From Chloracidobacterium thermophilum B (GTDB lineage: Bacteria; Acidobacteriota; Blastocatellia; Chloracidobacteriales; Chloracidobacteriaceae), in contig NC_016024.1 of assembly GCF_000226295.1 (NCBI RefSeq), positions 2,401,501 through 2,465,500 of the forward strand: DNA of 64,000 nucleotides, written 5' to 3'. Position numbers and translations under genes: made by a program. Under the pieces are notes generated by a model. That model worked only from the letters and a program-made list of their open reading frames with translations. It did not search any database and was not told the DNA's origin. This document shows, piece after piece, positions 1 through 64,000 of this stretch; the first letter of the stretch is position 1, and the number at the start of each line of letters is the position of its first letter.

Positions 1-1942
1 GTGCACGGTAGGCAGAGGTCTGGGACTGTCCCCACTTGAGGTTGTCGTGCAGGTCCCAGGCATTCGCGCCACTGCCGGCCGCCAGCAGCATGCGGTTGAG
101 ACCATCGGAGTAGAGGTTGGGAATGGCGGCGGCAAACAGGTGTTCGACCGTCAGCATCTCCGGCGCTACTTCCCGCAGCGATGCAGAGCGGCGCGTCAGC
201 AGGGTCGTCGAGAAATAGCCTTTGGCTCCGCCCCAGTTGAACGGTGCAAACCCCAGCCGGTTGGCTCCGTCGCCATTCCACAGACGCAGCGGGGCGAGAG
301 AAAACCGCAGGGTGTCGGTCACACCACCGGCCGCAAAAGCCGCTGACGTGTTGCTCGTGCCAAAATCCACGGCGAGGTGGGCCGAAGTCGGCGTCCTTGC
401 CCCGGCGTCCGGCAGCCGGGCGAGCCAGACAACGCCCCGCTCCACATCGCGTCCCTGGGCCGGCCACCACCAGCTCAGGGCGCGCGGACGATTCGCCCGG
501 ACCTGTCCGGTGGCATCCGCCGTTTCCTGCGGACGCAGCAGGGTGACGTATTCATCCTGCGACGCACCAAGCTCATACAGGTCGCCCAAGCGCCCGTTTT
601 CATCCACCAACCGCCAGCGCCCGGAACGTTCCCGCAGACCCAGCCCGTGGGCCGCGTAAAAGTACCACTGCGGGTCCACCCTGGGCGGCCAGAGAGACAG
701 AGAAGCCACGGCCAAATCCCGGGCCTCAAAGTAGCGCGCCGTCCAGGTGACTTCCCGCCCGCAGAGCTGAAACGTCCACACCACCTGCTGCCCATCAAAG
801 GCGATGCGGGACTGCAGGCCCGTTCCGTCTTCCGCCAGCAACTCCGGGAAATACGCCAGGAACCGGCTCGTGACTGGCGCCATACACACAGAAATCCGTG
901 AGGCATCGGTCAGTCCCTGAAGCTTGTGCACCGGATGAATGAGCGCCAGCCGCTGGTCTTCACGCGGATAATCCACCCGTCCGACGAAATCGCTCACAAA
1001 GAGACTCGCCAGGTCAACGATCTCATCCCTGGCGTCAAGCGCCAGCGTTTCGAGCCGACCGCGCACTTCGACCCCGATGGCATTCGGTCCCAGGGCGCGG
1101 TAGCTGACCGGCGAGGGCTGTCCGGGACCCAGGGCGGTTGTCATCCAGGCTGGCGGCTGAGGAAACTTGTCCACCAGGAAGTAGGTCTGCCCGCCGCGCT
1201 CATTCGGCTTGCGTAAGGGGTAGATGTCCAGCAGGTCTGTCGGTTTGGGCTGTTCGCGTACAAGCGGCCAGGCGGCCGGGCTGGAAGCCAGCCGTGGGGC
1301 CTGGTCAAGGCCGTAGGGTGCCGGCCCGAAGGCTTCGTCACACAGCCGTTCGAGAAGCCGGCCGAAGCTGAGCGGCAACACGTCCCGTGCCAGGCAGCGC
1401 AAATGCCGGTGGCACTTGTCGCGCTCAAAGGTATCGGTCAGCAGCACGGTCTGCGTACGTGCCCAGGACAGGTGTTCACCTTCGAGATACGGGCGCAGAT
1501 AGTTTTCCTGCGACCAGTGTGAACGGGCGCGCGCCGGAAAAAACACGACATCGGGATAAACTCCGCCCAGGGTTGTCGTCCCCACGCACAAAAGCTGAAA
1601 CTCCCGCAACCCACCGCCCTGCGGATAGGTTGTCTCCAGCGCCGGTTGCAGCGCCGGCGGATATTCCCGCGCCAGCAGCGCCGGTGTCAGCGGTTCGGTC
1701 AGATAGGCCACGCCCATGGCGTGCAGGACGAACAGCGTCAACCACTCCCGGCACGCCAGTTCGTCGCCCTGTTCGACGGCCTGACGAAAACGATAGGCCG
1801 CTGCCCAGACCGTGGGGAGCGTCTCAAAAAAGCGGGGATTGGGGGCCGGCGGCGTGACCCGATGGGGATCAATCGGGAAAAAGGTCTGCGCCCGAAACCC
1901 GCCGACTTCGCCGAGCATGCCCTGGTTGATGAGAAGCCCCAT
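1..1942 (-). CDS. Hsp70/actin-like (ASKHA) ATPase, C-terminus beyond window
   Basis: An uninterrupted reading frame starts at ATG 1942 behind a good ribosome site (GGGAGG) and runs off the left edge, giving 647 visible residues. About 520 residues with no recognisable motif come first. At about residues 525-536 lies VDFGTSNTSAAF, which matches the phosphate-1 loop of the Hsp70/actin/sugar-kinase superfamily (DxGTxN). The rest of the ATPase core would lie outside the window. The gene is the last visible member of a five-gene minus-strand operon with a tubulin-like GTPase and a vWA lipoprotein, 50 bases after a methyltransferase gene. I infer a nucleotide-driven partner of that machinery. The long N-terminal part is unusual, because most Hsp70-like proteins begin with this motif. 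The superfamily call rests on one motif; the precise family is unknown to me. Confidence 0.6.
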   Translation of the reverse strand, partial: MGLLINQGMLGEVGGFRAQTFFPIDPHRVTPPAPNPRFFETLPTVWAAAYRFRQAVEQGDELACREWLTLFVLHAMGVAYLTEPLTPALLAREYPPALQPALETTYPQGGGLREFQLLCVGTTTLGGVYPDVVFFPARARSHWSQENYLRPYLEGEHLSWARTQTVLLTDTFERDKCHRHLRCLARDVLPLSFGRLLERLCDEAFGPAPYGLDQAPRLASSPAAWPLVREQPKPTDLLDIYPLRKPNERGGQTYFLVDKFPQPPAWMTTALGPGQPSPVSYRALGPNAIGVEVRGRLETLALDARDEIVDLASLFVSDFVGRVDYPREDQRLALIHPVHKLQGLTDASRISVCMAPVTSRFLAYFPELLAEDGTGLQSRIAFDGQQVVWTFQLCGREVTWTARYFEARDLAVASLSLWPPRVDPQWYFYAAHGLGLRERSGRWRLVDENGRLGDLYELGASQDEYVTLLRPQETADATGQVRANRPRALSWWWPAQGRDVERGVVWLARLPDAGARTPTSAHLAVDFGTSNTSAAFAAGGVTDTLRFSLAPLRLWNGDGANRLGFAPFNWGGAKGYFSTTLLTRRSASLREVAPEMLTVEHLFAAAIPNLYSDGLNRMLLAAGSGANAWDLHDNLKWGQSQTSAYRA

Positions 1943-1992
1943 AATTCCTCCCTGCCCTGTCCGTCTTCACACCCGCCCGGACACCACTGCGT

Positions 1993-3015
1993 TCAGGCGG
2001 CTGTATCCCGCTTTTGCACGAGAAACGTGTTTGACAGTTCGCCGTAGCGATAGCCCGTCCAGGCATCCTCCAGCACTTCCAGCACCTGACAACCTGCCTG
2101 GGCAATGATCCCGAAAACCCGCCGCTGCGGCAACACGTGCATTTCAACTTCCCCCAGGCGCGCCTTGGCCGTGCGCAGGTAGTCTTTGGCAACGAACGCA
2201 TAGCCTTCCCGGTAGGTCGTGACCTGAAACAGCGCCACCCCACCAGGCAGCAGCGCCGACAGCAGCCCCTGCAGGATCATCCGAATCACCGGCGGCGGAT
2301 TGTGCTGCAGGACAATGACGGTGTACACCGCGTGTACTTTGGGAAGGCGGACCACATCCTGTGGGTGTTGTATCTGAGAAAAGGCGATGTTGGTCAGTCC
2401 CAGCCCGTCCGTCCACTGCTTGGCCAGCGCCAGATGGGGCGCGGAAATGTCGTAGGCGTAAACCCGGCCGAAATGTTGGGCCAGCGCATGCGTCACCCGC
2501 CCGACGCCACAGCCGTACTCCAGCACAGCTTTGTCAGCCACCCCATCGGGAAAACAACCGTTGCGCCGCAAAAGATGGAGAAACTGCTCGGCATTGCCAT
2601 GACCGGAGGCATAGAACCACTCGCGATTGGCAGCGAGGTTGGTCTGTTTGAATTCTTCGCTCGTCAGCACCGACCAGTGCGGCTCTTCCCGGCCGAGCTT
2701 CTGCCAGCTTGCCTGAATGTGGGCGAGCAGTCGTTCCAGTGTTGTGGCATTCACTTCATCTTCGAGCACCAGGGGAGGCTCGAAACCACTCAGGGATGGG
2801 CCACAGAGGATGCGCTCACGCTCCCGAAACTCCCGGCAGCCAAAGAATGCCTGCCGCAGACTCGTCAGGTCCGGGTAATGCAGATGGGCTGGGATGTCTT
2901 CGGGCAACGGCTCCCGCCCCAGAATCAACCGGTACGCCCACCGTACAGCTTCCGGGGTGACTTCCGAGGGCAACGGCGGAGCCGGCTGGGAGGGCTTGGT
3001 GTCAGTGGACATCAT
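1993..3015 (-). CDS. SAM-dependent methyltransferase in the tubulin-like operon
   Basis: About 340 residues. Start chosen at the paired ATG codons 3015/3012; the frame stays open back to 3156 but only through a TTG directly after the upstream stop, and no clear ribosome site marks either choice. The first ~100 residues include a RWAYRLILGREPLPED stretch, reminiscent of the DUF4214-type segment found in front of some methyltransferases and glycosyltransferases. A class I methyltransferase fold follows, with motif I VLEYGCGVGRVTHALA and an acidic motif II AYDIS. The substrate is unknown. It lies 141 bases after the tubulin-like gene and 50 bases before the ASKHA-ATPase gene on the same strand, so it may modify a component of that system. 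It could also be an unrelated passenger. Confidence 0.7.
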   Translation of the reverse strand: MMSTDTKPSQPAPPLPSEVTPEAVRWAYRLILGREPLPEDIPAHLHYPDLTSLRQAFFGCREFRERERILCGPSLSGFEPPLVLEDEVNATTLERLLAHIQASWQKLGREEPHWSVLTSEEFKQTNLAANREWFYASGHGNAEQFLHLLRRNGCFPDGVADKAVLEYGCGVGRVTHALAQHFGRVYAYDISAPHLALAKQWTDGLGLTNIAFSQIQHPQDVVRLPKVHAVYTVIVLQHNPPPVIRMILQGLLSALLPGGVALFQVTTYREGYAFVAKDYLRTAKARLGEVEMHVLPQRRVFGIIAQAGCQVLEVLEDAWTGYRYGELSNTFLVQKRDTAA

Positions 3016-3156
3016 TGGTGTGTGGGAAAGGGCTTCAAATTGAAAGCTGTCTGGGAATCTGCGGCTGTCGGTCAGCACCCGGTTGAAGTTGTTTCTGCCT
3101 GCCTCACGGCCCACCACGGAGACGCGCTGCATCGCCCGTACCGGGTGGCACCACAA

Positions 3157-4866
3157 CTAGCTGGCCGCCCCGGTTCGGGCAAAGACATTTGCCCAGACGA
3201 GCCGGGCATAGTCGCCGCGTTTGAATTCCGGCGGCGGTGTCCAACCGTAGAAGTCAAACGAGGTCAGTTCCACCTTCACCCGTCCAAAGCGCAGGGCTTC
3301 CTGGGGGGCATTGTCCGCCGCCAGGCCAAACAACCGCGTCCGGCGCTTCATGCGCTCGATGACGGCACTTTCCACCCCCGGTGCAATGAGTTTGTCCAGG
3401 TCGGCGCGAATGTCGGGACTCCAACCCATGGTACGGTCGGGCGAGACCATATCCACCATGATTTCGCGGATGAGGTCGAGCGCCAGCCGATAGGCCAGCC
3501 GGTCCCGCTCCTGCCGCGCCGGATCAAGTTGGTAGAGGTGACGCAGCCCGCCCGGATCGTCACTCCAGCCACGGGCATCGGCATCCCATTCAATCTGGTA
3601 TTGCAGCAGGTGGACGAGTACGGCCGTGGACAAAAACACCTTTTCGGCATCCACCGGCTGTCCCCCGACCATATAGACCGGAAGATCGGCCAGCCGCAGC
3701 ACACTTGGCGACATATCTTTCGCACCCGAGGCCAGACTGTAGGACTGCCCGCTCCCCACGCGATTTCCGGCAAAGTAGTTGAGGGCGGTGATCGCGGCGG
3801 CAACTTCGGTGGCGTTGAGGGGATTGCGTTGGGTCTGCCCGCCGTTGCTCCAGCGCTGAAGGGCGTCCGGCTGGGCTTTTCCAATGAGGTAGAGTTCGTC
3901 GAAGGTCGGCGCCAGAATGTCGCGGTAATAAACCAGACTGTGACGTGAACGCAGGGTCAGGTCCTGAGGATCGGCATAAAAACCGGTCAGCACCTGCCGC
4001 GCCAGCGCCACGCGCTCTTCCTCATTGAAGACAGCAAAGGCTTCGTGCGTGGCAAACTGCTGCGCCATCCGCCGGGCTTCTTCATTCACGTAGCGCGCGT
4101 CGGACTGCCGGTCTTCGGGAAGCGGACTGAACGGCGGCGGCGGCGGCAGGAAGTAGGGCATCAGCAGACAGCCGCCGATGCTCCAGTTGAGGTTGCTGCG
4201 CTGGCGCTCGCGGGCCAGAAACTGTCCGATGACCGGCAGCGCACAGGCACCGGTGCCGCCATAGACGCTACCGCAGATGAAGAAACGCACTTGGGTTTGC
4301 TTGAGCGTGTTGAAGTCAATCTGACTTCCGGCCGGTGAGTTGCGGTCCATCAGCGACGCCGCAAAGGCCGCAATGACGGGCGAACCGATGAAAGGTTTTT
4401 GATAAAAGCCCCGGTTGATTTTCACATCCAGGTCCTTGTCCTCGTAGAAGGCGTGGAGCAGAGGCGTCCCGTCCTTCTTGCCCGGAAACTGGCCGAGCAA
4501 CTCGCGCAGGGTCGAAATGGGTTTGTCGAAGCCGGGCAGTGCCAGCGGGTCAAAGTCCCGTACCTTGGTGTTGACCGTCATCGCCCACGGGCTGGCCGCC
4601 AGCGGCTGGGCGTCCAGCGGCGGCGGCTCGCCGTTGCCGTCCTGCATCAGGTGCTGAATTTGGCGATAGCGGCGCAACGTCTCGTTCAGGACGGTGAGCG
4701 CACCGGCGCTGCGGTCGGGGTCAATGCGCCAGATTTCGAGTTCGTCACTGGCGCTTGTGGGAAGGTTGCCCTGCATCCGCGTCGGAAAGCCGATGGCCAG
4801 CAGCCGCACGAGCGCATCAGCGACGCGCGTTCCATTCCCACCGGTCACGATGATGATGTTTTTCAT
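3157..4866 (-). CDS. FtsZ/tubulin-like GTPase (Tubulin_2 / FtsZl type)
   Basis: 569 residues from ATG 4866. The N-terminus has a Rossmann-type glycine loop (IIIVTGGNGTRVADAL, residues 4-19). ICGSVYGGTGACALP at residues 198-212 matches the tubulin/FtsZ signature loop GGGTGS that binds the nucleotide phosphates. The large N-terminal domain and C-terminal extension fit the prokaryotic Tubulin_2 family better than FtsZ (about 380 residues). As I recall, these FtsZ-like proteins were proposed to act in membrane remodelling and often sit beside vWA-domain genes, as here. The gene follows a small membrane protein by 46 bases. I infer GTP-dependent polymerisation or switching at the membrane; this is not shown by the sequence. 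Chromosomal ftsZ is not in the window. Confidence 0.75.
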   Translation of the reverse strand: MKNIIIVTGGNGTRVADALVRLLAIGFPTRMQGNLPTSASDELEIWRIDPDRSAGALTVLNETLRRYRQIQHLMQDGNGEPPPLDAQPLAASPWAMTVNTKVRDFDPLALPGFDKPISTLRELLGQFPGKKDGTPLLHAFYEDKDLDVKINRGFYQKPFIGSPVIAAFAASLMDRNSPAGSQIDFNTLKQTQVRFFICGSVYGGTGACALPVIGQFLARERQRSNLNWSIGGCLLMPYFLPPPPPFSPLPEDRQSDARYVNEEARRMAQQFATHEAFAVFNEEERVALARQVLTGFYADPQDLTLRSRHSLVYYRDILAPTFDELYLIGKAQPDALQRWSNGGQTQRNPLNATEVAAAITALNYFAGNRVGSGQSYSLASGAKDMSPSVLRLADLPVYMVGGQPVDAEKVFLSTAVLVHLLQYQIEWDADARGWSDDPGGLRHLYQLDPARQERDRLAYRLALDLIREIMVDMVSPDRTMGWSPDIRADLDKLIAPGVESAVIERMKRRTRLFGLAADNAPQEALRFGRVKVELTSFDFYGWTPPPEFKRGDYARLVWANVFARTGAAS

Positions 4867-4912
4867 GACACAGGCCCCCGCATCTCAAATCAGAACGTCC
4901 CCGGCACAGTTC

Positions 4913-5371
4913 TCACCGTCGCCGGGGATAGAGATCACGCCGCCACGGACTCACTGCATGAGCCAGCAGCATCAGGAACGCATAGAACAGAATGCCAAAG
5001 ACCATCCCGACCATCAGACCATAGCCGCCGATGATGTTGGCGTTGGACACGACGAACTTCCAGCCAATGAAACACAGCACAATGAGCGGGATGAACCCCA
5101 GGCAGACAAAGCCAACGGTTTCTCCCAACGACCAGTTGCGGGCCTGTGGGTTGGGCGCACTTTGCTTGCGGAGAAACTTCACCCCCAGCATTCCCAACGT
5201 GCACAGCAACCCGGTAGCGACAAGGTAGAGAAACCACTTGTCACCAACCACCTGCCACTCGCTGTCGCTCGTGTCGCTGACGAAATACTGGATGAGTTGT
5301 TCCGGCAGCGCCAGATGATAGCCAGTCAACCCAAACCATGGCTGTTGAATGTATGCTGCACCGAACTCCAT
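4913..5371 (-). CDS. Small multi-pass membrane protein of the tubulin-like operon
   Basis: 152 residues with about three hydrophobic segments, near residues 46-64 (FLYLVATGLLCTLGMLGV), 85-105 (GETVGFVCLGFIPLIVLCFIG) and 112-137 (IIGGYGLMVGMVFGILF onward), and a basic C-terminus (WRRDLYPRRR) that should lie in the cytoplasm. I do not recognise a family. It lies 37 bases after the vWA lipoprotein gene and 46 bases before the tubulin-like gene on the same strand, so it is the natural candidate for a membrane anchor joining the outside lipoprotein to the cytoplasmic GTPase. That role is inferred from position only. Confidence 0.65.
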   Translation of the reverse strand: MEFGAAYIQQPWFGLTGYHLALPEQLIQYFVSDTSDSEWQVVGDKWFLYLVATGLLCTLGMLGVKFLRKQSAPNPQARNWSLGETVGFVCLGFIPLIVLCFIGWKFVVSNANIIGGYGLMVGMVFGILFYAFLMLLAHAVSPWRRDLYPRRR

Positions 5372-5408
5372 AACGACTCACCCCAATATCGAAAATGCCG
5401 GACATCCC

Positions 5409-6860
5409 TCACTTGGGGCCAACGGCCAGGTAGATGTTGGCCACCATCTGGTTGCCCACCGGCGACCGTTCCCAGGTTCCCTGCCAGGTTGCCAGCAGAT
5501 TGTAGGTGCGATTGGCCTGTGCAGCCACGCGATCATCGCGGGTGTTCCACTGTTCCAGCCAGGGCGGCAGGCGCTTTCTGGGGTCCAGGCGTCCGGTCAG
5601 GCGAAAAATGCGCCAGACCGGTGTTTTGGTTTTGCTTTCCCAGGTCGGCTGAACGGTCATCACTGTCCCTTGGGGCCCGACCGTTACCTGCAGATCGTCC
5701 AGCCGGGGATAGGCTTTGCCCGGCTCTTCCTGCGCCGGATACACCGGCGTGAGTTCCCACGTCACCAACTCCGCAAGCTGTGCAGCATCGGCTGTGTTCG
5801 TCGCCGCCTCAGACCACTGCGGCGCAATGGTGATGGACAGGCGGCGGTTGTTTTCCCGGCCAATCTGCACGTTGAACGATGGCAACGTCTCCGACTGTTT
5901 GTGTTTGATCCTGGCCACGCGCGGCCCCAGCCCCGCGCCGGACGCCGCGCCGGCCACCTCGACCTGCGGCGGCCCGGCAACAAAACAGGCAGACAAGGGC
6001 AGTTCGTGAATTTCCGGTTTGCTTTCAAGCTTGCGCAGCTCGCGTCGCAACCGCGCCACATTGTTGTCGTGCTGGCTGGCATCGCTTGAAAACACGAGCA
6101 GGTAAAACGGCCGCCAGGTCTGCCTGTCCTCTTCCGTCCGGTACGTAATAACCTGTTTGCGGTCCAACTCTGAGAACACTCTGCCGTCGAATTGGCTCCG
6201 AATGCCAAAGAGCGTGGCCTGCCAGGGCGGGTTTCCGTCACGGCCGGCCAGGAGTTTGAGACATTCATCCCGGAAGGCCACCGACAGCGTCGTGCCAATG
6301 GACTGCACACCATCCGTGACGAGCACGTGCATGCGCGGCGGCGGGCCCTTGGGTTTGCCTTCCAGATTGACGGAAAAACTGCGCACCGCCGCGGCCAAAT
6401 CCGTATCGGGCAGGTTGTAAAACGCTTCCGTGTCCGGGGTTGGCGTCAGAGCAGCCCACGGGCGAGGCGGTTCGACCACACCGCCCACCCTGCGGAACTG
6501 AATCCTCATGGGCGGCTCAAACAACGGGCCGATTTCCGTCAGCAGGCGCAGGGTTTCGCGGTAGGCGCTTGCGCCCCGCTGATTCAGATAACCACGCATG
6601 CTGCCGCTGCCGTCCAGATACACAATCAGGTCATCACTGGCCAGCGCTGCGCCCGACGCCGCACACACCGGCTGGTCAAGACCCGCGAGGGCATTTTTTT
6701 CAATCAGTTCGTTCCAGCGTGGCGGAGGCGTTGCACAGCCGCCAAGCATCCCCAAAAAGGCGCTCAGGAAAAAGACGCATCCGACTCTCCAGCGCCACTC
6801 AGGCCGCCGGTGCTTCAGCGTCAGTCGTATCTGTCCTTGGAACATGAGGTTATGTCTCAC
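5409..6860 (-). CDS. vWA-domain lipoprotein, first gene of the tubulin-like operon
   Basis: 483 residues. The GTG start at 6860 has an AGGG-type ribosome site six bases upstream; ATG 6845 is the alternative. A hydrophobic segment (VGCVFFLSAFLGMLGGC) ends in a lipobox with its Cys at about residue 42, so the protein should be an exported lipoprotein. A von Willebrand A domain follows: LIVYLDGSGSMRGY carries the DxSxS metal (MIDAS) motif, and HVLVTDG supplies the later TDG element. The C-terminal ~170 residues look beta-rich and are unassigned. vWA domains mediate metal-dependent protein contacts. Next to a tubulin-like GTPase this recalls the FtsZl1-vWA gene pairing. The ligand is unknown. Confidence 0.75.
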   Translation of the reverse strand: MRHNLMFQGQIRLTLKHRRPEWRWRVGCVFFLSAFLGMLGGCATPPPRWNELIEKNALAGLDQPVCAASGAALASDDLIVYLDGSGSMRGYLNQRGASAYRETLRLLTEIGPLFEPPMRIQFRRVGGVVEPPRPWAALTPTPDTEAFYNLPDTDLAAAVRSFSVNLEGKPKGPPPRMHVLVTDGVQSIGTTLSVAFRDECLKLLAGRDGNPPWQATLFGIRSQFDGRVFSELDRKQVITYRTEEDRQTWRPFYLLVFSSDASQHDNNVARLRRELRKLESKPEIHELPLSACFVAGPPQVEVAGAASGAGLGPRVARIKHKQSETLPSFNVQIGRENNRRLSITIAPQWSEAATNTADAAQLAELVTWELTPVYPAQEEPGKAYPRLDDLQVTVGPQGTVMTVQPTWESKTKTPVWRIFRLTGRLDPRKRLPPWLEQWNTRDDRVAAQANRTYNLLATWQGTWERSPVGNQMVANIYLAVGPK

Positions 6861-6956
6861 GGTAGCCCTGCCAGGTCGGCAGCCACGGAAAACGCCTCGT
6901 CAGCGGTTGTCGGGCAAAACTTGGGACAAATACTTGTTTTGAAAGCCATCTGCAAG

Positions 6957-8054
6957 TCATGGGAAGCCTTGGCAGTGAAGATGCCGCAGGGCGCGCCGAT
7001 GGCCGGCCCAGTGCAGGCGCATCAACGCCGCTTCAAAGGGCAGCCAGGCATAGGCGTCGTGCTCATCCGCCTGAAGCTGCACCGTGTCCGTCTCAACCGG
7101 TGCGGCAAAGGCATGCTCCCGGTTGAAGACTGGCCCGGCGGCCGCCGGCGCAAACCAGGCGGCGTTCATCAGAGAGGTTTCCACCAGCTCCAGCGCGGTC
7201 GGTTCAGTTGCCTGTCCGGTTTCCTCCCACACCTCGCGCCGGGCGGCTGCCGCTGGCGTCTCACCCGGCTCCACCCGCCCGGTGACGGGCTGCCAGAAAC
7301 CGCCACGGGCGTCTGTCCGCCGCAGCACGAGGTATTCCGTCTGCGCGCCTTGCCGCCGGAAAAGCCAGACCTGCACAGAAGCCTGCTCCACCTGCCGCCA
7401 GACGACCGCCCGCTCAAACACGTCGCCGAAGTGCCGTGTGACGTGACCGGCTACGTCATGGAGTGTTGGAGTCTGTCCGGTTTCCCTGGCAATGGACGTT
7501 ACGGCCTTGTCGGTAATGCCGCAGGGCACGATGAAATCAAAATCCTCCAGGTGTGTCGTCACGTTGAGGGCAAAACCGTGGGACGTGATCCAGCGCGAGA
7601 TGCGGACCCCCAGCGCCGCAATCTTGCGCTCCCCGGCGACCCACACCCCTGTCAATCCCGTAACCCGCCCGGCGGCAATCCCGTACTCAGCAACAGTGCG
7701 GATGAGCACTTCTTCCAGATCGCGCATGTAGCGGCGGATGTCGCGGCGGTCCGGGTTGAGATCGAGAATGGGATAGCCAACGAGTTGTCCCCACCCGTGA
7801 TAGGTGACATCCCCGCCGCGCCCTGTTTCATAGACGGCAATGCCCCGCCGCTCCAAAACCGCCTTTGGCGCAACGATATGCTCCGGCTCAGCCGCGCGCC
7901 CCAGCGTGATGACCGGCGGATGTTCCAGCAGCAGCAGCGTATCGGGAACTTCTCCCTGCCGTCGCCGGGCGACGAGCTGCTCCTGCATGGCCAGCCCGGC
8001 AGCGTAATCCACGACACCGAGCGGCCAAACCTCGACGATCCGTTGTGCGGACAT
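6957..8054 (-). CDS. lipB: Octanoyltransferase LipB fused to a Nudix hydrolase
   Basis: 365 residues. Residues ~1-220 are LipB, which moves octanoyl from acyl carrier protein to lipoyl-domain lysines as the first step of lipoate assembly. RGGDVTYHGWGQLVGYP, KIAALGVRISR and the catalytic Cys/Lys block VPCGITDKAVTS are all present. Residues ~225-365 are a Nudix domain with the box GRVEPGETPAAAARREVWEE followed by TGQ; the last hydrophobic position is Gln. LipB alone is normally ~210-250 residues. The Nudix part resembles the dihydroneopterin-triphosphate/(d)NTP pyrophosphatase group, but its substrate cannot be read from sequence. The gene starts 21 bases after nhaA ends, on the same strand. 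Confidence 0.88.
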   Translation of the reverse strand: MSAQRIVEVWPLGVVDYAAGLAMQEQLVARRRQGEVPDTLLLLEHPPVITLGRAAEPEHIVAPKAVLERRGIAVYETGRGGDVTYHGWGQLVGYPILDLNPDRRDIRRYMRDLEEVLIRTVAEYGIAAGRVTGLTGVWVAGERKIAALGVRISRWITSHGFALNVTTHLEDFDFIVPCGITDKAVTSIARETGQTPTLHDVAGHVTRHFGDVFERAVVWRQVEQASVQVWLFRRQGAQTEYLVLRRTDARGGFWQPVTGRVEPGETPAAAARREVWEETGQATEPTALELVETSLMNAAWFAPAAAGPVFNREHAFAAPVETDTVQLQADEHDAYAWLPFEAALMRLHWAGHRRALRHLHCQGFP

Positions 8055-8075
8055 AAACTCCTGACCACAGACGAG

Positions 8076-9284
8076 CTACGGAGACGTAGTGACGTAATCC
8101 ATCGTCTCCAGGTCACGGTCAGCGACATCCGGCTGTCCGAAGAACTTCAGCCACAGGAAGCCCACCGTGCCAGCCGTCAGCGAGGCCAGCAGAATGGTCA
8201 TTTTGGAAGCGCTCACGATCAGGGCATTGTCGGGAAAGGCCAGGTTCGTGATGAAAATGGACATCGTAAAACCAATGCCCCCCAGCAGCCCGGCGCCAAG
8301 CAGGTGTTTCCAGTTCAAATCCAGTGGCATCCGGCAGATGCCCAGCAGCACGGCCGCAATGCTGGCCAGAACAATACCGACCGGCTTGCCAATGAACAGT
8401 CCCACGAAAATCCCGACCCCGTTGGCGCTGGAGATAAGCGCAAGCACCCCCTGCTCGATGACAATGCCCGTATTGGCCAGCGCAAACAGCGGCATGATGC
8501 CAAAGGCAACCGGCCGTTGCAGCCAGCGTTCGAGCCGATGGGAAGGCGAAGTCTCATCCTCGCTTTTTTCCGTGAACGGAATGGCAAAGGCCAGCAGGAC
8601 GCCGGCTATCGTGGCATGAACGCCCGACTGGAACATACAGAACCACATGGCGATGCCACCCAGCAGGTAGGTCCACAGCGCCCTGATACCCCACCGGTTA
8701 AACATCAGCAGCACGACCAGAATGGCCAGCGTTGCGCCCAGGTAGCTCCAGGCCAGCGCCCCGGAGTAAAACAGGGCAATAACCACAATAGCACCCAGGT
8801 CATCAATTACGGCAAGTGCCGCCAGAAACACCTTGAGCGAACCCGGAACACGGTTGCCCAACAACGCCAGCACCCCCAAGGCAAAGGCAATGTCCGTCGC
8901 CATCGGGATGCCCATACCCGGCTGGGTGGCCGTGCCGTTGTTGAATGTGAAGTGAATGGTTGCTGGCACGACAATCCCACCCAGCGCCGCCACAATGGGC
9001 AACAGCGCGTGACGCAGGTTGGAAAGCTCGCCGACGTACAGCTCACGCTTGAGTTCCAACCCGATGAGCAGGAAGAAGACCGCCATCAACCCATCATTGA
9101 CCCAGACCTCGACCGGAAGCCCCGCCACCTTGACGTGCCAGGCATGCAGATAAGCGTGCCCCAGCGGCGAGTTGGCCAGAATGAGAGAAACCACCGTGCA
9201 GACCAGCAGCAGAACACCACTCGCCTGCTCGGACAGCAAAAACCGCTTAAAGGTCGGCGACAGTCGAATTTCGATGATGGGCAT
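8076..9284 (-). CDS. nhaA: Na+/H+ antiporter NhaA
   Basis: 402 residues from ATG 9284, chosen because GGAGGA lies seven bases upstream; the frame extends further upstream but without support. Eleven to twelve hydrophobic segments are evident. AVIDDLGAIVVIALFYSG contains the paired aspartates that bind Na+/H+ in NhaA (D163/D164 in E. coli), and the N-terminal ASGVLLLVCTVVSLILANSP is typical of the family. It exports Na+ in exchange for protons across the inner membrane. It follows nuoN by 81 bases in the same direction, so it may be co-expressed with complex I, which would make sense for ion balance. Confidence 0.92.
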   Translation of the reverse strand: MPIIEIRLSPTFKRFLLSEQASGVLLLVCTVVSLILANSPLGHAYLHAWHVKVAGLPVEVWVNDGLMAVFFLLIGLELKRELYVGELSNLRHALLPIVAALGGIVVPATIHFTFNNGTATQPGMGIPMATDIAFALGVLALLGNRVPGSLKVFLAALAVIDDLGAIVVIALFYSGALAWSYLGATLAILVVLLMFNRWGIRALWTYLLGGIAMWFCMFQSGVHATIAGVLLAFAIPFTEKSEDETSPSHRLERWLQRPVAFGIMPLFALANTGIVIEQGVLALISSANGVGIFVGLFIGKPVGIVLASIAAVLLGICRMPLDLNWKHLLGAGLLGGIGFTMSIFITNLAFPDNALIVSASKMTILLASLTAGTVGFLWLKFFGQPDVADRDLETMDYVTTSP

Positions 9285-9365
9285 CAGCCGTCCTCCGTTG
9301 GCAAGGGTCAGACCTTCCCCGAAAACATTTCCGGGGCATCCAAAGCACACGCTGACCGACTACGG

Positions 9366-10961
9366 TCAACGCACGGCAATTCCGGGACTTTGAGCGTAAA
9401 CAGTGGTGATACTTCCGGCAACTATCTCGGCCACATCAATCAGTGGTTGCGGATAGATGCCGAAAAACAGGACGGCGGCGGCCGATACCACCATTGCAGC
9501 CCGTACGCCGGGCGTCAGGAGCAGCGGCGCGGCGTCCGCCAGATTTTCACTGGGCGGATTCAGGAACATCGCCCGCAGGAAACGGGCGTAATAGTAAAAC
9601 GCAACCACCGCATTCAGGACGGCAATGACGGCCACGTACGTCAGCCACGGCTTGCCGCTCTGAATGAGCGAACCAAAGAGCAGGTACTTGCCAACGAAAC
9701 CGGCTGTGGCCGGAATCCCGGCCAGTCCCAGAACGAAGATAAGCATGAGTACGGCCACGCTTGGCGCTTTGGCAAACAGGCCGTTCAGGTCATCCAGTTT
9801 CTCGCCGATGACCCCCTGCCGATGCAGGGCGATGATGACGGCAAAGACGCCGGTGTTCATCAGCGTGTAGGTCATGATGTGAAAGGCCACGCCCTGATAG
9901 CCCATCGGCGTGCCGGAGACGATGCCGAGCAGGATGTATCCGGCGTGCGCAATGCTTGAATAGGCCAGCAGCCGCTTGACATTGTCCTGTGTCACTGCGG
10001 CCAGGTTGCCAATCGTCATCGTCAGCACGGCCACGACCGTCAGCATGGCGGCCCAACCCGGCAAATCCTGCATCTCCCGCAGGGGAGCCAGCGCAAACAG
10101 CAGCATGCGCGCCAGCAGGACGTATGCCCCGGCCTTGGGGCCCACCGACATAAACGCCGTCACCGTCGTCGGCGCGCCTTCATAGGCATCCGGCGCCCAC
10201 ATGTGGAACGGCACGGCCGCAATCTTGAACAGCAGCCCGGCCGCCACAAGCACCATTGCCACCAGCAGCAGCAACCGTGGGTCGCCGTTTTCCGCGCCGG
10301 CGCCCTGGACGTAGTCGGCGATGGTTTCCGCAATCAGCCCCAGGTTCGTGTGCCCGGTCACGCCATAGACCAGCGACAGGCCGTACAGAATGAGCGCCGA
10401 GGAAAAAATCCCCGTCAGAAAGTATTTCATCGCCGCTTCGTTCGAGCGCCCGTCGCGCTTCAGATAGCCCACAAGCACATAGACGCTCAGCGACATCAGC
10501 TCAAACGACACGAAAAGTGAAATAAGGTCGCCGCTGACGGCAACAAACATCATGCCCAGCGTCGAAAACAGAATCAGCGCGTAGTATTCACCGCGCTGCT
10601 CCCGTTCAAATTCGAGATACCTGATCGAGTAGAGAATCGAGAACGCCGCCGCGACGATGAACACAAAGCGGAACACGACGGACAACCCATCAATGAACAG
10701 CATCCCGTAGAAGGCGCTGACAGGCAGCCGCTCGGCCACGCCCATGACCTGCTGGGCCAGCGCCAGCGCGACGAACCCCAGCCCCACCAGACTCAGGTAG
10801 GCCGTCACCTGCTTTTTGCCACGCGGCAGCGCCACGTCCAGCACCAGCGCCGCGCAGGCAAACAGGGTCAGGATGATTTCCGGCATGATGAGTGCCGTCT
10901 CACGCAGGGTCGGCAGCGGAGGCAGTTCAACAAGCAGAGGCAGCATGGTCAGATTCAGCAT
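9366..10961 (-). CDS. nuoN: NADH-quinone oxidoreductase subunit N
   Basis: 531 residues from ATG 10961; the frame stays open upstream into nuoM but the family start and a CAGGA site favour this ATG. It has about 14 transmembrane helices. The proton-channel block KIAAVPFHMWAPDAYEGAPT holds the conserved lysine and histidine of antiporter-like subunits, and KRLLAYSSIAHAGY is typical of NuoN. It is one of three antiporter-type proton-pumping subunits in the membrane arm of complex I. It is the last nuo gene of this operon. Confidence 0.93.
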   Translation of the reverse strand: MLNLTMLPLLVELPPLPTLRETALIMPEIILTLFACAALVLDVALPRGKKQVTAYLSLVGLGFVALALAQQVMGVAERLPVSAFYGMLFIDGLSVVFRFVFIVAAAFSILYSIRYLEFEREQRGEYYALILFSTLGMMFVAVSGDLISLFVSFELMSLSVYVLVGYLKRDGRSNEAAMKYFLTGIFSSALILYGLSLVYGVTGHTNLGLIAETIADYVQGAGAENGDPRLLLLVAMVLVAAGLLFKIAAVPFHMWAPDAYEGAPTTVTAFMSVGPKAGAYVLLARMLLFALAPLREMQDLPGWAAMLTVVAVLTMTIGNLAAVTQDNVKRLLAYSSIAHAGYILLGIVSGTPMGYQGVAFHIMTYTLMNTGVFAVIIALHRQGVIGEKLDDLNGLFAKAPSVAVLMLIFVLGLAGIPATAGFVGKYLLFGSLIQSGKPWLTYVAVIAVLNAVVAFYYYARFLRAMFLNPPSENLADAAPLLLTPGVRAAMVVSAAAVLFFGIYPQPLIDVAEIVAGSITTVYAQSPGIAVR

Positions 10962-10998
10962 AACGGTAGATTCCTGGAGATGACCCGACAGTGACTTT

Positions 10999-12822
10999 TC
11001 ACTGTGGCGTTTCGGCCGCACGGGTTGGCGAAACAGCCGCTTTCCCGGCCGCAGCTTTCTCAATGCGTGCCGCGTCGCGCTGGGCAAAGTAGTTCGGCCG
11101 CATCTGGCGCACGACGACTTCCGTCGTACCATTGAGCAGGGTGACAAGCGGCTTCGGGTACACGCCAAAGATGATCATGGCCGCGACGAGCGGCGTCAGG
11201 TAGGCCCATTCACGGGCGTTCAAATCCGGCAGGTCGGCATTTTTCGGGTTTTTGACCGGCCCCAGAAACACCCGCTCATAGAGCCAGAGCATGTAGGCCG
11301 CACCCAGAATAATGCCCGTCGTCCCCCAGAAAGCCCAGGTGATGTTGGCTTCAAACACACCGCGCAGCCCGATGAACTCTCCCACGAAGCCGTTGAGCAG
11401 CGGCAGACCGACGCTGGCCAACGTCGCAATCATGAACATCACCGAAAAGGCCGGCATGCTGCTGACGATGCCGCCGTAGTCGGCAATCTGGCGCGTATGC
11501 CGCCGCTCGTAGAGAACCCCAATCATAATGAACAGGGCCGCGCTCGTGACCCCGTGGCTCAGCATCTGGAGGGCCGCACCGTTGATGCCGTTCGGGTTGA
11601 AGGCAAACAGCGAAAGCATCGTCGTTCCCATGTGCGCCACGGATGAGTAGGCAATCGTCTTTTTCATGTCCTTCTGCGCCAGCGCCACGAGTGACCCATA
11701 CACGATGCCGAGAATGGCCAGTGTGGCCATCACCGAGGCGACGCGCGCATCCAGGGCGGCGTCGGGAAACATGGGAAAGTTGAACCGGACAAAGCCATAC
11801 GTGCCAATCTTGAGCAGAATCCCGGCCAGAATCGCCGAACCGGCCGTCGGCGCTTCGACGTGCGCATCCGGCAGCCACGTGTGAAACGGCACCATCGGCA
11901 CCTTGATGGCCAGCGCCAGGGCAAACCCGGCAAACAGCCACAACTGCAAGGACAGCGGCACCAATGGGTTGCCTTTCTCGTCGCGGGCGCTGCCAATTGC
12001 CTGAAGCGCGTAGATGTTGAAAGTCCCGTATGCCGTCGGCTCGGCGTCATACGTCCCGCCGCCGGCCAGCGCCGCGCGGTACACCCCGGCCCGGCGGGCC
12101 GTTTCGATACCTTCCAGCACCATGCCGCGCATGGGCGCATTGTTGCCGACGATGACCTCTGCCGCGGCCTTGACCTCGTTCGGATACTTGGCTGCGGTTT
12201 CAGCCGCCGTGAAGTAAAACTTGAACACGGCCACCAGCATCAGCAGCGAGCCGACCAGGGTGTAGATGAAAAATTTGATGGCCGAATACAGCCGCCGCTC
12301 GCCGCCCCAGATACCGATGAGCAGGTACATGGGCACGAGCATGACCTCGAAAAACACATAGAACAGAAACAGATCGGCAGCCGCAAACACGCCAATCATG
12401 AACGACTGCATGATGAGCAGCAGCGCGTAGTATTCCTTCTCGCGCTTTTCGATGTAGCTCCACGAGCACAGCGCCACAATCGGCCCCAGAAAGGTTGTCA
12501 GCATCACCAGCGTCAGGGCCAGCCCGTCCACGCCCATCTGGTACTTGGCCCCGATGGCCGGAATCCACGCGGCCGTTTCCATAAACTGCAACCCGCGCAC
12601 GTCGTAGTTCCACATCAGCACGAGCGAGAGCGAAGCCAGGAAACACAGCGTCATCCAGAGAGTGGCGAACTGCTTGATGAGGTCAGTGCGGCGCTTGTCA
12701 AGGAAAAGGACGATGACGCCCCCGACCAGTGGCAACCAGGTGACGAGGCTCAGAATGCCGATGGGCCCGAAGTACAGCTCGGCCGGGCCGGAGGATGCCA
12801 GAAAAACGTTACTCAGTATCAT
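10999..12822 (-). CDS. nuoM: NADH-quinone oxidoreductase subunit M, with a large loop insertion
   Basis: 607 residues, about 100 more than the E. coli subunit. The antiporter core is clear: KVPMVPFHTWLPDAHVEAPT and KKTIAYSSVAHMGT. The extra length lies mainly between about residues 205 and 290, a non-membrane insert (containing KYPNEVKAAAEVIVG and GTYDAEPTAYGTF) just before the key lysine helix. A Lys/Ala-rich C-terminal tail is also present. It is a proton-pumping membrane-arm subunit of complex I. It sits 37 bases upstream of nuoN and 71 bases after nuoL. Confidence 0.92.
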   Translation of the reverse strand: MILSNVFLASSGPAELYFGPIGILSLVTWLPLVGGVIVLFLDKRRTDLIKQFATLWMTLCFLASLSLVLMWNYDVRGLQFMETAAWIPAIGAKYQMGVDGLALTLVMLTTFLGPIVALCSWSYIEKREKEYYALLLIMQSFMIGVFAAADLFLFYVFFEVMLVPMYLLIGIWGGERRLYSAIKFFIYTLVGSLLMLVAVFKFYFTAAETAAKYPNEVKAAAEVIVGNNAPMRGMVLEGIETARRAGVYRAALAGGGTYDAEPTAYGTFNIYALQAIGSARDEKGNPLVPLSLQLWLFAGFALALAIKVPMVPFHTWLPDAHVEAPTAGSAILAGILLKIGTYGFVRFNFPMFPDAALDARVASVMATLAILGIVYGSLVALAQKDMKKTIAYSSVAHMGTTMLSLFAFNPNGINGAALQMLSHGVTSAALFIMIGVLYERRHTRQIADYGGIVSSMPAFSVMFMIATLASVGLPLLNGFVGEFIGLRGVFEANITWAFWGTTGIILGAAYMLWLYERVFLGPVKNPKNADLPDLNAREWAYLTPLVAAMIIFGVYPKPLVTLLNGTTEVVVRQMRPNYFAQRDAARIEKAAAGKAAVSPTRAAETPQ

Positions 12823-12893
12823 GCCGTGTAATCCCTCGATGAACTCCCTGAATACGCTCTTGTTTCAACGTCCGGCGGTGAGGTGCAACGCAC

Positions 12894-15206
12894 CTACGGA
12901 GCCAGAACGCGCCCGGTCTGCGGCGACGAGGACGCCGGCGCCGGCGTGCGGCTCGGCGCAAACAGTTCCTTGAAGAGCGGATACCCCATACCGGTAATGA
13001 ACAGGAACAGCCCCAGCGCCATGACCAGGACGTAGTTCTGCATCAGCCCGGTCTGCAACGTGCGGAAGACCACCGAACCGGCGCGCGTCAGCCAGGCGAA
13101 CAGGTTGACGATGGAATCCACAACGAAATCCAGCCCCCACGCCCCCAGGTTGATCTTTTTGAACGCGCCCACCAGATAGACATCAATGAACTCATCCCAG
13201 AACCACTTGCGCACACTCAGCACATACAGCGGGCGCAGGGTCCGGGCCAGTTTGTCGGGCAGTTCCGGGCGTACGACATACAGAAAGTAAGCCAGCCCCA
13301 TCATCGCGAGCGCCCAGACGACGCTCACCATGGCCAGCAGCCATTCGGTCGGGTTGACGCCGGTGACGGGCTTTTCAGGATACAGCGTGGTGTCCATCAC
13401 CGGAGCCAGCCAGTGGTGGACGTAGTTGGGTATCGCGCCGCCCGTCAGTTCCTCCGAAAAACCGGCAAATCCAGCTCCGAAAGCAAATACTGCCAGTACA
13501 ATGAGCGGTATGGTCATCACCGGCGGCGACTCGTGCGGATGAAAATCCTTTGTCGCCGGAGCGTGATGGTCGTCGCCGTGATGACCTTCCTGGAAATCCG
13601 GCCCTTCCAGGAAGCGTTCTTTGCCGAAGAAGGTCAGGCACATCAGGCGCGTCATGTAAAACGCCGTCACACCCGCCGTCAGAAAGCCCATCACATAGAG
13701 CGCCAGCCCCACGTCGTGGCTGAACACGGGCGTGTGCAGCGTCTTGGCCAGAATTTCGTCCTTACTGAAAAACCCGGAGAACGGGAAGATGCCGCAGATG
13801 GCAAACAGCGAGACCATCATCGTGGCAAAGGTGATGGGCATGTACTTTTTGAAGTTGCCGTAGTAGGTCATCTCCTGCTGGTGGCCGCTGGGCGAGCCGC
13901 CGTGGATGACACTGCCGGAACCCAGAAAGAGCTGGGCCTTGAAAAACGCATGCGTCACGACGTGGAACACGCCGGCGACAAAGGCCCCCACCCCGCAGCC
14001 GACGAACATGTAGCCAAGCTGCGAAACCGTCGAGTAAGCCAGAGCCTTTTTGATGTCGGTCTGGGTAATGCCAATGGTGGCCGCCACGAAGGCGGTCGCC
14101 ATCCCAATGACGGCCACGGTCAGCATGGCCGTTGGCGCGCGCTGGAAGAGCGGATTGCACCGCGCCACGAGATACACCCCGGCCGTCACCATCGTGGCCG
14201 CGTGGATAAGTGCCGACACCGGTGTGGGGCCGGCCATGGCGTCCGGCAACCAGGTGTAGAGCGGAATCTGGGCGCTCTTTCCGGCGGCACCCAGAAACAC
14301 CAGCAGGGCAATGACCGTCAGCGTGCCGGTCGTGAAACTGAGCGCCGCCAGCCCCAGCGGCTCCTGTGGCAGCGCCTTGACCATCACCATCACGTCGGCA
14401 TAGTCGAGCGTGCCAAAGACGGCAAAAATCGCCATCATCGCCAGCATCAGCCCGAAGTCGCCGACACGGTTCATCACAAAAGCTTTCTTGGCAGCCACCG
14501 CAGCTTCGGGCTTCTTCAGGTAGTAGCCGATGAGCAGATAAGACGCCAACCCAACCCCTTCCCAGCCGACGAACGTCATCAGGAAGTTCGCGCCCAACAC
14601 CAGGTTGAGCATCATGAACATGAACAGGTTCAGGTAGGCGAAAAACCGGTGAAAACCTGGATCGCCGTGCATGTAGCCGATGGCGAACAGGTGAATGAAA
14701 AAGGCAACAAAGGTGACGAACAGGATGTACAGCCCGGAAAGCTGGTCGAGTTGGTACGCCCACTTGATGGAAAAGTCCGCCAGGCGTCCGGCACTCGGTC
14801 CCAGCGTCGTCGTCAGTGCCCCGCCCGGCATCCACTCAAACAGCGTGACCACATAAGGTGTGGCCACTTCTTCGGAAGCGCCGGCTTTTTCGGGTGCAGC
14901 CTCCGACGCCTGCGGATTTTCAGCCGCTTTGGCCGCTTCCTTGGCGCGTCGGGACTCCACATCCTCGCCGGACACCCGCGCCATCAACTCGGCTTCGCGC
15001 TGCTTGGCTGCTGCCTGAACCTGGGCATCGTGCGCATGGTGACTGAACGCATAGACGGCAATCGCCGAGCAGATGAATGAAGCTGCCACCATCGTGCAGG
15101 CAATGGCGCCGATGACCTTTTCAGAAAAACCAAGCCGTTTGGCAAACAGGCCGTTGATGATGAAGCCGAGCAGCGGAAAGAACGGAACGAGTGCAACGAA
15201 TTCCAT
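12894..15206 (-). CDS. nuoL: NADH-quinone oxidoreductase subunit L, with charged insertion
   Basis: 770 residues from ATG 15206; a GTG four codons upstream overlaps the nuoK stop. Signature blocks are FVGWEGVGLASYLLIGY, KSAQIPLYTWLPDAMAGPT and KKALAYSTVSQLGYM. The C-terminal amphipathic helix region that spans the membrane arm is present. Two unusual segments explain the length (E. coli NuoL is ~613): an Ala/Glu/Lys-rich stretch at residues ~60-115 between the second and third hydrophobic segments, and a His/Asp-rich loop near residues 530-555 (GHHGDDHHAPATKDFHPHE) that could bind metal. It is a proton-pumping subunit. Confidence 0.92.
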   Translation of the reverse strand: MEFVALVPFFPLLGFIINGLFAKRLGFSEKVIGAIACTMVAASFICSAIAVYAFSHHAHDAQVQAAAKQREAELMARVSGEDVESRRAKEAAKAAENPQASEAAPEKAGASEEVATPYVVTLFEWMPGGALTTTLGPSAGRLADFSIKWAYQLDQLSGLYILFVTFVAFFIHLFAIGYMHGDPGFHRFFAYLNLFMFMMLNLVLGANFLMTFVGWEGVGLASYLLIGYYLKKPEAAVAAKKAFVMNRVGDFGLMLAMMAIFAVFGTLDYADVMVMVKALPQEPLGLAALSFTTGTLTVIALLVFLGAAGKSAQIPLYTWLPDAMAGPTPVSALIHAATMVTAGVYLVARCNPLFQRAPTAMLTVAVIGMATAFVAATIGITQTDIKKALAYSTVSQLGYMFVGCGVGAFVAGVFHVVTHAFFKAQLFLGSGSVIHGGSPSGHQQEMTYYGNFKKYMPITFATMMVSLFAICGIFPFSGFFSKDEILAKTLHTPVFSHDVGLALYVMGFLTAGVTAFYMTRLMCLTFFGKERFLEGPDFQEGHHGDDHHAPATKDFHPHESPPVMTIPLIVLAVFAFGAGFAGFSEELTGGAIPNYVHHWLAPVMDTTLYPEKPVTGVNPTEWLLAMVSVVWALAMMGLAYFLYVVRPELPDKLARTLRPLYVLSVRKWFWDEFIDVYLVGAFKKINLGAWGLDFVVDSIVNLFAWLTRAGSVVFRTLQTGLMQNYVLVMALGLFLFITGMGYPLFKELFAPSRTPAPASSSPQTGRVLAP

Positions 15207-15211
15207 CGAAG

Positions 15212-15622
15212 TCACCACTTGAGCAGGTTGATTTCGTCAGCCGCCACCGTTTCGCGGTTGCGGTACAGCGCCAGAAGCAGTCCCAGCCCCAGTGCGGCTT
15301 CGGCTGCGGCCACCACGATGACGAAAATCGTCATGACGTGGCCGTTGTAGGCGTAGAGACTCCCCTGGGTCTGCCAGTAGCGCGCGAAGGCAATGAAGTT
15401 GAGGTTGGCGGCGCTCAGCATCAGCTCCACCGACATAAAGATGACGATGATGTTGCGCCGGATGAGCACACCGCCAATGCCAATGCTGAAAATGATGGCG
15501 CTCAGCACCAGAAACTTCGAGGTGTCCACCTCCTTCAGCCCCTGGAGGTAGCGTTCCATGAACGAGGCTTCGGAAGCCTGTTGCGCGACCCATCCGGCCG
15601 CCAACGCCAAAAACGTCATCAT
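15212..15622 (-). CDS. nuoK: NADH-quinone oxidoreductase subunit K
   Basis: 136 residues from ATG 15622, behind GGGAGAG. The NuoK core (~100 residues, three transmembrane helices) begins near residue 37, with IGIGGVLIRRNIIVIFMSVELM and its membrane glutamate, and the second conserved Glu in VVAAAEAALGLGL. The first ~30 residues form an extra hydrophobic extension; a later start at residue 22 is possible. It belongs to the proton-translocating E-channel region of complex I. Its stop lies five bases before the nuoL ATG. Confidence 0.92.
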   Translation of the reverse strand: MMTFLALAAGWVAQQASEASFMERYLQGLKEVDTSKFLVLSAIIFSIGIGGVLIRRNIIVIFMSVELMLSAANLNFIAFARYWQTQGSLYAYNGHVMTIFVIVVAAAEAALGLGLLLALYRNRETVAADEINLLKW

Positions 15623-15642
15623 CGGGCTTTCTCTCCCAGGGT

Positions 15643-16227
15643 CTAGTCGTAGATTTCTTCCTGTCGCCGGTCACGCGCCAGCAGGACCGAACCCACAATC
15701 GCCATCAGCAGCAATACGGAAGCAATCTCGAAGGGCAGGACAGCGCGTGTGTACAGTGTCACCCCCAGCGTCTCCGTATCGGCCGAGATGACACCGGCTG
15801 GAGCGTTCGGGTCAGGACGGGCGTTTTCGATGGCCATCCGGTCGGCGGACGGACGGGTTTTGAAAAAGCCCCCCCGCTGCTGCGTGTAGGTCACAGCGCC
15901 CAGCAGCGAAAGCCCCACCAGTGCCGCAATCACGGCCCCTGCCTTGTCCTGCCGATTGAACGGATTTTCGACTTCGCTGCGGGTGTTGACGAGCATCAGC
16001 ACAAACAAAAACAGCACCAGAATGCCGCCCACATAGACCAGAATCTGCGCCCCGGCCACAAATTCCGCCCGCAGTAGCAGGAACAGCCCCGCCGTGGCAA
16101 TCAGCGTCGAAATCAGAAACAACGCGCAGTGAACCGGATTACGCGCCGACACGGTAAAAACGGCAGCAAAGAGCGCCACCAGCGTCAGCACCCAGAAGAA
16201 GACGGCTTCCCAGCCAACGAGCAACAT
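15643..16227 (-). CDS. nuoJ: NADH-quinone oxidoreductase subunit J
   Basis: 194 residues with five hydrophobic segments. EFVAGAQILVYVGGILVLFLF is the family signature around the pi-bulge helix TM3. The soluble loop after TM4 (residues ~115-155) is longer than usual. It is a membrane-arm subunit of complex I. Upstream nuoH ends 54 bases away; the usual nuoI gene between H and J is absent. Confidence 0.92.
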   Translation of the reverse strand: MLLVGWEAVFFWVLTLVALFAAVFTVSARNPVHCALFLISTLIATAGLFLLLRAEFVAGAQILVYVGGILVLFLFVLMLVNTRSEVENPFNRQDKAGAVIAALVGLSLLGAVTYTQQRGGFFKTRPSADRMAIENARPDPNAPAGVISADTETLGVTLYTRAVLPFEIASVLLLMAIVGSVLLARDRRQEEIYD

Positions 16228-16281
16228 ACTTCTCCCCTTTCATCCAGCGGACCGACCAGCCCTGACGGGTATCACCCCAGG

Positions 16282-17649
16282 TCAGACTCCGGCCGGCTTG
16301 ACGCCGGGCGACAACTTGACCTTGCGCGTGCTGACGGGAATCGTCGTCCGCTGCGCACGCAGGTTGAAACTCTTGGAATTGCGGTTGATGGCGTTGAGCA
16401 ATGCCAGAATCGGAAATACCGACAGAAACCCGGCAACGGTGAAAAACACCTTGCCCTGCCATTCCATTTCCAGCACGCCCCCGACGGAGCGCACCAGCCC
16501 CAGTTCTTTGCCAATGATGAACACTGTGGCCGTCAGGACGATGTTGGCCAGCGCCGCTGGCATCAGCCACTTCCAACCCAACTCCATAAGCTGGTCATAG
16601 CGGTAGCGGGGAAACGTCCAGCGCATCCAGATGAAGAGATAGAGGATGAGGCCGCACTTGATGGCAAAGGCCATAACGCCGATGAGCGTCAGGACGGCTT
16701 CGCGGTACGCTTCAGGTGCCTGCGCGGCAATGGCGTCCATCCCTGGTACATACCATCCGCCCAGGTAGAGCGTCGTCCCAACTGCCGAAACAACCACCAT
16801 GTTGGCGTACTCGGCAATGAAAAAGATGGAGAACCGAAAGCCGCTGTATTCCGTGTGAAACCCGCCGACCAGCTCGGACTCCGCTTCAGCCAGATCGAAT
16901 GGCGCGCGGTTCGTTTCAGCGACGACCGAAACCAGAAAGACGATGAACGACGGAAACAGAAAGAGCACAAACCACACGCCGAGACTTTTCTGGGCCTCGA
17001 CAATGCCCTGCATCGAAAACGTGCGGGTGAAAATAAGCGCCGAGACAATGGTCAACCCGATGGCGGCTTCATAACTCACCATCTGTGCCGAAGACCGCAG
17101 CGCACCGAGCAGCGGATACTTGCTGTTCGACGCCCAGCCGCCCAGGATGATGCCCAGCACCCCAACCGACGAAACCGACAGGATGAACAACAGCCCGATG
17201 TTGATGTTGGTGATGCTCGCGTAGTGCGGGCCGTAGGGCAGCACTGCCAGAACCACAAACGCACACACCATGCTGATGATGGGTGCCAGTGTGAAAACGG
17301 TCTTGTCGGCTTTGAAGGGAATGACATCTTCCTTGATGAGCAGTTTGATGCCATCGGCAGCCGGCTGGAGCAGTCCCAGCGGCCCTGTGCGATTGGGTCC
17401 GACCCGCACCTGAATCCACGCGCTCACCTTGCGTTCCGCCAGCGTCAGATACGCCACGGCGGTCAACACCACGACCAGCATGACGCCAATCTGAATGAGC
17501 GGCCACACGATGAAGTCCGCTGCGTCGGTTGCCGTCAGGTTGGCAGTTATCCACGTCGGCAGGTACGTGTAGAGCCACTCCACCAGCGACTCAATCCACT
17601 TCGGAGATGCGTTCAGCGCCAGCATCCAGGGCCAAGAGGTCATCATCAT
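16282..17649 (-). CDS. nuoH: NADH-quinone oxidoreductase subunit H
   Basis: 455 residues; the ATG overlaps the nuoD stop (ATGA), indicating translational coupling. [33 protein letters not shown] and the [17 protein letters not shown] quinone-chamber motif are diagnostic. Eight to nine transmembrane helices are expected. NuoH joins the peripheral arm to the membrane arm and forms much of the quinone cavity. The N-terminus is about 50 residues longer than in typical bacterial proteins, and the C-terminus has a basic tail. Confidence 0.94.
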
Positions 17650-18782
17650 CGGTCAATCTCACCCAGCACAATATCGAGCGAACCAATCACGGCCACGACA
17701 TCCGACACGAGCGAACCAATGGCCATCTTGCGCAATGCGCCCAAGTTAACAAATGAAGACGGACGCATGCGCAGCCGGTAGGGCTTTGTTCCCCCATCGG
17801 AAACCAGATACAGCCCCAACTCGCCTTTCGGGCCTTCGACCGAGTGATACACCTCGCCGGCCGGAACACGTATGACTTTTGGAACCTTTCCCATCACCGG
17901 GCCATCCGGCAGCCTGTCGAGCGCCTGCATGATGATGCGGCGGCTCTGGCGCATTTCTTCCATGCGCACAAGGTAGCGGTCGAAGGTATCGCCGTTTTCG
18001 CCAATCGGGATGTCAAACTCCAGGTCGGCATAGCACTCATAGGGATCGGTCTTGCGCACATCGTAATCTACACCTGACCCGCGCAGCGGTGCCCCGGTCA
18101 GGCCCAGACTGATGGCGTCTTCGGCCGAGATAACCCCAATCCCAACGGTACGCCCCAGCCAGATGCGGTTTTCGTTGAGCAGCGTCTCGTACTCCTCCAA
18201 CCGCTTGGGAAACAGGTCGCAGAAGGCGCGTACCTGCTCCTCGAACCCCGGATAGGCGTCGTAGGTCATCCCCCCAATCCGAAAGGCGTGACAGGTCAGG
18301 CGCGCCCCGAAGAAATTCTCGAAAATCTTGAGAATTTCCTCCCGCTCGCGAAAGGCATAGAGAAAAACGGTAAAGCCACCGATGTCGAGCGCGTGCGTTG
18401 CCAGCCACAGCAGATGGCTCGACAACCGGTTGAGTTCAGTCAGAATGACCCGCAGGTACTGCGCCCGGGGCGGCACTTCAATCCCCATGGCCTTTTCAAC
18501 CGTTTCGACATAGAGCAGCCCGTTTGAGACGGCGGCAATGTAGTCGAGGCGGTCAAAATACGGCGCAATCATCGGATAGAGCCGGTTCTCGAAGATTTTC
18601 TCCGCACCCCGGTGGAGATAGCCAATGTCGCAGTCGAGGTCCACGACGCGCTCTCCATCGAGCTTCAGGATGACCCGCAGCACGCCATGGGTCGAAGGGT
18701 GCTGCGGCCCCATGCTGAGTACCATCTGGTCGGCGTCGAACAGGGTCTCCGTGTGATGCGTAACAAGCGGAATCTGGTTCAT
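17646..18782 (-). CDS. nuoD: NADH-quinone oxidoreductase subunit D (49 kDa)
   Basis: 378 residues from ATG 18782, preceded by GAGGAA at seven bases. [22 protein letters not shown] and [10 protein letters not shown] contain the His and nearby residues that line the quinone head-group site; the C-terminal DIVLGEIDR is also family-typical. It is the peripheral-arm subunit derived from the large subunit of [NiFe]-hydrogenase, with no metal of its own. It lies 76 bases after nuoC. Here C and D are separate genes, not the nuoCD fusion of E. coli. Confidence 0.95.
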
Positions 18783-18858
18783 GGGCACTTCCTCACAGCG
18801 TTTCGGGCGCGCAGCCTGGGAAACAGCGCAACCCAGGCAGGGGCACCGGGGCCAACCA

Positions 18859-19656
18859 TCATTCAAACTTCCCGGTGAGATCAGCCCCTTCCGGGATTTC
18901 AAGGATGTTTAGGTTCTCGGCCACCCATTCGTTATGGCGGTATTCAACCGGGTACTCCTTGCGGAGTGGAAACCCGACCCAACCCTCCGGCAGGAGGATG
19001 CGGCGCAGATCGGGATGCCCTTCAAAGCAGATACCGAACATGTCGTACACCTCACGCTCCAGCCAGTTGGCTGCGGCCCAAATATCGCAGACGGTGTAGA
19101 TCGGTTGATCCTCAGGCAGCTCCGCCTTGACCCGCAGCCGCCGGTTTTCCGCGATGGAATACAACTGATAGACCACCTCAAAGGCCTTGCGGTCGGGATA
19201 GTGAACGGCCGTGACATCGGTGAGCATGTCGAACTTGATGGAGGCGTCGTAGCGCAGATACCAGAGCAGGTCGCGCGCCCGTTCCGGCACTACCCGCAGG
19301 ATTTGCTGCCCATTGCTGGTGACGGCCTCCTTGATGTCGTCCTGAAAAGCCGCGCGCAGGGACGCAATGAAGGCGTCGTCCTTGATCTCGGCATAGGCCG
19401 GCGCAGCCTCTTTCTTGGCTGCGGCAGCCTTGGCCGGGGCCTTGGCAGCGGCTTTCGCCGGAGCTTTGGCCGGTGCGACCGGAGCAGCGGACTCGCCTTC
19501 CGGCGGTGCTGCCGCCGCCGCTTCACGGGCGGCTTTCGCCGCTGCCGCCTTGGCCTTGGCAGCGGCTATCTTGGCCTCACGTTCCGCATCCGGCACGGCC
19601 CCTGCTTCGGAAGCCGGCGGCGCGGCATCTGGTGTCGGCTTGGTTTCCTCAGACAT
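18859..19656 (-). CDS. nuoC: NADH-quinone oxidoreductase subunit C with Ala/Lys-rich N-terminal extension
   Basis: 265 residues from ATG 19656 (MSEETKP); an in-frame TTG at 19674 is less likely. The first ~85 residues are low-complexity Ala/Lys/Pro (many AKA and PAKA units). The NuoC domain follows, with [26 protein letters not shown] as its hallmark and RKEYPVEY near the end. It is a peripheral-arm subunit that stabilises NuoD and NuoB. It is the first gene of the operon: nuoA and nuoB are not upstream, where a terminator and a radical SAM gene are found instead. The extension is either a flexible tail or a region-specific expansion; its role is unknown. Confidence 0.92.
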
Positions 19657-19785
19657 GCGTTGCAAAAACCCCAATCTGTGCAGGTTTGGGCGTCCTACAG
19701 GGGCGGAGATACCCTGCGCACGGGCTGCTTATAGCCCAGAGTTGGCGCTGGCGACGAGTCTTCTTTCCGCCTTTTTTCCGTTGCA

Positions 19786-19791
19786 AGTATA
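19786..19791 (-). promoter_or_regulatory. Possible -10 element for the nuo operon
   Basis: On the minus strand a TATACT hexamer lies about 130 bases upstream of the nuoC ATG, in the most AT-rich part of the gap and downstream of the terminator for the preceding gene. A -35 element is not convincing (TTTTCT at 16 bases). The nuo operon needs a promoter in this gap, because the terminator at 19896-19923 separates it from the upstream gene. Confidence 0.35.
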
Positions 19792-19895
19792 TGATTCTGA
19801 ATGTGTTAGAAAACTTACGCTGCCCATTCGGCGTCATTTGCGGGCCGGGCGGCCGGTGAACCTGCTGCCCCCAACTGGAGATGATGACGGGCACG

Positions 19896-19923
19896 AAAAA
19901 GGGCGGAGGACTGTCCCCCGCCC
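19896..19923 (-). terminator. Intrinsic terminator after the radical SAM gene
   Basis: Read on the minus strand, a 10-bp stem (one G-U pair, three-base loop; arms 19901-19910 and 19914-19923) is followed directly by five T residues. It begins 33 bases after the radical SAM stop codon and separates that gene from the nuo operon. Confidence 0.85.
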
Positions 19924-19955
19924 CGGTCTCCTAAGGATGGTATGGCTGCCGGCAG

Positions 19956-22112
19956 TTACTTTGCAGCCGGGCGACCGTTGCTGCCAGTTGCCGTAGCGAC
20001 CGCCGCAACGGGCGCAGATGCTTGCCCGGCGGCGACGGCGCTTACTCCGTTCCCGTTGACAGCCCCCTTGGCGGTCGCGCCAGCGCCGTTGATTGCAGAC
20101 TTTTTGGCACGCCCAAGCTGCACGAGCTTGGTCTCGCCGTTCCTGATGCCGAGCACTTTCTCGCGGAAAAGTTTTTCCATCATCCGCTTTTCTTCGGCTG
20201 CGGTCATCGGCACTTCGCCGTCACGTGGACGCACACGCGCCGCGTCTTCAGGATTGACGTTGAGGGTGCAGGGCCCATCCGGCAGCTCGACATTCCGCCC
20301 CTTGGCGTAGATTTCGTGCTTGCCGTGCTCCTTGTACCACTTCGCCACCGTGGCGTTTTTGTGCATATCCTCGATGATGTTCCGCCAGCCAACCCCCGTG
20401 TTGTAGGCGCAGAAGGAAATCTCACCTTCCTGAGTGCCGTAAGGGATGATGCACATCTCGGTCCGGCGGAAGTCATAGTTGAACAGGTCTTGGAACCACA
20501 TGCCGGCGATGAACAGGAAGTTCCACCGGTCACGCCGGCGCTTCTCAATATCTTCCCGTGTCCGGTTGCCCTTGACACTGCCGTAGTCGCGCCCGGAAAT
20601 GCCCAGCGACTTGTCAAATTTTTCCAGCAGAGCCTTGAGTGTGAAGTGCGTCGGCGACTTGTAGGGATCATAGTTGCGCAGCAGCGACAGGGCCATCATA
20701 AACGACGAGAAAACACGCCCCCGCCCGGCATCCGTAATCGCCTGCATATCCTTGAGAAGCTGCGGCACATTGATGAACTCCGGCACCGGCACCATCTCTT
20801 TGGTTTCCTTGTCAATCATCACGGCCGTCCCAACGCCGCAGTTGGGATGGCAGCCGCAGCTCAGATGACCGAACTGGGCTTCCGGTCCATGGGCCAGATC
20901 GGCAAAGTCGGCAATCGTGCTCATGACGGAGATGGGAAACCAGTCGCGGGTTGGTTCCGTGATGCCAACCTGTTCTTTGACATCGTAGGCCAGGTGCGAA
21001 AGCGTGTAGCGCTGGCGCAGCCGCCGCTCGTCGGTGATGTCCTCGTCGCGTCCGGTAAAGGAAACCGGCTGGAAGGAGATGAAGGCAATTTTCTTGGGAT
21101 TGTCCAGCGCGAAACGAATCACCGGGGCCACCTGATCGTTGGTGACACCGTTGACCAGCGTGACGACGAGCACGATTTCCACGCCGGCTTCGTGCAGGTT
21201 TTCAATTGCCCGGAGCTTCACATCAAACAGGTTCCCCACCTGCCGGTGGCTGTTGGCGTCGTTGCCGATGCCGTCGAACTGGAGATAGACATACCGCAGG
21301 CCGGCTTCGGCCGCCTTGCGGCAGAACTCCTTGCTTTTGGCAAACTCGATGCCGTTGGTGGCGCACTGGACGCTGTTGTACCCCAACTCACGGGCATACC
21401 GGATGGCCTCAAAGAAGTGAGGCGACAAGGTTGGCTCGCCGCCGGAAAACTGCACCGACATCTGCCGCCGTGGCTTGATGCGGATGGCGTTGTCGAGAAT
21501 TTCCTTGACTTCCTCCAGGGACAGTTCATGGACAAAGCCAACCTGGTTGGCGTCCATAAAGCACGGGTCGCACATCATGTTGCAGCGGTTGGTCAGGTCA
21601 ATGGTCAGTACGGAACCGCGTCCGTGCTTGATGGAACTTGTGCCGTGGTTGTGCAGCCCGGCGTCGTTGTGGGCGTCAATGTCACGTCCCGGAAACTGCG
21701 ATTCGATATGAGCCAGAAAATTGGCGTCAATGGCCATCAGGTCCTCAAAGCGGCCATGAATTGGGCATTCTTTCTCCATCCAGACTTCGTCCCGCCCGGT
21801 CTCCGGGTTGTGGCGCTTGACGATCTGGGCCTTGATTTCCCCCACTCGCTCATTGATGAGAATGGTGTAATCCACCTCACCGCTCAGAATTTTCTCGCGC
21901 GCCTCCTTGACACACTTCGGGCAGAGCGAGTCGGTTGTCCGTGGCCAGCCGAGCGTCGGCTTGGTTTTCTGCCACGACTTGAGCATGGGCTTGTCAGACC
22001 ACTTGGGGGTGAAGGAAGGGGCTGGGCGGTACTTGTTGACTGACTGTATGGCTTCAAACAGCCCTCCTGCGAGCTTTGACAACGCCTTCTCAGCGTGTTT
22101 GATGGGCTTCAT
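19956..22112 (-). CDS. Radical SAM protein of the MJ0619/tetraether-synthase-like group
   Basis: 718 residues. The radical SAM cluster motif is C177-NMM-C181-DP-C184, followed by the SAM-binding FSGGEPT block. An N-terminal zinc-binding layout (CPKC at residues 64-67, CPIHG at 116-120) precedes it, and a CGCHPNCGVG cluster near residue 420 may bind a second Fe-S centre. This arrangement is known from the MJ0619/Tes group, which includes archaeal tetraether synthase and the proposed bacterial membrane-spanning-lipid synthases. Acidobacteria make iso-diabolic acid, so a role in joining two acyl chains is attractive, but this is inference. The last ~70 residues are Ala/Gly/Val-rich low complexity. 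It is transcribed alone, with a ~240-base leader and its own terminator. Confidence 0.72.
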   Translation of the reverse strand: MKPIKHAEKALSKLAGGLFEAIQSVNKYRPAPSFTPKWSDKPMLKSWQKTKPTLGWPRTTDSLCPKCVKEAREKILSGEVDYTILINERVGEIKAQIVKRHNPETGRDEVWMEKECPIHGRFEDLMAIDANFLAHIESQFPGRDIDAHNDAGLHNHGTSSIKHGRGSVLTIDLTNRCNMMCDPCFMDANQVGFVHELSLEEVKEILDNAIRIKPRRQMSVQFSGGEPTLSPHFFEAIRYARELGYNSVQCATNGIEFAKSKEFCRKAAEAGLRYVYLQFDGIGNDANSHRQVGNLFDVKLRAIENLHEAGVEIVLVVTLVNGVTNDQVAPVIRFALDNPKKIAFISFQPVSFTGRDEDITDERRLRQRYTLSHLAYDVKEQVGITEPTRDWFPISVMSTIADFADLAHGPEAQFGHLSCGCHPNCGVGTAVMIDKETKEMVPVPEFINVPQLLKDMQAITDAGRGRVFSSFMMALSLLRNYDPYKSPTHFTLKALLEKFDKSLGISGRDYGSVKGNRTREDIEKRRRDRWNFLFIAGMWFQDLFNYDFRRTEMCIIPYGTQEGEISFCAYNTGVGWRNIIEDMHKNATVAKWYKEHGKHEIYAKGRNVELPDGPCTLNVNPEDAARVRPRDGEVPMTAAEEKRMMEKLFREKVLGIRNGETKLVQLGRAKKSAINGAGATAKGAVNGNGVSAVAAGQASAPVAAVATATGSNGRPAAK

Positions 22113-22325
22113 GAGTCCTGTGTTTCTCCTGTGTGGGTTTTAGTGATTCCCCGGTATGAGTTTCTGACTTCGGGTAACAAGCTTTGGTTGCACCCGTTGC
22201 CACCTGGTGAGCACCGCGCAACCGGCATCAACCGACGGCTTCAGCCAAGGTAATCAAGCCAGCAGCCACCGGTTAGGATGCTGCCCTTTGGGTAAAACAC
22301 AGAAACCGTCCTTTGATGCGCACGC

Positions 22326-22354
22326 ATCTTGTTGTCCCTCCTGCAAGGTGTCAA
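22326..22354 (-). promoter_or_regulatory. Possible promoter of the radical SAM gene
   Basis: On the minus strand a perfect TTGACA (22354-22349) is followed after 17 bases by CAAGAT (22331-22326), a poor -10 match. If used, the mRNA would have a leader of over 200 bases before the ATG at 22112, in which I found no known riboswitch consensus. Confidence 0.3.
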
Positions 22355-22424
22355 GACAAACCCGTGCAGCGCCAGTGTATCCGCTGTTCTTCATCCACCC
22401 GAAGCTGGCGCGTTCAAGCCGTAC

Positions 22425-22445
22425 GGGCAGTTCCGGGAACTGCCC
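22425..22445. repeat. Perfect palindrome (10-bp arms, 1-base centre)
   Basis: GGGCAGTTCC, a single G, and GGAACTGCCC form a complete inverted repeat in an intergenic region. No T-tract follows on either strand, so it is not a simple terminator. The shape suits a dimeric-regulator operator or a repetitive extragenic palindrome. I saw no second copy in this window. Confidence 0.6.
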
Positions 22446-22659
22446 CTACCACTCGCTACCACTCACCGCTCGCCACTCGCAGGTTCCACAAAGCTTCCAC
22501 AGGGGACTGTAAACAACCGGTGAGAAGCCACACTAACTCTTACCTACTAAACCGAACAAAAAAAAAGATTTCAATCTATAGATGGAGATAACTCAAAGTC
22601 TCTCAACAATTTGCCTTGGATGCACCGCTTCGCTGCCGGATGTGAGCGCAAAAGAGGGC

Positions 22660-22688
22660 TTGACACTTACTTTAGCCTTCAATAGATA
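22660..22688 (+). promoter_or_regulatory. Candidate promoter of the zinc-ribbon gene
   Basis: A perfect TTGACA (22660-22665) is followed by a 17-base spacer and TAGATA (22683-22688), in an AT-rich stretch. This would give a leader of about 210 bases before the ATG at 22907. Confidence 0.4.
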
Positions 22689-22906
22689 ACTCTCTGTCCA
22701 GAAAAGATTTCACAGATTCATCCAAGGGTGAGCAAGGGGAACGCACCACCAACCGGTCGCGGCAGCGGAGGGTTGTCTCTTTTCACAGCGCCGGAGGCTG
22801 CTGAAGAACGTGCGGTGGAACACGCAGCAGTATCGGTCAGGGTAAAACCACCCGCGCCCCGCATCTTGCGGCAGGAGGGAGACACGCACGAAGGAGCAAC
22901 TGGATC

Positions 22907-23320
22907 ATGGAAGCTGAGGACAAAGCACTTACGCCGGTGTTTGAAGACATCCACCTCAACTGTGTCGAGTGTGGCGCGCCTTTCGTCTTCACCGCTGGCG
23001 AGCAACAATTTTTCTTTGACAAGGGTTTGAAAAATGCACCCAAGCGGTGCAAGCCGTGCAAAACACGCAAGAATGAGCGTTTCAATCAACTGCTCAGCAT
23101 GATGGCGACGGATGGGAGTCGTCCGCGCATCCAGGTCGAAGTGGAATGTGCGGAGTGCGGTATCCAGACGACCGTGCCATTTTTACCAACGCAGGGGCGC
23201 CCGGTGCTCTGCCGGGATTGCTTCGTCCGCGCCCAGGTCACGGCCCAGGTCACGCCGCCAGTCGCGGCACCAGCCTGTACCAAACCAGCCGTCAAGTACG
23301 TGCCGCCAACCGCGGCCTGA
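22907..23320 (+). CDS. Double zinc-ribbon protein (PF13451-like plus CxxC domain)
   Basis: 137 residues with a GAAGGAG ribosome site. Two four-cysteine sites are visible: C19/C22 with C48/C51, in the context FVFTAGEQQFFFDKGLKNAPKRC typical of the small zinc-ribbon family PF13451, and C81/C84 with C102/C105, in the context VPFLPTQGRPVLCRDCF. The C-terminal ~30 residues are Pro/Ala/Val-rich. Proteins of this layout are common in Acidobacteria and Chloroflexi. Their function is not established; nucleic-acid binding is a guess. The gene is monocistronic, with a long leader and a strong terminator. Confidence 0.8.
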   Translation: MEAEDKALTPVFEDIHLNCVECGAPFVFTAGEQQFFFDKGLKNAPKRCKPCKTRKNERFNQLLSMMATDGSRPRIQVEVECAECGIQTTVPFLPTQGRPVLCRDCFVRAQVTAQVTPPVAAPACTKPAVKYVPPTAA

Positions 23321-23435
23321 ACCTTTCGCCTTGAAACACGGGAGACCAGACAGGCTGAAGGCAGCCACCAACGAGCCGGGTTCACCACTTCACCCCTAGC
23401 GAAAGGCCCACGACGTTCCATGAACGCATCACACG

Positions 23436-23476
23436 GGCGATGTCACGGCAACACAGCCGTTGACATCGCCTTTTTT
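23436..23476 (+). terminator. Intrinsic terminator after the zinc-ribbon gene
   Basis: A 10-bp stem (23436-23445 with 23461-23470), a one-base bulge and four further pairs enclose a six-base loop and are followed by six T residues. It lies 115 bases after the stop codon, just ahead of the convergent HtrA gene. Confidence 0.9.
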
Positions 23477-23519
23477 CGGTCCGCTGTGCTTTTCCGGCAG
23501 CGCTTCCTGAACTGGCGCT

Positions 23520-24698
23520 CTATCCGTACGGCCTCTCCTGCAACGTCACATTGACCGTCAGTGTCTGCCCGGTGCGCACGATGGTCACGGGGATAGTTTC
23601 GCCAATTTTTCTCTCCCGGAGCGAACGGTACAAATCCTCATTGGACCTGATGGGTACGTCACCCACTTTGACCAGCACATCCCCAACGATGATCTGTCCG
23701 CCCCGCTGGATGACCCGGTCACTGGCATACAGGCCCGCCTGTGCGGCCGGGCCGCGCGGTGCCAGGCCTGTCAGAATCAGCCCCTCACTGACCGGCAGGT
23801 TCAGCCGCTGCGCCAGCCGGGCGTTGAGCTGATACGTTCCGGTAATCCCCAACCACGGACGGCGTACCCGGCCATATTCGAGCAGGTCGGGGATAATCTG
23901 CTTGGCAATATCTACCGGAACGGCAAAACCGATGCCGACGCTGCCTCCGCGCGGGGAATAAATTGCCGTATTGATGCCAATCATCTCGCCGGCTGAGTTG
24001 AGCAGCGGCCCGCCGGAGTTGCCGGGATTGATGGACGCATCCGTTTGGATGACATTCTCGATGGTGCGTCCATTCTCACTGCGGAGCGGCCGTCCCAGGG
24101 CGCTGATAATGCCCGAGGTGAGGGTCAGGTTCAGCCCAAACGGATTGCCAATGGCCAGCACCTTCTGGCCGACTTTCAAATTACGTGACGACCCTAGCGG
24201 CACGACGCGCAGGCGCTCCGGCGGTGCCTGGATGCGGATGATGGCCAGGTCATTGTCCGGGTCCGCTCCAACGACCGTTGCCGGGTAGGAAGTGTTGTCT
24301 GCCAGGGTGACATCCAGCCGGCTGGCCCCCTCGATGACGTGGTAGTTGGTCAGGATATGACCTTTGGTATCAATGATCGAACCCGACCCGCTTCCCTGCT
24401 GAGGATAGGCCCCAAAAAAGAAGTCTTCGACAAACGAGGTCGTGTTGATGTTGACCACGCCGGGGCTGACCCGCTCGTACACGCTGATGTTGTTGCGCTC
24501 ATCCGCTTCAAGCTGCGGGGCGGACGCCTCCGGCAGCGGCTCGGAGCCGGAATTGACCGTGGAAGGCAGGGGCGGCGGTGTCTGCCGGGCATCGAGCCAT
24601 TTGGCGGTGAAGTAGGCAGCAACTGTAATGCCACCGCCGCCAATAATGGAAGCTGCAATGACCAACCAGATGACTTGGCGAATCGTCAGGCGAAGCAT
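23520..24698 (-). CDS. HtrA/DegP-type serine protease with one PDZ domain
   Basis: 392 residues. An N-terminal hydrophobic anchor (residues ~8-31) precedes a linker and a trypsin-like domain with a full triad: H120 in TNYHVIEG, D150 in DNDLAII, S228 in GNSGGP. A single PDZ domain follows from about residue 290. This is the layout of periplasmic, membrane-tethered DegS/HtrA proteases that handle misfolded envelope proteins. It starts 23 bases after the SDR gene ends on the same strand, so the two form an operon. Confidence 0.92.
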   Translation of the reverse strand: MLRLTIRQVIWLVIAASIIGGGGITVAAYFTAKWLDARQTPPPLPSTVNSGSEPLPEASAPQLEADERNNISVYERVSPGVVNINTTSFVEDFFFGAYPQQGSGSGSIIDTKGHILTNYHVIEGASRLDVTLADNTSYPATVVGADPDNDLAIIRIQAPPERLRVVPLGSSRNLKVGQKVLAIGNPFGLNLTLTSGIISALGRPLRSENGRTIENVIQTDASINPGNSGGPLLNSAGEMIGINTAIYSPRGGSVGIGFAVPVDIAKQIIPDLLEYGRVRRPWLGITGTYQLNARLAQRLNLPVSEGLILTGLAPRGPAAQAGLYASDRVIQRGGQIIVGDVLVKVGDVPIRSNEDLYRSLRERKIGETIPVTIVRTGQTLTVNVTLQERPYG

Positions 24699-24721
24699 GG
24701 TTAGTATCCAAGCAATCGAGT

Positions 24722-25549
<828 letters not shown>

Positions 25550-25611
25550 TGACAGTTTTCCATTTTGGTCCAAGGTGCGGCCACCGGGAAATGCCCTGCG
25601 GGCCGGACTGT

Positions 25612-25624
25612 CTTGTAACACAAG
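25612..25624. promoter_or_regulatory. Short inverted repeat in a divergent promoter region
   Basis: CTTGT, three bases, ACAAG lies between the divergent SDR gene and the 40-residue membrane protein gene. It may be an operator, but five-base arms are weak evidence. Confidence 0.25.
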
Positions 25625-25724
25625 TGTCCGGCAAAAAGGGCGTCTTTCCTACGGATGGACTGTGTTAGCATGGGTTCAACAAGCGTCCCACACTTGAACA
25701 TTGCAAGTCATGGAGGGAGTCGCC

Positions 25725-25847
25725 ATGGAAGACATCAGCAAGGTTGCCTGGGCGTGGTTTGGGGTTTTGCTGGCAATTTGCCTGATCGGGGCTTTTGGTA
25801 ACTACGTGCCAAAGCTCTTCGTCAAAATGCTTATGTTTCTCAACTGA
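25725..25847 (+). CDS. 40-residue single-helix membrane protein
   Basis: ATG 25725 has a GGAGGG ribosome site seven bases upstream. The protein is 40 residues: an acidic start (MEDISK), one transmembrane helix (about residues 8-26, VAWAWFGVLLAICLIGAFG), then a short NYVPK linker and a second hydrophobic stretch. The two tryptophans at the helix start and the downstream basic residues suit a fixed membrane orientation with the N-terminus probably outside. It has its own terminator and stands just ahead of the phytol kinase gene. I do not recognise the family. A small subunit of a membrane complex, for example a photosynthetic reaction centre, is a testable idea and not a finding. Confidence 0.68.
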   Translation: MEDISKVAWAWFGVLLAICLIGAFGNYVPKLFVKMLMFLN

Positions 25848-25914
25848 GGCTTTTCCTTACCGGGGGCAACGCCTGTACAAAGGTTTGCCCGACCGGTACG
25901 AGTTCAGTAGGTTG

Positions 25915-25952
25915 AAGGCAGGTGGCACTGGCGTCCCCTGCCTTTTCCTTTT
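25915..25952 (+). terminator. Terminator or attenuator after the 40-residue protein gene
   Basis: Arms AAGGCAGG (25915-25922) and CCTGCCTT (25937-25944) enclose a 14-base loop and are followed by a T-rich tract. It lies 67 bases after the small gene and 17 bases before the phytol kinase ATG, so it should uncouple their expression levels. A smaller six-base-pair hairpin lies at 25864-25890. Confidence 0.65.
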
Positions 25953-25968
25953 GAAGTGAGTATGCGTC

Positions 25969-27324
25969 ATGGAAGTCTTCGATCCCGCCTGGCGTGCAGC
26001 GTCGCTGGCTGGCGCAGCGGACAGCTCGGAGATGCGCCGGCGGCTGGTGCATGTCGGTATGGGGATTTTCGCCCTGGCCGTCGTTTCGTTCTGGCAAACC
26101 CTGTTGATGGGGCTGTCCGGGTTGGCTCTGGCCTGGGTACTCCCCAAGTGGATGCCCAGCCTGCTCCGCCCGCATGAGCAGGCGCAGGGTTACTCAGTGG
26201 GCGTCATCGCCTACCCGGCAGCGGTAGTGGTGCTCACCCTGATCTTTCCGAAGGACCTGTGGGTTGTGGCCGGCGGCTGGGCCATGATGGCGTACGGGGA
26301 TGGCATGGCGGTGGTCTGTGGGCAGGGCATCCGCGGCCCGAAGCTGTGGTGGAATCCACGGAAAAGCCTCTTCGGAACACTGGGATTCATCCTGTTCGGA
26401 TGGCTGGGCACACTCGTCACAGTGCTCGTGGTAGGCGGCCATCCCTTCACGCCACTGGGACTCGCCCTGGTCATTCTGGCGGCCGCTGGCGTGGCAGCGC
26501 TGCTGGAGTCGCTGCCCTATGACATCTGCGACAATCCCCTCGTGGCCGGTTCGGCGGCTGGCGTGCTGTTCCTGGCCACCCAACTCGACTGGACGGCCTG
26601 GCAGGCCGCCCAGGCCGGCGTCCTTGCCCGGCTGCCCTTGGCCTTGGCGCTGGCCGTCGTTCTGGGGCTTGTCGCCCGCGCGACGAAATCCGTGGACTGG
26701 TCGGGGGCGCTCACCGGCGCCGGCTTTGCGCTGATCCTCTATGCAACGCTGGGCTGGCTGGGAGTGGGCGGACTCATGGCGTTTTTCATTGTCGGCACAG
26801 TCGCCTCGAAAATCGGCTATGAGAAGAAGCGCGCCAAGCGTACGGCGCAGGAAATCCGTACCTGGCGCAATGCCGTCGCCAATGCCGGCGTTGCGGCCTT
26901 GTGTGCCCCCCTGGTCGTCCTGACCCCCCACGCCGGACTCTTTACGGTTGCCGTCCTTGGCTCATTTGCGGCGGCGGCTTCAGACACCGTGGCCGGAGAA
27001 ATCGGCCGGGTCTATGGCGGCGTGCCCTACTCGATCACGACCTGGCGGCGCGCCCGGATTGGTGACAACGGCGCGGTGTCCGTCATTGGTCTGCTGGCCG
27101 GGTTGCTCACGGCCATTGCCTTTGGCGCGCTGGCCTACGCTGCCGCCGATGCCAATCTGCACCGGGCGGTCTGGTGCATTGCCATCGGGGGCATGGGCGG
27201 CAACCTGATGGACAGCCTGCTCGGCGCTACGGCCGAAAACGCCGGCTACCTGGACAACGAAGCCGTCAACTTCGTCTGCACGCTGTGCGGCGCGCTGCTT
27301 GCCGTTTTGCTTTTCGCGTTGTAA
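25969..27324 (+). CDS. Fused phytol kinase and phytyl-phosphate kinase (VTE5-VTE6 type)
   Basis: 451 residues, almost entirely hydrophobic. Residues ~20-215 form a CTP-dependent polyprenol/phytol kinase domain: MRRRLVHVGMG at the first helix, GDGMAVVCGQGIRG and WNPRKSLFGTLGF as the nucleotide-binding region. Residues ~225-450 match the DUF92 family (SDWSGALTGAG-type start, AAASDTVAGEIGRVYGG as its hallmark), the family of plant and cyanobacterial phytyl-phosphate kinase VTE6. In plants the two are separate proteins that turn free phytol into phytyl diphosphate for tocopherol or chlorophyll. Here both steps are on one inner-membrane polypeptide. Phytol specificity, as against another isoprenol, is inferred from the pairing. 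Confidence 0.8.
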   Translation: MEVFDPAWRAASLAGAADSSEMRRRLVHVGMGIFALAVVSFWQTLLMGLSGLALAWVLPKWMPSLLRPHEQAQGYSVGVIAYPAAVVVLTLIFPKDLWVVAGGWAMMAYGDGMAVVCGQGIRGPKLWWNPRKSLFGTLGFILFGWLGTLVTVLVVGGHPFTPLGLALVILAAAGVAALLESLPYDICDNPLVAGSAAGVLFLATQLDWTAWQAAQAGVLARLPLALALAVVLGLVARATKSVDWSGALTGAGFALILYATLGWLGVGGLMAFFIVGTVASKIGYEKKRAKRTAQEIRTWRNAVANAGVAALCAPLVVLTPHAGLFTVAVLGSFAAAASDTVAGEIGRVYGGVPYSITTWRRARIGDNGAVSVIGLLAGLLTAIAFGALAYAAADANLHRAVWCIAIGGMGGNLMDSLLGATAENAGYLDNEAVNFVCTLCGALLAVLLFAL

Positions 27325-27382
27325 AAGCGAAGGCAAACCTGAGACTTGGCACAAGGCGCAACGTGCGGCGAGGTAGAGCATC

Positions 27383-29296
27383 ATGGAGCTTCTCCAAAAC
27401 CGGTATCGTCTGGATGGGGGACTCGGCCAGGGTGCGTTCGGGATAACGTATCTGGCCACAGACACGCACTTGAACCGGAAGTGTGTTGTCAAGGAACTGA
27501 TCTGGAGCGGCGACCCAAAGATGGTCAATGAGGTGCGTAATCGCTTCGCAAAGGAAGCCATCCTGCTGGAAAGGCTAGGGCGCGACTCGCAGGGGGGCAT
27601 TCCCGAACTGTATGACTACTTCAGCGAGAACGAGCGCCATTACCTGGTTCAGGAATGGATTGACGGTGAGACCCTCACGCAAAAGCTGAAACGTGAAGGG
27701 CCCCAGACGGAAGCCGCCACGGTGCATCTGCTCCTGGGGGCGCTCCGGGTGCTGGACTACATCCACACGAGAAAGCCCCCGATCATTCACCGCGACATCA
27801 AGCCGGACAACATTATGCTGCGCCGCACCACAGGGCAGGTCGTTCTCATTGACTTCGGTGTGGTCAAGGAAGTGACCCACACGGATGGTTACACCATGCA
27901 GACCGGGACGATAGGGTATATGCCGCCGGAGCAGGTGGTCGGACGGCCCACCTTTGCCAGCGACCTCTACGCCTTGGCCATGACCGCCATTACCTATGCC
28001 ACCGGCCAGCATCCACATTCCCTTGCAAACCAAGGTAGCCTGGAACTCGACTGGCGCAGCAGGGCCCCACAGATTTCCCCGGCGCTGGCCGACCTTCTGG
28101 ACCGGGCCATCCGATACGACCCGCAGAAACGGTTTTCATCGGCTCGGGCGTTTGCGCTGGCGATTATCCAAACACTTCGTCTGCCGGCATCGGAGGCAAA
28201 TGACTGGCTGGCACCCAGCCGAAGCACGAATGCCAACGTCAGCCGGGCCACAGACCCCCTGCCTTTTACACAACTTTCGGCAACCCAACCGGCAGGTGGA
28301 TCCCCGGACTCGCCGACGATACCGCTGGTGTCCGTGCCGTCATCCCCTTCCAACAACCCCTCCATTCCACCGACCCACCGGGGACAACCATCCGCCCGCC
28401 AGCCGGAACAGGCCGGCCCTATACCGTCCCCGGTATCCACCCGACTTGTTTTATCGCTGGTGAGCATCAGCCTGGCCCTGGTTCTGTTCGTTGGCGCCGG
28501 ACTGCTGATGTGGCGGATGTTTACCCCGGCATTGAATCAATCCACGGCGTCATCCAAATCAACCAGGGACGAGTCAGAGGGGAAGACAGCACGCCCGTCC
28601 CAGGCTCCCCCCGATATGGTTCTGATTCCAGGTGGCGTTTTTCGGATGGGCAGCCCGAGCGCGGAAGACCCGGCTAAGCCCTCTGAAGTCCCCGCCCACG
28701 AGGTCATTGTCAGTCCTTTCTTCATTGACAAATATGAAGTGACCAATGCCGCCTACGCTGCCTTTGTCAAAGCCACGGGACACCCGGCACCACCGGGCTG
28801 GAAAAACGGCACGTATCCGAAGGGCAAGGATAACCACCCGGTAGGCAATGTTTCCTGGGAAGATGCCCGGGCCTATGCCGCTTGGGCCGGAAAACGCCTG
28901 CCGACAGAAGCCGAGTGGGAATTTGCGGCTCGTGGAACCGAAGGCCGCCGCTACCCCTGGGGGAATGAGTTCAACCGCTGGCTGCTCAACTCGGCCGAGA
29001 CCAACGTGGGGCATACGGAACCGGTCGGCAGTTTCCCGGCTGGTGCGACGCCGGAGGGTGTGTGTGACCTGGCAGGAAATGTCGCTGAATGGACGGCCTC
29101 TGATGATACGCTCTACCCGGGAAGCACCCGCAAATTAGTGCCAGGTACCAAAATCGTGCGCGGCGGCAGTTTTTCGCTCTCAGGCAAGTATGCGGCGGCG
29201 ACGAAGCGCACGCAGGTGCCACCCGATACACGCGACCCGGCGCTGGGTTTTCGCTGCGCGCGGGATGTCGAACTGCCACCGTCCAAAAACCAATGA
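27383..29296 (+). CDS. Ser/Thr protein kinase with C-terminal FGE-like domain
   Basis: 637 residues. The kinase domain (1-~265) is complete: GLGQGAFG loop, K37 in CVVKEL, HRDIKPDN catalytic loop, IDFG metal motif. A Pro/Ser-rich linker leads to a transmembrane helix (about residues 353-376). Outside the membrane lies a formylglycine-generating-enzyme fold (residues ~408-630; GGVFRMGS, DKYEVTNAAYAAF, RLPTEAEWEFAARG, NVAEWT). The two active-site cysteines of true FGE are absent: the relevant block reads VRGGSFSLSGKYAAATKR. So this is a sensor or binding module and not a sulfatase activator. It is followed after 27 bases by a second FGE-like gene. Confidence 0.9.
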   Translation: MELLQNRYRLDGGLGQGAFGITYLATDTHLNRKCVVKELIWSGDPKMVNEVRNRFAKEAILLERLGRDSQGGIPELYDYFSENERHYLVQEWIDGETLTQKLKREGPQTEAATVHLLLGALRVLDYIHTRKPPIIHRDIKPDNIMLRRTTGQVVLIDFGVVKEVTHTDGYTMQTGTIGYMPPEQVVGRPTFASDLYALAMTAITYATGQHPHSLANQGSLELDWRSRAPQISPALADLLDRAIRYDPQKRFSSARAFALAIIQTLRLPASEANDWLAPSRSTNANVSRATDPLPFTQLSATQPAGGSPDSPTIPLVSVPSSPSNNPSIPPTHRGQPSARQPEQAGPIPSPVSTRLVLSLVSISLALVLFVGAGLLMWRMFTPALNQSTASSKSTRDESEGKTARPSQAPPDMVLIPGGVFRMGSPSAEDPAKPSEVPAHEVIVSPFFIDKYEVTNAAYAAFVKATGHPAPPGWKNGTYPKGKDNHPVGNVSWEDARAYAAWAGKRLPTEAEWEFAARGTEGRRYPWGNEFNRWLLNSAETNVGHTEPVGSFPAGATPEGVCDLAGNVAEWTASDDTLYPGSTRKLVPGTKIVRGGSFSLSGKYAAATKRTQVPPDTRDPALGFRCARDVELPPSKNQ

Positions 29297-29323
29297 ACTG
29301 ATGCCCTAAAAACTCCACAGCCC

Positions 29324-30184
29324 ATGCCTGCCCGATGGTGTATCACCCATCCCGTAACCAGGGTACTTACCTGCGTATTTGGTGTCAGTTTCAGTCTGGG
29401 ACTCGATCTGGGCTTCACCATCCGGGCTTGGGGACAGGGCGACAACCCTTTCAGGAAAGAACCGGTCAGGAAAGAGCCGGTCAGGCGCAAGCCCGTTCGC
29501 AAACCATCTCCTGCCACACGCCCGTCCGCCTCGACGACACCGGCAACTTCCACTACGCAGCCAGCCAACCCCGCAACACCAGCAAGTCCAGCCACGCAGC
29601 CGGCCAATGTGCCATTGCCGCCGGCCTCCCGTCCCCTGGTCAACACCCTGGGCATGGAAATGATTCCACTTCGCTTCAACGGGCAGGTCCTGTACTTCAG
29701 CAAGTATGAAGTCACCCAGCAGCAGTGGTACGCCGTGATGGGCAACAACCCCAGTTACCAACGGGGCGACACCGTGCCGGTCAACCGCGTTTCGCTGGAG
29801 GATGTCTTGCAGTTTATCGAGATGCTCAACCAGTTGGAACGCAACAACTCCTTCCGGTACCGCCTGCCAACCGTCGAGGAGTGGGAATTTGCCGCCCGGG
29901 GCAGCGGTTCACCTGGTCTCGACGCCGTGGCCTGGTACCAGCCCAATTCGGGCGGGCGGCCCCGTCCCGTCGGCGGCAAACAGGCCAACGGGTTTGGCCT
30001 GCACGACATGTTTGGCAATGTCTGGGAGTGGTGTGCCGGCGGATTCATCCGCGGCGGTGCCTATGACAGCCCTGCAGAGCAGTGCAGTCCGAGGGGCGGG
30101 CGCAAAGAATTGCCCCAAGCACGCGACAGCAACATCGGCTTTCGGTTGGTGGCGACACCGGTCGCGGAATCACCCCCTCAGTGA
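29324..30184 (+). CDS. Exported FGE-like (sulfatase-modifying-factor fold) protein
   Basis: 286 residues. A weakly hydrophobic N-terminal segment (VLTCVFGVSFSLGLDLGF) suggests export. It is followed by a basic repeat built from KEPVR/RKPVR units (residues ~47-61) and a Thr/Pro/Ala-rich linker. The FGE fold starts near residue 105: FSKYEVTQQQWYAVMGNNPSYQ, RLPTVEEWEFAARG, NVWEWC, FIRGGAY. One Cys (AEQCSPRGG) is near the place of an FGE active-site Cys, but the first of the pair is missing, so catalysis is doubtful. It is adjacent to the kinase-FGE gene on the same strand and may be a partner of its external domain. Confidence 0.78.
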   Translation: MPARWCITHPVTRVLTCVFGVSFSLGLDLGFTIRAWGQGDNPFRKEPVRKEPVRRKPVRKPSPATRPSASTTPATSTTQPANPATPASPATQPANVPLPPASRPLVNTLGMEMIPLRFNGQVLYFSKYEVTQQQWYAVMGNNPSYQRGDTVPVNRVSLEDVLQFIEMLNQLERNNSFRYRLPTVEEWEFAARGSGSPGLDAVAWYQPNSGGRPRPVGGKQANGFGLHDMFGNVWEWCAGGFIRGGAYDSPAEQCSPRGGRKELPQARDSNIGFRLVATPVAESPPQ

Positions 30185-30221
30185 CGCCTGGCCCTCCGCC
30201 ACACCGCCGGATTGGAACCCG

Positions 30222-31115
30222 TCAGGATTTCTTCGCTGTTCTGCGCCGCGCCGCCGACGGTTTGTGGTTGTCAGCCGCCGCTGCTCCGGTAATGCCTTTC
30301 AGCTTGCTGGCTTCGACTTCACTTAGCGACACGATAGCTTCGCGCCGACCTTCCAGATCGGCTTCAGCCGCAGCAACACCGGCTTTGGAAGGCGGATTCA
30401 AAGCCGCCGGTATCTCTACAACCGGGGCGACCTTGGGCAGTACCCTCCGAATCTTGCGCTGCAACACGCTGAACACCTTGTTGACGGTCTGGGTCGCGTC
30501 CACCGTCTCAAAGTCATACTGCCGCGCCAGTTGATCGAAGGTTGCCAGCAGCCGGGTCTGGTACTGCACGAAGCAGTCATACATGTCATCGCCCGGCAGA
30601 AAATCCATCCCGGATTCCCAGTAATCAAAGCCGGTACTCGTCAGCACCCGTGGAATGAGATGCGCCAGGTCAATCTTCAGATAGAACACCGCATCCGGCT
30701 TGAGGGCAAAACCATAGACGCTCTGAATCCAGTCCAGTGCCGCGCCGCGCACAATGGCACGCGCCATCAGTGAATACACATAGCGGTCGGTCAGGACGAT
30801 GAACCCCGCCCGCAGCGCCGGAATCATCTGGTTTTCCAGACGGTCGGCCAGGTCGGTCGCATAAAACAGGTCCATGGTCCTGGCGCCAAGGGTGTGACCT
30901 TCCTTGGCTTTTTTGAGGCCGCGCCCGGCAAGCAGCGAGCGCGTCAGTCCGGTGTCCAGGACGGCAAACCCGGAGGATTCGAGCCAGGTTTTGAGCAGGG
31001 CAATCTGGGTCGAGCGCCCGACGCCATCCGTGCCTTCGAGAACGATCAGGCGGCCCGGCAGGTCTTTTTCCTGAAAGCCCGGAAGTCCGGCGCCAAAAAA
31101 CTGAACCTTTGTCAT
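30222..31115 (-). CDS. Divergent thymidylate-kinase-like protein with altered P-loop
   Basis: 297 residues from ATG 31115 with a GGAG ribosome site. Residues ~20-215 have the thymidylate kinase fold: LEGTDGVGRSTQ as P-loop and DRYVYSLMARA as the DR(Y/H) motif. The P-loop lysine is Arg34, which normally abolishes phosphate transfer. A C-terminal extension of ~80 residues ends in a basic tail (ARRRTAKKS). It is a paralogue of the gene just upstream, with which it shares gene order and motif spacing. I infer either a non-catalytic partner of that protein or a changed activity. Its stop faces the FGE-like gene, 37 bases away. Confidence 0.75.
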   Translation of the reverse strand: MTKVQFFGAGLPGFQEKDLPGRLIVLEGTDGVGRSTQIALLKTWLESSGFAVLDTGLTRSLLAGRGLKKAKEGHTLGARTMDLFYATDLADRLENQMIPALRAGFIVLTDRYVYSLMARAIVRGAALDWIQSVYGFALKPDAVFYLKIDLAHLIPRVLTSTGFDYWESGMDFLPGDDMYDCFVQYQTRLLATFDQLARQYDFETVDATQTVNKVFSVLQRKIRRVLPKVAPVVEIPAALNPPSKAGVAAAEADLEGRREAIVSLSEVEASKLKGITGAAAADNHKPSAARRRTAKKS

Positions 31116-31163
31116 AAGGTACTCCAACGTTGACCGTCGCAGGACGGCCGCCACGGCATCCAC

Positions 31164-31859
31164 TCACCGCCGGCGACGGCGAAACTGTGGATCGCGCAGA
31201 ACATCCTTCAGGTGTGGCTTGACGAGACTGCGCACGATCCGCTGCTGTTCGGTGATGGGAAGCGTGGCGTCAATGACCGTCAGGTTATACTCCTCCACGA
31301 GTCGCTCGTATTCCTCCAGTATCTTGCCCTGAAAGATACGGAACGACTCATAAGGGTCCTCTGACCAGCCCATGTCGAGACCGGCTTCGTAGTATTTCAG
31401 CTCCGGCCGCCCCACCAGAATGCGGTCCAGCGCCGTTTCCAGCGGTACACGAAAATAGAACCCGATGGTTGGTGGAACGGCAAAACCATAGACCTTGCGG
31501 ACCCAGTTGCGGTCGTTACCCCGGACGGAATCCCGTGCAAAGGCCGTGTAAACGTAGCGGTCGGCCAGCACAATCGCCCCGGCTTTGAGCGGAGGAACAA
31601 TCTCGCGCTCGGTACGGTCGGCAAAGTCCGTCGCATGGATCAAACTGAACGTGGTCGGAGAAAGGGAATGGGTTTCCTTGCCGAGCTTGGTTGTCTTTTT
31701 GACGAGCGGCGAGGAGTTCCACGCGCTGAAAAAAACGCAGTACCCTTCGGCAATCAGCCACTTGTGCAACAGATCAAGTTGCGTGCTTTTGCCCGAACCA
31801 TCAATCCCTTCAACGATAAACAGTTTCCCGGGAAATCCAGTTGTCAAACCAGCTTGCAT
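31164..31859 (-). CDS. Thymidylate-kinase-like protein
   Basis: 231 residues from ATG 31859, GGAG eight bases upstream. The P-loop VEGIDGSGKSTQ is intact (K24), and DRYVYTAFARDSVRG is the DR motif with a basic lid-like region. It phosphorylates a nucleoside monophosphate, by family most likely dTMP. Stretches such as FFSAWNSSPLVKKTTK and KYYEAGLDMG differ from ordinary Tmk, so this may not be the housekeeping dTMP kinase. It lies between cysE (50 bases upstream) and its divergent paralogue (48 bases downstream); all three form one operon. Confidence 0.8.
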   Translation of the reverse strand: MQAGLTTGFPGKLFIVEGIDGSGKSTQLDLLHKWLIAEGYCVFFSAWNSSPLVKKTTKLGKETHSLSPTTFSLIHATDFADRTEREIVPPLKAGAIVLADRYVYTAFARDSVRGNDRNWVRKVYGFAVPPTIGFYFRVPLETALDRILVGRPELKYYEAGLDMGWSEDPYESFRIFQGKILEEYERLVEEYNLTVIDATLPITEQQRIVRSLVKPHLKDVLRDPQFRRRRR

Positions 31860-31909
31860 GTTGTTGCTCCAGGCGGCCGGCCGCGCCCCGTGACCGGCCG
31901 CCACGCCGA

Positions 31910-32830
31910 TCAGGTCGTGCGTGCCGCTTCCGTACGTGTCACAATCCGCATGTGAGGTTCCTCAATGACAACCTTGCTGTAGGGCGCGACGGAGTGCGTC
32001 AGCCACACATTACCGCCAATGACGCTGCCCCGTCCAATGACGGTCTCGCCGCCCAGAATGGTGGCCCCGGCGTAGATCACCACATCGTCCTCGATGGTCG
32101 GATGCCGCTTGATGTGGCGGACCAGCGAGCCGTTGGCATCCTTGGGAAACGACAGCGCGCCCAAGGTCACGCCTTGGTACAGCTTGACGTTGTTGCCGAT
32201 GACCGTCGTCTCTCCAATCACCACGCCCGTGCCATGGTCAATGAAGAACCGCCGGCCAATCTGTGCGCCGGGATGGATGTCAATCCCCGTCCGCCCGTGA
32301 ACATACTCGGACATGATGCGCGGAATGAGCGGCACGCCACGGGTAAACAGGTCATGGGCGATGCGGTGAACCAGAATCGCCTGCACACATGGATAACTCA
32401 AAATCACTTCATCGTGGTCATGCGCGGCCGGGTCGCCAAGGTACGCCGCTTCCACATCCTCGGCCAGCATCTCCCGGAGCGCCGGCAGCCGGTCGAGCAG
32501 GTCCCACACAATGGCCTGGGCTTCCGCCTGGCAGTCCGAACATTCCGCACAGCGTTCCCTGGGCAGCTTCCGGTCGTGGCACAGCGCCAGCGCAATCTGC
32601 TTCGGTAACTCAGTGGCAATATCTTCCACCAGCCCCCTGACCCGTTCCCGTGTGGCCGCCTGCGCCACGATGCCGTAGTACCCCGGAAGCAGCAGCTCCC
32701 GAAAGTCAAGCAGGGTTTTGATGATGGCGTCGCGTGACGGAAGCGATCCGTGGTTGGTCTGCAACACGGACGGCAAGGTGTATGACTGCATCAGCGCGTG
32801 AACGGCGTGGGTCAATCGTGAGTGCGTCAT
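31910..32830 (-). CDS. cysE: Serine O-acetyltransferase
   Basis: 306 residues. An N-terminal helical domain (with a CAECSDC cysteine cluster near residues 98-104) precedes a left-handed beta-helix with hexapeptide repeats: [54 protein letters not shown]. The His in DHGTG is the catalytic base of serine acetyltransferases. It acetylates L-serine with acetyl-CoA as the first committed step to cysteine. It is the first gene of an operon with two thymidylate-kinase-like genes. It is divergent from hppD, 179 bases away. Confidence 0.9.
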
Positions 32831-33009
32831 GTCGGAACACTTGTGGCGGGCCTGGTGATAACGGCCGCGGCCACAACTCTAAACGAGAACCGCCCGGACG
32901 TGAAACCATTCCGATGCCTTTGCGCCGTGGAAAACCTTGCACATCAGGCCGGGTCGGACAACAATCGAATGTGCGTTTTCTTACCTGTTCTCCAGGGGGT
33001 TATCATTCT

Positions 33010-34128
33010 ATGTCTGCACCCAAAGAAGCAACCCGGCACGAGCGCGCGCCGCTGGCCGTGGCAGATTTCGACCACGTTGAGTTTTACGTCGGCAATGCGA
33101 AGCAGGCGGCCCATTTCTACCGTACGGCGTTTGGCTTCGACATTGTGGCCTACCGCGGCCCCGAAACCGGCGTGCACGATTGCGTATCATACGCCCTCCA
33201 GCACGGGACGATTCGCCTGGTCGTCACCGGCGCGCTCACCCCGGACCACCCGGTTGCCGAACACGTCCGCCGGCACGGCGATGGTGTTCAGGCCGTAGCT
33301 TTTCGCACCCCGGATGTCGTCGGGGACTTCACCCGGGCCGTCGAACGTGGCGCGACGGCGCATCGCGCGCCGGAAACGCTGCGTGATGACCACGGCATCG
33401 CGCATATCGCCGAAATTGCCGCCTATGGCGACACGATCCACCGTTTCGTCGGCCGCGACGACTACACCGGCCCATTCCTGCCCGGCTTTGTGCCGCGTCT
33501 GGTCAAGGCCCCGCACACCGGCTTTCTCCACCGCATTGACCACGTGGTGGCCAACGTCGGCTGGCACCAGATGGAAACGTGGGTGAAGTTCTACGAAGAC
33601 ATTTTCGGCTTCTTCCAGTTCCGGCACTTCGACGAGAAAGACATCTCGACGGAATACACGGCGCTGCGGTCAAAGGTGATGGCAAGCGCGAACCTGGCCA
33701 TCAAACTGCCCATCAACGAGCCGGCCGAAGGCAAAAAGCGGTCTCAAATCGAGGAATACGTGGATTTTTACGGCTCGCCCGGCGTCCAGCACATCGCCAT
33801 TGCCACGCCGGACATCATCGGGGCCGTGTCCCGGTTGCGGGACAACGGCGTGGAGTTGCAGAGCGTCCCGGCAACCTACTACGACACCATCACGGAACGG
33901 GTCGGCAACATCGAAGAAGACCTCGCCGTGCTGCGCGATCTCAACATCCTCATTGACCGGGATGACCAGGGCTACCTGCTTCAGATTTTCACCAAGCCGG
34001 TTCAGGACCGGCCGACGGTGTTTTTCGAGATCATCCAGCGCAAGGGCAGCGAAAGTTTCGGCAAGGGCAATTTCAAGGCACTGTTCGAGGCCATCGAACG
34101 CGACCAGGCCGCGCGCGGCACGCTCTGA
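33010..34128 (+). CDS. hppD: 4-hydroxyphenylpyruvate dioxygenase
   Basis: 372 residues from ATG 33010, preceded by AGGGGG. It has two vicinal-oxygen-chelate domains. The Fe(II) ligands are the His of HRIDHVVANV, the His of GVQHIAIAT and the Glu of FFEIIQRKG, and the C-terminal GKGNFKALFEAIERDQ is typical. It converts 4-hydroxyphenylpyruvate to homogentisate in tyrosine breakdown, and homogentisate is also the head group of tocopherol and plastoquinone. No other tyrosine-degradation gene is adjacent, so either use is open. Confidence 0.95.
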   Translation: MSAPKEATRHERAPLAVADFDHVEFYVGNAKQAAHFYRTAFGFDIVAYRGPETGVHDCVSYALQHGTIRLVVTGALTPDHPVAEHVRRHGDGVQAVAFRTPDVVGDFTRAVERGATAHRAPETLRDDHGIAHIAEIAAYGDTIHRFVGRDDYTGPFLPGFVPRLVKAPHTGFLHRIDHVVANVGWHQMETWVKFYEDIFGFFQFRHFDEKDISTEYTALRSKVMASANLAIKLPINEPAEGKKRSQIEEYVDFYGSPGVQHIAIATPDIIGAVSRLRDNGVELQSVPATYYDTITERVGNIEEDLAVLRDLNILIDRDDQGYLLQIFTKPVQDRPTVFFEIIQRKGSESFGKGNFKALFEAIERDQAARGTL

Positions 34129-34158
34129 ACCGGAACTCCCCAACCGGAACAACCTGTC

Positions 34159-34191
34159 TGCCGGGGATGTCCAGCCAGCGACACCCCGGCA
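34159..34191. terminator. Hairpin between convergent hppD and thpR
   Basis: TGCCGGGG and CCCCGGCA (34159-34166, 34184-34191) pair perfectly. A further TGTC/GACA pairing lies inside with a one-base bulge and an eight-base loop. The following T content is modest (TTCTGG, later TTTT), so it may end transcription from both sides only partly. Confidence 0.5.
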
Positions 34192-34212
34192 TTCTGGCGG
34201 CGTTTTGACCGC

Positions 34213-34803
34213 TCACCCCTCAGAGGGGTCGTCAGATGTCTGGCGCGGGCCGACCAGCAGAAAGCGTTGCTGTTCGGTGTAGATGGGCCCTGCCGGCGTC
34301 AGGGTGCTCTGGTAGAGCACGAGTGCATCGGCCCGGAAACCGGTTCGGGCCGGAGCAATATCCAGTTTCGGGGAGACGGTCAGGGTCGGGCGCATCCGTC
34401 CCAGGGTGATGTGCGCGCGGAAAGGTCTTTCTTCGGGGGTCAGTCCGGCATCGCGGGCGCTGGCTTCGGCCAGCGCCGCCAGCGCCATCAGCGGCGGTGT
34501 TTCCGGCACAAGACAGGCCAGTGTCCGGGGCTGCCGCGCCGAGGGAAACCAGCGCGGCTCGGTCAGTTCCAGCTCCAGACGCCCCGGCGCGCCGGGTCGG
34601 GACAGTGCCGCTTCCAACCGGCCGACCAACTCCGCCTGCACCGCTGGCGTCACCTCGCCCAGAAAGCGAATCGTCAGGTGCAGGTTGGTTTCCACCACCC
34701 ATTTCACCTGGTGCGCCCACGAAGCCTGCGCCAGCCGCCGTTGGTAACGGCACAGCACGGTCTGGGCGGCAGGGTCAGGCGCAAGGGCCAGAAAAGCGCG
34801 CAT
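34213..34803 (-). CDS. thpR: RNA 2',3'-cyclic phosphodiesterase (2H family)
   Basis: 196 residues. The two HxTx motifs of the 2H phosphoesterase family are HLTIRFLGEV (H42) and HITLGRMRP (near residue 130). The start MRAFLAL is the usual one. Family members open 2',3'-cyclic phosphate ends of RNA. It lies 47 bases downstream of the propeller gene on the same strand. Confidence 0.9.
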   Translation of the reverse strand: MRAFLALAPDPAAQTVLCRYQRRLAQASWAHQVKWVVETNLHLTIRFLGEVTPAVQAELVGRLEAALSRPGAPGRLELELTEPRWFPSARQPRTLACLVPETPPLMALAALAEASARDAGLTPEERPFRAHITLGRMRPTLTVSPKLDIAPARTGFRADALVLYQSTLTPAGPIYTEQQRFLLVGPRQTSDDPSEG

Positions 34804-34850
34804 CGGTCGTTTTCTCCATCCGGTACAGGGCGGCTGCCACGCACAGCCGC

Positions 34851-36821
34851 CTACTCAAAACGATACTTTTCAATGCGGGCCAGGCCGCCGGTCGTCCCCA
34901 CAAACAGGGCGTCGGGACGAACCGCCAGCGCCGTGACGTTGGCCGAAGGCAGCCCGCTCTGCCAGATATGCCATTGCCGCCGCCGCAGGTTATACACCAG
35001 CAGACCACGGTCGAGTGTTCCGACGTACAGCCGCTCGCCATCCGTCACCATGGCGTTGAGGTTGACTTCGATGCCTTTCGTTTCAGGAAAGCGCACCATG
35101 TCGCCATTTGGCTGCAGGGCGCAGACGCCACCGCCGTAGGTCCCGATGTAGAGCAGGCCATCCACACTCAGAAGGGCGCTAATCCAGTTGGCCGGCAGTT
35201 CGGCGTTGTCGGTGCGCCACGTCCGCACCACGCGCAGCCCGTCGAGTTCCGCCAGTCCGCCGAGCGTCCCAACGTAGAGCCGGCCATCATGCATGGCGCA
35301 GCAGTACAGGTAGTTGCTCGGAAGTCCGTGAAAGGCCGTGAGGCTGCGGCCGATGCCATCCTGCCAGAGGGTCAGGCCCTTGGCGGTGGCCACGGCCAGC
35401 GCCGCCGGGCCGCTTCCGCTATTGACCGGACACAGGTGTGAGACGGCATTGCCGATCAGCATGGACGAGGCGGTATCGTAGCGCCGTACCACGCGGCCGT
35501 TGGACTCAAAAGCCACAATTCCCTGCGAGGTTGCCGCCAGCATCGGCGACAGGCGCGACGTGGCGCACAAGTGGTTGATTTCGCGCACAGTCTCATCCTG
35601 CACGTGGCGCAGCACATCGCCGGTTTCGGGGTCCAGAATGTCCAGCCCCTGCTCGAATGTGCCGACCCAGAGCCGTCCAGTGGCATCAAAGGCCAGGCTG
35701 GTCACATGGCCGGACTTCAGACGTTGCCCCGGACTTCCCGGACGGTCAAACCGCTCCCATTCAAAACCGCCATTGGCTTTGGGGGACACCACCTGCACAC
35801 CATCCGGCGTAAGCGCCAGCAGCCGTTCACCGACAACAGCCAACCTGACCTGACGGGGTGCCTTCACTGACGCCGGGGCGGGAGACAGACGCGCGGCGCG
35901 CAACATGGCTTCTGTCATCGGCTGGACTTCGACCACGCCGCCGACCACCAGCCCGGCGTAGAGTTTGCCTTGATGCACGGCCAGCGAGCAGACATTTGCC
36001 TGGCGCGAAACCAGTTCGAGCTGTTCGTCGCGCGTCAGCCGCGCAATGCCGGCGTCGGTTGCCACGTACAGATGCCCCTCATGCCAGGCAAAGTCCGTCA
36101 CGTGGGGGGAGGGCAGCCCGCTTGCCGGAGGCAGGTGTTGCACACTGCCCTCCCGCCAGATGAACAGCCCATGCGCCAGTGTGCCGACGTACAGGCGCGT
36201 CCCTTGGGCATGCAGCGCGGTGATGCCGGTCATGGGCGTTGCCTGCGGCGGCTGAAAGCGTTGGGTGAACACGCTGCCGTCGAAGTCATACAGGCCGCCG
36301 TCGAGCAGCCCGATGATCAGGTAGTCCGGCGTGGCCAGCAACCGGCTGACGTGGACGGCCGGCGGACGGCGAAACTCGTGCCGGACGAGCCTGGTGCCGT
36401 CGTATTCGAGAAGGCCCGCCGTGCGCGTCCCGATAAAGAGCCGGTCACGAAAGACGGCCAGCGCCGTCAGGGCGTGGTCGGGCAGGCCGTCAGCCGGCGT
36501 AAGCTGGCGGACCACCCTGCCATCGGCGGCCAGAATCAGCAGCCCGCCGTTGGTTGCGGCGTAGAGCTGCCCGCGAAACTCAACCAGCGATTGGATGTCG
36601 GAAGTATCGAGCCAGAGTGTGACGCCGCTGCTATCCGGCGTGGAGAGCGGCATCGAACGGATGTCCGGCTGTCCGGCCGCGGCCGCCGCCAGCCGTACTT
36701 CCTGGGCGGCGCGCCGGGCCGACCACCAGAACCATACCCCGGCCGCGGCCACGAGCAGGGCAGTCAGCCCCAGCGACAGCCACAACGTACGTGACGACAG
36801 GGAGCGTATCACCACAGACAC
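34851..36821 (-). CDS. Membrane-anchored beta-propeller protein
   Basis: 656 residues. A signal-anchor helix (about residues 12-33) is followed by ~600 residues of repeated blades with the pattern LYVGTLxxGLxxW/LWVGTFEQGLDILD, as in two-component-regulator (Reg_prop) propellers. About a dozen such blades can be counted, enough for two propellers. There is no kinase or DNA-binding domain after the propeller, unlike hybrid two-component sensors. It probably faces the periplasm as a binding scaffold; the ligand is unknown. Confidence 0.78.
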   Translation of the reverse strand: MSVVIRSLSSRTLWLSLGLTALLVAAAGVWFWWSARRAAQEVRLAAAAAGQPDIRSMPLSTPDSSGVTLWLDTSDIQSLVEFRGQLYAATNGGLLILAADGRVVRQLTPADGLPDHALTALAVFRDRLFIGTRTAGLLEYDGTRLVRHEFRRPPAVHVSRLLATPDYLIIGLLDGGLYDFDGSVFTQRFQPPQATPMTGITALHAQGTRLYVGTLAHGLFIWREGSVQHLPPASGLPSPHVTDFAWHEGHLYVATDAGIARLTRDEQLELVSRQANVCSLAVHQGKLYAGLVVGGVVEVQPMTEAMLRAARLSPAPASVKAPRQVRLAVVGERLLALTPDGVQVVSPKANGGFEWERFDRPGSPGQRLKSGHVTSLAFDATGRLWVGTFEQGLDILDPETGDVLRHVQDETVREINHLCATSRLSPMLAATSQGIVAFESNGRVVRRYDTASSMLIGNAVSHLCPVNSGSGPAALAVATAKGLTLWQDGIGRSLTAFHGLPSNYLYCCAMHDGRLYVGTLGGLAELDGLRVVRTWRTDNAELPANWISALLSVDGLLYIGTYGGGVCALQPNGDMVRFPETKGIEVNLNAMVTDGERLYVGTLDRGLLVYNLRRRQWHIWQSGLPSANVTALAVRPDALFVGTTGGLARIEKYRFE

Positions 36822-36825
36822 TCCC

Positions 36826-36854
36826 TTGCGTTTAAAAATGCCGCGTAATACATT
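36826..36854 (+). promoter_or_regulatory. Possible promoter of the DUF465 gene
   Basis: TTGCGT, 17 bases, TACATT on the plus strand, about 115 bases upstream of the ATG. The match is only moderate. Confidence 0.28.
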
Positions 36855-36969
36855 TGAAATCTCACCGCTTCACGAAACCTTCTCTTGTCCCTCGCTGGTT
36901 TGCACCCTGTCCCGGTTTCGATGACCATCGCGATCGTCCTATGCAGTTCTCACCAAGGAGAATACACCC

Positions 36970-37200
36970 ATGAGTCTTGCCACGTTGGAGTCGCTCAAAC
37001 AACACCTGTTCCAAACCCATGCGGAGTATCGCAGCCTCGTCCGTGAACACCAGCGCGCCGATGCCCGCTTACAGGAAATTCTGGCGCTGCCCCATCCCCG
37101 CCCCGATGAACTGGAAGAATCCGCCCTGCTCAAACGTCGTAAGCTGTACCTGAAAGACCGGATGGAAGAAATTTTACGGCAAGCACGAGCTGCCGTGTAG
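36970..37200 (+). CDS. Small DUF465 (YdcH-like) helical protein
   Basis: 76 residues behind an AAGGAG ribosome site. Its helical pattern (SLKQHLFQTHAEYRSLVREH, then LKRRKLYLKDRMEEIL) is that of DUF465/YdcH proteins: two helices forming a hairpin, with a conserved LKRRKLxLKD segment. The function is unknown in any organism I know of. It is transcribed alone and closed by a strong terminator, which suggests good expression. Confidence 0.85.
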   Translation: MSLATLESLKQHLFQTHAEYRSLVREHQRADARLQEILALPHPRPDELEESALLKRRKLYLKDRMEEILRQARAAV

Positions 37201-37246
37201 CCAGCCTTTGACCAACCTTCCCTAGCGAGGGACATACGCTTTGCAT

Positions 37247-37284
37247 GGAGCGCCGCCTGCTATGGGTGGCGCTCCGTCGTTTTT
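37247..37284 (+). terminator. Intrinsic terminator after the DUF465 gene
   Basis: An 11-bp stem with one G-U pair (37247-37257 and 37265-37275), a seven-base loop and a T5 run at 37280-37284. It lies 46 bases after the stop codon. Confidence 0.88.
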
Positions 37285-37371
37285 GGCGCAGCCTGTGCTA
37301 TAGGTTACGCGCCAACGGCGCTTCGCCGGGCAGTCTGCCCAACGGGCAGCCATTTCACAGCGAGGCCGACC

Positions 37372-38520
37372 ATGACAGCGCCACGACGGGAACGCATCCG
37401 TTTGCCCAAACTGCGGGCAGCCGACTTTCAGCACCCACTGGATGTGGCGGCTCTGGATGCTGTCAAGCAGGCGCGCGGTCTGGATTTCATCATTCGCAAA
37501 CTCAATGAATACGGCTGGGAGCGCTGGTTTCGGGTGACGAACATCGCCGACAACGTGCGCGTCACGCCCCGTCAGTGCAAGCGCATTCACGATCTGCTCC
37601 GCGAAGCCTGTGCCATTCTGGCCCTGCCGGAACCAGAGCTGTATCTCGACCAGGACCCCATCCTCAACGCCTACACGTTTGGAACGGAACAGCCGTTCAT
37701 CGTTCTTCAGTCCGGGCTGGTGGATTTCCTGTCGGAGGATGAGCTGCTTGGCGTCATTGCCCACGAACTGGGCCATATCAAGTGCGGCCATGTGCTGTAC
37801 AAGATGATGGCCAACTTCCTTTCGATCATCATCGAGCGGATTGGGGAAGCGACCTTTGGGCTTGGTTCACTCGTGGGGACAGGCCTTTTGCTGGCGCTTT
37901 ACGAATGGGACCGCAAGGCCGAACTTTCATGTGACCGGGCGGGGCTGCTCGTGGTCCAGGACCTGGACACCTACCTGACGCTGCTGCTGAAGCTGGCCGG
38001 GGGGAGTCGGGCGGTTTTTGACCAGCTCAACGTCGAGGAATTCCTGCGTCAGGCCGATGCCTACGAAGAACTCGACCGCGACCTGCTCAGCCGGGTGTAC
38101 AAGTTCCTGCAGGTGTACCGGCGCACGCATGCTTTCCCGGCCGTCCGCGCCAGGGAAATCAAGCAGTGGGCGGAAACCGGTGCCTATGCGTCCCTGCTGG
38201 ATGGGAGTTACTGGATGCGTCCGACGCCGCCCGATGACGTGCCGGGCCGGGCGTGGTCTCCGGCGGACAGCCCCGGCCCGCCGCCGACGGGTGGCGCGGT
38301 GGTGCTGCCGGTCTGTCCGGCCTGTGGTGCCGGACAGGTCGATCCCCAGGCGCGGTTCTGTTACCAGTGTGGGCATCCGATGGACCGGCCGGCGGCCAGA
38401 TCAGCCCTGCCGCCACCGTTGCCGGCAGAAACGGGGCTTCGTTGCCCCAACTGCGATGCGGTCATCTCGAAAAGCGACGTGTTCTGCCCGGTCTGCGGCT
38501 TGAACACACAACTTGGATGA
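37372..38520 (+). CDS. M48-family metalloprotease with C-terminal zinc ribbons
   Basis: 382 residues. The zinc protease motif HELGH is at residues 131-135, and the third ligand is E184 in RKAELSCDRAGL. One hydrophobic stretch (about residues 148-175) lies between them. After a Pro/Gly linker come two zinc ribbons (CPACG-CYQCG and CPNCD-CPVCG, residues ~309-380). M48 enzymes handle membrane or envelope proteins; the ribbons suggest a protein or nucleic-acid contact on the cytoplasmic side. It lies 29 bases upstream of hisF on the same strand, but no functional link is apparent. Confidence 0.87.
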   Translation: MTAPRRERIRLPKLRAADFQHPLDVAALDAVKQARGLDFIIRKLNEYGWERWFRVTNIADNVRVTPRQCKRIHDLLREACAILALPEPELYLDQDPILNAYTFGTEQPFIVLQSGLVDFLSEDELLGVIAHELGHIKCGHVLYKMMANFLSIIIERIGEATFGLGSLVGTGLLLALYEWDRKAELSCDRAGLLVVQDLDTYLTLLLKLAGGSRAVFDQLNVEEFLRQADAYEELDRDLLSRVYKFLQVYRRTHAFPAVRAREIKQWAETGAYASLLDGSYWMRPTPPDDVPGRAWSPADSPGPPPTGGAVVLPVCPACGAGQVDPQARFCYQCGHPMDRPAARSALPPPLPAETGLRCPNCDAVISKSDVFCPVCGLNTQLG

Positions 38521-38549
38521 GTCCAAAGCCAAGGACCTGAAACATCACG

Positions 38550-39320
38550 ATGCTGGCCAAGCGCATCATTCCCTGCCTCGATGTCAACGCCGGGCGCGTT
38601 GTCAAAGGCGTCCGCTTTCTTGACCTCGTGGACGCCGGCGACCCTGTTGCCCAAGCGCGGCGCTACGATGCCGAAGGCGCGGACGAACTCGTTTTTCTCG
38701 ACATCACCGCCTCATCCGACCGCCGGGCGATTGTCACCCAGATGGTACGCGCCGTGGCTGATGCCGTGTTCATTCCCTTCACGGTCGGCGGCGGCATCCG
38801 TACCGTGGACGACATGCGCGCCATTCTCCTCGCCGGCGCCGACAAGATTTCCATCAACACGGCCGCCGTCCAGCAACCACAGCTCATTGCCGAAGGCGCG
38901 CTGAAATTCGGCAGCCAGTGCATCGTCGTCGCCATTGATGCCCGGCGCATCCCGGAGACAAACCCGCCACGCTGGGAAGTCTTTCTGCACGGCGGACGTA
39001 CTCCGACGGGCAAAGACGCCATTGCCTGGGCCATCGAAGCCGAACGGCTGGGCGCCGGCGAAATCCTGCTGACCAGTATGGACCGCGACGGCACACAGGA
39101 CGGCTACGATCTCGAACTCACCGCGCAGGTGGCCGCCGCGGTGTCCATTCCGGTCATTGCTTCAGGCGGCGTGGGGACGCTTGAACACCTGCATGCCGGT
39201 TTGACCGTCGGCGGGGCCAGCGCTGCGCTGGCCGCTTCCATTTTTCACTTCGGGCAGCACACCATCGCCGAAGCCAAAGCCTACCTGCGCGCACGCGGGG
39301 TGTGCGTCCGGCAGGTTTGA
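38550..39320 (+). CDS. hisF: Imidazole glycerol phosphate synthase cyclase subunit
   Basis: 256 residues, the standard length. [17 protein letters not shown], the GGGIRT phosphate site, and the C-terminal PVIASGGVG are diagnostic; D11 (CLD) and D130-equivalent (VAIDARR) supply the catalytic aspartates. It converts PRFAR and ammonia from HisH to IGP and AICAR in histidine synthesis. hisH and the other his genes are not adjacent. The last 40 bases overlap the 3' end of cofG, which is read from the other strand. Confidence 0.96.
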
Positions 39321-40492
39321 AATCCGGGCGCGCCAACTGCCGGAACCGGCGCAATTGCACCCAAGGCATCCAGTTCCGCCTGTTTGGAGCGCACGAGGTC
39401 ATAAACAGCCGTATCCAGCCAGGCACGGGTTTGAAACCGGGGATACACCGCCAGACGCGGACGCAGTACAAAACCCCACGCCGCCAGTTCGGCCGCATAG
39501 CGCGCCGGAGCCAGCCAGGGGGCATCCGGGTTGATCTGGTCCGGTTCCGGCGAAATACCGCCCAGGTCACGCGCTCCGGCCAGCACCAGTTCCCGACGGT
39601 CGGCAGCCTCTGGCACGAGGTTGGGCGGAATCTGGATCACCACGTCCGACGGCAGTATGGCGCGCGCCAACCGTACGACGGCGGCCAGCGTTGGAACGTC
39701 CGGCCCCGTCCAATCCGCCATGGCCGTTCCCGGATGGGGAACGAACGGCTGAAGGATGACCTCCTGAATGTGTCCGTACTGGTGATGCAGTTCGGCAATC
39801 GCCTCCAGCGAGGCTTCGCGGTCGGCCGGTGTTTCACCGATGCCGATGAGCAGACCCGTCGTAAACGGCACCTGCGCCCGTCCGGCCGCAGCCAGTGTCG
39901 CCAGCCGCAGGTGGGGTGCCTTTCCTGGCGCATGCTGATGGGCTGGCTGCCGGAGAAGCTCCCGGCTGGTTGTTTCCAGCATCATGCCCATCGAAACACA
40001 AACCGGGCGCAGACGGCGGAATTCTTCCTCTGTCTGATTGCCGATGTTGATGTGCGGCAGCAAACCCTGTTCGAGCGCCAGCCGGCACACGGCGGCCAGA
40101 TAGTCGTGGTAGTCCCGGAAACCCCAGGCAGCCAATGTTGCCCGCAGGCGCGGAAAGACCATGACGCCTTCGCCGCTCATAATAAGCACTTCATGACAAC
40201 CAGCCTGTTTTCCGCGAACAAAACAGCTCGCCGCTTCTTCGAGGGAAGCCAGCGGTGTCGGGCGCGCGAAAGCGCAGTAGCCACAGGCAAAAAGACAACT
40301 GTAGGTGGGAATGAACGTCAGGCTGTGCGAGCAGGTGACGACTTCCAGCCGGTGCGGTTCCGAACCGGAGGCTTCCCAACCTGCGCCGGTGCCTTCCAGG
40401 CCTGTGGGCTGGGAACCGCCCCGTTGCATCTTTTCCGGGCGTGCGTATGCTGAAACCAAGTCAACCATCCTGCCGTTGGCGTGCCGGACCAT
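39281..40492 (-). CDS. cofG: FO synthase subunit 1 (7,8-didemethyl-8-hydroxy-5-deazariboflavin synthase)
   Basis: 403 residues. The radical SAM motif is C66-LFA-C70-GY-C73 in the context [19 protein letters not shown], typical of CofG, with EVLIMSGEG-type and [13 protein letters not shown] blocks. CofG together with CofH makes FO, the flavin part of coenzyme F420 and the antenna of some photolyases. cofH and cofC/D/E are not in the window. The start may be 40492 or the later Met at 40468. The gene is divergent from hflX with only 31 bases between, and its 3' end overlaps hisF by 40 bases. Confidence 0.88.
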
Positions 40493-40523
40493 AGCGGGTC
40501 ACGCAATGGCTGAAATGTGAGGG

Positions 40524-42245
40524 ATGCCTATTTCCAAGGTCGAAGGTAACACACAAGGTCTCAAATCCAGTCAGGTCAAGCGGCTCGAACGCCTGCTTGC
40601 GCGCCGGGTTCCGCCACGGGACATCATCACTCCGGAGTTGGCGCGGCAGATGACGGAACTTTCGGCTGAAATCCGGCGGCAGGTCGGCGTGCTCATCAGC
40701 CGGCACGGACAGGTTGAATGTGTCATGGTCGGCGACGCTGGCGGCATCGTCATTCCCGATCTCAAGCGGGTGCGCGTTGGGCAGGGGCGTTTTCGCGGGT
40801 TGCGGTGTCTGCACACGCAGCTTTCCGGGCCGGGGCTGACCCGCGACGACCTCAACGACCTGGCATTGCTGCGTCTCGATCTCATGGGCGTCATCAGCGT
40901 CGGCGACAACGGCCTGCCAAACTGGATTCACGCCGCCCATCTTCTCCCCGCCACCGATGCTGTCACGGACGATACAGCAGAACCTTGGGCCTACTTGGAC
41001 AAAGTGCATCCGAGTCAGCTCCAGGTGGATTTCCTCGACCTTATCGAATATCTCGAAGCTGAGTTTGCCCGCACCCGGCGGCTGCGGGACGCGCGTGACC
41101 TGCGGGACCGCGCCATGCTGGTTGTGGTCACAACCGGGGCACTGGCAGACGCCGAAGCCTCCATGGAAGAACTCGTCGAACTGGCGGAATCGTGCGATTT
41201 GGTCGTGGTGGACAAACTCATCCAGCGGCGACGCGAACTTGACCCCAAAACCCTGCTTGGCAAAGGCAAGTTGCAGGAAGTCATCATCCGCAGCCTCCAG
41301 CATGCGGCCGATGTCCTGCTCTTTGACCAGGACTTGTCCCCGGCGCAGGTACGGACCATCGAAGCGGCAACCGACCTGAAGATTCTCGACCGCACCCAGC
41401 TCATTCTGGACATCTTCGCCCAGCGCGCCCGCAGCCGCGAAGGGAAAGTTCAGGTCGAACTGGCGCAGCTCAAATACCTGTTGCCGCGTCTGGCCGGACA
41501 CGGGGCGGATATGTCCCGACTGGCTGGCGGCATCGGCGCCCGTGGGCCCGGCGAGACGAAACTCGAAGTGGACCGCCGCCGGGCCCGCGACCGGATTGCC
41601 GACCTGGAAAAACTCATCACGAGCCTGCGCAGCCAACGCCAGACACGCCGTGCGCAACGTGACCGGCAGCAGTTGCCAGTGGTTTCCATCGTCGGCTACA
41701 CCAACGCCGGAAAGTCCACCCTGCTCAACACGTTGACCTCCAGTGAGGTCGTGGCCGAGCGCCGCATGTTTGCCACCCTCGACCCCACAAGCCGCCGGCT
41801 CCGCCTGCCGCGCGACCGCGACATCATTATCAACGATACCGTCGGGTTCATCCGGGACCTGCCACCCACGCTGATGGCAGCTTTCAAGGCGACGCTCGAA
41901 GAAATCGAAACTTCCGATTTGCTCCTGCACCTGGTGGACATTGCTGCTCCCGACTACGAACGGCGCATCGCCGCCGTGGAGGACATCCTGGCGCAACTGG
42001 GGCTTTCGCACCTGCCACGCCAACTTGTCTTCAACAAGGCGGATCTCCTTCCGGCCGAGCAGGTCGCAGCGCTCTGCGTCCGCCATCAGGCAATTGCCAT
42101 CGTGGCTTACGACCGGGCAACGCTGCCGCCGCTATTGCAATCCATAGATGCCTGGCTTTCTTCACCTGGCAACCGGGAAGCAGGCGTGGGCGCCGGATAT
42201 GCCCCCTGGGAACCGGTTGGCAACGCCAGCGTGCTTGTTTCCTGA
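40524..42245 (+). CDS. hflX: GTPase HflX with long N-terminal extension
   Basis: 573 residues. The HflX domain starts near residue 190 (LVVVDKLIQRRRELDPKTLLGKGKLQEV), with GGIGARGPGETKLEVDRR and the GTPase motifs GYTNAGKST, DTVGFIRDLP and NKAD. HflX splits stalled or heat-damaged ribosomes. About 170 residues precede the usual start (typical HflX ~430 residues), including SQVKRLERLLARRV and VGDAGGIVIPDLKRVRVG; this longer form occurs in some phyla. Confidence 0.94.
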   Translation: MPISKVEGNTQGLKSSQVKRLERLLARRVPPRDIITPELARQMTELSAEIRRQVGVLISRHGQVECVMVGDAGGIVIPDLKRVRVGQGRFRGLRCLHTQLSGPGLTRDDLNDLALLRLDLMGVISVGDNGLPNWIHAAHLLPATDAVTDDTAEPWAYLDKVHPSQLQVDFLDLIEYLEAEFARTRRLRDARDLRDRAMLVVVTTGALADAEASMEELVELAESCDLVVVDKLIQRRRELDPKTLLGKGKLQEVIIRSLQHAADVLLFDQDLSPAQVRTIEAATDLKILDRTQLILDIFAQRARSREGKVQVELAQLKYLLPRLAGHGADMSRLAGGIGARGPGETKLEVDRRRARDRIADLEKLITSLRSQRQTRRAQRDRQQLPVVSIVGYTNAGKSTLLNTLTSSEVVAERRMFATLDPTSRRLRLPRDRDIIINDTVGFIRDLPPTLMAAFKATLEEIETSDLLLHLVDIAAPDYERRIAAVEDILAQLGLSHLPRQLVFNKADLLPAEQVAALCVRHQAIAIVAYDRATLPPLLQSIDAWLSSPGNREAGVGAGYAPWEPVGNASVLVS

Positions 42246-42337
42246 AGCACGTTCCCGACGGGTACTTTTGCCCTCAAGCCGGTGGCTGCCTGCTGCCCAG
42301 GCCTGAAACGTCGTCAAACGCCACAAAATGACTTTTC

Positions 42338-42365
42338 TTGATTGCACCTATGATTCAGCTATGAT
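42338..42365 (+). promoter_or_regulatory. Promoter of bamA
   Basis: TTGATT (42338-42343), a 16-base spacer and TATGAT (42360-42365) form a good sigma-70-type pair in an AT-rich patch, about 55 bases upstream of the bamA start. It gives a short leader, consistent with no earlier gene in the unit. Confidence 0.55.
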
Positions 42366-42420
42366 GCGCGCCTTGTTGCGCGATTCCTACCTTTGCTGGG
42401 CGATGTGACTTTCTTTTATC

Positions 42421-45420
42421 GTGTTACGTTTCATGTTCCGGTCTTTTCCATCATCCGTTTTTCCTCTTCACGCCGCCTGGGCCGTCCTGACCCTGGCGGC
42501 CTGGCTGTTCTGTGGGGTGGTGATGACCACGCCGGTCATGGCCCAGGGAGGACTCCAGGCCGATGCCATGCAGGACCCCCTCCAGCCGCAACTCATTGAA
42601 GACGTGCAGTTCCGGGGCAACCGCCGGATTCCTACTGACACCCTGCGCCTGTACGTCACCATGAAACCGGGCGACCTCTACAGCGCCGAGCAGGCCCAGC
42701 GCGACTACCAGGCCGTTCTCGCCCAGGGCTTTTTTGACCCCCTGCGCAGCAATATCACCCTCGAACCGGGCAATACAGGCGGCGTCATCGTCGTCTTCAA
42801 CCTGACCGAATATCCGGTCATCCGGGACATTCAGTACGAAGGATTGAAGTCCATTCAGCTCAGCGATGTGCTGACCCGCTACAAAGAAAAGCGCATCTCG
42901 CTTACCAAGGACTCCCCCTACGATCCCGTCCAGGTCAAGCGGGCAGAAGCCGAACTCAAGACCATGCTCAGCGAACGTGGCCGCCCCAATGCCATCGTGA
43001 CGGCCGAAATCGAGGACGTATCGAAGACCTCCATCATCATCATCTTCAATGTGGACGAAGGCGCGCGCGTCCGGGTCGCCAAAATTGACTTCGAGGGCAA
43101 TCAGGTCTTTTCGAGCCGCACGCTCCGCAAGCAGATGAAATACACCAAACCGTCCGGCTTTCTCACCCGCTTCACCTCCAAGGATGTCTATTCACCGGAG
43201 AAGTTCGAGACGGACATGCAGTTGGTGGCGCAGTTCCTGCGTGAAAAGGGCTACCTGCGCCCGACGATTGGCAAGCCTCGCATCGAGAACATCGGCAAGG
43301 TCGGCGGCGGCATCCCGCTTATCAGCAAAAAGTCCGACGGACTGCGGATTGTCGTCCCGATTGACGAGGGCATCCGCTACCGGTTTGGGGAGATCACCAC
43401 GGAAGGTTCAACCATTTTCACACCCGAACAGGTGCTGCTCATTTCAGGGATGCGCAAGGGCGACATCGCCAGCGCCAAAACCATCCGGGAAGGCGTCTAT
43501 GAGCGCCTCAAAAAGGCCTATGGCAGCCGGGGTTACATTCAGGCGGATGTCAACGTCCAGCCCACCTTCAAGCCACCCGCCCCCGGAGAATCCGAAGGCG
43601 TCGCGGATTTCACCATTTTCATCGAGGAAGGTTCGGTCTATACCATCGAGCAGATCGAGTTTTCCGGCAACAACACGACCCGCGACAAGGTGCTGCGGCG
43701 CGAGCTGCTCGTCAGCGAAGGTGAGCCGTACAATCAGGAACTGATGGAGTATTCCATCCTGCTGCTCAACCAGCTTGGCTACTTCGACGAAATCAAAAAG
43801 GAAGACATCCAGACGACGACCGACGAACGCCGCAAGACGGTCAACGTCGTCATCAAGGTCAAGGAACGTGGACGCCAGCAGATTCAGTTTTCTGGCGGTG
43901 TTTCCGGCATTGGCGGCTCGTTCATCGGCCTGACCTACACGACAAACAACCTGTTTGGCTACGGACAGAGCGTTGCGGTGGACATCCAGGCCGGAAACCT
44001 CTTTCGCAACATCGCCCTGTCGTACAGCGATCCCTACTTCCTTGACCGCCGGATTGGGTTTGGCGTTTCGGTCTTCAGTCAGCGTTTCCGTTATGCCAGC
44101 GGCATCAGCGGCGCGGCCATTGCCAGCGGCTTTTTCAACAGCTTCACCGGACTGGACGAGCGAAACCTCTTTACTCAGGACACCACCGGGGCTTCGCTAT
44201 CGCTTTCCGCTCCGCTGGCCGTACTCACCAACCGGTTTCCCAAGTTCAGCCGCGTCTCGCGGATTGGCGTCAGCTACAGCTACAGCCGCTCACGCATTAC
44301 CGATCCGCCGGTCAACCGTGACAACAACCCCGACAACGACATCATCGTGACCTTCGCGCAGCCGGGCATTACGATCAGTTCCCTGACGCCCTCGTTCGTC
44401 TATAACACGGTCAACAATCCCATCAACCCGACGAGCGGGCGTAACTTCACCCTCAGTTTCACCTGGTCGGGACTGGGCGGACGGGTCAAGAACCTGTCCC
44501 CGGTGCTGGAATACCGTGAATTTCGCCCCTTCCGTTTTCTGGGTCAGGGCATTGAAAAACCGGCTGTGCTGGGCATGCGCTTCCGCGCCGCCCACGTGAG
44601 CGCCTACGGCACGCCCTTTGACAGCAACTCGCTGGCCTTCATTGGCGGCGTTCCCCAGTTCAACCGCTTCTATACGGGCGGCGAGTTCGAGATTCGCGGC
44701 TACGGGATTCGTACGATTTCACCGGTTGCCCCCATTGAGGACCGCCGGACAACGACGGACGTCCGGGTCGTGGATGCTCTGACCGGACAGGTGCTGCAAC
44801 CGGGCCTGCAGGTCAGCCCGACGGTCATTCAGGAATACACCTACACGGACAAGCTCTTTCCGCTTCCGCCTGGCTCTTTCCAATTCATTCCGGTTGGCGG
44901 CGACTCCCAGTTGTTGCTGAACCTTGAGTATCGCATCCCTATTGTCGGGCCGCTTTCGGTAGCCCTATTTGCCGATGGCGGCTCGGTGTTCAACCTCCGC
45001 TCCCTGAGCGATCAGAGCATCCGCGCGCGGGCGCTGCCGGCTACGCTGGGTTCGACGCCCGATTCACCCGTGCCGGGCCCCATCATTCTGCGCCCGGACG
45101 GCACCCGCCTTGACGGCACCCGTCCCAACGATCCCAATCCCAGCGGCCCCCTGCCGGATGGCTTTCGGGTGGCGTTCGTTCAGGCCCAGCAGGCTTCCCG
45201 GACGCAGGTCAACCTGAGCCAGACGCTGGGCGGCATCGGGCGCAACTTCCGCGCCTCGCTTGGAGCCGAGTTGCAGGTCAACCTGCCGGTGTTACAGGTA
45301 CCCTTCCGCCTGATTTTTGCCTATAACCCCGGCGCGAAAACCAACGTCTTTGACCCACGCCAGCTTGGTATCATTGAAGAACGTGGTGTCATCCGCTTTA
45401 CTGTCGGGCGAACGTTCTAG
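42421..45420 (+). CDS. bamA: Outer-membrane assembly factor BamA (Omp85)
   Basis: 999 residues. A signal peptide (hydrophobic AAWAVLTLAAWLFCGVVM, cleavage near PVMAQ) leads to five POTRA domains (first starts IEDVQFRGNRRIPTDTLR; others at LKSIQLSDV, IDFEGNQVF, GEITTEGSTIF, IEFSGNNTTRDKVLRREL). The C-terminal barrel includes a GYGQSVAVDIQAGN-type start and ends with VIRFTVGRTF, a terminal Phe as in outer-membrane barrels. It inserts outer-membrane proteins. It is longer than E. coli BamA (~810), with long barrel loops rich in Pro/Asp/Gly (for example RPDGTRLDGTRPNDPNPSG). The start is GTG 42421, or ATG 42433. Confidence 0.95.
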   Translation: MLRFMFRSFPSSVFPLHAAWAVLTLAAWLFCGVVMTTPVMAQGGLQADAMQDPLQPQLIEDVQFRGNRRIPTDTLRLYVTMKPGDLYSAEQAQRDYQAVLAQGFFDPLRSNITLEPGNTGGVIVVFNLTEYPVIRDIQYEGLKSIQLSDVLTRYKEKRISLTKDSPYDPVQVKRAEAELKTMLSERGRPNAIVTAEIEDVSKTSIIIIFNVDEGARVRVAKIDFEGNQVFSSRTLRKQMKYTKPSGFLTRFTSKDVYSPEKFETDMQLVAQFLREKGYLRPTIGKPRIENIGKVGGGIPLISKKSDGLRIVVPIDEGIRYRFGEITTEGSTIFTPEQVLLISGMRKGDIASAKTIREGVYERLKKAYGSRGYIQADVNVQPTFKPPAPGESEGVADFTIFIEEGSVYTIEQIEFSGNNTTRDKVLRRELLVSEGEPYNQELMEYSILLLNQLGYFDEIKKEDIQTTTDERRKTVNVVIKVKERGRQQIQFSGGVSGIGGSFIGLTYTTNNLFGYGQSVAVDIQAGNLFRNIALSYSDPYFLDRRIGFGVSVFSQRFRYASGISGAAIASGFFNSFTGLDERNLFTQDTTGASLSLSAPLAVLTNRFPKFSRVSRIGVSYSYSRSRITDPPVNRDNNPDNDIIVTFAQPGITISSLTPSFVYNTVNNPINPTSGRNFTLSFTWSGLGGRVKNLSPVLEYREFRPFRFLGQGIEKPAVLGMRFRAAHVSAYGTPFDSNSLAFIGGVPQFNRFYTGGEFEIRGYGIRTISPVAPIEDRRTTTDVRVVDALTGQVLQPGLQVSPTVIQEYTYTDKLFPLPPGSFQFIPVGGDSQLLLNLEYRIPIVGPLSVALFADGGSVFNLRSLSDQSIRARALPATLGSTPDSPVPGPIILRPDGTRLDGTRPNDPNPSGPLPDGFRVAFVQAQQASRTQVNLSQTLGGIGRNFRASLGAELQVNLPVLQVPFRLIFAYNPGAKTNVFDPRQLGIIEERGVIRFTVGRTF

Positions 45421-45481
45421 GGTGGCGTGGTTTGCTTCCGTGCCGACCTTCCTGGTTACTGTTTTGTGAAGGATACAGCTT

Positions 45482-46078
45482 ATGCCCCTGTTTGCATGTC
45501 TTGCGTTGAGCCTCCTGCCTCCGGTTGGCGGAAGCCTGCCGGTGTCCCCCGCCATCACAACTGAACCACCTGCACCACAGGCGGCCCCGGCTCCGCCCCG
45601 CATTGCGGTCGTCAACACCCAGGCGTTTGGTGAACTCATCAACGAATACCGGCAGCAGGTCGTGACACTCCAGACCGAGTTTCGCCCGACACTGGATGCC
45701 ATCCAACGCTTAGGGGCCGAGATTCAGGCCGAAGAAGACGCGCTTCAGCGTCTGGCCGACCAGCTTGCGCCCGATGTGCGCCTCAAACGCACCGATGACC
45801 TCGAACGCAAGAAAAAGGACTTCAAACGGCGGCAGGAAGACCTCAACGAAGCCGTCGAAAAGCGGGCCGCGATTTTGCTCAATCCCGTCCGCGAAAAGAT
45901 TTCCAAGGCGCTCGAAGCCTATGCCAAGGAGCGTGGCATTCACATTCTGCTCGACGTTGTCACGGCGGCCGAAGCCGGAGGACTCGTCTATCTCGCGCCC
46001 GGCATGGACATTACCGAAGACTTTGCTGCCCGCTATAATCAGAACAACCCGGTCACGAAGCCGGCAGCTTCCCGCTAG
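45482..46078 (+). CDS. OmpH/Skp-family periplasmic chaperone
   Basis: 198 residues with a short signal-like N-terminus (LFACLALSLLPPVGGSLPVS) and a long charged coiled coil (residues ~60-155, LDAIQRLGAEIQAEEDALQ, KKKDFKRRQEDLNEAVEKR). GIHILLDV near the end matches the OmpH signature. Skp carries unfolded outer-membrane proteins to BamA. It lies 61 bases after bamA, as in many Gram-negative genomes, so the two are probably one operon. The usual third gene, lpxD, is not here but at the right edge of the window. Confidence 0.85.
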   Translation: MPLFACLALSLLPPVGGSLPVSPAITTEPPAPQAAPAPPRIAVVNTQAFGELINEYRQQVVTLQTEFRPTLDAIQRLGAEIQAEEDALQRLADQLAPDVRLKRTDDLERKKKDFKRRQEDLNEAVEKRAAILLNPVREKISKALEAYAKERGIHILLDVVTAAEAGGLVYLAPGMDITEDFAARYNQNNPVTKPAASR

Positions 46079-46091
46079 TCAATGGTTTTGT

Positions 46092-46165
<74 letters not shown>

Positions 46166-46305
46166 CTGCATCCGCTTCAACCAGTCCCGGCCGGCACCGG
46201 AGAACCGTCGCCGGACCCAACCAGAGAAAGCCATTGGGCAGGCTTTCCTGTCCGGTCAGGCTGCGGGACGGGCCGCAACCTCACGCTCATAGCCAACCAC
46301 CTCCC

Positions 46306-47691
46306 ATGTCACGCCGGCTCGCTGCTTTTCTGCTTGGCTTTTGGTTGTTTGGCGCGTGGCCGCTGCCCCAGGCGGCCCTCCTTCCCACGGACCTTCCCAA
46401 GTCCGTGCCCATGCTGGCCGAGCAACCGCTGGCTGACTTCCAGGCGCGGCGGGCGCGCCTGCGGGCGCAGTTGAAGGACGGGATCGTGCTTGTTCCCGGA
46501 CGGATCGAAACCTCACTGGGCGTGAGTGAGAAATTTTTTCAGGACGAAAACTTTTTCTACCTCACCGGCGTGGAAGCGCCGGGCGCAACGCTGCTGCTCA
46601 CTCCGGTTCCCTACCAGGGCGCGCAGGAAATCCTGTTTCTTCCGCGCCGCGACCCGCAGATGGAACGCTGGACGGGCCCCCAGCCGGGACCGGATCAGGA
46701 AGCCGAGCAACGCTTTGGCATGGAAAAAGCCCTGCCGACCGATACGCTCTCCCAAGTGTTACGGGAAATTGGGGCCGCACTCCCGGACGGCAGCAAAATT
46801 TACCTCATCGCCAACCCGCAGGAGACGCAAGAACGGGCCGTCCGCACACTGCTGGAGCTGGTGCAGCAAACTGTCCCGGCACTTCCCATCACTGATGCCC
46901 GCTCGGCCGTCAATCTCATGCGCATGTGCAAGACACCGGCTGAGGTGGACCTGCTGAGGAAAGCCATCCGCATCACCGGCGCGGCCTTCCGTGATATTCC
47001 CAGACACCTGACGGTCGGATGCTACGAGTATGAAATCGAGGCCGTCGTTCTGGCCGCCTTCTACCGTAACGGTGCGGAGCGGCCGGGCTACCCCTGCATT
47101 ATCGGGAGCGGGCAGAATGCCACCATCCTGCACTACAACCGCAACCGGGACCAGATTCGGGATGGTGATCTCGTGGTCGTGGATGTCGGCGCACAGTACC
47201 GGGGCTATACGGCTGACATCACACGTACCTTTCCGGCCAACGGCAGGTTCAGCCGGCGGCAGCGCGAACTCTACGAACTCGTCCTGGCAGCGCAGGAAGC
47301 GGCGGTCAAAGCCTTTGTACCCGGCAAAAGCCGGATGAGTGACCTGACCAGGGCCGCCCGGGAGGCGATGCGTTCCAGCCCGCTGCGTGCCGGCAACAAC
47401 CTGACCCTGGACAACTTTTTCATCCACGGGCTGGGGCACTTCATCGGCCTCAACGTTCACGACGTGGGCGACTACGGGCAGCCACTCCCGCCGGGGAGCG
47501 TCATCACCATTGAGCCGGGGGTTTACATTCCGGCCGAACGCATCGGCATCCGCATCGAAGATGACTACCTCGTGACGGAGACCGGACTGGTCAAGCTTTC
47601 CGGCGACATTCCTTCGCGCCCGGAAGCCATTGAGCGGGCCCTGCGCCAGGCGCACCGGCTGCCCCGTCAGCGGGATTCAGTCAAGGATTGA
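46306..47691 (+). CDS. Exported Xaa-Pro aminopeptidase (aminopeptidase P, M24B)
   Basis: 461 residues from ATG 46306, which begins a clear signal peptide (LAAFLLGFWLFGAWPLPQAA); the frame extends upstream but that would bury the signal. The N-terminal creatinase-like domain has ENFFYLTGVEAPGATLLL. The M24 domain holds the dinuclear metal ligands: DVGAQYRGYTADITRTF (two Asp), the His of IHGLGHFIGLNVHDVG, ITIEPGVYI (Glu) and IRIEDDYLVT (Glu). It removes N-terminal residues before proline, here probably in the periplasm. Its end overlaps the convergent DUF3592-like gene by 15 bases. Confidence 0.92.
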   Translation: MSRRLAAFLLGFWLFGAWPLPQAALLPTDLPKSVPMLAEQPLADFQARRARLRAQLKDGIVLVPGRIETSLGVSEKFFQDENFFYLTGVEAPGATLLLTPVPYQGAQEILFLPRRDPQMERWTGPQPGPDQEAEQRFGMEKALPTDTLSQVLREIGAALPDGSKIYLIANPQETQERAVRTLLELVQQTVPALPITDARSAVNLMRMCKTPAEVDLLRKAIRITGAAFRDIPRHLTVGCYEYEIEAVVLAAFYRNGAERPGYPCIIGSGQNATILHYNRNRDQIRDGDLVVVDVGAQYRGYTADITRTFPANGRFSRRQRELYELVLAAQEAAVKAFVPGKSRMSDLTRAAREAMRSSPLRAGNNLTLDNFFIHGLGHFIGLNVHDVGDYGQPLPPGSVITIEPGVYIPAERIGIRIEDDYLVTETGLVKLSGDIPSRPEAIERALRQAHRLPRQRDSVKD

Positions 47692-47991
47692 GTTCGATGG
47701 CCGGCGGCGGTCATACCGGATGCTGACGCGCTGCCCCGGCCAGTAGCGGTATTCTCTCCCGGCTGTATCCACCACGTCAAACGACTCGTACTCGACACTG
47801 GCCACTTCGTACCGGTAGCGTACCAACGTGCCCTGGCCTGCCGGGCGGATGTCGAGCACCTCACCTTCAATGATGCGACCAGACTGACGTAACCAGCGTC
47901 GCCGGGCGGCCTCCGGGTCTTCCCGGCCCAACAGACGCTGCCACCAGCTCCGCCAGCGGCTCAGCGTGCCTTGGGAACGTACTTCCGCCAT
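47677..47991 (-). CDS. Small DUF3592-like protein
   Basis: 104 residues from ATG 47991. The core GRIIEGEVLDIRPAG, VRYRYEVASVEYESFDVVD and the end WPGQRVSIRYDRRRPSNSIL follow the DUF3592 pattern (a small beta domain), but the membrane helices often found there are missing. The N-terminus is basic and Trp-rich (WRSWWQRLLGR). Function unknown. It is the last gene of a minus-strand cluster, 20 bases after the zinc-ribbon/GspG-like gene. Confidence 0.65.
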   Translation of the reverse strand: MAEVRSQGTLSRWRSWWQRLLGREDPEAARRRWLRQSGRIIEGEVLDIRPAGQGTLVRYRYEVASVEYESFDVVDTAGREYRYWPGQRVSIRYDRRRPSNSILD

Positions 47992-48010
47992 GGCCAACCA
48001 TCCGGTGCGG

Positions 48011-48703
48011 CTAGTTCTCAGAGTCCGGGGTTGCCGGGACGAAGACTCCGTCCCGAAGCACCAGGTCATCCGCCGTGCCAAACTCGCCATCCGCCCCCGC
48101 CGAGACAATGCTGTACTGGGTCAGCAGCGGTGTGGTCAGCGGACTGGTCGCCGCCAATGCACCCGTGGGCTGGTAGCGCAGCTTCTTGCCCCACGCATCC
48201 GTCACCAGGTTGGGTGCCAACCCTGCCGTCCGCAGTTCCTGAAGCTGAGGCGAGGGCAGTGCCCCCCGCTGCTTCTGGTAGGCCTGAATCGCCAGGGCAA
48301 GTTCGAGCATCCGCGCCCGGCTGGCGGCGCGGGCACGTTCCTGCTCGTCAGCATACCACCGCGCAGCCCGGTAGCCGCCATACACCAGCAGCGCCGGCAG
48401 CACCAGACTGGACAACACCACGCCAGCCTGTGCCCAGCGCAGACCGCCGAAGTGCGCCGGTTCGCGCCGCGCCCGGCGGGAGGCCCTCAGACTCACATAG
48501 GCACCGAGCAGCGCCGGGACAATGAGCCAGGGGGTAAAGAAACTTCCCAGCCCCAGAATGGCACAGGCGAGGCCGCACACTGCCTCTCCCACCCGTGGCA
48601 GGGCGACAATTTCATCCGTCTGTGGCGCGGCGATGGCGCGCGCGCCGCAGACACAACCAGCCTGTAAGTCTTGATGTTTCCGACCACAGCAAGGACATAC
48701 CAT
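48011..48703 (-). CDS. Zinc-ribbon membrane protein with GspG-like C-terminal domain
   Basis: 230 residues from ATG 48703 (GGAGGAGGAA upstream). CPCCG and GCVCG form a four-cysteine ribbon in the first 20 residues, and two hydrophobic segments follow (residues ~40-70 and ~90-110). The C-terminal part (MLELALAIQAYQKQRGALPS, VTDAWGKKLRYQPTG, YSIVSAGADGEFGTADDLV) closely follows the C-terminal domain of the type II pseudopilin GspG, here without a prepilin N-terminus. Similar mixed proteins occur in Acidobacteria. A role in an export or pilus-like system is possible. It precedes the DUF3592-like gene by 20 bases. Confidence 0.7.
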   Translation of the reverse strand: MVCPCCGRKHQDLQAGCVCGARAIAAPQTDEIVALPRVGEAVCGLACAILGLGSFFTPWLIVPALLGAYVSLRASRRARREPAHFGGLRWAQAGVVLSSLVLPALLVYGGYRAARWYADEQERARAASRARMLELALAIQAYQKQRGALPSPQLQELRTAGLAPNLVTDAWGKKLRYQPTGALAATSPLTTPLLTQYSIVSAGADGEFGTADDLVLRDGVFVPATPDSEN

Positions 48704-48800
48704 CGTTGCCGGTTTCCTCCTCCGTCGCTCCGGGCCGGGATGCGGTTTTGTTTTCATCTGGCGTCTTTCGCCCTCCGCATAACTCGCGTTAAAGCGCCTG

Positions 48801-49538
48801 CTAGGTAGCCCGGTACCAGGAGGGCGCCTGTTTTTTGGCCAGTGCCGGTTCCCATACCCCATCCTGTTCCGGCGCGGCCGGTGTGGTCGGCTCAGCCGGG
48901 GGCGTGTCGCCAGTCATGTCCAGTCGCCGGGCTTCCAGATAGGTGTGGTACATCCGGTGCACGACCGTCCAGTGGGACAACACGGCCAGCACCCACAGCA
49001 CCGCCCGCATTTTGTGCAGGAACGGGTTGTCTTCCGGGCCGATTTCAGTCAGCGAGCCGATGATGATGAGCACCACCCGTTCCGGGCGCTCCAGAAAGCC
49101 GACCTTGCACTGCTGGATGAGATTTTCCGCCCGCGCGCGGGTGTAGCTGACCAACACCGAACCCAGCAGCGCAATGCCCGCGAGTGTGACGTAGAGCGTA
49201 CTGTGCTGGGGCGTATTCCGCGCATAGAACACCATGATGCCGATCAGGACGATGACATCCGAGTAGCGGTCGAGCACCGAATCAAAGAAGCCGCCAAACC
49301 GTGTCACCCGTCCGGTGAGCCGCGCCACCCGTCCATCGAGCATGTCGAACAGATTGGCCACGATCATCACCAGTCCGGCAATGAAGAAGTGACCCCATCC
49401 ATAAAGGACAGCACAGCCGATGTTGATGAGCAGCCCGATGAAGGTCAGCGTATTCGGGTTGGGAAAGATTCGGGCAAGGTAGCGAACCAGTGTATCCAGA
49501 ACCTTTGTGCCAGCACTGCCAATGCGTTCACTGAGCAT
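48801..49538 (-). CDS. CDP-alcohol phosphatidyltransferase
   Basis: 245 residues from ATG 49538; a TTG further upstream is less likely. The CDP-alcohol transferase motif is complete: D65-x2-D68-G69-x2-A72-R73-x8-G82-x3-D86-x3-D90. Six transmembrane helices are expected. The enzyme joins a CDP-activated lipid to an alcohol head group. FFDSVLDRYSD resembles the inositol-phosphate group of the family, but glycerol phosphate cannot be excluded. It lies 128 bases after recD2 and 97 bases before the zinc-ribbon gene on the same strand. Confidence 0.87.
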   Translation of the reverse strand: MLSERIGSAGTKVLDTLVRYLARIFPNPNTLTFIGLLINIGCAVLYGWGHFFIAGLVMIVANLFDMLDGRVARLTGRVTRFGGFFDSVLDRYSDVIVLIGIMVFYARNTPQHSTLYVTLAGIALLGSVLVSYTRARAENLIQQCKVGFLERPERVVLIIIGSLTEIGPEDNPFLHKMRAVLWVLAVLSHWTVVHRMYHTYLEARRLDMTGDTPPAEPTTPAAPEQDGVWEPALAKKQAPSWYRAT

Positions 49539-49666
49539 GAAGCCGCTGGAAACCTTTCTCCGCCAGGGTGACTGTCCGTTTGACCCGTAAACGATTGAAA
49601 ATGACAATCCAGCCTATGTTGCCCCCAACCTGGCTGTCAAGAAACGGGCTGACCGAATCACGGGCC

Positions 49667-51868
49667 CTACCGGATGGGTTCACGCAGCGCCTCCGCCAGC
49701 CAGGTGTAGCGTCGGGCGGCTTCCACCTGCCGCACGGCCAAGCCAATGGCACGGGTTGTTCCCAGCAGCACCGCCGTCCGTTTGGCGCGCGTCAGCGCCG
49801 TGTAGAGCAGGTTGCGGCTCAGCACCGGAAACGCCTGCGTATGCAGCACAATCACCACCGCCGGATACTCCGACCCCTGGCTTTTGTGGACGGAAAGGGC
49901 AAAGCCGTGGCTGAGTTCGTTGACATCCGCCCAATCATAAGTGACGCACCGCCCGTCGTAATTCACGGTCAGGGTTTGATCCTCAAGCTGGATGTCCACG
50001 ATGCGCCCGATGTCGCCGTTGAAGACTTCGCGGGTGTAGTTGTTGACACGCTGCACGACCTTATCCCCGACCCGGAAGCGGCGTCCCAGACGCTCGATTT
50101 CAGGCTGCCCCGGACGCAGCGGATTGAGCGCCTGCTGTAAGCGCCGGTTGAGTTCGACGGCACCGATCTCCCCCCGGTTCATGGGCGTCAACACCTGGAT
50201 GTCGTTCACCGGGTCGTACCCAAAACGCCGGGACAGACTCGCCACAACCTGTTCGAGTCGCGCCTGGATGTCTGCCGGGGTGTCGGCCGCCACGAAATAG
50301 CAGTCGGTGGTTGTCCGGCCATCCGGTCGGATGAGCCGGGGAAACTGCCCTGCCCGAATCCGGTGGGCATTCTGGATGATGGCGCTCCCCTCGGCCTGGC
50401 GAAACACCTGGGTCAGACGGCAGACCGGCACGACTCCGGCGGCAATGATGTCCCCCAGCACCCGGCCCGGGCCGACGGAAGGCAACTGGTCCACATCCCC
50501 CACGAGCAGCAGCCGGCCCCGCGCCGGCATGGCCTTGAGCAGCGCCGCAGCCAGTGGGGCGTCGAGCATCGAGGCTTCGTCCACGATGACGGCATCCGTG
50601 TCGAGTGGGTAATCGCTGTCGTGGGTGAAGCGTCCCCGGGCCGGATCGTAGGCCAGCAGCCGATGCAGGGTACGCGCCTCGACGCCGGTCACTTCGGAAA
50701 GCCGCTGGGCAGCGCGTCCGGTCGGTGTCGCCAGCTCAACCCGCAGCCCAAGCCAGCGGAACAAACCAACGATGGCCCGCAACGTCGTTGTCTTGCCACA
50801 GCCGGGGCCGCCCGTAACCACTGCCACGCGCTGCGTTGCCGCCGTCAGCACGGCCTGCTGCTGCTCCGGCGACAGTTGCAGCGACTCCCTGGCCGCGTAG
50901 GCGTCCAGCCACTGCCGCGCCGGTGCTTCCAGTTGGGTCAGGGGACGCAGGGTGAGACCACGCAGCAGCCGCGCAATATGCTGCTCGGCATAAAACAGGT
51001 ACGGCAGGTGATAACTCGCTTCCAGCACGTTAGGCGGCGCGGGCGGACGGGCCACCAGTTCGGCCTCGGCGGTCAGAGTTGCCAAGACAGCGTGCAGGCG
51101 CTCGGCATCAGTCACGCCCAGAAGCGTTTGCAGGGAGGCGAGCAGCCGGCTTTCTGGCAGAAAACAGTGCCCCTGGTCGGCGGCTTCCTGAAGCACGTGG
51201 AGGCAGGCCGCCCGCAGACGCATTTCCGCATCCGGCGCTATGCCCAGATTGGCCGCAATCGCGTCGGCGGTTTTGAAACCCACCCCGTAGATGTCCCGCG
51301 CAAGCTGGTAGGGATTTTCGATGACGGTCTGAATCGCACGGGCCCCATACTGCCTGTATATCTTGGCGGCATAGTGGGTGGAGACGCCATGCGACTGCAA
51401 AAACAGCATCACGTCTTTGATAGCGCGCTGTGCTTCCCAGGCCTGTGCAATCAGCTCAACGCGCTTGCGGCCGATGCCGGGCACTTCGCTCAGGCGGTGG
51501 ATGTCCGTCTCGATGATCTGCAATGTGGCTTCCCGGAAGTGGGCAACGATGCGCCGGGCCGTGACAGGGCCGATCCCTTTGATGAGACCGGAACCCAGGT
51601 ATTTCTCGATGCCGGCCAGCGTTGCCGGCTGGGTGACTTCGTGCTGGGTAGCTTTGAATTGCGGGCCGTGCGTGGGATGGGTCGTCCAGAACCCGGACAA
51701 ACGGAGCGTCGCCCCTGGCGACAGTGCCGGGAAGTACCCGACCACCGTTACGGCCTCACGCTCACCGTTCACCCGGAGGCGCAACACCGTGTAGCCTGTT
51801 TCCGGGTTGGTATAAGTCACACGCTCGACGGCACCAACGAGAACCGAAGGCGGCCGGGAGTTGTTCAT
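49667..51868 (-). CDS. recD2: RecD-like DNA helicase RecD2
   Basis: 733 residues from ATG 51868, which shares one base with the Rieske stop (TGATG). An N-terminal OB-like region and tandem helix-hairpin-helix segments (GSGLIKGIGPVTARRIV, LSEVPGIGRKRVELI, YGVGFKTADAIA) precede the SF1B helicase core: Walker A TGGPGCGKTTT, Walker B VIVDEASMLD, motif III GDVDQLPSVGPG, C-terminal SVHKSQGSEYP and YTALTRAK. The long N-terminal region marks RecD2 as distinct from RecD of RecBCD. It unwinds DNA 5' to 3' in repair. Confidence 0.93.
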   Translation of the reverse strand: MNNSRPPSVLVGAVERVTYTNPETGYTVLRLRVNGEREAVTVVGYFPALSPGATLRLSGFWTTHPTHGPQFKATQHEVTQPATLAGIEKYLGSGLIKGIGPVTARRIVAHFREATLQIIETDIHRLSEVPGIGRKRVELIAQAWEAQRAIKDVMLFLQSHGVSTHYAAKIYRQYGARAIQTVIENPYQLARDIYGVGFKTADAIAANLGIAPDAEMRLRAACLHVLQEAADQGHCFLPESRLLASLQTLLGVTDAERLHAVLATLTAEAELVARPPAPPNVLEASYHLPYLFYAEQHIARLLRGLTLRPLTQLEAPARQWLDAYAARESLQLSPEQQQAVLTAATQRVAVVTGGPGCGKTTTLRAIVGLFRWLGLRVELATPTGRAAQRLSEVTGVEARTLHRLLAYDPARGRFTHDSDYPLDTDAVIVDEASMLDAPLAAALLKAMPARGRLLLVGDVDQLPSVGPGRVLGDIIAAGVVPVCRLTQVFRQAEGSAIIQNAHRIRAGQFPRLIRPDGRTTTDCYFVAADTPADIQARLEQVVASLSRRFGYDPVNDIQVLTPMNRGEIGAVELNRRLQQALNPLRPGQPEIERLGRRFRVGDKVVQRVNNYTREVFNGDIGRIVDIQLEDQTLTVNYDGRCVTYDWADVNELSHGFALSVHKSQGSEYPAVVIVLHTQAFPVLSRNLLYTALTRAKRTAVLLGTTRAIGLAVRQVEAARRYTWLAEALREPIR

Positions 51869-52179
51869 CACGGGAGATCAACCCAGACGTCGCCCTGTTC
51901 AACCGTCGCAGGAAAGGTCATCAGCCTTTTGGGTGCCAGCGGGTTGCTGGTGCATTCACCCGTCGCCACATCAAATGACCAGTGATGCCACGGACAGGTC
52001 ACTTCCGTCCCGATGAGCACCCCTTCGTGCAAGGACGCCCCCATGTGCGGACACCCTGCCTCACTGGCATGAATGCGGCCGTTGCAGTTGTAAATGACCA
52101 CCTTGTGCGACGCTAACGCAAACAGACGCATCTGCCCCGGACGTACCTCGGTCAGTGCGGCAACTTTGACACGCGGCAT
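51868..52179 (-). CDS. Rieske [2Fe-2S] ferredoxin
   Basis: 103 residues from ATG 52179 with GGGAG seven bases upstream. Cluster ligands are in CPHMGASL and CPWHHWSFD, spaced as in dioxygenase-type (low-potential) Rieske ferredoxins. It is a small soluble electron carrier; no oxygenase gene is adjacent to tell its partner. It is translationally coupled to recD2 by a one-base overlap, an odd pairing. Confidence 0.9.
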   Translation of the reverse strand: MPRVKVAALTEVRPGQMRLFALASHKVVIYNCNGRIHASEAGCPHMGASLHEGVLIGTEVTCPWHHWSFDVATGECTSNPLAPKRLMTFPATVEQGDVWVDLP

Positions 52180-52202
52180 GGATGAACTCCCTGACAAACC
52201 CC

Positions 52203-52237
52203 AAAAACGACAACGCCCCGGTTGCCCGAGACGTTGT
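52203..52237 (-). terminator. Intrinsic terminator after the pilin gene
   Basis: On the minus strand a 10-bp stem with two G-U pairs (52228-52237 with 52210-52219) and an eight-base loop is followed by a T5 run. It ends the pilin transcript 63 bases after the stop and precedes the Rieske-recD2 unit. Confidence 0.75.
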
Positions 52238-52299
52238 TGAACAGGCATTTCCCAAAGCGGGATAAGCCGTACCACCTACCATAACCAGTTGACCTTCAA

Positions 52300-52875
52300 C
52301 TAGTTGCAGGCAGAATCGGGACAGATGCGGTCAGGCGGAACAGCAGGATAAAAGATGAAAATCAGACGCTTGTCGCCGGGAATTTCCTGCCCCTGACCAT
52401 AGTCATTCCAGAGCGAAGCATTGTTGGTAATGTTGCCGTCCGCCGGCGCATTGCGCAACCCGGAGTAGCACAACCCAATGTAACGCGCGCCTGGCGCAAT
52501 GGGGCTGTTGTGAACCTGGTAGTCAATATACCAAGTCGGCTGCTGCGAAGGATTGGAAAAGCCAAACCAAGGCATGCCCGAATCCCGCTCCCACTTGACA
52601 GGGTCCCCACCCGGTGCTTCGTAGAACATGCCATCCTTTGGGTAGCGCCCCCGGTTGGTCTGGGCAAATATCTCCAGCGATGACCCAATCGTGCGGGCCG
52701 TCTGTTGAAACCAACCACGCCGGGCGGTTTCCCGCGCCTTGACAAAGTTAGGCACGGCAATCGCCGTGATAATCCCCAAGATGAAAACGACCATGATGAG
52801 TTCAATCATCGAGAACCCACGTTGCGTACGATAAGGCGTCTGACGACGAAGCTCCAGCGAAAAGGTGCTCGACAT
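52300..52875 (-). CDS. Type IV pilin-like protein
   Basis: 191 residues. The prepilin site is RG20/F21SMIEL, with Glu at mature position +5 and a hydrophobic N-terminal helix (IELIMVVFILGIITAIAVPNF). The C-terminal half has two cysteines near the end (RICPDSACN) and one at GLCYSG, so a disulfide-bonded loop is likely. It would be processed by a prepilin peptidase and join a type IV pilus or type II secretion pseudopilus; the machinery genes are not in the window. It is monocistronic, ending at a terminator. Confidence 0.87.
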   Translation of the reverse strand: MSSTFSLELRRQTPYRTQRGFSMIELIMVVFILGIITAIAVPNFVKARETARRGWFQQTARTIGSSLEIFAQTNRGRYPKDGMFYEAPGGDPVKWERDSGMPWFGFSNPSQQPTWYIDYQVHNSPIAPGARYIGLCYSGLRNAPADGNITNNASLWNDYGQGQEIPGDKRLIFIFYPAVPPDRICPDSACN

Positions 52876-53269
52876 GCCTTCACTTCTCCTTCACCAAGAA
52901 ACCGGAAGCGGCAGCAGGCATCTCGCCTGACCATACCCAATGGGAGCAGAGTTGCCTTGAGTTGAACGTTGGCACAATGTGATTTCTGCAAACTTCGATC
53001 CAAAATGATGAAAACGGCTCCCTCCGGGAGCTTGGCGCATCTGCAACAAAAGACCTTAAATCTTTGGTCAAGAAAAGCTTGCGCCGGAGGTGACACATCG
53101 TGGGCGGGAAACGGAAGCGCCGGGAAAGAGCCAGACCGTGGTTTTCCGGTGACGGATTTTTGTTACCACATTGTGGAAAGCTGACACGTTTTGTCAGCTT
53201 TCCCGGTCATGCTTCAGGGAAGGAAGACACGCCAGTGGAGGTCTTGCCCTCTCCCGCCAAGACGCTGCT
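52876..53269. other. 394-base divergent intergenic region with hairpins
   Basis: This separates the pilin gene (minus) from a zinc-ribbon gene (plus). It holds a small palindrome (GCTCCC/GGGAGC, 53017-53031) and a perfect 12-bp inverted repeat at 53175-53203. No reading frame shows coding character and no clear sigma-70 promoter stands out. Confidence 0.65.
53175..53203. repeat. Perfect 12-bp inverted repeat with 5-base loop
   Basis: GGAAAGCTGACA, five bases, then its exact complement. It lies 67 bases ahead of the zinc-ribbon protein ATG. No T-run follows on the plus strand (CGGTCATG) and only a CACAATGT-type tract on the minus strand, so it is not a standard terminator. An operator or a 5' leader hairpin is likely. 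Confidence 0.75.
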
Positions 53270-53881
53270 ATGAGATGTCCGCGCTGTTTTTACGAAGTGC
53301 CGGTGGATGCTGACCAGTGCCCGAAGTGCAAGCTGGCGACACCCAAAGTGCAGCAGCCTGGCGTCAGCACCGGTCTGGCCGGCAAATACGCGGCACTCCA
53401 AGTCAAGGCAAAAACAGCCGCTGGCAAGACCGCCAGGCTCACCAAGGGCAAGACTGGCACTCTGGCACAGGAAGAAGCCAAGCCAGGACTTCCCCTCAAC
53501 CGCTGGCAGCTCATCGCCTTGCTTGGTGGCGTGCTGATCCTCTTCGGACTGCTCGGTTACGGAGTCAGTGAATACCGCTTCTGGCACACGCCCGCCCCGA
53601 CAGAACAACTCGGTGCGCTTCACCTTGTCGAGCGGGCACCGGCCAGCGGAGGCGGAAACATTGGCGAAGCCATCACCGCCTACCTGACCCGTCTCGTCGA
53701 AGAAAAAAAAGTTGAGCAGGTGGAAGGGTGGGAGGTCGAGTGCCAGGGTATGAAGTGCCGGGTGACGTACACCATCAAACTCGTCAACCAGAAGGAGCCA
53801 CAGGTAGCCATCTGGGAAGTGGATCTCGAAAACCGGAAAATATCGCCTCAAAATGGCTGGGCCATTGATTTGACCAGGTAA
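53270..53881 (+). CDS. Zinc-ribbon, single-pass membrane protein
   Basis: 203 residues from ATG 53270 (MRCPRC). The first 20 residues form a zinc ribbon (CPRC and CPKC). A basic Lys/Ala/Thr linker is followed by one transmembrane helix (about residues 83-103, LIALLGGVLILFGLLGYGV) and a ~100-residue outside domain with two cysteines (ECQGMKC). I do not recognise the outer domain. The order cytoplasmic ribbon, helix, outer domain suggests a sensor or anchor. It is preceded by a long leader with a 12-bp hairpin. Confidence 0.72.
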   Translation: MRCPRCFYEVPVDADQCPKCKLATPKVQQPGVSTGLAGKYAALQVKAKTAAGKTARLTKGKTGTLAQEEAKPGLPLNRWQLIALLGGVLILFGLLGYGVSEYRFWHTPAPTEQLGALHLVERAPASGGGNIGEAITAYLTRLVEEKKVEQVEGWEVECQGMKCRVTYTIKLVNQKEPQVAIWEVDLENRKISPQNGWAIDLTR

Positions 53882-53912
53882 GTTCACCACTGATTTCACT
53901 TCACACCCAAAG

Positions 53913-54356
53913 ATGCCATCCATGCCAACCTCCTCCCCCACCAAACCACGCCAGGTCCTGCTCTACGACGGGCTGTGCGGCTTCTGCAACTGGGCCGTCA
54001 GGTTCGTCATTACCCATGACACCCAAGGGACGATGTACTTTGCCCCCCTCCAGAGTGAATATGGCAACCAAGTCATCGCCTGCCACCCGTGGCTGGCCAC
54101 GGTGGACTCGGTGGTGCTCGTCGAAACCACGGATGACGGCATTGAACAGGTTTTCGTCCGCTCGACGGCTGCGCTGCGGATTGCCGCCTACCTTGGCGGA
54201 TGGTGGCGCTGGTTGACGCTGGGCTATGTCCTGCCCGGATTTCTTCGGGACTGGCTCTACGATGCCTTTGCCCGTATGCGCTACCGGCTGTTCGGGCGGT
54301 ATGAGACCTGCCTTGTTCCTTCGCCGGACATCCGCGCGCGTTTTCTCCAGGTGTAA
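53913..54356 (+). CDS. DCC-family (DUF393) thiol-disulfide oxidoreductase-like protein
   Basis: 147 residues. LLYDGLCGFCNWAVRFV contains the DxxCxxC motif that names the family. WWRWLTLGYVLPGFLRDWLYDAFARMRYRLFG is its usual C-terminal half. The fold is thioredoxin-like, and redox activity is assumed but not well shown. ATG 53913 or 53922 could be the start. It lies 31 bases after the zinc-ribbon gene and 14 bases before aroDE, likely in one transcript. Confidence 0.87.
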   Translation: MPSMPTSSPTKPRQVLLYDGLCGFCNWAVRFVITHDTQGTMYFAPLQSEYGNQVIACHPWLATVDSVVLVETTDDGIEQVFVRSTAALRIAAYLGGWWRWLTLGYVLPGFLRDWLYDAFARMRYRLFGRYETCLVPSPDIRARFLQV

Positions 54357-54370
54357 CCGTAAGTTCTCCT

Positions 54371-55915
54371 GTGATTTGCACCCCAATTGCCGCCTCAACC
54401 CCGGATGACCTGCTGGCGGCCCTGCCGGTGGCGGCCGCGGCGGCGGACTGGCTGGAGCTGCGCCTTGATGCCCTGCACAACCTTTCGGTCGAGGCCGTGC
54501 TCCGGGCGCTTCACCACGTCCTGCCCCGTCGTCCCCGGCCGGTCGTGGTCACCTTTCGCCCCCGCGAACAGGGTGGCTTTCGGGACCTCTCCCACGCCGA
54601 CCGCCTGCGGTTCTGGCACAGCGCCCTGACGACGCCGGCCGAGGCCTTCGACCTTGAAACCGATCTCATCGCGCAGCTTCTGCCGACTTATCCGCCCGAC
54701 CATCCGGTGTGGGCGCGGGTCGTGGTTTCCCATCACGACTTTCAGGCGACACCGGCCGACATCCACGCCTTTGCTCTGGCGCACTTCCCGCCTCATGCCG
54801 GCACGGTCAAACTGGCGGTCAAGGTCAACCAACCGGATGACGTATGTCGCCTGTTTGACTGGCTGACCGGGACACCTTCGGCAACACCTTCCACCTGGCA
54901 GAAAATCCCGGTCGGAATGGGCGGGCTGGGCGTTCTGACGCGCATTCTCGGCCCGGCTTACGGCGCGCGCTGGACTTACAGCACGGGCCACGATGGCCGG
55001 GCCGTGGCTCCGGGACAACTCACCGCCACCGAACTCCGCGAAACCTTCCGTCTGTCCTCCCTCGACCGCCACACCATTGTGGCCGGACTTCTGGGCTGCC
55101 CCGTTGCGCACTCCCTTTCCAAAGACCTGCACAATGCCGCCTTTGCCCACCTTGGACTCAACTGGGTTTACATCCCCGTTGAAGTCTCCCCGGACGACCT
55201 CGCGCCGTTTTTACGCGACGCCATTCACCCCCGCACCCGGCGTCTTCCCTGGACGGTTGGGGGCTACAGCGTCACCCTGCCCCACAAGGTCGCCATCCTC
55301 CCTTACCTTGACCGGCTCACGGCAACGGCGGCGCGTGTCGGCGCGGTCAACACCATTCTGGTTTCCGGGCAGGAACTCATCGGCGACAACACCGATGTCG
55401 CCGGAGCAATGCGTCCGTTGCAGCAGCGATTTGCCGTGGAAGGAGAGCCGGTGGCCGTTCTGGGCGCGGGTGGTGCGGCCCAGGCGGTCGTCTGCGGACT
55501 CGTCGCGGCCGGTGCCCAAGTCACCGTGTTTGCCCGCCATCCCGCCCGTGCACAGGACCTTGGCGCCCGGTTTGACGTCCCCATTGTACCGTTGGACGAT
55601 TTCCACGGACGGCGGTTTGTGGGACTCGTCAACACTACCCCGGTCGGTATGGCCGGTTATGCCGAAGGTGCCTGCCCAGTGCCTCCAGAACGGCTGGAAG
55701 GGCTGGCCTGGGTCTATGACCTCATCTACCGCCCACGGCACACAGCGCTTTTGCAGGCTGCCAGCCAGCAGGGTATAGCCACGCTCGACGGGCTTCCCAT
55801 GCTCATCGCACAGGCCGCCGAACAACTCGCCCGCTGGACAGGCCGGGACGTTCCCGAAACCATCCTCTTTGCTGCCGCCGAACGGGCGCTCCACAGCGTC
55901 AGGCCAGCGCCTTGA
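54371..55915 (+). CDS. aroDE: Bifunctional 3-dehydroquinate dehydratase (type I) / shikimate dehydrogenase
   Basis: 514 residues from GTG 54371. Residues 1-~225 are type I dehydroquinase: the Schiff-base lysine is in KLAVKVNQPDD and the His in VVSHHDFQATP. Residues ~235-514 are shikimate dehydrogenase: GCPVAHSLSKDLHNAAF, SVTLPHK with the catalytic Lys, GDNTDVAGA, and the NADP loop GAGGAAQAV. It carries out steps 3 and 4 of the shikimate pathway. The same fusion is typical of plants and found in a few bacteria. The 3' end overlaps rimI (opposite strand) by 17 bases. Confidence 0.95.
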   Translation: MICTPIAASTPDDLLAALPVAAAAADWLELRLDALHNLSVEAVLRALHHVLPRRPRPVVVTFRPREQGGFRDLSHADRLRFWHSALTTPAEAFDLETDLIAQLLPTYPPDHPVWARVVVSHHDFQATPADIHAFALAHFPPHAGTVKLAVKVNQPDDVCRLFDWLTGTPSATPSTWQKIPVGMGGLGVLTRILGPAYGARWTYSTGHDGRAVAPGQLTATELRETFRLSSLDRHTIVAGLLGCPVAHSLSKDLHNAAFAHLGLNWVYIPVEVSPDDLAPFLRDAIHPRTRRLPWTVGGYSVTLPHKVAILPYLDRLTATAARVGAVNTILVSGQELIGDNTDVAGAMRPLQQRFAVEGEPVAVLGAGGAAQAVVCGLVAAGAQVTVFARHPARAQDLGARFDVPIVPLDDFHGRRFVGLVNTTPVGMAGYAEGACPVPPERLEGLAWVYDLIYRPRHTALLQAASQQGIATLDGLPMLIAQAAEQLARWTGRDVPETILFAAAERALHSVRPAP

Positions 55916-56393
55916 CCATCTTGAGGGCATCATCGCCATCGGCGTAATAGCGTGCCAGACGCTGGGTCACGCTGTATCCGGCGTTGGTATAGAGCTGGCA
56001 GGCAGCAACATTTGTGGCGTGAACTTCAAGGTGGACAATCGTTATGCCACGGCGCCGGAACCCACGCTCGGCGGCTTCCAGCAGGCGGCGTGCATGTCCC
56101 TGGCGACGTGCTTCCGGCGCAACGCCGACGGCAATGATGTGTCCGCTGCCCAACAATTGCCCCCGGCCACGTCCCAGCGAAGCGTCGCGGTCCACCAGCC
56201 CGACCAGAAAGCCCACCATGCGACGCTGTCCGTCCAACGCCTTGTAGGAAACCGAATCCGGCGAATCGAGCAGGACGCGGAATGTCGCCAGATCGTAGGT
56301 CTCACGTTCAGGAAAACACCGGCGGTTGAGTTCCCAACAGGCATAGGCGTCCAGCAGGTTCAGGGGCAGGACATCCACCGTTTCCATGGCCAT
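55899..56393 (-). CDS. rimI: GNAT N-acetyltransferase (RimI-like)
   Basis: 164 residues from ATG 56393, which shares one base with the preceding stop (TGATG). Motif A reads IIAVGVAPEARRQGHARRLL, with the acetyl-CoA loop, and HLEVHATNVAACQLYTNAGY matches the RimI C-terminal block. RimI acetylates the N-terminus of ribosomal protein S18, but this group also contains other protein acetyltransferases. It is the last gene of the speA cluster. Confidence 0.8.
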   Translation of the reverse strand: MAMETVDVLPLNLLDAYACWELNRRCFPERETYDLATFRVLLDSPDSVSYKALDGQRRMVGFLVGLVDRDASLGRGRGQLLGSGHIIAVGVAPEARRQGHARRLLEAAERGFRRRGITIVHLEVHATNVAACQLYTNAGYSVTQRLARYYADGDDALKMVKALA

Positions 56394-56779
56394 CAAGCCA
56401 GCCCATAGGCAGCCATGGTGGTGGGCGTTTCCCAGGCGCGCACGAGTGTCACCTGATAGTGCGGCGTGTTGATGCGCTTGGCGACCTGGTGAAACACGAA
56501 AGCGGCAATGTTTTCCGTCGAAGGGTTAAGTTCCCGGTCAAAAGGCGGCAGTTCGTTGAGGTGCTTGTGGTCAAGGTAGTGCATGACTTCCTCAGTTGCT
56601 TCGCGGACCGCCCGAAAGTCAACCAGGATATGGTTCCCGTCCAGTTTTTCCCCCCGGACAAACACCTGAATCCGCCAGTTGTGGCCGTGTACGGATTCGC
56701 CCTGTCCCCGGTAGTGGCGCAGGGCATGGGCGGCCGAGAATTGGGTTTCGACCATCACCTCGTAAAAATGCCTGTTCAT
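56393..56779 (-). CDS. 6-pyruvoyl-tetrahydropterin synthase family protein lacking cysteine (QueD/PTPS-III-like)
   Basis: 128 residues from ATG 56779; a start at 56836, directly after the previous stop, would add 19 residues. Zinc ligands H18, H31 and H33 are present (SAAH, VHGHNW). The catalytic Cys, normally four residues before HGH in QueD, is Gly27, and the protein has no cysteine at all. Glu28 lies three residues before HGH. In PTPS-III, which replaces dihydroneopterin aldolase in folate synthesis, a Glu takes the place of that Cys. So a folate role is more likely than queuosine, but this is inference. It lies 58 bases after the deoxyhypusine-synthase-like gene. Confidence 0.82.
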   Translation of the reverse strand: MNRHFYEVMVETQFSAAHALRHYRGQGESVHGHNWRIQVFVRGEKLDGNHILVDFRAVREATEEVMHYLDHKHLNELPPFDRELNPSTENIAAFVFHQVAKRINTPHYQVTLVRAWETPTTMAAYGLA

Positions 56780-56837
56780 AGCCGGTTCCGAAGCGGACAG
56801 CGCCCCCTGTGTTGTAGCTCCATTGGGCGTCGGCATC

Positions 56838-57875
56838 CTACGTGGTGATCATCACCAGATCGCGCCCCAGCGTGAAGGTCGGCTTTCGCCGGGCCTTGAT
56901 CTGGCGGGTGGCACTCTGCGTCAGCGCCGTCACCAGCATCGGGAGGGCAATCGTGGGATCACAGTAGGTCGTCACGCTCCGTAGTTCTTTTGCCGCCCGA
57001 CTCCAGTTGTCAGCATCCTCAACCGGATGCCACATAGCACCGCCCTCCAGTGTCACCTGCACGACGTACTTCAGCGGTCGCAAACGGGCATTGACAACCG
57101 TCCCGGTGGCCTGGGCCTGGCGTACGAAGTCACTACACAGACTTGACCCAAAGTACAGTCCGCCGACATTGGTGGAACCCAACAGAATGTGAGCCATCTC
57201 GACCACATCCTGAATGACATCGAACAGAAACGGCGACTTGCGGTCAATCCGCCCGGCAGCAATGCCGCGCACCAGCGGCGAGGTCGTCACGCCGGGACAA
57301 AACACCGGAATGCGTGCCTTGTACGCCGCGGTCAAAATCCCATCTTCGTTGGCTATCTCGGCCAGTTCGTGGCCGAGGAGGTTCAAAAACTCGCGGGTAG
57401 GGTAGGGCCGCGTCAGGTCCTGCATGTTGACGAAGCTGCGCAGCCACTCGTCAGCTTCCCGCACTTCTTCTTCGCTCAACAGCGTGTCGTACAGCCGGGC
57501 AATCCCATGCGACTGAAGCTCACTTTGGGCCGTCAGCGGTGAACCCTGGTAGTGCTGGCGTCCGAGTGATTCATGCACGTCGTGAAAAACCGTCAGCCCG
57601 TCGGTGATGATTACGTCCACATACCGGTTGCGAATCAGCCAGGCAAGCAGCCGCCGCATTCCGGCCGGAATCAGCGGGCCACTCACCCCCAGCACAATCG
57701 TGCAGGTGTCATCGAGCATGTTGAGCCAGATGTTGTGGGCAATGGCCAGATTGCGGGCCTGAAAAGAAGTCGCCTCAAACTTCGCCAACAGCCCGGCCAC
57801 GCTTCGGTCACGGTCAATTTCGATGGGGTCGGTTGGGCGTTTCAGATACGGCGATGCTTTCGCTTTCTTGCTCAT
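56838..57875 (-). CDS. Deoxyhypusine-synthase-like protein, catalytic Lys replaced
   Basis: 345 residues from ATG 57875. The fold of the deoxyhypusine/homospermidine synthase family is clear (LGVSGPLIPAGMRRLLAWLI, VDVIITDG, PVFCPGVTTS, YVVQVTLEGGAMW, TTYCDPTIALPMLV). By alignment on the conserved Trp, the canonical SWGK, whose Lys forms the aminobutyl-enzyme imine, reads NW291SR293 here. K297 nearby might stand in. Bacteria lack eIF5A, and bacterial members are known or suspected to act on polyamines. Its position 118 bases after speA supports a polyamine substrate. The exact reaction cannot be assigned. Confidence 0.8.
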   Translation of the reverse strand: MSKKAKASPYLKRPTDPIEIDRDRSVAGLLAKFEATSFQARNLAIAHNIWLNMLDDTCTIVLGVSGPLIPAGMRRLLAWLIRNRYVDVIITDGLTVFHDVHESLGRQHYQGSPLTAQSELQSHGIARLYDTLLSEEEVREADEWLRSFVNMQDLTRPYPTREFLNLLGHELAEIANEDGILTAAYKARIPVFCPGVTTSPLVRGIAAGRIDRKSPFLFDVIQDVVEMAHILLGSTNVGGLYFGSSLCSDFVRQAQATGTVVNARLRPLKYVVQVTLEGGAMWHPVEDADNWSRAAKELRSVTTYCDPTIALPMLVTALTQSATRQIKARRKPTFTLGRDLVMITT

Positions 57876-57993
57876 GATCTCTTGTTTCGTATGCCAGAGC
57901 GTGGGTTCGGCGCGCCAGCTTCTCAACATCAATACAGGCCAAAACCATCACCACCGCCGGAGCCACTCGACAAAGCCGAGGCGCGCTTTCGGT

Positions 57994-59883
57994 TCAGCTC
58001 AGATAGGTATAGCAGGACACATAGCTTTCATACTGCCGGCATAACTCGTTGGCGCGTTCCGCCGACAGCCGCCCACGTTTGACCTGCTCCGCTGCCAGTT
58101 CGCCAAAGCCCTCCTGGAGTGCTGACTGCTCATAACGCGCCGTCTCCACGGCTTCACCCAGGGTCCCTCCCGGAACAACCTTCGTAATGAGGTAGCCTTC
58201 ATCTTCAATCACAATGTGCGCCTCGTTGAGTGGCCCAAACAGGTTGTGGCCACTTCCCATCACTTCCTGATAGGCCCCGACGAGAAACACGCCCAGAAAA
58301 TACGGCTCTCCTTTGAAGGGATGGAGTTCGAGTGTTTCCTTGATGTCTTTCAGGTCCACAAACTTGTCAATTACGCCGTCCGAATCACAGGTGATGTCCA
58401 CCAGGGTCGCCAACTCCGTCGGGGTCTTGTCCAGTTTGTGGAGTGGCATAATCGGAAACAGTTGATTGATGGCCCAGCTATCGGGAAGCGAACGGAAGAT
58501 GGAAAAGTTACACAGATACTTTGCGGCCAACATCTGCCGCAGTTCTTCATATTCTTCCATCATGCTCTTGTCATTCTGGGCATACTTGGCCGTCCGTTCG
58601 CAAACCTCCCAGAAAAGAATTTCTCCTTTGGCCCGGTCTTCGAGGGAAATCAAGCCCAGATTGAACAGTGTGTAGAGTTCATCCTTGTGCTCGATGGCAT
58701 CGTGGTAATACTCGGCATAGTTTTTCGAGTTGATGCCCATGCACAGGTCCTTGAGTTCGACGATGACCTGGGGATCATTGTCATCCACCTTGACGGCTTC
58801 GTACTCCCCCACCACCGTTTCGATTTCCGCCCGGATATTGGCCACAAGCACGGCGTGGTAGGAGGTCAGCATCCGCCCGGACTCCGTAATGATGTTTGGT
58901 TCCGGTACGTCCTCGTCCTCGCAGACGCTTTTGATGGTATAAACCACATCATTGGCAAATTCCTGGACGGTATAGTTGGCCGAGGATTCTGAACTCGTCC
59001 GGCTGCCGTCATAGTCCACACCAAGTCCGCCACCGACATCCAGATAGTCAATGTCAATCTTCATGGCCCGAATCTTGGCATAGACCCGTGCAGCTTCCTT
59101 GATGGCGTTCTTGACTCGCTTGATGCTCGTGATCTGGGAGCCGATGTGAAAGTGGAGCAGACGGAGCGAATCCACCATTTCATGCTCGCGCAGCACACGG
59201 ATAACTTCCAGGATTTCGCTTGTCGTCAAACCAAATTTGGCTGATTCACCACCAGATTTTTCCCACCGGCCGCTCCCTTTCGAGTAGAGCTTGACGCGAA
59301 TCCCAAGCAGTGGAGAAACACCTATTTCCCGCGCCAACTGGATGACCATTTCCAGTTCGCCGATCTTCTCGATGACAATGACGACATTTTTCCCCAGTTC
59401 CGTCCCCAGCAACGCCATGCGGATGTAACTTTCATCCTTGAATCCGTTGCAAATCATCAGGGAATCGGCTGATTGCTCGTTGGCCAGCGCCGCATAGAGT
59501 TCCGGCTTGCTGCCGACCTCGATTCCGAAGTCATAGCGCCGGCCGGCACGCAAAAACTCCTCGACAACTTCCCGCCGGGGATTGACCTTCATCGGAAACA
59601 CGCCGTAGTACCGCCCCTTGTAGTCGAACTCACGGATGGCACTCCGAAAGGCCCCGGTCAATTTTTTCATCTGGTTGACAAGAATTTGTGGAAAACGCAG
59701 GAGCAGAGGGGCATGAATACGACGACGCTGAAGGTCTTCCAGGATTTCCATCAGGTCAGCCCCACGGCGGTCATACTCGCTGGGATGCACGACCAGATGG
59801 CCTTTTTTGTTGATGCTGAAGTACCCGGCGCCCCAGTTTTCAATACCATAGGTCTGTGCGACCTCCTCGAGCTTTGCTTTCAT
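57994..59883 (-). CDS. speA: Biosynthetic arginine decarboxylase
   Basis: 629 residues, standard for SpeA. The PLP lysine is in YYGVFPMKVNPRREVV; LHFHIGSQ and DVGGGLGVDYDGS bind the cofactor phosphate and arginine. It makes agmatine from arginine for putrescine/spermidine or related polyamines. The ATG 59883 is preceded by a GAGGGCAGG stretch. It is the first gene of a four-gene minus-strand cluster. No agmatinase or agmatine deiminase is adjacent. Confidence 0.95.
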   Translation of the reverse strand: MKAKLEEVAQTYGIENWGAGYFSINKKGHLVVHPSEYDRRGADLMEILEDLQRRRIHAPLLLRFPQILVNQMKKLTGAFRSAIREFDYKGRYYGVFPMKVNPRREVVEEFLRAGRRYDFGIEVGSKPELYAALANEQSADSLMICNGFKDESYIRMALLGTELGKNVVIVIEKIGELEMVIQLAREIGVSPLLGIRVKLYSKGSGRWEKSGGESAKFGLTTSEILEVIRVLREHEMVDSLRLLHFHIGSQITSIKRVKNAIKEAARVYAKIRAMKIDIDYLDVGGGLGVDYDGSRTSSESSANYTVQEFANDVVYTIKSVCEDEDVPEPNIITESGRMLTSYHAVLVANIRAEIETVVGEYEAVKVDDNDPQVIVELKDLCMGINSKNYAEYYHDAIEHKDELYTLFNLGLISLEDRAKGEILFWEVCERTAKYAQNDKSMMEEYEELRQMLAAKYLCNFSIFRSLPDSWAINQLFPIMPLHKLDKTPTELATLVDITCDSDGVIDKFVDLKDIKETLELHPFKGEPYFLGVFLVGAYQEVMGSGHNLFGPLNEAHIVIEDEGYLITKVVPGGTLGEAVETARYEQSALQEGFGELAAEQVKRGRLSAERANELCRQYESYVSCYTYLS

Positions 59884-60077
59884 CACCTGCCCTCGTGCCT
59901 GGAATTACGTCTGTAGATAACGACGTAAACAAGCCCGTGAATGTAGCAAACACAGCGTGTAGCGTCAAAAAAAAGTCCATCCCGGCCAATCGCGCTCAAA
60001 GCCAGCCATTTCAAGGACATAGCCGTTCTTTTCGGCCCTTCTGCCGGGGCGGCTGCGCACGTGGCTCCCGGCGTGTC

Positions 60078-60107
60078 TTTACATTCTACAGGCCGGCTGA
60101 CTATACT
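60078..60107 (+). promoter_or_regulatory. Promoter of tRNA-Leu
   Basis: TTTACA (60078-60083), 18 bases and TATACT (60102-60107), both five of six to consensus. The expected start is near 60114, about 14 bases ahead of the tRNA. Confidence 0.7.
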
Positions 60108-60127
60108 CGTGCGCTGCTTTTTCGGCT

Positions 60128-60210
60128 GCCGGAGTGGTGGAATGGTAGACGCGCCGGACTCAAAATCCGGTGGGGGCAACCCCGTGAGAGTTCGAGTCTC
60201 TCCTCCGGCA
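60128..60210 (+). tRNA. trnL: tRNA-Leu (anticodon CAA)
   Basis: An 83-base class II cloverleaf: acceptor GCCGGAG/CTCCGGC, anticodon stem CCGGA/TCCGG with loop CTCAAAA (anticodon CAA at 60161-60163), a long variable arm (TGGGGGCAACCCCGT) typical of Leu, T-arm GAGAG-TTCGAGT-CTCTC, discriminator A. No CCA is encoded. Confidence 0.96.
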
Positions 60211-60245
60211 CTGTTTTCCCGCCACGGTTTTTCCTGAGTTTTCTG

Positions 60246-61769
60246 TCACCCATCCTGGGCCCGGGGCGCTGTTGTCCCGTTGCTTACCGGCGACAGCTCT
60301 GGTCTGCGTTCGGCTGTTCCAACTTCCGGCGCAGCCATACTGTCAAGACGCTCGGCCACCGGCGCCAGCCACGCCTGCACGCTCTGGAACAACCGTCGCA
60401 CGGGGCTTTCCGCCGGGCGCAGACGCGCACCATTGGCCACCAACCGCATTGATGCAGCCTGTGCCGCATCGCCTGCCGGACGTCTTTCTGCACGCCGGGC
60501 AGCAACACCACTCACCAGGTCTTCAAGCGCCGCCTGTATCCCGGCCCCGCCGTCGGCAATGACATTCCAGCCCGGCTGATAGTAGGACGCCACGCCTTCG
60601 AGCATCTGGATCAGGCGAAAGGCATAGGCCAGGTCTTCCGGCAGCAGAAACCGCACCCGGCTGCGTTCGACGGCCTCGCCGACGGCAGCAATACGGTTTT
60701 TGGTATTCGATTGCAGGACGTTGATCTGACCAATCTCGGCAATGGCAGCCCGGGCCTGGTCACGCGGCGTGTCAGGTGCGACGAGACCCAGCCGGTAAAA
60801 TCCTTCCACGACTTCATCGGTGTGGCCGCGCAGCGCCGCGCGCACCAGATCGGTCAGCGCCTGCCGGGTTTCCACCCGAAGCGTCTGCACCATGCCAAAG
60901 TCGAGCAACGCCAGGCGTCCGTCCGGCAGCACCAGAAAGTTCCCCGGATGCGGATCGGCATGGTAGTAGCCCTCACACAGAATCATGTAAGCATACAGGT
61001 GCACCAGACGGTCGAGCAGACGCCGGGGCTGGCGGACAATCCGCCGCACGGCCTCCACATCGGCAATCCGGCAGCCATCCACAAACTCCAGCGCCAGCAC
61101 CCGCGGCGTACACAGTTCGTCAATTGTCTCCGGCACGACGACATCGGGAAACGGCGCCAGTATTTCCCGCAAACGGATGGCATGCCGGCGCTCGGCGGCA
61201 AAGTCAGCCTCTTCCCGAAACCCGGCTTCAAAGCGTCCCACAACGGTCAGGATGTCTTCCCAGATGGGCGTTCCCGACACCCGGCGCAATGCGCCCGCCA
61301 TCCGCCGGATCAGCTCGAAATCGGTTTCCAGCAACTGGAGCGTGTCCGGTTTGAGAAACTTGACGACGATTTCACGCCCACGCCACTGCGCCCGGTGAAC
61401 CTGCCCGATGCTGGCCGTTGCCAGCGGTTCCGGGTCAAAACGCTCGAACAGTTCCGACAGCACGCGCCCGTACTCACGTTCGAGAAAGGGTTTCACCAGG
61501 TGGATGGGCACCGGGCGGACAGCATCCTGAAGCCGGGCCAGTTCAGCGGCGTACGGCGGCGGCAGGGTGTCCGTACGGACGCCGACGACCTGCCCCACCT
61601 TGATGAACACAATGCCCAACTGCTCCAGCGCCTCACGTAACCGGCGCGCCGCGCGGGCTTGGCGTGCCGCGCGGGATCCAAGGGGCAGGAAACTCACCAG
61701 CCAGGCGAGAAAAAAGGGCAGCAGAACCCGGAAAATGGTGACGAAACGACGAAACAGGTGTGTTGACAT
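60246..61769 (-). CDS. ubiB: UbiB/ABC1/ADCK-family atypical kinase
   Basis: 507 residues from ATG 61769. The family KxGQ motif is FIKVGQVVGVRTDTLP; EIVVKFLKP holds the ATP lysine, ATASIGQVH the Ala-rich loop, YYHADPHPGNFLV the catalytic loop and LLDFG the metal site. UbiB proteins support isoprenoid quinone synthesis or prenyl-lipid handling at the membrane. A hydrophobic N-terminal stretch (FRVLLPFFLAWLVSFLP) could anchor it. The last ~90 residues are a poorly conserved Ala/Arg/Pro-rich tail. If the organism uses menaquinone, the ubiquinone-specific name may mislead. Confidence 0.87.
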   Translation of the reverse strand: MSTHLFRRFVTIFRVLLPFFLAWLVSFLPLGSRAARQARAARRLREALEQLGIVFIKVGQVVGVRTDTLPPPYAAELARLQDAVRPVPIHLVKPFLEREYGRVLSELFERFDPEPLATASIGQVHRAQWRGREIVVKFLKPDTLQLLETDFELIRRMAGALRRVSGTPIWEDILTVVGRFEAGFREEADFAAERRHAIRLREILAPFPDVVVPETIDELCTPRVLALEFVDGCRIADVEAVRRIVRQPRRLLDRLVHLYAYMILCEGYYHADPHPGNFLVLPDGRLALLDFGMVQTLRVETRQALTDLVRAALRGHTDEVVEGFYRLGLVAPDTPRDQARAAIAEIGQINVLQSNTKNRIAAVGEAVERSRVRFLLPEDLAYAFRLIQMLEGVASYYQPGWNVIADGGAGIQAALEDLVSGVAARRAERRPAGDAAQAASMRLVANGARLRPAESPVRRLFQSVQAWLAPVAERLDSMAAPEVGTAERRPELSPVSNGTTAPRAQDG

Positions 61770-61983
61770 ACCACGGATGCACTCCGGCGCGACGCAGCCC
61801 CGGAACCTCATCGGCAAGCTTCAGCCGGGGGATAGACCAACTACTGATCACAGCCTAGCCCATGACGCCGGAAATTGACGCTGCCGGAAGCCGTCCGGCC
61901 AAAAAACGAATGAAATTCGTCACCAGCCCGGTGTAAAAACCTGTTTACGGTGTCACTTCCCACTTCACCAAGGACTTACGTTT

Positions 61984-63291
61984 ATGAGCAACCCCCTCCT
62001 GTCCCTCTCCTCGCATTCACTTCCTGATCTTGACTCGCAACCGGACGGGAAATCGCGCATGACGCGCGTCGTGAGCATGTATTTCAACCGGGCGGCCGAC
62101 ATCCTGAACCTGGACCCCAACTACCGGCTCATTTTGGGTCTGCCCGGCCGGGAACTGGCCGTCAACCTGCCGGTCGAGATGGATTCGGGAGAAATCCAGA
62201 TTTTCCCCGGCTACCGCGTGCAGCATCACGTCGCCATGGGGCCGATGCACGGCGGATTGCGCTACCGTCCTGACCTGACCCTCGATGACCTGCGCGCTCT
62301 GGCGCTCTGGGCCACCCTCACCTCCGCCGTTGCTGATGTGCCCTTTGGCGGCTCGATGGGGGGCATCATTTGTGATCCCAACCAACTCTCCATTCACGAA
62401 CTCGAACGTCTGACCCGCCGGTATGTCGTTGAAATCCTCGACATCATCGGCACCGAACGGGACATCCTGGCACCGGATTTCAGTACCGATCAGCAGGTCA
62501 TGGCATGGATTATGGACACCTACTCGATGCATGCGCGCCAGACCGTTACGGCCATCGTTACCGGCAAACCACTCGAACTGGGCGGCTCGCACGGCTCGCA
62601 CGAATCCGTCGGCTACGGCGTCTGGTGTCTGCTTGATGCCACATTCAAGCACCTGGGCAACAAACCGGCCCAACCACGGGTTGCCATCCAGGGAGCCGGA
62701 CGCCGTGGCGGTTCGGCTGCCAAGCTGCTTCACCAGGCCGGCTACAAGGTCATTGCAATTACTGATTCCGGCGGCGGTGTCTATCATCCCGACGGCCTCG
62801 ATGTCCCGGATGTGCTGGAATACTTCGCCCACAACGGCTCACTGGCCGGTTACACCGAAGCCGACACCCTCACTGACGAAGAACTGCTCACCATCGACTG
62901 CGATGTGCTCGTCCCGGCCTACCTGCAAAACCAGATCACGGCCAAAAACGCCTACAAACTCCGCTGCCGTATCCTGTGCGAAGCCGCGTACGGGGCCAGC
63001 ACGGTCGAGGCCAGCCAAATCCTTGACGACTCGGACATTTACGTTATCCCGGCGATTATGGGCGAATCCGGCGGCACCATCGTGCGGTACTTCGAGTGGG
63101 TGCAGAACCGGATTGGCTTCCGCTGGCGGCGGCACGTCGTCCTGGAGCGTCTCCGCGACAAAGTCACGGCGATGTACCACAATGTCGTCAAGGCGGCCGA
63201 GACCTACGGCGTGAACCTGCGGGATGCCAGCTATCTCGTGGGTGTTCAGCACATGGGACGCGACCTGGCACTGCGCGGCATCTATGCCTGA
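61984..63291 (+). CDS. Glutamate-dehydrogenase-like protein lacking three active-site lysines
   Basis: 435 residues, full length for hexameric GDH. The frame aligns throughout (VQHHVAMGP, PFGG, LAPDFSTD, MAWIMDTYSM, IVTGKPLELGGS, GESGGTIVRYFEWVQN). The residues equivalent to K89, K113 and catalytic K125 of the Clostridium symbiosum enzyme are H89, T113 and M125 here (GPMHGG, ATLTSAV, GGSMGG). GAGRRGGSA replaces the usual GxGNVG NAD loop. It therefore should not oxidise glutamate in the normal way. It may be regulatory, or act on another substrate. It overlaps the next gene by 8 bases. Confidence 0.87.
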   Translation: MSNPLLSLSSHSLPDLDSQPDGKSRMTRVVSMYFNRAADILNLDPNYRLILGLPGRELAVNLPVEMDSGEIQIFPGYRVQHHVAMGPMHGGLRYRPDLTLDDLRALALWATLTSAVADVPFGGSMGGIICDPNQLSIHELERLTRRYVVEILDIIGTERDILAPDFSTDQQVMAWIMDTYSMHARQTVTAIVTGKPLELGGSHGSHESVGYGVWCLLDATFKHLGNKPAQPRVAIQGAGRRGGSAAKLLHQAGYKVIAITDSGGGVYHPDGLDVPDVLEYFAHNGSLAGYTEADTLTDEELLTIDCDVLVPAYLQNQITAKNAYKLRCRILCEAAYGASTVEASQILDDSDIYVIPAIMGESGGTIVRYFEWVQNRIGFRWRRHVVLERLRDKVTAMYHNVVKAAETYGVNLRDASYLVGVQHMGRDLALRGIYA

Positions 63292-63895
63292 TGTCCTCGC
63301 CCAGTGGATGGCGCGGCTGGCGGGCCAGCGCGTCCTGGACATTGGCTGCGGACGCAACAAAACCCCCGGCGCGCTGGGGATGGATGCCAACCCCCACGCG
63401 GACGCCGATCTGGTTCACAACCTCGATGACGTGCCCTACCCATTTCCCGAACACGCCTTCGATGCCGTCATCGGGCGGCACGTCATCGAGCACGTTCAAT
63501 CACCGCTGGCGGTCATCATTGAACTGCACCGCATCGTGCGTCCCGGCGGCTGGGTTCTGCTCGTGGCCCCCCACTGGACGAATCCCGACTTTGCCACCGA
63601 TCTGACCCACCGCAACCATCTCAACAGTTATTCCTTTCGCAACCTGACCGTCGGGCAGGAAGTGTTTGACTTCTACGCCCCGGTGCGCTTTCGTCAGCGC
63701 CCGCCCTACGTTACGCTTCTGAACCTGTGGCGCGCCTGTGGACTGGAATGGCTCGTCAATCTGGATCGTCGCCATCCCCGCTGGCGTTTCCTGCGGCGTT
63801 TCTGGGAACAATATCTGAATGCCGTCGTCCGGGGAAAAGAAGTCTATTTTGAACTCGAAGTCGTCAAGCCGGATGGCACTCCACCTGCACCATGA
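63284..63895 (+). CDS. Class I SAM-dependent methyltransferase
   Basis: 203 residues from ATG 63284, overlapping the GDH-like stop. Motif I is VLDIGCGRNKTPGALGMD and the later RHVIEHVQSP and RPGGWVLLVAPHW fit type-11 methyltransferases. The substrate is unknown. It is coupled on both sides: an 8-base overlap with the GDH-like gene and a 4-base overlap (ATGA) with the lpxD-like gene. Confidence 0.8.
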   Translation: MPDVLAQWMARLAGQRVLDIGCGRNKTPGALGMDANPHADADLVHNLDDVPYPFPEHAFDAVIGRHVIEHVQSPLAVIIELHRIVRPGGWVLLVAPHWTNPDFATDLTHRNHLNSYSFRNLTVGQEVFDFYAPVRFRQRPPYVTLLNLWRACGLEWLVNLDRRHPRWRFLRRFWEQYLNAVVRGKEVYFELEVVKPDGTPPAP

Positions 63896-64000
63896 ACCAC
63901 CTTCCATCTGCGCCCACTCTCCGTGACCTTGCGGCTGCCTTTGGCTACACGGTGGAAGGGACAGCCGATGCGGCCGAAATCGTTATCACGGGCGTGGCTG
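63892..64000 (+). CDS. lpxD: Probable LpxD (UDP-3-O-acylglucosamine N-acyltransferase), N-terminus only
   Basis: Only 36 residues are visible. TLRDLAAAFGYTVEG and EIVITGVA match the uridine-binding N-terminal domain of LpxD; MurE/MurF N-termini look similar and cannot be excluded. LpxD adds the second acyl chain in lipid A synthesis. The ATG overlaps the methyltransferase stop. Confidence 0.5.
   Translation, partial: MNHLPSAPTLRDLAAAFGYTVEGTADAAEIVITGVA

Follow-up and report, generated by a model that had tools for sequence, protein, structure and literature searches.

The pscW gene of Chloracidobacterium thermophilum: assignment of a 40-codon frame to a small reaction-centre subunit, its probable start codon and its conservation within the genus

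We found that a frame of 40 codons in the genome of Chloracidobacterium thermophilum B (ATG at 25725, stop codon ending at 25847) is, with high confidence, the pscW gene, encoding a single-helix subunit of which two copies lie at the rim of the PscA homodimer in the type I reaction centre; its translation probably starts at the ATG at 25725, and its transcription probably begins at a promoter of its own and ends for the most part at a hairpin. PscW itself has been described before, in a solved structure, and what is added here is the position of its gene, a probable correction of its start site, its conservation within the genus, the gene order around it and its apparent absence from a sister genus that carries PscA. 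The window, by which we mean the whole stretch of 64,000 nucleotides that was analysed, covers positions 2401501-2465500 of contig C1 (2,683,362 bases) in a genome (G000) of 3,695,372 bases and two contigs. The features discussed below are, in window coordinates:

24722..25549, minus strand: divergent short-chain dehydrogenase gene (PRK08278 subfamily), in the same place in 7/7 genomes of the genus
25661..25671, plus strand: candidate promoter element TGTGTTAGCAT (TGTGNTANCNT), extended -10-like, in 7/7 genomes, with a putative role
25710..25724, plus strand: upstream in-frame ATG and four codons (MEGVA), the N-terminus of the 45-residue 7VZR chain, probably untranslated
25712..25717, plus strand: Shine-Dalgarno sequence GGAGGG, 7 bases 5' of the ATG, with GGAGG invariant in 7/7 genomes (alignment A2)
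25725..25847, plus strand: pscW (PscG in the PDB deposit), single-helix type I reaction-centre subunit of 40 residues (PDB identity, conservation in the genus, codon-position pattern)
25915..25946, plus strand: terminator-like hairpin separating pscW from the DUF92 gene (folding, conservation in 7/7 genomes)
25969..27324, plus strand: downstream neighbour of 451 residues with DUF92 in its C-terminal half (TIGR00297 below its cut-off), in the same place in 7/7 genomes

The assignment rests on a search of the 40 residues against all PDB chain sequences (E-values up to 10), in which the matches were two sequences only, both named PscG and each deposited as two chains: chain G of 7VZR (45 residues, all 40 residues of the window protein being identical from residue 6 on, E = 2e-23) and chain G of 7VZG (38 residues, 38/38 identical to residues 3-40, E = 6e-22). 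These entries are the two deposited cryo-EM structures of the C. thermophilum reaction centre, described as forms at 2.22 A and 2.61 A, with PscU, PscV and PscW as three new single-helix subunits in two copies each (Dong et al. 2022, PMC9751088). According to the same paper the three subunits were assigned by the fit of side chains to density, and PscW is physically present in the purified complex (PMC9751088). Lengths of 35, 36 and 45 residues have been given for PscU, PscV and PscW, the last with one transmembrane helix (PMC10968294). Because chain G of 7VZR has 45 residues and occurs in two copies, and the lengths of PscU and PscV do not fit, we infer that the PDB name PscG stands for the PscW of the literature. 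The main text of the structure paper gives no locus tag for PscW (its six mentions of 'Cabther' are locus tags of PscX, PscY, PscB and PscZ); sequences are listed in the supplement, where the locus may be published (PMC9751088). The genome itself also encodes PscA, as a match to PF00223 in a stretch that matches chain A of both 7VZG and 7VZR.

A sequence-only reading of this DNA had suggested a link between the small protein and the photosynthetic reaction centre and had proposed a comparison with the small subunits of the Chloracidobacterium structure; the hypothesis was borne out by the exact match to chain G in both entries. The features on which that reading was based (the 40-residue frame, the GGAGGG, two tryptophans and the downstream hairpin) were all present in the sequence, W9 and W11 standing at the beginning of the hydrophobic stretch. 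An AlphaFold model of the protein is a single helix over residues 2-39 (mean pLDDT 81.6, pTM 0.41). The frame at 25725 was the only one in the window to pass a filter for small membrane proteins (frames of 25-75 codons that follow a strong Shine-Dalgarno sequence, begin with ATG or GTG and contain a stretch of 19 strongly hydrophobic residues); two frames passed in the window and 17 kb around pscA combined, the second being a frame of 61 codons at 9008-9193 of locus L030. The 40 residues matched family models only weakly, namely TM_HPP in Pfam (E = 0.039, 14 bits where the cut-off is 27.2) and a lipoprotein signal peptidase model in NCBIfam (E = 0.0074, 15.6 bits against 321), both of which we take as chance matches of a hydrophobic helix. 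An unaided reading of raw sequence can thus single out a reaction-centre subunit of 40 residues.

The start codon deserves separate attention, for the true product might be the 45-residue form of the 7VZR entry, initiated at the ATG at 25710. The five extra residues are indeed present in that chain sequence, and alternative in-frame starts lie upstream in three other genomes of the genus (a GTG 2 codons upstream in G003, a TTG 5 codons upstream in G006 and an ATG 18 codons upstream in G002); the C. thermophilum genome has an additional in-frame TTG eight codons upstream. However, among the seven genomes an ATG at the place of 25710 occurs in G000 and G001 only, and two of the seven (G004 and G005) lack any ATG, GTG or TTG in the stretch that leads from the preceding in-frame stop codon (8 and 18 codons upstream, respectively) to the MEDIS start. 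The MEGVA codons moreover overlap the ribosome-binding site, so that the invariant GGAGG would itself have to code for the prefix, and the 7VZG chain sequence begins at D3. Both the MEDIS start and the GGAGG are invariant in alignment A2 of the seven genomes. Judged from these sequence comparisons, the ATG at 25725 is the better-supported start, and initiation at 25710 appears improbable. The probable correction is of relevance for tagging or deleting pscW.

It had also been proposed that the small protein is expressed separately from its neighbours. This is supported, though not proven, by the invariant ribosome-binding site and by a conserved promoter-like element and hairpin. The promoter-like TGTGNTANCNT starts 63-67 bases before the ATG in all seven genomes; a standard scan for sigma-70 promoters found none. 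The hairpin lies where it had been described, its first base 67 bases past the stop codon, and in each of the seven genomes it has the arms AAGGCAGG and CCTGCCTT, with a T-rich tail behind them. It is not a textbook terminator, because the T tract is interrupted by CC, and a simple terminator scan did not list it (one other site was listed, with 1.4 expected by chance). The predicted fold of 25848-25968, which includes the hairpin, had a z-score of -2.88, with 1 of 200 shuffled sequences folding as well. Covariation says little here, since the 11 stem pairs of the core are unchanged in all seven sequences and a single outer pair is changed on both sides. Transcription of pscW would probably start at a promoter of its own and mostly end at the hairpin before the DUF92 gene, and such termination would be expected to leave the DUF92 gene less strongly expressed than pscW.

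Two further non-coding elements were observed around the gene. Directly 5' of the hairpin, TTC(A/G)GTAGGTTG at 25903-25914 is invariant at 11 of its 12 positions in the seven genomes, and may lengthen the stem or bind something. A 20-base pattern of this element, allowing up to 3 mismatches, matched the C. thermophilum genome once, at its own site, as often as the reversed control (also one match); its 16-base core, allowing up to 1 mismatch, was found in all six sampled genomes of the genus and in none of three others, with one extra hit in G006 and one hit of the control pattern in G001. No credible Rfam family was matched over 25500-26100 (E = 0.37 and 0.42, for a microRNA family and a cancer-associated long non-coding RNA). 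Between the divergent genes, the short inverted repeat CTTGTAACACAAG at 25612-25624 is partly conserved, with full arms in G000, G001, G002 and G005, and may serve as an operator or belong to the dehydrogenase promoter.

The order dehydrogenase - pscW - DUF92 gene is kept in all seven genomes of the genus. The downstream neighbour had been described as a phytol kinase, and this is supported only in part: its C-terminal half belongs to DUF92 (E = 7e-47), a family that includes phytyl-phosphate kinases. For the N-terminal half no Pfam family was matched, and a solved relative of the protein was not found with E-values up to 1. In two genomes outside the genus (G008 and G009; frames of 238 and 251 codons) only the C-terminal half of the protein was matched, with the query aligned from residue 224, and in a third (G007) the match extended over nearly the whole length. 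Since G008 and G009 match the C-terminal half only and the N-terminal half has no Pfam match, the two halves look fused.

The constant neighbourhood could be read as a functional one, PscW then being a membrane protein that acts with the DUF92 protein in phytol or chlorophyll recycling and is bound to the reaction centre only incidentally. The conserved order of pscW and the DUF92 gene in 7/7 genomes is what speaks for this; PscW is, however, an ordered two-copy subunit in both deposited structures, its gene is separated from the DUF92 gene by the hairpin, and in a sister-genus genome that carries the DUF92 gene (66% identity) no PscW was seen 5' of it. We consider such a recycling role very unlikely.

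The gene was present in all seven genomes of Chloracidobacterium (93-100% identity to the window protein) and in none of seven other genomes of the order (E-values up to 0.1). Across the genus 36 of the 40 residues are invariant, and the variable alignment columns are distributed as 6, 1 and 25 over codon positions 1, 2 and 3. Pairwise dN was at most 0.049, with dS of 0.68-2.71 or at saturation; the exception is the pair of G000 and G001, which share one identical gene sequence. PscW is more conserved than both of its neighbours in the five species other than this pair (92.5-95% identical to the window, compared with 88.7-91.6% for the dehydrogenase and 81.0-84.7% for the DUF92 protein). Conservation in relatives had been named by the sequence-only reading as a check on the frame; the frame is kept throughout the genus, and its changes are mostly synonymous. 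That the frame is a chance one is practically impossible, being already refuted by the match to a chain of a solved complex and contradicted by the conservation and the codon-position pattern: the frame at 25725-25847 is a real gene. As a side observation, the open frame that holds PscA (L001, G000:C1:2586730-2587053) has 923 codons in C. thermophilum B vs 869-880 in the six remaining Chloracidobacterium genomes; the extra length is probably only open frame upstream of the start.

Of 162 genomes of the class, 8 had PscA (PF00223); a sample of 396 genomes from the phylum gave 3, all of which were already among the eight. Of these PscA-bearing genomes, 7/8 have pscW. Within the order, all seven genomes with a pscW match have PscA, and none of the six genomes without PscA has pscW (E-values up to 0.1). 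The eighth PscA-bearing genome (G007) belongs to another genus of the family and has the DUF92 gene mentioned above. In this genome no PscW was matched with a single sequence (E-values up to 0.1) or a profile (E-values up to 10), and inspection by eye of the listed frames of at least 25 codons near the 5' end of its DUF92 gene gave no look-alike. The locus concerned (L028, G007:C189) keeps the DUF92 gene, with an upstream region different from that in Chloracidobacterium. Absence of PscW from G007 is likely on these searches, though not certain in an assembly that is 90% complete and divided over about 1090 contigs, and PscW, if it was not simply missed there, may thus be dispensable in some PscA reaction centres. 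Five profile matches in G008, G009 and G010 (E = 0.3-4.2; frames of 466, 425, 202, 98 and 29 codons) were judged to be chance by their E-values. A wider scan of a contig collection with two short peptide patterns, by which distant relatives can be missed, confirmed three loci among 71 pattern matches, on the same contigs as G002, G004 and G005 and hence not independent; among viral contigs none of 25 pattern matches was confirmed.

With respect to function, the structure paper assigns PscW and PscV to regions I and IV, where they lie around helix 7 of one PscA and around helices 1, 2, 10 and 11 of the second copy; its authors suggest that the core is enlarged by the small subunits, which perhaps form an interface with other membrane proteins, and its section on pigments does not name PscW (PMC9751088). 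The most likely role is stabilisation of the PscA edge or formation of an interface there: the PscW helix would pack on PscA and stabilise the edge of the core, and would contribute to the surface that meets other membrane proteins or lipids, in the manner of low-molecular-weight photosystem subunits. A more specific scenario, which is speculative and in our view rather unlikely, is that PscW is an innovation of Chloracidobacterium, lacking in the sister genus that carries PscA, and marks the docking face for a genus-specific partner (e.g. the carotenoid-binding antenna protein), at a dose set by the conserved terminator, which uncouples pscW from the DUF92 gene downstream. With the present assignment, a subunit that was identified from density is tied to a gene, a start codon, a neighbourhood and conservation across a genus.

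Compared with known systems, the closest is the same protein: all 40 residues are identical to PscW of C. thermophilum (PscG in 7VZR and 7VZG), the difference being the five extra N-terminal residues in 7VZR, which conservation argues against. PscU and PscV are, like PscW, small single-helix subunits of the same complex in two copies each; no sequence similarity of these two to PscW was found, as only chain G was matched in 7VZR and 7VZG. The distribution of the three subunits has been likened to that of the small proteins of PSII (PMC9751088). We do not claim homology, as no solved PSI or PSII subunit was found similar in sequence to PscW among the PDB chains at E-values up to 10. The single-helix subunits of PSI and PSII, such as PsaI, PsaJ and PsbX, resemble PscW in consisting of a single short helix that lies at the core's rim.
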